IMG/VR virus record: IMGVR_UViG_3300033991_000114
Span: 1-24,984 of that record
Strand: one strand, 5' to 3'
Source of the DNA: a virus
DNA length: 24,984 nt
The notes under the pieces were generated by a model that saw only the letters and a program-made list of their open reading frames with translations, made no database searches and was not told where the DNA came from. The position numbers were made by a program, and so were the translations under genes. Shown here in pieces: positions 1 through 24,984 of the stretch. Every line of letters begins with the position of its first letter. The stretch's first letter is position 1.

Positions 1-665
1 TACCTGAATTATTATACCATACTTCTTTAAGACAAAGAGAATTATTTATAAATGAATATTTAAAAGGAGATGGTCATATTAGAAATAATGAAACAGTTAT
101 TTATTTGGGTTCTACTAATAATTTATTACAAGGATTTATTAAATTATTATTATTGTCAGGGAAGAAATTTAAACTAAGTAAACAAATTTCTGGTTTTAAA
201 AGTATAACGCACAGATTAAATATATTAAAACAAGATATACAATCATTTACATTTAAAAAAGAACAATTGTATGTAGGTAAAATTTGGTGTCCAACTACGG
301 AAAACAAAACTTGGATAGCGGTTAGAAACGGAATTCCCTTTATAACTGGCAATAGTTATTGGGGCGACTACGAAGCAGTAGTAAGAAGTGATTTTATTAT
401 TGCCTATTTACCCAAAGATACAAAAACTATAGGAACTATTATTGAAATAGAAATTTGTTATTTATTTGGAATTCCTGTTTTTTTGATTCTCCCAGATTGT
501 AGCAAAACAGAAGCTAATAGTACTTTGATAGATACTGTTATGAAATCTGAAGGCGAGATATTTTATAATATAGGAGAATGTTGTAATTTCATAAAAGAAA
601 AATATAAATTAAAAGAGCCCAAAGAAGAACCAAAATTAGAAGAAAAGAAAGAGGAGAAGAAATAA
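1..665 (+). CDS. Nucleoside 2-deoxyribosyltransferase-like protein interrupted by an intein (5' end missing)
   Basis: The frame is open from base 3, so the gene starts left of the window. Codons up to 353 read as the C-terminal part of an intein (separate entry). From Ser at 354 the mature protein continues with a WGDYEAVVRSDF stretch, a hydrophobic strand ending in LP, then GTIIEIE and a second strand (GIPVFLIL). This D...sD...GT..E..GiPV layout is that of the nucleoside 2-deoxyribosyltransferase-like superfamily, in which the Glu after GT is catalytic. Known enzymes exchange bases between deoxynucleosides, and related folds include other nucleotide-binding enzymes. The last 20 or so residues are a Lys/Glu-rich tail. 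The stop overlaps the next ATG (TAATG). The exact enzyme activity is uncertain, but nucleotide salvage would suit the neighbouring dNTP-hydrolase-like gene. Confidence 0.7.
   Translation, partial: PELLYHTSLRQRELFINEYLKGDGHIRNNETVIYLGSTNNLLQGFIKLLLLSGKKFKLSKQISGFKSITHRLNILKQDIQSFTFKKEQLYVGKIWCPTTENKTWIAVRNGIPFITGNSYWGDYEAVVRSDFIIAYLPKDTKTIGTIIEIEICYLFGIPVFLILPDCSKTEANSTLIDTVMKSEGEIFYNIGECCNFIKEKYKLKEPKEEPKLEEKKEEKK
3..353 (+). mobile_element. Intein, C-terminal part with LAGLIDADG-type endonuclease half
   Basis: About 117 codons before the junction have intein features. YLKGDGHI near the left edge matches the second LAGLIDADG (DOD) motif, followed by a YLGSTNNLLQGF helix and strand pattern typical of these domains. 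Near the end lies W-C-P-T-T, then block F/G residues ending in GIPFITGN, followed directly by Ser. Protein splicing would use Asn at 351-353 as the last intein residue and Ser at 354-356 as the +1 nucleophile. The penultimate residue is Gly rather than the usual His, a variation I believe occurs in other inteins. The N-terminal splice junction and first DOD motif are outside the window, so activity cannot be judged. Confidence 0.8.
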
Positions 666-1162
666 TGAAATTGAAACATTCTATTCATAATAATCATAAA
701 ATATGTTCTAAATGTGGAAAAAATAAACACATTACTGAATTTTATAAAGATAACCGCAAATGGCGTAAATCTAATTCAATTCGTTCTACTTGCAAACAAT
801 GCGATATTATTATTAGTCGAGAATATGCTAAAAAGCATCCAGAATTTGTTGCATATAGACAACGTTATTGCCGATTACATCACTATGGAATGACTCTCAT
901 GCAATTTAATGAACTATTAAAAAAACAAGGTAACAAATGTGCTTGTTGCGGAACAACAACTCCTGGAGGAACATTTAATCAATGGCACGTAGACCATGAC
1001 CATTCTTGTTGTTCAGGAAAAGATTCTTGTGGAAAGTGTATTCGAGGATTGCTATGTCAAGCATGTAATAGAGCATTAGGAATAATAAAAGATAATCCAG
1101 AACATTTATTAAAGTTAATAAATTATTTAAAAGTATGGAGGGAGACAAGTGCGAACCTTTAA
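665..1162 (+). CDS. Recombination endonuclease VII-like homing endonuclease
   Basis: The 165-residue protein starts with a treble-clef-like four-Cys finger (CSKC near residue 15, CKQC near 43), then HYGMTLMQFNELL, CACC, a WHVDHDH active-site segment, CIRGLLCQACN and a helical end. This order of zinc ligands around HVDHDH and RGLLC..CN is that of the endonuclease VII family (PF02945), whose phage T4 member resolves DNA branches. Free-standing versions with an extra zinc finger are usually mobile or homing nucleases, which is my preferred reading. The start overlaps the previous stop (TAATG). The end overlaps the next gene by 14 bases, so the nuclease sits between two nucleotide-metabolism genes without separating them. 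Confidence 0.85.
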   Translation: MKLKHSIHNNHKICSKCGKNKHITEFYKDNRKWRKSNSIRSTCKQCDIIISREYAKKHPEFVAYRQRYCRLHHYGMTLMQFNELLKKQGNKCACCGTTTPGGTFNQWHVDHDHSCCSGKDSCGKCIRGLLCQACNRALGIIKDNPEHLLKLINYLKVWRETSANL

Positions 1163-1550
1163 ATCTGGTGCTACGAGAGATTCTGACAAGATGAAAAACG
1201 ACTACGAAGGATTTCTTGACCCGATAGTTATTGAAAGATATGGAAATTATATGACTAAACACCGTAAACAAGTAGATGGACAACTGAGAGATTCGGATAA
1301 TTGGAAAAAAGGAATCCCTAAAGAAGCATATATAAAATCTGCTTGGAGACATTTTTTAGATGTATGGGCTATTCATCGTGGTTATAAAAGATTTGATAAG
1401 CAAAGAAACGAAGAAATAACAATAGATGAAGCATTAATGGCACTTCTTTTTAATGTAATGGGATATGCTTATGAAGTTTTAAAACCACAAGAAGATAAAT
1501 TAGAGCAAATTAAAAAAGCACCAAGAGATTTTATTGAAAAAGGAGTTTAA
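1149..1550 (+). CDS. dATP/dGTP diphosphohydrolase-like protein (DUF5664 type)
   Basis: The 133-residue protein begins FKSGATRDSDKMKNDYEG, then has NWKKGIP, a helix with SAWRHFLDVW, and a second helix ALMALLFNVMGYAYE. The order SGA-RDS..K-DY, NW.KGIP, RH and a late helix matches the phage dATP/dGTP diphosphohydrolase N-terminal family (PF18909), an all-helical MazG-like group. Members are thought to hydrolyse purine dNTPs and so adjust the phage dNTP pool. The start is GTG at 1149, fixed by a GGAGGG SD box just upstream and the family's usual N-terminus. No PurZ-like gene is visible, so a link with modified adenine is not supported here. Family assignment is by motif memory; catalytic activity is inferred. 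Confidence 0.75.
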   Translation: MRTFKSGATRDSDKMKNDYEGFLDPIVIERYGNYMTKHRKQVDGQLRDSDNWKKGIPKEAYIKSAWRHFLDVWAIHRGYKRFDKQRNEEITIDEALMALLFNVMGYAYEVLKPQEDKLEQIKKAPRDFIEKGV

Positions 1551-2225
1551 ATAAATATTTGTATAGACTGTAAGAAAAAAATTAGTATTGGACATAAAAG
1601 ATGCAAAAAATGTTGGCATAAATTTGCGATAGGAAAGAAGGCATCTAATTTTAAAGACGGGAAAACATTGAAACACTATATATGTTTAGATTGTAAAAGA
1701 GAAATAACTCGCCATAACAAATCGGGATTGTGCAGGTCTTGTATGATGAAAGAAAAGTTATCAATTCCCGAAAAAAATCCTAATTTTAAACATGGAGAAA
1801 CATTAAAAAAACATTATTGTATCGATTGTAAAATAAATGAAATAAATTATAATACTTTTTACTATGGTAACGAGCGATGTTCTTCTTGTACTAAAAAGAA
1901 ATTATATAAAAATCCTAAAAATCATCCAAATTTTATAGATGGCAAAAGTAAAGAACCATATACATTAAAATTTACAGAAGAACTAAAAGAACAAATTCAT
2001 AAAAGAGACAATTACATTTGTCAAAACTGTGGAATGACTGAAGAAGAGCATTTGATAGTAGTAGGTCGAACTTTACACATTCATCACATTGATTATAATA
2101 AAAAAAATTGTAAAGAAGATAATCTAATTACTTTATGTATGAGTTGTAATATTAGAGCCAACTATAGTAGAGATTATTGGAAAGATTTTTATCAGAATAA
2201 ACTAAAGGTTATACATAATGGATAA
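1551..2225 (+). CDS. HNH homing endonuclease with repeated zinc fingers; start codon not canonical
   Basis: The C-terminal third is a classic HNH domain: RDNYICQNCG, LHIHHIDYNKKN, DNLITLCMSCN. The N-terminal part holds several CxxC pairs forming repeated zinc-finger units, separated by NPNF or HPNF spacers, a common specificity region of homing nucleases. The only normal start codon in frame before the HNH domain is TTG at 1668, which would cut off an upstream CIDC...CKKCW finger. The frame stays open back to 1551, just after the previous gene's stop, and this extension shares WxKFAIGKKAS with the nuclease at 24085, so it looks coding. AAAAGGAG (1538-1545) would place initiation at ATA 1551 or ATT 1557. 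The stop overlaps the ATG of the S21 gene. Confidence 0.75.
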   Translation: MNICIDCKKKISIGHKRCKKCWHKFAIGKKASNFKDGKTLKHYICLDCKREITRHNKSGLCRSCMMKEKLSIPEKNPNFKHGETLKKHYCIDCKINEINYNTFYYGNERCSSCTKKKLYKNPKNHPNFIDGKSKEPYTLKFTEELKEQIHKRDNYICQNCGMTEEEHLIVVGRTLHIHHIDYNKKNCKEDNLITLCMSCNIRANYSRDYWKDFYQNKLKVIHNG

Positions 2226-2436
2226 AAAGCCAGTTATTTTGCCTGAAACTACAATAATTAATTATGAGTTTGAAAAAATGCTCAAACAATTTCTTAAACA
2301 AGTTATGAAAGATGGAATTTTACAAGAAATAAAGGAAAGAAGATATTATACCAAGTCCTCAGAAATTAGACATAAATTATTAGGAGCAATAAAAAGAAAA
2401 GCTAAATTAGAAAGAAAAAGGAGAAGAAAGAAATGA
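2218..2436 (+). CDS. rpsU: Ribosomal protein bS21, phage-encoded
   Basis: A 72-residue, very basic protein that follows the bS21 pattern: a short N-terminal strand, FEKMLKQFLKQVMKDGILQE, then KERRYYTKSSEIR, and an Arg/Lys-rich tail. In bacterial S21 the equivalent positions are the helix with FK..V...GIL.E, R.RRYYEKPSE.R and the basic C-terminal helix. Size is normal for the family. bS21 sits on the 30S subunit next to the end of 16S rRNA that pairs with the SD sequence and takes part in initiation. Phages from several environments carry S21 genes, and a role in steering ribosomes to phage messages has been proposed. It overlaps both neighbours by a few bases, so it is co-expressed with them. 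Confidence 0.9.
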   Translation: MDKKPVILPETTIINYEFEKMLKQFLKQVMKDGILQEIKERRYYTKSSEIRHKLLGAIKRKAKLERKRRRKK

Positions 2437-2891
2437 GATACGATAAAATTCAAAAATATTTTGATGAAGGAGAAGTAGGAGTAACTCAATTATTGGCAGA
2501 TTGCCAAGATATTTTCGATACTATAGACCAATATAAGCAAGATTTTTTGGGAGATGTTTTGTCTACCGAATCTGTTTTAAAAACAGGGTTAAATGTGCTT
2601 ACAGGATGTTATTTTTTTCTTGAGCCAATTTTCAATTTATCTCAGGCTTATAAAGAAATAAAAGAAGATGAATCATATTGTAATTTAAGAACTCAAGCAG
2701 AATTAGAAGGAAAAAAGATTACAGCAGATGCCTTAAAAGTTGAGGCTCACAAATCAGTTAATTTATTTATTAGAACTCGCAATATTTTTGAATCTTATGT
2801 TAATAGTGTAGAAAAAGGAATTATTACTATTCAAACATTATTGAAAAGAATGGAAAACAATAAAGACCACAAACCACAAGAAGAAAAATAA
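2433..2891 (+). CDS. Helical protein of unknown function
   Basis: A 152-residue protein that I do not recognise. It appears almost wholly alpha-helical: an acidic N-terminus, a central hydrophobic helix (VLKTGLNVLTGCYFFLEP), a charged middle with EGKKITADALKVEA, and a last helix with an IQTLLKRM motif. There is no signal peptide, Cys cluster or nucleotide-binding motif. The layout of helix, EGKK.TA...K.EA, R...Y, late I..Q..LK resembles small recombination-mediator proteins such as UvsY, and a UvsX-like recombinase is present, but this is only a weak structural guess. The start overlaps the S21 stop (ATGA) and the stop overlaps the next small gene (TAATG). Confidence 0.65.
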   Translation: MRYDKIQKYFDEGEVGVTQLLADCQDIFDTIDQYKQDFLGDVLSTESVLKTGLNVLTGCYFFLEPIFNLSQAYKEIKEDESYCNLRTQAELEGKKITADALKVEAHKSVNLFIRTRNIFESYVNSVEKGIITIQTLLKRMENNKDHKPQEEK

Positions 2892-3013
2892 TGACTAATT
2901 TATATTATTTTTTAGAAAGTTTGTGCAATAGACTAAGATATATTTTATTAGATTTATGCGAAAAATTAGAAGAATTATCATATTATTTTTATTATAAGGC
3001 AATAAAATGGTAA
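2891..3013 (+). CDS. Small 40-residue protein of unknown function
   Basis: ATG at 2891 overlaps the previous stop, and its own stop at 3011-3013 overlaps the start of the exonuclease gene (ATGGTAA), so it fits exactly between two genes. The product is rich in Leu and Tyr with a regular hydrophobic spacing (LYYFLESLCNRLRYILL), suggesting one amphipathic helix, perhaps membrane-associated. No homolog comes to mind. A role may be only to couple translation of the exonuclease to upstream genes. Confidence 0.5.
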   Translation: MTNLYYFLESLCNRLRYILLDLCEKLEELSYYFYYKAIKW

Positions 3014-3756
3014 ACAATAGAGTAATATTAATAGACAATGGTAACATCCAATTTCGTAGTATTTTTGCCTACAGAAACAATCCTTCTATTCCAGTTACTT
3101 GGACTTATTTGAATATGGTTACAGGTTATCTTAGAAAATTAGAAGTAACTTTAGAAGATACAATAGTGATGGCACAAGACTACGGTAGCTGGAGAAAAGA
3201 CATTGATAAAACTTATAAAGCTCAACGCCAAGATTTTCGTGAAAGTTTTGAAGAAAAAGAATGGTGGCAAAAAAGATATGATGAATTTAATGATTTGTAT
3301 GAAAAAATGAATAAATCACTTCCATTTAGTTTTATAAAAAAATATAAATGCGAAGCAGATGATGTGATTAGTGTAGCTTGTCGTTATTATAAAGATAAAG
3401 AAATTATCATAGTTTCAAGTGATAAAGACCTTGAGATGCTCCTATCTTTTCCAAATGTTAAGATTTTCAGTCCGATTTCTAAGCGGTTTAAGAAAGTGCC
3501 TAATCCTACTAAAGTTTTGTTGGATAAAATTCAAGGAGATATTAGTGATAATCTTTTAGATAAACCTTCTTCAGAAGCAGAATTTGAGAGACGCAAGAAG
3601 ATAGTTGACCTTATAAATCCACTTCCTGAATTTGTGGAGCAACCTATAAAAGAAGAATTAGATAAAATTATGCCCAAGAACCTCTATGTTCATAAAATTC
3701 CCTTTCGGTCAATTCAAGAAAAATTTAAAGTAATTTATAAATTAAATGAAGAATAA
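3007..3756 (+). CDS. 5'-3' exonuclease / RNase H, FEN family
   Basis: The 249-residue protein has the acidic residues of structure-specific 5' nucleases: ILIDNGN (Asp10), a basic bridge region WRKDIDKTYKAQR, EADDVIS (Asp118, Asp119) and SSDKDLEML (Asp139, Asp141). GDISDN at about 177-182 matches the start of the H3TH DNA-binding motif. These enzymes use two metal ions to remove RNA primers and 5' flaps, as in T4 RNase H and T5 FEN, so it probably matures lagging strands made by the primase and polymerase further on. Length is somewhat short compared with T4 RNase H (about 305 residues), mostly in the C-terminal part. The start ATG overlaps the preceding small ORF's stop. Confidence 0.88.
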   Translation: MVNNRVILIDNGNIQFRSIFAYRNNPSIPVTWTYLNMVTGYLRKLEVTLEDTIVMAQDYGSWRKDIDKTYKAQRQDFRESFEEKEWWQKRYDEFNDLYEKMNKSLPFSFIKKYKCEADDVISVACRYYKDKEIIIVSSDKDLEMLLSFPNVKIFSPISKRFKKVPNPTKVLLDKIQGDISDNLLDKPSSEAEFERRKKIVDLINPLPEFVEQPIKEELDKIMPKNLYVHKIPFRSIQEKFKVIYKLNEE

Positions 3757-3952
3757 ATTTATTATTACAATCGAAAGAATAAATGATAAGCAACTTAAAG
3801 ACAAAGCTAAATTTGAGATAGCAGAAGATTCTGATTTGTGGGATTGGAAATATCTCTTTTCTGCAATTTTAGTTTATGTAAGTTTTGATTTAAACCAAAT
3901 TAAAGAATTATTTAATGGAGGAGATAATGATGAAAAAATTGAAGGTAATTAA
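3746..3952 (+). CDS. Small acidic protein of unknown function
   Basis: A 68-residue protein starting 11 bases inside the exonuclease gene. It has a beta-strand-like start (FIITIERI), an acidic turn EIAEDSDLWDW and a hydrophobic helix (YLFSAILVYVSFDLNQI). I recall small phage proteins with the same strand-acidic-turn-DW..LF..IL pattern, but none with a known role. Its last codons carry the GGAGGAG box of the following small ORF. Confidence 0.55.
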   Translation: MKNKFIITIERINDKQLKDKAKFEIAEDSDLWDWKYLFSAILVYVSFDLNQIKELFNGGDNDEKIEGN

Positions 3953-4064
3953 AAAAGTAACAGGTAAAAGTTCTATTAAAGGATTAGAAGAAAGTATTTA
4001 TTATCATATTTATATAGGAAAAGACGGAAAAAAATACTGTATAGATAAGGACACAATAGGATGA
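3927..4064 (+). CDS. Small 45-residue basic protein
   Basis: ATGATG at 3927 follows a strong SD box (GGAGGAG at 3918-3924). The stop TGA overlaps the ATG of the next HNH gene. The product has a basic start (MMKKLKVIKKVTGKSSIKG) and a strand-like end (YYHIYIGKDGKKYCI). The strong ribosome site and the exact fit between neighbours support a real gene. Function unknown. Confidence 0.6.
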   Translation: MMKKLKVIKKVTGKSSIKGLEESIYYHIYIGKDGKKYCIDKDTIG

Positions 4065-4678
4065 AAAAGTGTACTAAATGTAATAAAGAAAAATCATTAA
4101 ATCAATTTCATATTTCAAAAGGTTTTGCAGATAAACATAATAATTGGTGTAAAAATTGTATGAGTGATTATCATAAAAGATATAGACTTAATCCAGAAGT
4201 TAAAGAAAAAGAATTAGTAAATGGAAGAAAATATTTCCTATTGAATAGAAAAAAATGCTTGTTAAAAAGTTTGAAATGGAAAAGAAAAAATAAAGATAAA
4301 ATGAGAGAATATAGAAGAAAATGGTGTAGTTTAAAACAAAAAACAGATATTGATTTTAAAATGCTTCACAATTTAAGAAGTCGGATATTACAAGCATTAA
4401 AGAAGGGCTGGAAATCTGGATTTGCTATTGAATTACTTGGCTGCTCTATTGAGCAATTAAAACAACATTTAGAATCTCAATTCACTAAAGGAATGAATTG
4501 GAAAAATTATGGTACTGGTTGGAATGGTAATGGTATGAAACAATGGCATATTGACCATATCAAACCTTGTGCTTCTTTCGACCTTAGCAAATCCGAAGAG
4601 CAACGCAAATGTTTTAATTATAAAAATCTTCAGCCCTTATGGGCGGAAGATAATTTAAATAAAGGAGCTAAAAAATGA
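4061..4678 (+). CDS. HNH-type homing endonuclease, paralog 1 of 3
   Basis: The 205-residue protein has an N-terminal four-Cys finger (CTKC, then CKNC), a basic helical middle, and a C-terminal block LLGCSIEQLKQHLESQF, GMNWKNYG, WHIDHIKPCASFDL, CFNYKNLQPLWAEDNL. The last part is an HNH-like site, with His residues in WHIDHI and Asn in NLQPLW. The same block occurs at 5642 and 11757 in this window. Enzymes of this kind are common free-standing phage nucleases that spread by cutting alleles lacking them. It is wedged between small unknown genes, overlapping both by 4 bases, so it was inserted without breaking the transcription unit. Confidence 0.85.
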   Translation: MKKCTKCNKEKSLNQFHISKGFADKHNNWCKNCMSDYHKRYRLNPEVKEKELVNGRKYFLLNRKKCLLKSLKWKRKNKDKMREYRRKWCSLKQKTDIDFKMLHNLRSRILQALKKGWKSGFAIELLGCSIEQLKQHLESQFTKGMNWKNYGTGWNGNGMKQWHIDHIKPCASFDLSKSEEQRKCFNYKNLQPLWAEDNLNKGAKK

Positions 4679-5076
4679 ATAGAGGTTTGATAGTGAGAAA
4701 AGGATTTACATTATATTTGAAGGTTATTGGATTTCCTTTAGATAAGCCAGCTTATTTTGAAATTCAAAATTTTGCTACTAAAGATAAAATAAAAGAGATA
4801 GCAACTCTATCAGAAGAATTTGATATTGATTTATCAGGGAGGAAAATAATGAAAATAAAAATAAATTATAAAAATGCAGCTAAATACGATGTTATTGATA
4901 TTGAAACTGGAGTAAGAATTCCTTTAGTTCAAGAAGCAGATGATAAAAAAGGCGAATTTATTATTATTTTGTACGATTATGCAAATGAAAGATGGGTTGC
5001 TGATTTGAATGGTGAACTATTAAAATTTAAAATTAAAAGACCAATAAAGATAATAAAAAAAATAAAGGAGGAATAA
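4675..5076 (+). CDS. Unknown protein with an internal in-frame start
   Basis: A 133-residue open frame with ATGA overlap to the HNH gene. It reads as two halves. The first 58 residues hold a strand-rich segment (FTLYLKVIGFPL) and a short acidic helix. The second half, from Met at 4849, is another strand-rich segment (VIDIETGVRIPL, FIIILYDY, RWVADLNG) ending in a basic KIIKKIK tail. A GGGAGG SD box stands at the right distance before the internal ATG, so a 75-residue product may be made as well as, or instead of, the full one. No family recognised for either half. Confidence 0.6.
   Translation: MNRGLIVRKGFTLYLKVIGFPLDKPAYFEIQNFATKDKIKEIATLSEEFDIDLSGRKIMKIKINYKNAAKYDVIDIETGVRIPLVQEADDKKGEFIIILYDYANERWVADLNGELLKFKIKRPIKIIKKIKEE
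4838..4851 (+). promoter_or_regulatory. Internal ribosome binding site within the 4675 frame
   Basis: GGGAGG (4838-4843) followed by AAAATA and then ATG at 4849-4851, in the same reading frame as the enclosing gene. The spacing is that of genuine starts in this window. It would yield a shorter protein of 75 residues. Confidence 0.5.
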
Positions 5077-5078
5077 AA

Positions 5079-5642
5079 ATGGCTACACAAACACTCACAT
5101 CTAAGTTAGTAAAGAAAGCAGGGAATGGTAAGGGATTTGTTTTGGAAGGGCAAGAAGGTTGGTTTAATGCGAATGATAAGGTTGAACCTTTTCTTGCAAA
5201 AATTGAAGTAGGGAAGGTAGTAGAAGTATCTTATTTCAAAAAAGGTGTAAAAAGAGAAGTAACATTAATTAAAGAAGTTTCTGGAGAAGCAACCAAGACA
5301 GAAAAAGAAACTGAAGCCCCTAAAGAAGAAGGAAAGTATACTAATTGTGCAGTCTGCGGTAAAGAATTAAAAGGAAAAGGAGTTAATTATCCTAATTGTT
5401 GGGATTGCAAAGATAAATCTCCTAAAGAAGAAAAGAAAACAGAAACCGAACCAAGAAAAGAAAGAACATATACAGGAAGTAATTATGGTTCTGCTGAAGA
5501 TGTTGCTGGAAAAGAAGTTGGATGTGCTGCAAATTGTGCATCTTCTATTTTAGCAGGAAGGCAAGAAGACCCAGATACTTTATTAGAAATGTTTAGAATT
5601 CTTTTTAATGGAGTATTGGAGCATATTAGAGCAAATAAATAA
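5079..5642 (+). CDS. Putative nucleic-acid-binding protein: OB-fold-like domain plus zinc ribbon
   Basis: The 187-residue protein, preceded by an AAAGGAGG box, has three parts. Residues 1-67 look like a small five-strand OB-type barrel (GNGKGFVLEGQEGWFNAN, VGKVVEVSYFKKG). A Lys/Glu-rich linker follows. A four-Cys ribbon (CAVCGKEL..., CWDC) lies at about residues 90-110. After a second charged linker comes a helical C-terminus (CAANCASSILAG, LLEMFRILFNGVLEHI). The position just upstream of the primase-helicase and the domain mix suggest a single-strand DNA-binding or replication accessory protein, but I cannot name a confirmed family. No other SSB candidate is seen in the window. Confidence 0.55.
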   Translation: MATQTLTSKLVKKAGNGKGFVLEGQEGWFNANDKVEPFLAKIEVGKVVEVSYFKKGVKREVTLIKEVSGEATKTEKETEAPKEEGKYTNCAVCGKELKGKGVNYPNCWDCKDKSPKEEKKTETEPRKERTYTGSNYGSAEDVAGKEVGCAANCASSILAGRQEDPDTLLEMFRILFNGVLEHIRANK

Positions 5643-6331
5643 TGATAATAAGATTTTGCATTGTTTGTAAAAGAAAATTTCAAACCAATAGCCATAATAA
5701 ATGGCATTGTTCTAAAAAATGTAAAAAACAATCAATTATTAAACAGAAGCAAAAATATTATATGATTCATAAAAAAGAAATAAGAAAAAAGCAAAAAATA
5801 TATTATAATAATCACAAAGTGAATATTATTAAAAGAGTTAAACAATATTATTTCATTAATAAAGAAAAAATATTAAAATATCTAAAAAAATATCACCATA
5901 TTTATTATATAAAAAACAGATATAAAATTTTAAAAAGATTAAAACAAAATTCTATAATTTATCGTAAAAAAAATAAAAATAAAATCAATGAATATATGAG
6001 AACTAAAAGAAGAAAAGATATTAATTTTAATTTAGCAAAATGTTTAAGAAATAGAATTTGGGATGCTTTAAAAAATAATAGAAAATCTAAGCATACTTTC
6101 GAATTACTCGGTTGTTCTATTGATTTTTTAAAGAAACATTTAAAATCTCAATTTAAATCAGGCATGTCTTGGGATAGTTATGGTAGAGAAGGTTGGGTTA
6201 TAGACCACATAAGACCTTGTGCGAGCTTTGATTTAAGTAAACCAGAAGAACAAGTCAAGTGTTTTAACTATACAAATTTACAACCTCTATGGGCAAAAGA
6301 GAATTTAGAAAAAAAGGATAAAAATGTTTGA
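5642..6331 (+). CDS. HNH-type homing endonuclease, paralog 2 of 3, with basic helical repeats
   Basis: At 229 residues this is the longest of the three paralogs. It opens with a four-Cys finger (CIVC, then CSKKC), continues with about five Lys/Tyr-rich repeats of roughly 16-19 residues (such as YYFINKEKILKYLKK) that probably form DNA-binding helices, and ends with the shared block LLGCSIDFLKKHLKSQF, GMSWDSYG, WVIDHIRPCASFDL, CFNYTNLQPLWA. The first His of the WHIDHI motif is Val here (WVIDH), so one active-site position may be altered. It lies between the OB-fold candidate and the primase-helicase, overlapping both, with no obvious SD box of its own; translation probably depends on coupling. 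Confidence 0.82.
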   Translation: MIIRFCIVCKRKFQTNSHNKWHCSKKCKKQSIIKQKQKYYMIHKKEIRKKQKIYYNNHKVNIIKRVKQYYFINKEKILKYLKKYHHIYYIKNRYKILKRLKQNSIIYRKKNKNKINEYMRTKRRKDINFNLAKCLRNRIWDALKNNRKSKHTFELLGCSIDFLKKHLKSQFKSGMSWDSYGREGWVIDHIRPCASFDLSKPEEQVKCFNYTNLQPLWAKENLEKKDKNV

Positions 6332-8213
6332 TAATTCTAAAATTTTAGAATATTTTAAAAGCAAAATAGAAAATTTTGAAAAAACAACAAAGCGAGGAAG
6401 TTTTTTATTTACTTGTCCAAATATTAAAAATCATAAATTTGTTGCAAAATCTCCTACAGCTACATTCATTCCAGGAACAGATAATAAAATTTATTGTTTA
6501 AATTGTGGTTGGAAGGGAACTCTTTATGACGCTGTAAGATTATTAGAAAATAATCCTTTATTAAATAATGATAAGATAATTTCTTTACTAACAAATTCTT
6601 TTGGAATGGATATTTATCCTGAATTAGATTATTATGAGAAGTATGGATGGAGTTTATTTGTTATTGCAAAAAATAGCAAAAAACCAATTAAAGATGAACA
6701 TTGGAGAGAAGAAGAATTTAATTCTAAAGACAAATCCAAATGGATAGAATGGTTAGAAGCAGGAAATAATTTAGCTGTTAATTGCGAATTTAGTAATGTA
6801 ATGATAGTTGATTTTGATGACAAAGAAATTTCTCCCGAATTTGAAGTTTTGAAAAATGAATTAAAGAAAATGTTAGAAGATAACAAAACATTAATACAGA
6901 ATACTCCGAGAGGAGGCAAACATTACGTTTTCCAATTTGATGGAGACCTTTGTTTTAAACAAAAAGTCGATTTAGGTGGATTAAAAATAGATACACGAAC
7001 TCATAAAGGTTATTTTTTAGTATCTCCTTCTAAAATAAATAATCTTAATTATAATTGGGTTAATCTTGGTTCTGACATTAAAAGTGTCAGTCCAGAATTA
7101 AAATCTAAGTTATTGGAATTATTAAAGGTAGAATCGGGTAGAAAATCTGAAATGTCATCGGAAATGTCGCAACAAATAGAAGAAATAAAACAAATCAAAG
7201 AAGGTGGTAGAAATGATTTATTGGTTTCTTTGGGAGGATTATTGACTAAATCTCTTTCTTCGCAACAAACTGAATTTGTTCTTTCAATAATAAATCAAAA
7301 ATTTATGAAACCCCCATTACCACAATTTGAATTAAAAGCAATGATGGGAAGTTTGGAAGGTTATAAAGCAACAGAAGAACAAACTCAGGAACAAGCAATT
7401 TATAAAGCCTGTCAAGTAATCCAAACTGACATTGGAGCAAAAGATATAATAGACCATGTTTTTCCTGGGGATAATAAAAAGAGAGCAATAGTGGATAAGT
7501 ATCTTGCTAAATTTCATAAAGAAGGAAAATTAAGTAGACGAGGTAGAGGTCGTTATGATTGCAAACAAAAAGTAGAATGGGTTAATGAATTTCAAGAACA
7601 ATCAAAGGAAATAAATTATAAAATTCCTTATTTTGATGATGTGGCTTATTTTAGAAATGGTGATATTATTCTTATTGGTGCTCCTACAGGCAGAGGAAAG
7701 ACCACAATCGCCATTAATTTTATTAAACAAATGAGAGCACAAGGAATAACTCCATTTTATCTTTCGTTGGAAGCAGGTAGTCGCCACGAAAAAACTGCTC
7801 AATTATTAGGTCTTACTCAAAAAGATTATTATATTCCAAAAGAAATAGTGAACAATCCATTACAAATAGAAATAGAACCAAATTCATTTAGTATTATAGA
7901 TTGGCTCTATTTTGGTGATGATTTTGCTCAAACTCAAGCGGTATTTAAACATCTCAACGACGAAATGGTTAGAAAAGGTGGTATTTTAGTTGTTTTTACT
8001 CAATTAAAAGAAGATTATAATTATTTTGCAGTAAATTTAGTAAAATCATTTCCTCGATTTGCTGCCAGATTTATTTATGATGATGAAACAGGAGTTGTAA
8101 GTCATTTTCAAGTAGATAAAATTACTGACCCTAAAGGGCATTATCAAAATGCTATAATAAGTACCGAATTTAATTTTGAGACCAAAGAATTAATTAAGAA
8201 AAATAACCTATAA
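6324..8213 (+). CDS. Primase-helicase: zinc ribbon, AEP Prim-Pol domain and RecA-like helicase domain
   Basis: The 629-residue protein starts with a CHC2-like zinc ribbon (Cys31, His37, Cys58, Cys61, then GWKGTLYDAV). About residues 105-260 form an archaeo-eukaryotic primase (Prim-Pol) domain with all three motifs: VDFDD (Asp163, Asp165), GGKHYVF (His200) and KIDTR (Asp223). A PriCT-like helical segment follows near 290-350. The C-terminal part is a RecA/DnaB-type ATPase with Walker A GAPTGRGKTT (452-460, Lys459), LSLEAG, and a Walker B-like SIIDWL. Together it would make primers and unwind DNA at the fork. It is a fusion of AEP primase with an SF4-like helicase rather than the T7/T4 TOPRIM arrangement, and it lies upstream of the family B polymerase. 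Confidence 0.88.
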   Translation: MFDNSKILEYFKSKIENFEKTTKRGSFLFTCPNIKNHKFVAKSPTATFIPGTDNKIYCLNCGWKGTLYDAVRLLENNPLLNNDKIISLLTNSFGMDIYPELDYYEKYGWSLFVIAKNSKKPIKDEHWREEEFNSKDKSKWIEWLEAGNNLAVNCEFSNVMIVDFDDKEISPEFEVLKNELKKMLEDNKTLIQNTPRGGKHYVFQFDGDLCFKQKVDLGGLKIDTRTHKGYFLVSPSKINNLNYNWVNLGSDIKSVSPELKSKLLELLKVESGRKSEMSSEMSQQIEEIKQIKEGGRNDLLVSLGGLLTKSLSSQQTEFVLSIINQKFMKPPLPQFELKAMMGSLEGYKATEEQTQEQAIYKACQVIQTDIGAKDIIDHVFPGDNKKRAIVDKYLAKFHKEGKLSRRGRGRYDCKQKVEWVNEFQEQSKEINYKIPYFDDVAYFRNGDIILIGAPTGRGKTTIAINFIKQMRAQGITPFYLSLEAGSRHEKTAQLLGLTQKDYYIPKEIVNNPLQIEIEPNSFSIIDWLYFGDDFAQTQAVFKHLNDEMVRKGGILVVFTQLKEDYNYFAVNLVKSFPRFAARFIYDDETGVVSHFQVDKITDPKGHYQNAIISTEFNFETKELIKKNNL

Positions 8214-8215
8214 AG

Positions 8216-8545
8216 ATGATACCTAAAGGTAAAATGTTAGAGATTTATTGTGCTGAGAAACTTCAAGACATATTTCAAGAAAATCCGCCCATACGCCCCA
8301 CAAAGGCTTCTTCTGGTGGCTTACATAATACAGAAATAGCCGATATAAATAGCCAAAATGTATTTGTAGAATGTAAATCCCATAAGGGAAAATGGTTCTC
8401 TAAAAAGATTTGGACTAAATTAATTGATTCTCTTCCTTTTGGAACAAATAAAATACCTCTTTATGTCATTGAACATGAAATAGAAGGAAAATTAATTATG
8501 TTATCATTTGCAGATTTTTGTAAATTATTGGGGAATAAAAAATGA
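8216..8545 (+). CDS. PD-(D/E)XK nuclease, resolvase-like
   Basis: The 109-residue protein has the short nuclease core: GKMLEIYCAEKL helix with Glu9, RPTKASSGG, AD(43)I, then FVE(52)CK(54)SHKGKWF, and a last strand-helix unit. Asp43...Glu52-x-Lys54 is the PD-(D/E)XK signature, and the A-S-S-G-G segment with VECKSH is seen in phage RecB-like and Holliday-junction-resolvase-like nucleases. It follows the primase-helicase by 2 bases, so it is likely a recombination or repair nuclease. The substrate cannot be told from sequence. A second resolvase candidate is at 14744. Confidence 0.75.
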   Translation: MIPKGKMLEIYCAEKLQDIFQENPPIRPTKASSGGLHNTEIADINSQNVFVECKSHKGKWFSKKIWTKLIDSLPFGTNKIPLYVIEHEIEGKLIMLSFADFCKLLGNKK

Positions 8546-8739
8546 AAAAAACAAAAGTTTTGGGTAATATTAAAGTAATTAAATTTAAAGCGGAAGCAAT
8601 ATTACGAAGAGAAGTTATGGAAGCGAATTGTTCTAATTTTACAGAATTGGCAGATAAAATGGCTGAAGGAATTATTAATATTTGTAATGAAATTATAAAT
8701 AAAAAGGAGTTTATAAATGAAAAAAAGATTAAAAGATAA
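8542..8739 (+). CDS. Small protein of unknown function
   Basis: A 65-residue protein starting with ATGA overlap to the nuclease gene. A basic strand (VLGNIKVIKFKAEA) is followed by helices with NFTELADKMAEGIINICNEII and a Lys-rich end. No motif identifies a family. Its final codons hold an AAGGAG box that serves the next gene. Confidence 0.55.
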   Translation: MKKTKVLGNIKVIKFKAEAILRREVMEANCSNFTELADKMAEGIINICNEIINKKEFINEKKIKR

Positions 8740-8932
8740 AATTTGGCGAGATATAACAATAAAAATAGACCGATTAGTTGAACAATATCAAGATAATATA
8801 GGTATAGAAAATAAATGTGTTGCTTTTTTAGTTACAATTGAGCATGGACAAGGAAGAAAAACAATGTTCAGAGCAAATAATGAAAAAGAACTGTGGAAAG
8901 AAATTAAACATTTCGCAATGGTCTATAAATAA
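8717..8932 (+). CDS. Small basic protein of unknown function
   Basis: A 71-residue protein with SD box AAAAGGAG upstream, overlapping the previous gene by 23 bases. It begins with basic helix KKRLKDKIWRDITIKIDRLVEQY, then a strand (VAFLVTIEHG), and ends with a helix (EKELWKEIKHFAMVY). The fold is possibly a small alpha-beta unit. I do not recognise it. Confidence 0.55.
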   Translation: MKKRLKDKIWRDITIKIDRLVEQYQDNIGIENKCVAFLVTIEHGQGRKTMFRANNEKELWKEIKHFAMVYK

Positions 8933-8946
8933 AGGAGAAATAAAAA

Positions 8947-9180
8947 ATGATAAAAAAAGGTAAATTTGCAGTAGAGAAAGTAAAATATAAGGATGGAATC
9001 GGATGTTGTATTTGGTATATTATTGACAAAAAACATCCTGATACTGGATTGTGTTGGGATTTTGCTTATGAAGATTTAGATACTATTTTGGAACTCTTAA
9101 CAAAATTGAAAACATTAAAGCCAATAATTTATAAGGAGATAAAAGATGGGAAGAAAAAAAGGAAGATAATAAAGATTTAA
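8947..9180 (+). CDS. Small protein of unknown function
   Basis: A 77-residue protein with a good SD box (AAAGGAGAA). It has a strand-rich part with GIGCCIWYIIDKKHPDTGLCWDF and a helix DLDTILELLTKL, then a very basic tail. Two adjacent Cys and a third farther on do not make a clear zinc site. Function unknown. Confidence 0.55.
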   Translation: MIKKGKFAVEKVKYKDGIGCCIWYIIDKKHPDTGLCWDFAYEDLDTILELLTKLKTLKPIIYKEIKDGKKKRKIIKI

Positions 9181-9260
9181 AAAATAGTTTAATTAAATTT
9201 ATGGAAGAAAGAAAAATAGACCCAGAAATTCAAGAAATAATTAAAGAGGAGATAAAATAA
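9146..9260 (+). pseudogene. Possible 37-residue gene broken by a one-base change in an A-run
   Basis: AAGGAGAT with good spacing precedes ATG at 9146, but the frame stops after seven codons (MGRKKGR). Removing one A from the A7 run at 9153-9159 would open a frame through EDNKDLKNSLIKFM, EERKIDPEIQ and on to TAA at 9258-9260, which overlaps the RNA ligase ATG in the TAATG manner used elsewhere. Without the shift only a 19-residue ORF starting at 9201 fits. It may be a mutation, a homopolymer read error, or slippage during expression. Confidence 0.35.
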
Positions 9261-9961
9261 TGGAAAAATCAGAATTATATTGTAGTTGCGAGATTTGTAG
9301 AGGTGGATTAATTCAACATCCAATTGGAGATTTAAGTTTTACACAAAATTTTCCCGAATTTAAAGAATTCAAAAAAATTCCCAGACTTTCAAGAGAAATA
9401 ATAATTACTGAAAAAATCGATGGAACTAATGGAGTTATTTTTATTGATGAAAATAATAACATTTTTGCTGGCTCTCGCAATAGATGGCTCTGGGGTTCTA
9501 TTCAAGATGAAATTCATAATGATAATATGGGCTTTGCTGCTTGGGTAAAAGCCAATAAAGAAGAATTATTAAAATTAGGTAAAGGTTATCATTATGGAGA
9601 ATGGTGGGGAAAAGGAATACAAAGAGGTTATGGATTAAATGAAAAGAGATTTTCTTTATTTAATGTAGGTAGATGGTGCATGTGGAATGAAGAACCAAAA
9701 TTAATAAGTATAAATCCAAAAACAAAAGAAGAAAAATATCAAGAAAGAGCACCAAAATGTTGCCATATAGTTCCTATTCTTTATGAAGGAATATTTAGTG
9801 AAGAACAAATAATTTTAGCATTAGCCAATCTTTCTATAGGGGGAAGCATAGTTACTCTTGATTTTATGAATCCAGAAGGAATAGTAATTTATCATAAATC
9901 TGGAAATTATTATTTTAAAAAGACAATAGAAAATGATGATAAAGCTAAGGGAGAAATTTAG
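9260..9961 (+). CDS. RNA ligase, nucleotidyltransferase superfamily
   Basis: The 233-residue protein has the ligase motifs in order: I, TEKIDGTNG (Lys52, the residue that would carry AMP); Ia, AGSRNRWLWG; III, HYGEWWGKGIQRGY followed by FSLFNV; IV, PEGIVIY; V, FKKT near the end. This pattern fits the PF09414 RNA ligase group. Such enzymes seal RNA ends and in phages counter host tRNA-cleaving defences. The N-terminus has an extra CSCEIC segment of unknown role. The size lacks room for a large C-terminal domain. The cREC protein at 11399 may work in the same repair pathway. Its stop overlaps the GTG of the next gene. Confidence 0.82.
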   Translation: MEKSELYCSCEICRGGLIQHPIGDLSFTQNFPEFKEFKKIPRLSREIIITEKIDGTNGVIFIDENNNIFAGSRNRWLWGSIQDEIHNDNMGFAAWVKANKEELLKLGKGYHYGEWWGKGIQRGYGLNEKRFSLFNVGRWCMWNEEPKLISINPKTKEEKYQERAPKCCHIVPILYEGIFSEEQIILALANLSIGGSIVTLDFMNPEGIVIYHKSGNYYFKKTIENDDKAKGEI

Positions 9962-10215
9962 TGAAGATAATCGCTAAAAATTTTCAATTATTTAAGTCCG
10001 CAGAATTTACTTTAGGCAAACTTAATGCTATTACAGGAACAAATTTAGACAATCTTAAAAATTCCAGTAATGGCTGCGGAAAATCTACTTTATGTAAAAA
10101 TATTATAACTTTTGTTCTTTATGGCGATATTCCTGGCTTATCACAAGATAAAATAATAAGAGATGATGAAAAAGAAATGTTAGAAATAGGCAAATTATTA
10201 TATAAAAAGGAGTAA
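9961..10215 (+). CDS. Orphan N-terminal ATPase lobe of an SbcC/gp46-like protein
   Basis: An 84-residue protein starting with GTG in a TAGTG overlap. It aligns with the first ~80 residues of SbcC at 21132: KNFQLFKSAEF versus INFQLFKEAEI, then ITGTN versus ITGIN, Walker A NGCGKST versus NGAGKTS, FVLYGDIPGLSQDKIIRDDEKE versus FVLFGEVTNLTLKDLIRIEEKE. It then stops; there is no coiled coil, zinc hook, signature or Walker B. By itself it cannot be a complete ABC ATPase. It may be a relic of an ancestral sbcC here, or a small protein that binds or interferes with SbcC heads. Its last codons form the SD box of the recombinase gene. Confidence 0.75.
   Translation: MKIIAKNFQLFKSAEFTLGKLNAITGTNLDNLKNSSNGCGKSTLCKNIITFVLYGDIPGLSQDKIIRDDEKEMLEIGKLLYKKE
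9979..9995 (+). repeat. 17-bp exact repeat shared with the SbcC gene
   Basis: AATTTTCAATTATTTAA at 9979-9995 is identical to 21159-21175. Both copies encode the NFQLF segment at the start of the two SbcC-like proteins, so this is best read as a trace of gene duplication or of codon constraint rather than an attachment site. Confidence 0.7.
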
Positions 10216-10218
10216 GGA

Positions 10219-11211
10219 ATGAATAAAAGAGGTAGACCTAAGAAACTGTTAAGTCAAAATTTAATAATAGAATCAGAGAAAAAAATCATAGAAGAAGATA
10301 CAAATCCCAATTTACGAAGAATTGTTAATGATTTGAGTAAAACTTTTGGACATGAAATTATTCATTTTGCTTCTGAAGAACCAGAAAGAGAAAGAATACC
10401 CACAGGAATACCCGAATTGGATAAAATGATAAAAGGATTTCCTTCGGGAGCATTTTCTGTTATTTGGGGAAATAAAGGCAGCACAAAATCCACAACTGCA
10501 CTTTATTTAATTGCTCAGGCTCAAAGATTGGGTAAGACTTGCCTTTATTTAGATTTGGAAACCTCGTTTGACAATTCATGGGCAGATAAATGTGGAATAG
10601 ATAGAAGTAAATTATTAATAGGGCATTTTGAAAATGCTGAACAAGCATTAGATACAGCAATAAAAATGAGCAAAGAAAAAGTAATAGATGTAATTATACT
10701 CGACTCGGTGCAATCTTTGAGTCCTGAAGGAGAACAGGAGACAAAAAAAGGTGAAGAAAAATCTACAGGCGACGAAACTATGGCATTATTGGCTCGTAGA
10801 TTATCTCAATTTTTTAGAATGGATGCAGCAGGAAATTATAAAGGTAATGTAACTTTCATTCTTATTGGGCAAAGTAGAATGGATTTGGGAGGTTACATAA
10901 AATTAGAAAAATTATCGGGTGGCAAAGCACTTGCTCATTGGGCTACACTTATTATTAAGGCATATAGGTCAAGTAAAGCAGATGCCCCCCATTTTAAATT
11001 TAAAATAGGAGATAAAAATAAATCATTTCCTATAGGATTTGAAATTTGTTATCGTTTGGAAAAAAAGAAAATTTCTGAAACAGCTCCAGAAGAAACAGAA
11101 GTAAGAACTAATTTTTATAATGAGTTTGGTTTTCGCAAACCATCAAATAAAGAGATTGAAACTCTTTATGCAGACTGGATAAATTTTGAAAAAGAAGAAC
11201 AGGAGGAATGA
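10219..11211 (+). CDS. uvsX: UvsX/RecA-like recombinase with AT-hook-like N-terminus
   Basis: The 330-residue protein has a RecA-type core: IPTGIPELDKMIKGFPSGAFSVIWG, Walker A GNKGSTKST (84-92, Lys90), YLDLETSFD, Walker B VIILDSVQSL, a loop with GDETMALLARRLSQFF, ILIGQSR, and the GGKALAHWATLI region. The P-loop lacks the usual Gly before Lys, as in phage T4 UvsX, which supports UvsX rather than bacterial RecA. Such proteins coat single-stranded DNA and carry out strand exchange, here probably with SbcC/SbcD and the resolvases. Residues 3-8 (KRGRPKK region) match an AT-hook core. SD boxes AAAGGAG and AAGGA lie upstream. A UvsY-type partner is not clearly identified. Confidence 0.88.
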   Translation: MNKRGRPKKLLSQNLIIESEKKIIEEDTNPNLRRIVNDLSKTFGHEIIHFASEEPERERIPTGIPELDKMIKGFPSGAFSVIWGNKGSTKSTTALYLIAQAQRLGKTCLYLDLETSFDNSWADKCGIDRSKLLIGHFENAEQALDTAIKMSKEKVIDVIILDSVQSLSPEGEQETKKGEEKSTGDETMALLARRLSQFFRMDAAGNYKGNVTFILIGQSRMDLGGYIKLEKLSGGKALAHWATLIIKAYRSSKADAPHFKFKIGDKNKSFPIGFEICYRLEKKKISETAPEETEVRTNFYNEFGFRKPSNKEIETLYADWINFEKEEQEE

Positions 11212-11402
11212 TGAGAAAAACTTTTTATTTATTAAATCAAAAAATTTATTTAGAAATAATTTATGTTTTATTTAGTTATAGATGGGCATTACCTTTATGT
11301 ATTCAATTTTGTAGTTTACAAGATTTAAGAAATCAAGATTATGAAGCAGTATCTATTGAAATTTTTAATATAGAAATCATTATAGGAATTAATATTAAAT
11401 GA
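11208..11402 (+). CDS. Small protein of unknown function
   Basis: A 64-residue protein with a GGAGG box and ATGA overlaps at both ends. It has two hydrophobic stretches (IYLEIIYVLFSYRWALPL and IEIFNIEIIIGI) separated by LQDLRNQDYEAVS. It may be a small alpha-beta protein rather than a membrane one, since a charged stretch lies between. No family with a known role recognised. Confidence 0.55.
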   Translation: MMRKTFYLLNQKIYLEIIYVLFSYRWALPLCIQFCSLQDLRNQDYEAVSIEIFNIEIIIGINIK

Positions 11403-11755
11403 AAATCCTAATTCTCGAAGATAATCCATATCGTATTGAACAATTTAGAAAATTATTTAAATATCAGGATATTATTATTTCTGAAACAGTAGATAATGCT
11501 AAGGAATGGTGTAAAAGAGAAGTATTTGATGCTCTTTGGTTAGACCATGATTTAAATGGAAGAATTTGGGAAGATTCCCAAGAAGAAAATTCTGGCTATC
11601 AATTTGTAAAATGGTTAGTGGATAATGGGCTACAGAAAAAAAGTTTAAATTATATCCATTCTATGAATCCAATAGGTGCGAATAGAATGTTAAATTATTT
11701 ATTAGATAATGGAAGAGATGGCATTTGGATTCCTTATCATTTAATAAAATTTTAA
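11399..11755 (+). CDS. Cyclic-phosphate processing receiver-like (cREC) domain protein
   Basis: The 118-residue protein starts MKILILEDNPYRIEQF, followed by a middle strand with LWLDHDLNGRIW, then NSGYQFVKWL and YIHSMNPIGANRM. The LEDN, LDHDL..R.W, ENSGY and HSMNP(I/V)GA motifs mark the cREC family, a receiver-fold group proposed to act on cyclic phosphate ends of RNA. Unlike response regulators it has His/Asp-rich active-site motifs and no output domain. Association with RNA ligases in repair operons has been suggested, and the RNA ligase at 9260 lies 1.4 kb upstream in the same transcript. The enzymatic role is predicted from family studies, not shown here. Confidence 0.75.
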   Translation: MKILILEDNPYRIEQFRKLFKYQDIIISETVDNAKEWCKREVFDALWLDHDLNGRIWEDSQEENSGYQFVKWLVDNGLQKKSLNYIHSMNPIGANRMLNYLLDNGRDGIWIPYHLIKF

Positions 11756-11756
11756 G

Positions 11757-12326
11757 ATGAAAAAATGTAAAATTTGTAATCGTAATTTTATTCCAAATAT
11801 AAATCAAAAATATTGTTCTGATTTGTGTAAAACACAAGCAAAAAGAAAATATCAAAAACAATACCGTAAATTACATAGAAGAAAAATTATTAAAATGCAA
11901 AAAGAATATTACTATTCAAATAGAAAAAAGTTATTAAAAAAGAAAAAGATTTATCGTCAAACTCATATAAAACAGATACTTATTACTAACGAAAAATATA
12001 GATTAGATAAATCTAAAACAGATATAAATTTTAAATTAAAAAGATATTTAAGAGCAAGGATTTGGTTTGCATTAAAGGGTATCGCTAAATCAGCAAAAAC
12101 TATGAAATTGATAAGTTGTTCTATTGAATTTTTAAAGAAACATCTCGAAAAACAGTTTAAAAAAGGTATGAACTGGAAAAATTACGGTAAATGGCATATT
12201 GACCATATTAAACCATGCTGTCAATTTGATTTATCTAAATTAAATGAACAGAAGAAATGCTTTAATTATAAAAATTTACAGCCTTTATGGGCTATTGATA
12301 ATTTAGAAAAAAATAAATATGCTTAA
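11757..12326 (+). CDS. HNH-type homing endonuclease, paralog 3 of 3
   Basis: The 189-residue protein begins with a Cys finger (CKICNRNF, YCSDLC), has a very basic middle of Lys/Arg/Tyr helices, and ends with the shared block SCSIEFLKKHLEKQF, GMNWKNYG, WHIDHIKPCCQFDL, CFNYKNLQPLWA. The WHIDHI site is intact. Part of the linker before NYG/WHIDH is shorter than in paralog 1. It is inserted directly before the DNA polymerase gene and overlaps it by 8 bases, the position preferred by homing nucleases that target conserved replication genes. Confidence 0.84.
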   Translation: MKKCKICNRNFIPNINQKYCSDLCKTQAKRKYQKQYRKLHRRKIIKMQKEYYYSNRKKLLKKKKIYRQTHIKQILITNEKYRLDKSKTDINFKLKRYLRARIWFALKGIAKSAKTMKLISCSIEFLKKHLEKQFKKGMNWKNYGKWHIDHIKPCCQFDLSKLNEQKKCFNYKNLQPLWAIDNLEKNKYA

Positions 12327-14751
12327 CTTTCCAATCCAAAACATAGCAAACATTGGTCGTGAGATAATTTTATTTAATCGCCAAGCCGATGGTAAATTAT
12401 CGATGTTTAGGGATAAGAATTTTTTTCCTTATTTTTTTCAAGAATCTTCTACAGGAATTTTTAGAACAATTACTGGAAAAAAAGTGAATAAAGTATTTTG
12501 CAAATTGCCTTCTGAAGTTGCTCGCAAGAGAGATGAAAATTCTTATGAGGCAGATATTTTGTATCCAAAACGCTATTTAATTGATAAGGTAGGAGAAATT
12601 ATCAAATCTCCTATTAAATACATTTTTATTGATATTGAAATCCAAACAAAAGAAGGATTACCTAATTATCTCTATCCTGAACAGCCAATAACTTGTATTA
12701 GTATTTATAATTCTTTATCTAAAGAAATTAAAACTTTTTGGATTGAAAATTATTATACCGAAAAAACAGATAGCTACGATTTAACTTTAGAAGGACAAGA
12801 AAGTTCATTATTAACAAATTTTGTTAAATACATAAAAGATGAACAACCAGATATTTTATTAGGTTGGAATTTTGTTTTATTTGATTATCCTTATTTATGT
12901 GCGAGAATTAAAAAACTTTGGAATTTAGATTTGGCTGAATTAATTTCTCCCATAAATAAACAACGGTATGGACTGAAAGAAATGGACATTTCTTATCCCG
13001 CAGGAATTAGTATTTTAGATTACATGGATTTATTTAAAAAAGTTTATAAAAGTGGTGAGATGAGTTATGCTTTGGAGCAAGTAAGTAATAAGTATGTTAA
13101 TTTTCCTTTAAATAAAAAAGTAGATTTTGGAATTATTTCAGTAGAAATAAAAGAAAAGAACATTCAAGACATCGATAGAATGGTTAGATTAGAGGAAAAA
13201 TTAAAATTAATTCCTTATTTTGATGAAATTCGTAGGATGGGAAAATGTTTATGGGAGGATTTGACTTGGCATAGTAAAGTGCTTGATGTTATGCTTTTAT
13301 CCGAAGCCAAACAAAAAGGAATTATTCTTCCTTCAAAAAAATACGATGAATTTAATACAGACGAAAAAGAATTTGAAGGGGCATACCGCAGAGCAGATTT
13401 AGGTAGATTTGAAAATCTTTGGAAACTGGATTTATCATCAGCCTATCCAATGGCAATTATAGAATTTTGTTTAGATATTTCTAATCTTACCGAAAATAAA
13501 AATGAACAAAAAATAGATATTACTGATAGAGAAACGGAAGAAATAAAGTATTCTATTTATGTTAAACAAAATCAAAATGCTTTATTGCCTACAATAGCCC
13601 GTAAATTAATTGCTAAAAAAGATACTATTAAAAAACAACTAAAAATATTAGACCCAGAAAGCGAAGAAGGTAAAGATTTACAAATAAAATACGACGCAAT
13701 TAAAGCCCTTACGAATAGTCTTTTTGGCGTTTGTGCTTTAAAGGTTTTTCGTCTTTATAATGTAGACATTGCTTCTGCGATTACATCTATTGTTAGAGAT
13801 TTACTTCATTATGTAGAAGATAAATTAGAAGAACAAAACATAAAAGTAACTTATTTGGATACTGATTCTGCTTTTGTAATGGCTAAAGAAAATCCTGTAG
13901 ATTTATTGAATAATTTAACTCAACAATGGATTAAAGAAAAATATAACAGAGAAAAAACCGACATAGAATTTGATTATGAAGGTATCTTTGAGAAAGTATT
14001 GGTTGTAGCATTGTGTCATTATATTGGATATTTAAGAAAGAAAAATAATAAAATCAAAAAAGAAATAAAAGGTGTTGAAGTAAAAAGAAAAGATAGTTCC
14101 ATTTTTATTAAAAAATTTCAAGAAGAATTAATAGAAAAAATTCTTAACAACGAATCCCAAGAAGATGTAATAAAATTTATTAATTTAGAAAAAGAAAGAT
14201 TTAAAACTCTGCCTTTAATTGAAATAGCCTTTCCTTGTAGAGCCAAAACATCAGAAAAAAGTCCTACAATATTTATGAGAGCTTTGCAGTATAGCCAAGA
14301 AATAAATCCTAACTTTAAAAAATACGATGGAGAATTATTTTATTATCTCTATGTTAATTCTTTTGGTCAGGCAGAAAGACACGCCAAACAAATGCGTAAA
14401 AGCAAAAAAACAGGAGAAAAATATTTATTGGAATCTCATACTACAGTAGATAAAAATGTTTTGGCTTTTGATGGAGATGATATTTCTCATATTTTAAAAA
14501 TTGGCGTGAATTATGATGAGATGATTAGACGCAATATTCTGGATAAGGCTGAGAAAATCTTTGACGCAATGAAATGGGATAAAACAAAAATAGGAATAAC
14601 AATTAAAGAAAAAAGACCAAATAAAACTAAAGCAGAAATAGTTAAAGAACAAGAAACAATAATTAAATCTCAACCAACATTTACAGAAGAAGATTTTTTA
14701 GTAGAAGATAAAGAACCTAAAAAAGAAATCAAACCTTATTATAGTGAGTGA
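12319..14751 (+). CDS. Family B DNA polymerase with 3'-5' exonuclease
   Basis: The 810-residue protein has complete family B motifs. Exonuclease: FIDIEIQT (Asp105, Glu107), GWNFVLFD (Asp189), and the SYALEQVS region following a Y..D segment. Polymerase: motif A KLDLSSAYP (Asp371), motif B KALTNSLFG, motif C YLDTDS (Asp514, Asp516). Both activities should therefore work. Motif A has SSAYP where many members have SLYP. A charged tail (about residues 740-810) rich in Lys and Glu may bind a clamp or partner. It is the likely replicative polymerase, working with the primase-helicase at 6324 and the exonuclease at 3007. No intein is seen in it. Confidence 0.93.
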   Translation: MLNFPIQNIANIGREIILFNRQADGKLSMFRDKNFFPYFFQESSTGIFRTITGKKVNKVFCKLPSEVARKRDENSYEADILYPKRYLIDKVGEIIKSPIKYIFIDIEIQTKEGLPNYLYPEQPITCISIYNSLSKEIKTFWIENYYTEKTDSYDLTLEGQESSLLTNFVKYIKDEQPDILLGWNFVLFDYPYLCARIKKLWNLDLAELISPINKQRYGLKEMDISYPAGISILDYMDLFKKVYKSGEMSYALEQVSNKYVNFPLNKKVDFGIISVEIKEKNIQDIDRMVRLEEKLKLIPYFDEIRRMGKCLWEDLTWHSKVLDVMLLSEAKQKGIILPSKKYDEFNTDEKEFEGAYRRADLGRFENLWKLDLSSAYPMAIIEFCLDISNLTENKNEQKIDITDRETEEIKYSIYVKQNQNALLPTIARKLIAKKDTIKKQLKILDPESEEGKDLQIKYDAIKALTNSLFGVCALKVFRLYNVDIASAITSIVRDLLHYVEDKLEEQNIKVTYLDTDSAFVMAKENPVDLLNNLTQQWIKEKYNREKTDIEFDYEGIFEKVLVVALCHYIGYLRKKNNKIKKEIKGVEVKRKDSSIFIKKFQEELIEKILNNESQEDVIKFINLEKERFKTLPLIEIAFPCRAKTSEKSPTIFMRALQYSQEINPNFKKYDGELFYYLYVNSFGQAERHAKQMRKSKKTGEKYLLESHTTVDKNVLAFDGDDISHILKIGVNYDEMIRRNILDKAEKIFDAMKWDKTKIGITIKEKRPNKTKAEIVKEQETIIKSQPTFTEEDFLVEDKEPKKEIKPYYSE

Positions 14752-15349
14752 AAAAATGATTAAATTATTTTTAAAAAAATTAGAACGAAATCTTGGCTTG
14801 AAACTTCGTAAGAATGTAATGTGTCTTGGTGTTGATACTGCTTCAACAACTGGATTGGCTCTCATTTCTACTTTTGGGAATAAAGTGATTATAAATACTT
14901 CTATTTTTAAATTGCCTTCAATTCCTAAAAAAATAGCAGACCAAATAGAAAAAGCCGAAAAATATGAACAAGCAATGGATAGTGCTTTAAATTTAATTAG
15001 GGATTATAAAAAAGAAAATATATCATTTAAAAATCCAGAAGGACTTCATAAGATTTTAGTATTAGAGCAATCTTTTCTTTTTAAAAATCCAGAGACTTTC
15101 GGGTATCTTCGTGGACTACAGGGTATTTTTTATTCTGAACTTTATGATTCATTTGATGAAATAAAGATTTATCTACCCACAGTAACTCGTAAATTAGTTG
15201 GGTTTCATTCATTATTACCAAGAGGAACAAAAACTGATATAAAAAAGAAAGAAATTTGTGAATGGGTAAGTAAAGTAATGGGCGAAGAAATAAAAGACCA
15301 TAACATTGCGGATTCCTTACTCTTAGCCTTAGCAGGATTAAAATTATGA
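14744..15349 (+). CDS. RuvC-like Holliday junction resolvase
   Basis: The 201-residue protein has the RNase H-fold resolvase pattern: CLGVDTASTTGLALI (Asp31), a long helix with YEQAMDSALNLI, VLEQSF (Glu108), a strand-helix part with YLPTVTRKLVGFHSLLPRG, and the end DHNIADSLLLALAGL (His186, Asp190). These four acidic/His positions are the metal site. Such enzymes cut four-way junctions before DNA packaging. The first in-frame start is GTG at 14744, overlapping the polymerase end; ATG at 14756 is an alternative, and neither has a clear SD box. The stop overlaps a mini-ORF (ATGA). Confidence 0.85.
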   Translation: MSEKMIKLFLKKLERNLGLKLRKNVMCLGVDTASTTGLALISTFGNKVIINTSIFKLPSIPKKIADQIEKAEKYEQAMDSALNLIRDYKKENISFKNPEGLHKILVLEQSFLFKNPETFGYLRGLQGIFYSELYDSFDEIKIYLPTVTRKLVGFHSLLPRGTKTDIKKKEICEWVSKVMGEEIKDHNIADSLLLALAGLKL

Positions 15350-15414
15350 ACTGGAAAGACGAACTCAATAAGAAAGAAAATGAGCAAAGGAGAAACAAAA
15401 ATGAAACGAAGTGA
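15346..15414 (+). CDS. 22-residue leader-like ORF, copy 1 of the NWKD repeat
   Basis: ATG at 15346 overlaps the RuvC-like gene stop. The product begins MNWKDELNKKENE. Its codons contain the AAAGGAGA box that serves ATG 15401, and it ends inside that gene. The same NWKD-LNKKE opening appears at 15642. Probably a vestige or a coupling ORF rather than a functional protein. Confidence 0.4.
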   Translation: MNWKDELNKKENEQRRNKNETK

Positions 15415-15628
15415 TAAAGAAATAAAAGTAGAAATAGCGAGATTAGAGAAAATTAAAGATAATGGCAAGATGGGTGCTTATCGTGCTTATGACCAAATAG
15501 AAGTTCTTGCTGAATGTTTATCTTTAGATGAGGAAGAAATAGAAAATAAGATTGAAGAGATTGCAGATACTGATTATGAACTCTATGCTGTTTATGATTG
15601 GGCTATAAATGGCAGAGATAATTTCTGA
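15401..15628 (+). CDS. Small acidic protein of unknown function
   Basis: The frame is open from ATG at 15380, but the SD box AAAGGAGA (15386-15393) points to ATG at 15401, giving 75 residues. The protein is charged and helical: MKRSDKEIKVEIARLEKIK, then AYDQIEVLAECLSLDEEE, then DTDYELYAVYDWAING. No known motif. It may be a small regulator or adaptor. Confidence 0.55.
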   Translation: MKRSDKEIKVEIARLEKIKDNGKMGAYRAYDQIEVLAECLSLDEEEIENKIEEIADTDYELYAVYDWAINGRDNF

Positions 15629-15641
15629 AAAAGGACTCTCA

Positions 15642-15703
15642 ATGACTAATTGGAAAGATGATTTAAATAAAAAAGAAAAAGAACTCAATCTAAAAAAGGA
15701 GGT
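15642..15703 (+). other. Copy 2 of the NWKD leader repeat
   Basis: ATG at 15642 starts MTNWKDDLNKKEKELNL, matching 10 of 12 positions of the leader at 15346. The copy ends with an AAGGAGGT box that serves a different frame. The frame itself stays open to 16031, so a longer protein of up to 140 residues (from 15609) is formally possible, but its middle is a Asn/Arg/Ser-rich stretch that overlaps a clear membrane peptide in another frame. Confidence 0.45.
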
Positions 15704-15708
15704 AACAA

Positions 15709-15807
15709 ATGATGTGCCTACTCAAACAACTACTGGCGTTAATAATAGGAATAGTGATAGGGGGAGCAGGGATGTTAATTTATCAAACTTACGGAAAAAA
15801 GAATTAA
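15709..15807 (+). CDS. Small membrane peptide, 32 residues
   Basis: ATGATG at 15709 lies six bases after a full-length SD box (AAGGAGGT, 15696-15703), the strongest in the window. The product is MMCLLKQLLALIIGIVIGG..., a single hydrophobic helix with a Gly-rich face, followed by a short polar end (QTYGKKN). It resembles tiny phage membrane peptides, but no family is known to me. It overlaps, in a different frame, the Asn-rich part of the longer frame. Confidence 0.6.
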   Translation: MMCLLKQLLALIIGIVIGGAGMLIYQTYGKKN

Positions 15808-15836
15808 GTAAAAATTTTAGAAAAGGGGGAAGAATA

Positions 15837-16031
15837 ATGATTCCTAGTAAAGGTTTATTTTCGGATTATGATGCTATTGATAAGGAAAAAATTGGTGCTG
15901 CTGAAAAAGTATGGAAATACATTCCTAAATTGATAAAGACTATTTTAAATTGCAGAACCAATACCGTAAAGATTATGGACAAATTCGGAATTCCAAGAGA
16001 AGAAATAAAGAAAAAAGAAGAAGTAAAATAA
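15837..16031 (+). CDS. Small protein of unknown function
   Basis: ATG at 15837 follows a GGGGGAAG box and gives 64 residues: IPSKGLFSDYDAIDKEKIGAAEKVWKY, a hydrophobic LIKTIL helix and a Lys/Glu-rich end. The frame continues upstream, but the coding content there (membrane peptide in another frame) and this SD box favour the short version. Function unknown. Confidence 0.5.
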   Translation: MIPSKGLFSDYDAIDKEKIGAAEKVWKYIPKLIKTILNCRTNTVKIMDKFGIPREEIKKKEEVK

Positions 16032-16033
16032 TT

Positions 16034-16093
16034 ATGATGATGGAGTTGGTGATAAACCGCTCCATCCCAAAAGATGAAAACACAACCCAATAG
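16034..16093 (+). CDS. Possible 19-residue ORF before a methyltransferase
   Basis: Three ATG codons in a row at 16034-16042 open a short frame (MMMELVINRSIPKDEN...) that ends inside the methyltransferase gene in another frame. The stretch has more G+C than its neighbours. There is no clear SD box. It could be a leader or the remnant of another gene's start. Confidence 0.25.
   Translation: MMMELVINRSIPKDENTTQ
16040..16065 (+). promoter_or_regulatory. Stem-loop upstream of the methyltransferase gene
   Basis: ATGGAG (16040-16045) pairs with CTCCAT (16060-16065). A further wobble pair and GGT/ACC, with one bulged T, extend the stem, leaving a loop of about five bases. It ends eight bases before the methyltransferase ATG at 16074, which lacks a normal SD box. 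No T-run follows, so it does not look like a terminator; a translation-control or RNA-processing site is possible. Confidence 0.35.
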
Positions 16094-16565
16094 AAATTAT
16101 AAAAGTAATGATAGAATAATGACTCCTTTATATTTAGCTGAATTAATTGTTAATTATTTTAATCCTAAAGGAATAATTTTAGAACCTTGTAAAGGAACTG
16201 AAAATTTTTTAAAATGTCTTCCTGCTAATACATTATGGTGCGAAATAGATGAAGGAAAAGATTTTTTTATATTTAAAGAAAAAGTAAATTGGATAATTAC
16301 CAATCCACCCTGGAGTAAAATAAGAGATTTTCTTTATCATTCGATGGAACTATCTAATAATATTGTTTTTTTAATGACTATAAATCATTTATGGACAAAA
16401 GCAAGATTAAGAGATATGAAACAAATGAATTTTGGTATTAAAGAAATTTTAATGATACCTGAAAAGACCGAAGATTTTCCTCAAACAGGATTTAGATGTG
16501 CAGCAATTCACATTCAAAAAAATTATAAAGGAAAAATTAAATTATCTGAATTAATAATAAAATAA
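16074..16565 (+). CDS. SAM-dependent DNA methyltransferase, NPPW type
   Basis: The 163-residue protein begins MKTQPNRNYKSNDRIMTP, followed by LAELIV, then the SAM-binding motif ILEPCKGTENF, an acidic CEID strand end and the catalytic ITNPPWS motif (Asn77-Trp80). After that come helices and a strand with NFGIKEILMIP. NPPW with a motif I of the EPC-G type is typical of amino-methyltransferases that act on adenine N6 or cytosine N4. There is no separate target-recognition domain, as in many small phage enzymes. No matching restriction enzyme is seen. Sequence specificity cannot be read. Confidence 0.72.
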   Translation: MKTQPNRNYKSNDRIMTPLYLAELIVNYFNPKGIILEPCKGTENFLKCLPANTLWCEIDEGKDFFIFKEKVNWIITNPPWSKIRDFLYHSMELSNNIVFLMTINHLWTKARLRDMKQMNFGIKEILMIPEKTEDFPQTGFRCAAIHIQKNYKGKIKLSELIIK

Positions 16566-16567
16566 AA

Positions 16568-16672
16568 ATGGATATTTGTTTAATAGGTTTAATAATAATG
16601 ATGTTAATGTATGGGATGATAATAATTTATATTTTTTTAGGAGGAAAAAAGGGATTTATTGCTCTAAAATAG
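16568..16672 (+). CDS. Small membrane peptide, 34 residues
   Basis: ATG at 16568, two bases after the methyltransferase stop, opens MDICLIGLIIMMLMYGMIII followed by YIFLGGKKGF: one long hydrophobic helix with a basic end. The SD box is weak, so translation would rely on coupling. In the other frame the same bases give an Asn/Asp-rich string, which is typical of a shadow. The hydrophobic frame is thus the better gene candidate. Confidence 0.5.
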   Translation: MDICLIGLIIMMLMYGMIIIYIFLGGKKGFIALK

Positions 16673-16800
16673 AAGATTACGTAGACCAAGAAACGAAGTG
16701 TATGAAATGTATTTTTTATAAGAAAGATGAGGATTCTTGTTTTTATCCAGAATGGATTCCTGGGTTAAAAAAAGAAAATTTAGAAAAAGAAAATGAATAA
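16654..16800 (+). CDS. Small Cys-containing protein, probable ATT start
   Basis: The frame reads IYCSKIEDYVDQ, then KCMKCIFYKKDEDSCFYPEW and a Lys/Glu-rich tail: four Cys in a spacing compatible with a zinc site. An AGGAGG box at 16640-16645 is eight bases before ATT at 16654; there is no ATG until one that would cut the Cys pattern. TTG at 16576 would give a 74-residue version, but that part overlaps the membrane peptide frame and has no SD box. Start assignment is therefore tentative. Confidence 0.5.
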   Translation: MYCSKIEDYVDQETKCMKCIFYKKDEDSCFYPEWIPGLKKENLEKENE

Positions 16801-17044
16801 TCTACTACTTAAAGATATTTTGGGTGGAATTTTAATTTTGACTTCTATTTTTGATGCGTGGAAATATGTTTGGAACGCCAAATCTATTATCAAAATAGGT
16901 ACAGCAAGAGGACATAGCAGAAAATTTATAAATGCTGCTCTTTTGAATGATTCAGTAAAACTATTTTATGGAATAATAATAAATGATTTAATCAAGTATA
17001 TTAGCATTGGGAACAATGAGTTTTTTGTTTTATACTATTTATAA
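16793..17044 (+). CDS. Membrane protein, N-terminal part of a likely frameshifted gene
   Basis: An 83-residue frame with a hydrophobic segment (DILGGILILTSIFDAW), then KYVWNAKSIIKIGTARGHSRKFINAALLNDSVKLFYGIIIND. The last 17 residues (from about 16990) look out of frame, because a +1 shift joins it to a reading frame that runs to the next gene's start (next entry). The combined protein would have about 120 residues and at least two hydrophobic helices. Function unknown. Overlap with the preceding gene is 8 bases. Confidence 0.55.
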   Translation: MNNLLLKDILGGILILTSIFDAWKYVWNAKSIIKIGTARGHSRKFINAALLNDSVKLFYGIIINDLIKYISIGNNEFFVLYYL

Positions 17045-17150
17045 ATTTTATCCATATAAGTATCGAGGTTTACAAAATTTTAAACGACCTAATATATTGT
17101 TATACATTTGGAATTCAATTACTCCAAATTCAATTAGAAAAAGATTATGA
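17016..17150 (+). CDS. Membrane protein C-terminal part, or a separate 44-residue ORF
   Basis: In the frame one base ahead of the previous entry, codons from about 16992 read SSILALGTMSFLFYTIYKFY, then PYKYRGLQNFKRPNILLYIW and a basic end. It can start at ATG 17016 (44 residues). Its TGA overlaps the ATG of the MT-A70 gene (ATGA), the junction used throughout this window. It is therefore likely real sequence of the same membrane gene, split by an indel near 16986-16995, or a separately translated ORF. Confidence 0.5.
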   Translation: MSFLFYTIYKFYPYKYRGLQNFKRPNILLYIWNSITPNSIRKRL

Positions 17151-17680
17151 AAAAATATAAAATTATTTATGCAGACCCACCATGGAATTATGCCGATAAA
17201 GGATGTCAAGGAACGATGGCAAATCATTATAAAGGAATGAAAATCGAAGATATTTGTAATCTTCCTATCAATCAAATAAGTGATGATAATAGTATTTTAT
17301 TTTTGTGGGTAACTTATCCTATGTTAAAAGAAGGGTTGAAAGTAATAGAAAGTTGGGGATTCAAATATAAAAGTATTGCTTTTCAATGGATTAAATTAAA
17401 CAAAAAAGGCAAAGGCTATTTTTATGGATTGGGAAGATGGACAAGAGGAAATACAGAACCATGTTTATTGGCAACAAAAGGAAAACCAAAAAGAATTTCT
17501 CCTGCTGTATTTCAAATTATAGAAGCTCCATTAACAAAACACAGTGCAAAACCATCGGAAGCGAGAAATAAAATTATAAAATTAGTAGGTAATTTACCCC
17601 GAATAGAATTATTTGCAAGAGAAAAAACTTATGGATGGGATGTCTGGGGTAACGAAGTAAAAAGTGATATAAAACTATGA
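17147..17680 (+). CDS. MT-A70 family adenine-N6 methyltransferase
   Basis: The 177-residue protein starts KIIYADPPWNY with the catalytic DPPW at residues 10-13, then YKGMKIEDICNLPI, FLWVTYPML, ESWGFKYKSIAFQWIK, a GRWTRGNTEPCLLATKG segment, HSAKPSEARNKIIKLVG and RIELFARE. This is the complete order for phage and bacterial MT-A70 methyltransferases, which use SAM to methylate adenine N6 in DNA. HSxKP and R.ELFAR are conserved substrate and SAM positions. ATGA overlap joins it to the membrane ORF and its end overlaps SbcD. It probably protects phage DNA from restriction. Confidence 0.9.
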   Translation: MKKYKIIYADPPWNYADKGCQGTMANHYKGMKIEDICNLPINQISDDNSILFLWVTYPMLKEGLKVIESWGFKYKSIAFQWIKLNKKGKGYFYGLGRWTRGNTEPCLLATKGKPKRISPAVFQIIEAPLTKHSAKPSEARNKIIKLVGNLPRIELFAREKTYGWDVWGNEVKSDIKL

Positions 17681-18321
17681 AAAATATTTTATTATTTGGT
17701 GACCTCCATTTAACTAAACAAGATATTCCAGAGTGTATTTCAATTCTTGAAGAAATAGGAATGTTAGCTAATCAACATAATGTAGATACTTTGATAGATT
17801 TGGGGGACACTTTTGACAATTTAAAACCAAGTAGTTTAGAATTAGATAATTTTGCTACTTTTATAAGAAGATTAAATAAAAAAATAATTATTATCGCAGC
17901 CGAAAGCCACGAAAGCGAAACTCCAGAAAATTCTATTGTTAATCATTTTGGAATTTTATCTGATACCATAACTGTGGTAAAAGAATACCAAGATGAAAAT
18001 AAATTGTATTGCGGACATTTTATTGTTTCTGAATCACAATTAAATAAATTTGGTGCTACTATTTCAAAAAATCAGCTAAAGAAATACAGGCATGTGATTT
18101 TAGGTCATGGACATTCTTTCGAATTAATAAAACCTAACATTTGTCAACTTGGTAGTTCGAGGTGGATTGATTTTTCTGAGGCTCAAGATAAAAATAAGAT
18201 AATATTACTTATAGAAAATTATGATAGTGATAATCCTAAATGTTCTTTTATAGCACTAAAGAGTCCTTATAAAATGATTGATATTATATTAGAAGGAAAA
18301 AACAATGAAAAGAATTTGTAA
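17677..18321 (+). CDS. sbcD: SbcD/Mre11-like (gp47-type) metallophosphoesterase
   Basis: The 214-residue protein has the phosphoesterase motifs: FGDLHL (Asp9, His11), DLGDTFDN (Asp44), AAESHESE in place of the usual GNHD/E, GHFIVSE, and LGHGHS (His144, His146). The usual Asn-His is seen here as Ser-His, a small change to note. The protein is shorter than bacterial SbcD (about 400 residues), lacking most of a capping domain. With SbcC (21132) it would form the nuclease-ATPase complex that resects DNA ends for recombination. In this genome the pair is split by seven or eight genes. ATGA overlap links it to MT-A70. Confidence 0.82.
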   Translation: MKNILLFGDLHLTKQDIPECISILEEIGMLANQHNVDTLIDLGDTFDNLKPSSLELDNFATFIRRLNKKIIIIAAESHESETPENSIVNHFGILSDTITVVKEYQDENKLYCGHFIVSESQLNKFGATISKNQLKKYRHVILGHGHSFELIKPNICQLGSSRWIDFSEAQDKNKIILLIENYDSDNPKCSFIALKSPYKMIDIILEGKNNEKNL

Positions 18322-18838
18322 ATATTGTAAAAAAGAATTCGAAGCAAAAACAAGAGGGAAAAAATATTGTTCTAATTATTGCAATTATAAAGATACATAT
18401 AAACCTATTCATAAACAAAAAAGTAGTAATATATGTATTATTTGTCAAAAAGTTTTTTATACCAAAAATAAAAATACGAAATATTGTTCAAAAAAATGTA
18501 AACAAGAAAATAATAATTATATGAGTATTGTTGGATTTGAAAGTAAAACTTCATTGGGAGCATATTCAGAATTATTAATATCTTGCGATTTGATGAATAA
18601 AGGATATGATGTTTTTAGGTCTTTATCTCCTTCTGCAAAAGTAGATTTAATTATTCGTAAAAATAAGAAAATACATTCTATAGAAGTAAGAACTGGAAGA
18701 TATACTACAACGGGTAGGATAACTTATTCAATGCAAAATATTAATGCCAATATAATGGCTGTTTGTATTTTTCCTACTAAAGAAATTAAATATTATCAAA
18801 AGGTTGAGCAAAAATGGAATTTAATTAATATAACTTAA
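18305..18838 (+). CDS. Zinc-finger PD-(D/E)XK homing-type nuclease
   Basis: The 177-residue protein has two Cys fingers (CKYC...CSNYC and CIIC...CSKKC) in the first 65 residues. Then comes a nuclease-like domain: GAYSELLISCDLMNKGYDVF, KVD(114)LII, HSIE(127)VR(129)TG, and a C-terminal strand-helix part. The layout E...GY.V...DLI...IxV(K/R)TG resembles group I intron-encoded and other PD-(D/E)XK nucleases. The usual catalytic Lys is Arg here (EVR). It starts 17 bases inside the SbcD gene with an AAGGA box. A homing function between recombination genes is likely; activity is uncertain because of the Arg. Confidence 0.7.
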   Translation: MKRICKYCKKEFEAKTRGKKYCSNYCNYKDTYKPIHKQKSSNICIICQKVFYTKNKNTKYCSKKCKQENNNYMSIVGFESKTSLGAYSELLISCDLMNKGYDVFRSLSPSAKVDLIIRKNKKIHSIEVRTGRYTTTGRITYSMQNINANIMAVCIFPTKEIKYYQKVEQKWNLINIT

Positions 18839-18863
18839 ACAAACACATATGGTTAGGAGATAA

Positions 18864-19250
18864 ATGAGTTTAAATAATCAAAATTCGCCCATAAAAGACC
18901 CTACTGAAGCCGAGAAAGTCATTCCTACAAGCCCCCAGGGGGCAAATCGCCCTTTAAAAATGACCGATGTCGGGTCTCTTTGCTCTTATTTGGACAAATT
19001 ACCAGAAAAGACCAAAATTCGTATCATTTTTAAGGATTATAATAATTGGATTAGTTTTTTGCCTTTTTACCAAAAGTATAAGGATAAATTCATTATTTTT
19101 CGAGACAAAAAAGAATTCATTATGTCTTGCAATTTAGATGCACCTAAAGAAAACAACATAATACCATTAAAAGAATCATTAATTAAATGGATGGAACAAA
19201 ACAAAGTAGAAGAAAAAATTAAACAAATACTTTTGGAGGAACTAAAATGA
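18864..19250 (+). CDS. Protein of unknown function with atypical, more GC-rich N-terminal coding sequence
   Basis: The 128-residue protein is preceded by TAGGAGATAA. Its first 40 residues (Pro-, Asn- and Thr-rich, no clear secondary structure) are coded by many GC-rich codons such as CCC, GGG, CGC and GTC, unlike neighbours, and include a 13-base perfect palindrome. The rest looks like an alpha-beta domain: LDKLPEKTKIRIIF, NNWISFLPFYQKY, a FIIFRDKKEF strand, and an acidic C-terminal helix. No family recognised. Confidence 0.6.
   Translation: MSLNNQNSPIKDPTEAEKVIPTSPQGANRPLKMTDVGSLCSYLDKLPEKTKIRIIFKDYNNWISFLPFYQKYKDKFIIFRDKKEFIMSCNLDAPKENNIIPLKESLIKWMEQNKVEEKIKQILLEELK
18931..18943 (+). repeat. 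Perfect GC-rich palindrome
   Basis: GCCCCCAGGGGGC has six-base arms around a central A, in strong contrast with the AT-rich surroundings. Two related TCGCCC...AAAA...GACC segments flank it, at about 18887 and 18947. In RNA the arms could form a short stem, in DNA a protein-binding site. It lies within the coding region of the 18864 gene, near its start. Confidence 0.5.
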
Positions 19251-19396
19251 CAAATAAGGATAAAAAGGAATTGAGGCAACTCGTTAAAGAAGGATTTTCT
19301 TTTAAGGAAATGAGGGGAATAATGAATTGCTCTGATGCTACAATAAGAAATTACATAAAAGTTTTTACTCCTAAATCTAATAGGGGGATAAAATAA
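19247..19396 (+). CDS. Small helix-turn-helix protein, 49 residues
   Basis: ATG at 19247 overlaps the previous stop and follows a GGAGG box (19235-19239). The sequence ELRQLVKEGFSFKEMRGIM then CSDATIRNYIKVF has the spacing of a resolvase- or MerR-like HTH: helix, EG-S turn, short helix, then a recognition helix with T-I-R. The remainder is a short basic tail. Stop overlaps the next ATG (TAATG). A DNA-binding regulator or accessory protein is likely. Confidence 0.65.
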   Translation: MTNKDKKELRQLVKEGFSFKEMRGIMNCSDATIRNYIKVFTPKSNRGIK

Positions 19397-19935
19397 TGGC
19401 TAATCACGAAGATAGACCTCGCAGAGAAACAGTAGATTTATTGTTAGCTTTTTATAGAAAAAAAGATAATCAATCTAATAAAAAATGTATTAGAATGATT
19501 ATTAATGATTTTGAAAAAGATTTACAACTTTTAGAATACAGATGCAGATTATTAGGAGGGCATTGGAGAATACATCAAACAGTTAATAAAAGAGATACTA
19601 AAAAAGCAAGAATTTGGTTTTTACATAAATTAATAGATACCGATGTTTTTGATGGATGTTTGGATTCTTTATGGAGAACTGCTTTATTACAAAAAGAAAA
19701 TGCAGCAGAAAATAATTTTTTATTAGATGTAGATACCAATAATTCTTTTCAATTAGATGAAATAGAAAGAAGAATACCTAAAACAAAAATAATAAAATTA
19801 ATACAAACTCCTTCTGGATGGCATTATATTACAAAAGCATTTGATACAAGAAAAGTTTGTGAACTGCCTTATGTTACTTTAATTAAAGATGGATATTATT
19901 TTATAAAGGAAATAAAAGGAAAAGATGCCTTATAA
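19396..19935 (+). CDS. Putative minimal AEP-like (primase-polymerase fold) protein
   Basis: The 179-residue protein has an N-terminal helical part with RPRRETVDLLLAFY, then GGHWRIHQTVNKRD and WFLHKLIDTDVF. The C-terminal half has LLDVDTN (Asp111, Asp113), then, after a helix with DEIERRIPKTK, IQTPSGWHYITKAFD (His143) and VTLIKDGYYFIK. A hydrophobic strand with DxD followed by S-G-x-H is the signature of archaeo-eukaryotic primases; the primase-helicase at 6324 shows the same order (VDFDD, GGKHYVF). The third motif is less clear. I recall similar phage proteins labelled hypothetical. It could prime, nick-fill or cleave; the function is unproven. Confidence 0.55.
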   Translation: MANHEDRPRRETVDLLLAFYRKKDNQSNKKCIRMIINDFEKDLQLLEYRCRLLGGHWRIHQTVNKRDTKKARIWFLHKLIDTDVFDGCLDSLWRTALLQKENAAENNFLLDVDTNNSFQLDEIERRIPKTKIIKLIQTPSGWHYITKAFDTRKVCELPYVTLIKDGYYFIKEIKGKDAL

Positions 19936-20083
19936 TGATGATTGTTTTTATTTAGGATATTGTAAATCTTGTCAAAAATTTGATGCACTTAAAAATGGAT
20001 TGTGTGCAAAATGTCAAGATAAAGATTTTCCTGATGTTTTTAAAGATATTTTTGGAGGATTTGATGAGCAAAAAGAAAAATAA
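19925..20083 (+). CDS. Small zinc-ribbon protein, 52 residues
   Basis: ATG at 19925 opens MPYNDDCFYLGYCKSCQKFD, then LCAKCQDKDFPDVFKDIFGG and a charged end. Two CxxC pairs form a short zinc ribbon. It overlaps the previous gene by 11 bases and the methyltransferase by 20. The SD box GGAGG of that gene is within it. A longer frame over this region (from 19980) reads as a shadow. Confidence 0.65.
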   Translation: MPYNDDCFYLGYCKSCQKFDALKNGLCAKCQDKDFPDVFKDIFGGFDEQKEK

Positions 20084-20567
20084 ATTTATTTTAGATGCTT
20101 GCTGCGGAGGAAGACAAATGTGGTTTGATAAATATAATAAAAATACTATTTATATGGATATTAGAGAAGAAAAGAAAGGAGCTATAAAACTTCAACCAAA
20201 TTGGTGCGTAACTCCCGATATTATTGGCGACTATAGAAATATTCCTTTTAAAGATAAATCATTTAAATTGATTATATGGGATATTCCGCATACTTTAGGA
20301 AAGAAAATTAATGGAATTATTCAAAGAAAATATGGTTATTTAGATAGAGATACTTATGAAGAAGATTTAAAAAATGGATTTATTAATATTTGGAGGATGT
20401 TAGATGATTATGGTATTTTAGAGTTCAAGTATGCTGTTATAAGTATTCCTGTAAAGGAAATTTTAAATTTATTTCCACAAAAACCTTTATTTGGAACGGT
20501 AACTAAAAAAGGAGTTAATACTACATTCTGGTTTTGTTTTATGAAAATACCTGAAAATGAAAAATAA
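20064..20567 (+). CDS. SAM-dependent methyltransferase, DPPH-like family
   Basis: The frame is open from 19980, but GGAGG (20054-20058) fixes the start at ATG 20064, giving 167 residues. They include KFILDACCGGRQMWFDKYN (SAM motif I), YMDIREE, then PDIIGDYRNIPFKDKSFKLIIWDIPH, followed by helical segments and a strand end (FWFCFMKI). In relatives I recall, the catalytic motif reads DPPH; here it is DIPH. The fold is that of a Rossmann-type methyltransferase, probably for DNA. Target base and specificity unknown. Confidence 0.7.
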   Translation: MSKKKNKFILDACCGGRQMWFDKYNKNTIYMDIREEKKGAIKLQPNWCVTPDIIGDYRNIPFKDKSFKLIIWDIPHTLGKKINGIIQRKYGYLDRDTYEEDLKNGFINIWRMLDDYGILEFKYAVISIPVKEILNLFPQKPLFGTVTKKGVNTTFWFCFMKIPENEK

Positions 20568-20835
20568 AAAATCATTAAGTAATTGTTGTAGAGCCGAAAT
20601 TAAATTTTCAGAATTTGCTCCCGATTTTATTGGAGATAATTCTAAAGAAATGAAAATAGGAACTTGTTCTGCTATTTGTATCAAATGTAACAAATCATGC
20701 AATTTTTATGTTCCTATTAGAAAAACTTGGAATAGAAAACCACAAACTCAAATTATTCCTAACAAAAAGAAACAAAAATCTACAAAATTAACTCCGAAAG
20801 AATTACAAGAACTACATAAAAATGAGGATTTTTAA
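20557..20835 (+). CDS. Small zinc-binding protein
   Basis: A 92-residue protein with SNCCRAEI near the start, then GTCSAICIKCNKSCNFYV: a CC...C...CxxC(x)C pattern seen in many small phage zinc proteins. The C-terminal half is Lys-rich and probably disordered. It overlaps the methyltransferase by 11 bases. Role unknown, but zinc binding is likely. Confidence 0.6.
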   Translation: MKNKKSLSNCCRAEIKFSEFAPDFIGDNSKEMKIGTCSAICIKCNKSCNFYVPIRKTWNRKPQTQIIPNKKKQKSTKLTPKELQELHKNEDF

Positions 20836-20836
20836 A

Positions 20837-20890
20837 ATGACTAATCCAAAATATTATTGTAAATACGATAAGGAAATTAAAAAATTATGA
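20837..20890 (+). CDS. 17-residue coupling ORF
   Basis: ATG at 20837 opens MTNPKYYCKYDKEIKKL and ends in a TGA that overlaps the next ATG (ATGA). Too short to judge as a protein; its position suggests it couples translation of the two flanking genes. Confidence 0.3.
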   Translation: MTNPKYYCKYDKEIKKL

Positions 20891-21135
20891 AATCATTTAA
20901 ATGGGTAGACCACATATATTCTAAAATGCGATATAGATACTTCGATATTTATTTTTATCAATATCTATTTCGCAAAGCAGATAACCCAGGATGGTGTTCG
21001 GATAATAAATTTAAAGATTTCTGGAATAGATTGCAATGTAGATGGCGTAATCATCCTTGTGGTTATATTTTTTATAATCCAGGTGCATACGAACCAGATG
21101 TTGGATGTATTGATTGCGGAGATGAAATAGGATGA
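20887..21135 (+). CDS. Small protein with Cys-rich C-terminal domain
   Basis: An 82-residue protein. The C-terminal part CRWRNHPCGYIFYNPGAYEPDVGC..CGDEIG follows a pattern I recall from other phage proteins (W-NHP-G-x-x-YNPGG-EPD-C-x-x-C), probably a zinc-binding unit. The N-terminal half is aromatic and basic (YRYFDIYFYQYLF). ATGA overlaps at both ends tie it to SbcC. Function unknown. Confidence 0.6.
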   Translation: MKSFKWVDHIYSKMRYRYFDIYFYQYLFRKADNPGWCSDNKFKDFWNRLQCRWRNHPCGYIFYNPGAYEPDVGCIDCGDEIG

Positions 21136-23204
21136 TAATACAATCTCTTAAACTCATTAATTTTCAATTATTTAAAGAAGCCGAGATTAATTTCTCAAAA
21201 ACCAACCTCATAACTGGAATTAATTTTGATAGTGAGGAATTGGATTCTTCTTTTTCTGGTAATGGAGCTGGAAAAACATCTATCATAAATGGATTATTAT
21301 TTGTTTTATTTGGGGAAGTAACTAATTTAACTTTAAAAGATTTAATTAGAATTGAAGAAAAAGAATGTTCAGTTATTTGTGAAATAACCAACAATAACGA
21401 ACATTACAGAATAATAAGAAAAATTCCTTCCAATTTAGAAATTTATAGTGATAAGGGAGAACATAAATTTTCTACTCAAACTATTGCCCAAAAATTTATC
21501 AACGAATTAATTGGCGAAGACCTAAATCATTTCAGGATGTATAGAACCATAGACCAAACTAAAGGAATAAATTTGTTAGATTTAGGAATTGTATCTCTTA
21601 GAAAAAATTTAATGGACATCGTAAATAATCAATTTATAGAAATAAGAAATAATTTATTAGCCAAAAAATTAGAGAGAGAAAGATTTTCTGTAACTAAGAA
21701 ACTTTATCATTTTTATATATCTACTAAAAGAGAAGAAATCTTAAATAATGGACTATTAAAATTAAATAGCGAAGAATCTAATATTTTAAAAGATAAAAGA
21801 GAGCAAGAAAAAGCAATTAATGATTTGTCTTTAAAAATAAAAAATAACGAAACTCAAACAATAAATCTTACCAAAATGAATCAAGATTATGTAAAAAAAT
21901 CTATTGACATTGAGAAAAAAATAAATAATTATCAAATAGAAATTAAGGAATTACAAAATACGGAAACAAAACCAATTGAAAAAATAGATTACGATTTGCA
22001 GATTACTAAAATAGAAAAAGAAATATCTGAGTTAGATAAAAAATTACAAAATAAAGAAAATGAAGAATCTACCAAATCCACAATAGAAAAAATTATATTT
22101 GCCATTCATGATTTGGAAACAGACATTAACGATATAACTAAAGATAATGATAAATTAATAAAAGAAATAGAGGGGCTAAACCAAGTACAAATAGGAACTA
22201 AATGTGATAGATGCGGTTCGTTAGTATCAAAAGAATATAAAGAAGCCTATGAAAATGATAAAGCAAATAAATTACAAAGCAATAAAATTTCGATTAATAA
22301 CTTACAAGAAAAAATAAATACAGAAAAGGAATTACTAATCTCTACCGAAAAAGAGTTAGATAAAATAAAAAAAGAGAGAATTAAATTAGAATTCGAATTG
22401 GGGGATTTAAGGAAAACACTTAAATTATTAAATACACAAAAAGCAAAATATAACGAAGAACTGATGATGACGAGCAAAATAGAATCTGGAAAACAAAAAT
22501 ATGAAGAATTAATTAAATTAAGCAAAGAGCAAATCATTGACTACGAAAAACAAACAAAAGATAATAATAAAATAATAGAACAACTAACATTAGAAATAGA
22601 GCAGTCAAAATTCAAATTAAAAGAAGAAGAAAGTTGCCTAAATTACTACAATTCTTTATATGAAGAAATACAAAATAATGTAAGAAAAACTAAAGAATAC
22701 CTAATGAAACTCAATGAGGCTAAAAAATTCTCTTCTTATAAATACACAAAGTCCGATATTCAATTGTATGCGGATGCTATAAAAACATTAGATTCTTTTA
22801 GTGCTTATTATGTAATGGAATGGTTAAATAATCTTTCTTTAATAATAAATAATTTACTTAAACCAATTAACATTAGTGTGGAGTTTTCAATAGAAAAAGA
22901 TTTTATAAAAGTAAACAATGCAGGACAAGAATTAAAATACGAACAATTGTCAAGCGGTCAGAAGACCTTCTTAAATACAATCTTTAAGGTGGGTATTTTA
23001 ATGAATGAAGGAATTCACGATGGGCTTTTGGTCATAGATGAAGGAATAAACACCTGCGACCAAATTAGTTTTAATAAATTATTGGAAATAATTAATAATT
23101 TAAATTTTCAATCAATCATCATTTATCAAAATTGTTCCAAAGAAATAAAAGAAATAAATTATATTAATACAGAAAGAAAAAATGGCGAAAGTAAAATTAA
23201 ATAA
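21132..23204 (+). CDS. sbcC: SbcC/Rad50-like (gp46-type) ATPase
   Basis: The 690-residue protein has the parts of a Rad50-type ATPase: LINFQLFKEAEI, Walker A GNGAGKTS (43-50, Lys48), a Glu/Lys/Leu/Asn-rich coiled coil from about residue 180 to 560, a zinc hook CDRCG in its middle (Cys358, Cys361), signature LSSGQKT (606-612) and Walker B LLVIDEG (Asp636, Glu637). Two of these proteins join at the hook and work with SbcD (17677) to process DNA ends. Length is like T4 gp46 (about 560) plus extra coiled coil. The orphan lobe at 9961 is its nearest relative in the window. Confidence 0.92.
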   Translation: MIIQSLKLINFQLFKEAEINFSKTNLITGINFDSEELDSSFSGNGAGKTSIINGLLFVLFGEVTNLTLKDLIRIEEKECSVICEITNNNEHYRIIRKIPSNLEIYSDKGEHKFSTQTIAQKFINELIGEDLNHFRMYRTIDQTKGINLLDLGIVSLRKNLMDIVNNQFIEIRNNLLAKKLERERFSVTKKLYHFYISTKREEILNNGLLKLNSEESNILKDKREQEKAINDLSLKIKNNETQTINLTKMNQDYVKKSIDIEKKINNYQIEIKELQNTETKPIEKIDYDLQITKIEKEISELDKKLQNKENEESTKSTIEKIIFAIHDLETDINDITKDNDKLIKEIEGLNQVQIGTKCDRCGSLVSKEYKEAYENDKANKLQSNKISINNLQEKINTEKELLISTEKELDKIKKERIKLEFELGDLRKTLKLLNTQKAKYNEELMMTSKIESGKQKYEELIKLSKEQIIDYEKQTKDNNKIIEQLTLEIEQSKFKLKEEESCLNYYNSLYEEIQNNVRKTKEYLMKLNEAKKFSSYKYTKSDIQLYADAIKTLDSFSAYYVMEWLNNLSLIINNLLKPINISVEFSIEKDFIKVNNAGQELKYEQLSSGQKTFLNTIFKVGILMNEGIHDGLLVIDEGINTCDQISFNKLLEIINNLNFQSIIIYQNCSKEIKEINYINTERKNGESKIK

Positions 23205-23460
23205 AAAGAGACATTTTTCTTGTAAGAATTGCAATTGTCAAGAAAAAGTAAGATTTAAGAATGGTGTATTATTTTGCTTTGGTTTAGTAAAAAAACCATA
23301 TTATAAAGAAGATGATTTTAGATTTTGTATAATTAAAAATAAAAAAAGAAATGCAAATGAAGTTATGTTAGAAGAACTGTATACTCTTCTTATGGGATTA
23401 TCAAGAATTCTTTTTCAAAAAAGATTAGAGGATATAAACAAATGTTCAAAAAAATCCTAA
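23182..23460 (+). CDS. Small Cys-containing protein of unknown function
   Basis: A 92-residue protein overlapping SbcC by 23 bases. The basic start (KVKLNKKRHFSCKNCNCQEKVRF) has three Cys in a CxxCxC cluster, with later Cys in FCFG and RFCII, so zinc binding is possible. A helix with EVMLEELYTLLMGLSRILF follows. No family recognised. Confidence 0.55.
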   Translation: MAKVKLNKKRHFSCKNCNCQEKVRFKNGVLFCFGLVKKPYYKEDDFRFCIIKNKKRNANEVMLEELYTLLMGLSRILFQKRLEDINKCSKKS

Positions 23461-23594
23461 AATACATTCTTATAATTTATGTAGTTTATAAAGTTCTTTA
23501 TCTTTTAGAATTGTTAGTAAATATTATTAGTATAAATACTCAAATTTTGCAAAATTTATTGGATTTATTTTCTAAATCTAAAATATTCAGATGA
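23442..23594 (+). CDS. Small membrane peptide, 50 residues
   Basis: ATG at 23442 opens MFKKILKYILIIYVVYKVLY and continues LLELLVNIISI with a polar-amphipathic end. One hydrophobic helix with a basic N-terminus makes a membrane peptide likely. It overlaps its neighbours by 19 bases upstream and in the ATGA manner downstream. No family known. Confidence 0.55.
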   Translation: MFKKILKYILIIYVVYKVLYLLELLVNIISINTQILQNLLDLFSKSKIFR

Positions 23595-24073
23595 ATAAAT
23601 TAATTTCTAAAACCTGTATTATTTGTAAAACAAGATTTAATAATTACTCCAAAACTCAAAAATGTTGTTCTATGATTTGCAGAGATATTCGCAGAAGTTA
23701 TTTAGATTATCAAAAAACTCAAAAAATATTAAATAAATTGTCTAAAGATTTTCTAATCTGGTTTGCTGGTTTTTGGGAAGGAGAAGGACATTTAGGATGC
23801 TCTATAAAAAGATTTAGAAACAAAAATTATAAAGCATTTAGATTTCAGTTAACACAAAAAGATAAAGCATTTTTGAACAATCTAAAGAAAATTTTTAAAC
23901 AAGGATGCGTTTATGGGATTTATTATCAAATAACAGGAACGGGGAAAATTTTAGCATTTTTAAATATTCTAATTCTTTATATTAAACTTAAACATAGAAA
24001 AAAACAAATTAAAAATTTTTTAAATTGGTTACATTCTAAGCAATTAATAAAATATCTAAAAAAACATAAATAA
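23591..24073 (+). CDS. LAGLIDADG homing endonuclease with N-terminal zinc finger
   Basis: The 160-residue protein starts with a Cys finger (CIICKTRF, CCSMIC), then FLIWFAGFWEGEGHLGC, which is the LAGLIDADG helix with its acidic end (residues about 57-68), followed by a strand, FQLTQKDKAFLNNLKKIF, then YYQITGTGKILAFLNIL and a basic helix. A single LAGLIDADG motif means the enzyme would act as a dimer. It is a free-standing nuclease, not inside an intron or intein as far as visible. It follows the membrane peptide with ATGA overlap. Confidence 0.85.
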   Translation: MNKLISKTCIICKTRFNNYSKTQKCCSMICRDIRRSYLDYQKTQKILNKLSKDFLIWFAGFWEGEGHLGCSIKRFRNKNYKAFRFQLTQKDKAFLNNLKKIFKQGCVYGIYYQITGTGKILAFLNILILYIKLKHRKKQIKNFLNWLHSKQLIKYLKKHK

Positions 24074-24084
24074 AGGTGGTTTAG

Positions 24085-24843
24085 ATGATTAATATAAAAA
24101 ATAATCCAAAATGTAGGATAGGCGAATGTAAGAAATGCAAATGCCCTATAGATATTAGAGCAAAAAATAAACTATGTATCGATTGTTGGAGAAAATTTGC
24201 AATAGGAAAAAAAGCCTCTTGGTATGGAAGAAAGCATACTAAAAAAACAAAAATAAAAATGAGCAAAGCACAAAAAAGAAATAAACATGCTTTTAAAAAT
24301 GGAAAATCCAAATGTATTGGTTGCAATAAAGAAATATGTTATGGAAGTAAAAGATGTGTTAGATGTTTTCATAAAATATTATCAAAAAAATTTAAAGAAA
24401 AAAAACCAAGTAAAAAATGTATAGAAGCATCTATCAAAGCAAATTCTCATCCCATGTCTAAAGAAATAAAAAACAAAATAAAAGAATCAATGAAGGGCAA
24501 AAATAAAGGGAAACGAAGTGCTTTATTTGGTAAGCCCGCTCCATTTATTAAAAAAATAAAATATAAAGGCATAAAAATGAGGTCTTCTTGGGAAGTAGCT
24601 TATGCCAAGTATTTAGACCGACAAGGTATTAAATGGTTATACGAATCTAAAACATTTGATTTAGGTGATACTACTTATACTCCTGACTTTTATCTTCCAG
24701 AAAGCGATACTTATGTGGAGATTAAAGGCAGATGGTTTGGAGATTCCAAAAAGAAATTTGATTTGTTTAGAAAAAAATATTATAGCATGAATATTATTTT
24801 ATTAATGAAAAAAGAATTATTAAAATTAAAAATATTAAAATGA
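24085..24843 (+). CDS. NUMOD3-type zinc-finger PD-(D/E)XK homing endonuclease
   Basis: The 252-residue protein, preceded by AAAGGTGG, has two or three Cys fingers in the first 100 residues (CKKCKCPI, CIDCW, CIGC, CVRCF). Between and after them lie NUMOD3-like helices (GRKHTKKTKIKMSKAQK; NKIKESMKGKN). The C-terminal domain reads MRSSWEVAYAKYLDRQGI, TYTPD(201)FYLP, YVE(212)IK(214)G: a PD-(D/E)XK active site. The W-KFAIGKKAS segment is shared with the HNH protein at 1551. This is a typical mobile nuclease with NUMOD DNA-binding repeats. Its stop overlaps the next ATG. Confidence 0.85.
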   Translation: MINIKNNPKCRIGECKKCKCPIDIRAKNKLCIDCWRKFAIGKKASWYGRKHTKKTKIKMSKAQKRNKHAFKNGKSKCIGCNKEICYGSKRCVRCFHKILSKKFKEKKPSKKCIEASIKANSHPMSKEIKNKIKESMKGKNKGKRSALFGKPAPFIKKIKYKGIKMRSSWEVAYAKYLDRQGIKWLYESKTFDLGDTTYTPDFYLPESDTYVEIKGRWFGDSKKKFDLFRKKYYSMNIILLMKKELLKLKILK

Positions 24844-24984
24844 TATTAAAAATTTTTGTTTGGATGATTATTTTGGCATATTTTCATGCCCGTCAAGAGA
24901 CCGAAATCGAAGGAAAAGCAGGATGGGCAAGACATTTGCCTACTTTTAGAATTTCGACATTTATAACAAAATTGTGGTTTGGAA
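24840..24984 (+). CDS. Membrane protein, partial at the right edge
   Basis: ATG at 24840 in an ATGA overlap opens MILKIFVWMIILAYFHAR, an N-terminal hydrophobic helix, then EIEGKAGWARHLPTFRI and on past the window edge. The EGKxGWA..LP(T)(W/F)R pattern recalls small phage membrane proteins with unknown roles. Only 48 residues are visible. Confidence 0.6.
   Translation, partial: MILKIFVWMIILAYFHARQETEIEGKAGWARHLPTFRISTFITKLWFG

Follow-up and report, generated by a model that had tools for sequence, protein, structure and literature searches.

At the left edge of the window, which is the whole 24,984-base stretch of DNA analyzed here and a complete virus record, a full-length homing intein very probably interrupts a phage gene encoding a protein similar to nucleoside 2-deoxyribosyltransferases (NDTs), and the contig would begin within the intein (probability of about 0.93). 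The frame at this cut edge (positions 3–665, + strand) is open from the contig edge to the stop codon at 663–665, and comparative analysis confirmed its reading as the C-terminal half of an intein fused in frame to the C-terminal part of an NDT-like protein. The preliminary description had proposed the second half of a LAGLIDADG intein joined to a deoxyribosyltransferase-like domain, and both parts of this proposal were borne out, the former by homology to a complete intein in the contig L018 (IMGVR_UViG_3300031885_000005, an uncultivated phage) and the latter by the NDT fold of the host protein. Because of this homology, the probability that a 117-codon frame is open by chance at the base composition of the window (~6e-6) is irrelevant to the identification.

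Intein part of the frame and the complete intein of L018

The intein part comprises 117 residues (3–353, + strand) and represents the C-terminal portion of a LAGLIDADG intein, as judged from its homology to the complete L018 intein at the same site and to phage inteins. The sequence search matched it with phage inteins in portal, TerL, and polymerase genes and also with L002, a glycosyltransferase intein. The second LAGLIDADG motif, YLKGDGHI (residues 19–26; 57–80, + strand), was aligned with EYLKGDGRE of L018 and with other inteins, and its acidic residue is intact. The alignment of the window with eight complete inteins placed the splicing blocks F and G, GKIWCPTTENKTWIAVRNG ... GIPFITGN, at 279–353 (+ strand), with GKIWCPTTENKTW as block F and FITGN as block G, and assigned Cys to F:4, Thr to G:5, Gly to the penultimate position, and Asn to the terminus. 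The C-extein begins with Ser at +1 (AGT, 354–356, + strand). The window has both blocks, the terminal Asn, and, at +1, Ser, one of the three residues (Cys, Ser, and Thr) that qualify there (GKIWCPTT...ITGN/S, where the slash marks the junction). Block A, block B, Cys1, the first LAGLIDADG motif, and the N-extein lie upstream of the left edge of the record, and for this reason we infer an intact N-half from L018.

In L018, which was retrieved with the N-terminal part of the intein-free relative L003 as the query, a single frame of 539 residues comprises the N-extein (...EGNYLTDF), a 325-residue intein, and the C-extein. The L018 intein possesses Cys1, block A (CVDETTQ...), block B (FSPNH), and both LAGLIDADG motifs (WILSEGS and YLKGDGR) with both acidic residues, the second of which is also present in the window. 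The N-terminal block with Cys1 and the N-extein, which the preliminary description had proposed to look for, were thus found in this same-site relative. Its second splice junction is GIPFITGN/CFWGDYEA, that is, FITGN/CFWGDYEATVRSD. The alignment of the window with L018 crosses the junction and extends over 201 residues without a single gap (59% identity, E 1e-79); identical residues number 63/117 for the intein and 54/83 for the extein. The two share the host protein, the insertion site, the intein lineage, the C-terminal motif, and the neighboring gene, whereas L018 is complete, has Cys instead of Ser at +1, and is clearly diverged (54% identity across the intein overlap). The substitutions between them fall mostly at third codon positions, with dN < dS in both the intein and the extein (dS being near saturation), suggesting that both are under constraint.

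The inteins of the Gordonia and Mycobacterium phages Belphegor, Woes, GordTnk2, and Pinkcreek (in portal, terminase, and other proteins), together with L002, have a block F with WC-T and a TGN C-terminus. They resemble the L018 intein in the LAGLIDADG endonuclease, the length of ~320–350 residues, and Cys1, but they reside in other host proteins, and their B:12 residue is Trp rather than the Met of L018. An AlphaFold prediction for the intein, built from three sequences, was of low quality across the splicing domain (pLDDT 51.5) and still matched inteins and I-DmoI.

Other genes of the window include many free-standing endonuclease-like genes, at 665–1162, 1668–2225, 18305–18838, 23591–24073, and 24085–24843, of the endonuclease VII, HNH, PD-(D/E)XK (weak), LAGLIDADG_1 (weak), and NUMOD3 plus phage endonuclease I types. 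Three paralogs (4061–4678, 5642–6331, and 11757–12326) share the C-terminal motif W.IDHI.PC..FDLS..EQ.KCFNY.NLQPLWA and appear HNH-like by eye, with no Pfam endonuclease match. Over 70 residues, an 84-residue stub at 9961–10215 shares 44% identity with the N-terminus of an SMC/gp46-like ATPase (21132–23204).

Host protein and insertion site

The C-extein (354–662, + strand; SYWGDYEAVVRSDFIIAYLPKDTKTIGTIIEIE...) constitutes the last 103 residues of the NDT-like protein, as supported by identity to L003, the family alignment, and the fold. In Pfam, LAGLIDADG_3 matched the intein part with E 0.0028, under its gathering score, and PF05014 matched the C-terminal domain alone weakly (E 0.047). For the two NDT-type profiles that had been proposed earlier, the best scores in the family stayed below the gathering cut-offs: 24.9 for PF15891 (L003; cut-off 30) and 18.6 for PF05014 (L005; cut-off 28.8). 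The protein is therefore named NDT-like and is placed in neither family, and the relationship to NDTs was established by the fold of the host model instead. For the AlphaFold model of L003, which was calculated from 15 family members (pLDDT 86.8), the VIA Z score was 14.5 to 7m5h (3.0 A, 135 residues), 13.5 to YtoQ, and 12.1 to L. leichmannii NDT, and Foldseek returned NDT-fold structures (best E 3.5e-4). These results indicate that the host protein, as modeled, has the NDT fold.

The Asp of WGDYE (366–368, + strand) is the invariant D121 in the alignment of the 15 family members, and the invariant Glu (444–446, + strand; E147 in L003) is located 26 residues past it. The same spacing separates D62 and E88 of Chroococcidiopsis NDT, residues taken from mutant names in structure-entry titles; by spacing, the Asp corresponds to Asp62 of this enzyme and to Asp72 of the Lactobacillus (L. 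leichmannii) enzyme, of which E98 is presumably the counterpart of E147. By this spacing, D121 matches the active-site Asp and E147 the catalytic Glu of NDTs. The NDT-fold proteins 7m5h, L. leichmannii NDT, Chroococcidiopsis NDT, DNPH1, and MilB share with the phage family the fold, the Asp-26-Glu spacing, and the N-terminal YxAG motif, whereas the phage family contains a helical insertion that ends approximately at the intein site, and the identity is ~9–21%. The phage protein may catalyze deoxyribosyl transfer; the fold also serves the hydrolases DNPH1 and MilB.

The search with the C-extein identified the intein-free relatives L003 (73–75% identity) and L004 (71%), and the N-terminal part of L003 as the query retrieved four more contigs, L017 and the near-identical L015/L019, which are intein-free, and the occupied L018. 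Eleven family members are intein-free at the junction: L003, L004, L015, L017, and seven more distant ones. Empty alleles read YLTDF/KYWGD, YLTDF/QFWGD, YLTDF/QYWGD, and YLTDF/CYWGD at the junction, and the +1 residues of the distant members L025, L027, L028, L029, L030, L032, and L033 are R, Q, S, Q, A, K, and K, respectively. The +1 residue is thus variable among the empty alleles, and a nucleophile (Ser or Cys) is present in both occupied alleles. The comparison of the 11 intein-free members with L018 and the window fixes the junction and indicates that the insertion site is common to both occupied genes; the in-frame insertion is missing from the homologs, and its removal leaves the host protein intact. 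The position originally assigned to the insertion, just ahead of WGDYEAVV and one motif before GT..E, was upheld by this comparison with inteinless homologs, which had been suggested for confirming the junction. The site separates residue 116 from residue 117 and precedes D121 by four to five residues; it is at the end of the helical insertion, which is missing in the distant members L005, L034, and L036.

The DNA flanking the site is nearly identical between the occupied L018 and the empty L017, L004, and L015. The gene that follows the NDT-like gene (1149–1550 in the window) and DNA polymerase B (PolB) were each found in 8/8 phage contigs tested, with best matches of 38–78% and 40–70% identity, respectively, indicating that the NDT-like genes of the window and the related phages are orthologs. 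In the window, the endonuclease VII gene (665–1162) separates the NDT-like gene from the following gene.

Splicing chemistry and alternative interpretations

We propose that the intein would fold after translation, excise itself, and join the exteins via Ser+1 and Asn, which would restore an uninterrupted NDT-like enzyme, presumably an active one. In co-infecting related phages whose gene lacks the intein, the LAGLIDADG domain would cleave the site, and the intein would spread in this way. Splicing would likely follow class 1 chemistry, with a Cys1 thioester, transfer to Ser+1, and Asn cyclization without a penultimate His; the presence of Cys1 and Met at B:12 in L018 makes class 1 likelier than class 3. 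The penultimate Gly, recorded in the preliminary description as standing in place of His, is common in phage inteins and no anomaly (PMC5050341). It is shared by all of the relatives in the alignment of eight complete inteins and the window, it is known in mycobacteriophage inteins, and in one of these the replacement of Gly by His slowed splicing (PMC5050341).

A class 3 pathway, in which the block F Cys (WCPTT) would serve as the first nucleophile, is considered unlikely. The window does have two of the three signature residues, Cys F:4 and Thr G:5, as well as Ser at +1, which is usual in class 3 (PMC5222942), and Trp occupies B:12 in several relatives of the intein. However, the intein found at this site in L018 begins with Cys1 and carries Met instead of Trp at B:12 (SPNHNM), so that its triad is incomplete, and its +1 residue is Cys. 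B:12 is Val in the B23 intein, and among inteins generally only one residue is more frequent at F:4 than Cys (PMC4031507). The triad has been stated to be exclusive to class 3 inteins (PMC7664689). Of 73 viral inteins in which the WCPTT motif occurs, ~20 combine the full triad (Trp B:12, Cys F:4, and Thr G:5) with Cys1, including L049, L054, L058, L060, L063, L065, L066, L070, and others, as well as L008, L010, and L011, so that class 1 and class 3 cannot be separated there by sequence alone.

A degenerate intein that has lost splicing or cutting is quite improbable. Only one half can be read in the window, which would leave room for such a loss, but this half has retained blocks F and G, the terminal Asn followed by Ser+1, and the acidic residue of the second LAGLIDADG motif, the excess of dS over dN (with dS close to saturation) argues against decay, and a non-splicing insert would ruin the host protein. 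It is very doubtful that the intein acts as a conditional switch on phage nucleotide scavenging, for example one governed by redox state or infection stage via Cys F:4, rather than as a neutral selfish element; this idea builds on the position of the intein four residues from the putative active-site Asp of a nucleotide-metabolism enzyme. We regard as highly improbable a natural split intein, whose N- and C-halves would be encoded separately and spliced in trans: the window begins within the intein, and no N-half is visible there in cis, but the frame is unbroken up to the contig edge, and the same-site L018 intein is contiguous in one frame. A chimeric assembly of an intein fragment with an unrelated gene, which the position at a contig end might suggest, has a negligible likelihood, being refuted by the independent contig L018 with the same junction and the gap-free alignment across it.

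Origin and distribution of the intein

In a FastTree tree of twelve inteins, the intein of the window paired with that of L018 (support 0.999), and the polymerase inteins of the same phage group adjoined this pair with weaker support (0.58 and 0.87). The L018 phage itself carries a PolB intein, L116 (G001:C1:50000-54200), which is 29% identical to its NDT intein over 313 residues (E 1e-24). The PolB inteins occupy two sites, EDLTWH/SKVLD (L116) and a second one before SAYP of motif A (L117 and L118), and the PolB of the window (12319–14751) has no intein at either PolB site. L116, L117, and L118 resemble the NDT inteins as Cys1 LAGLIDADG inteins of related phages, whereas they differ in the host protein, DNA polymerase B, in their LSGN/ISGN ends, and in the insertion sites. 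Because related inteins are found in PolB of the same phage group and adjoin the pair in the tree, movement of the intein between polymerase and NDT genes inside the group is plausible.

The scan for the junction pattern retrieved L018 and three unrelated virion-like proteins, and a profile built from the intein C-halves of the window and L018 gave no match beyond L018. Among the 73 viral contigs with the WCPTTxNxTW block F motif, an NDT-like C-extein was found in L018 only, and a pattern search of bacterial genomes yielded no relative of the NDT family. The candidate relative L006 was rejected as a chance match. The remark in the preliminary description that the host protein was unfamiliar for inteins agrees with the literature searched, of incomplete coverage, in which no intein in a deoxyribosyltransferase was found. 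In PMC3888941 and PMC10343443, inteins are named in reference titles only, and PMC6669764 proposes a polymerase mini-intein and mentions a deoxyribosyltransferase separately. The element is thus an ordinary intein of a known type, and its host protein and insertion site are new, as far as searched.

The host gene of this intein is an accessory one of nucleotide metabolism, and among closely related phages it exists as both occupied and empty alleles. Together with the relatives in polymerase genes of the same phage group, these alleles provide a convenient system for studying intein jumps between genes.
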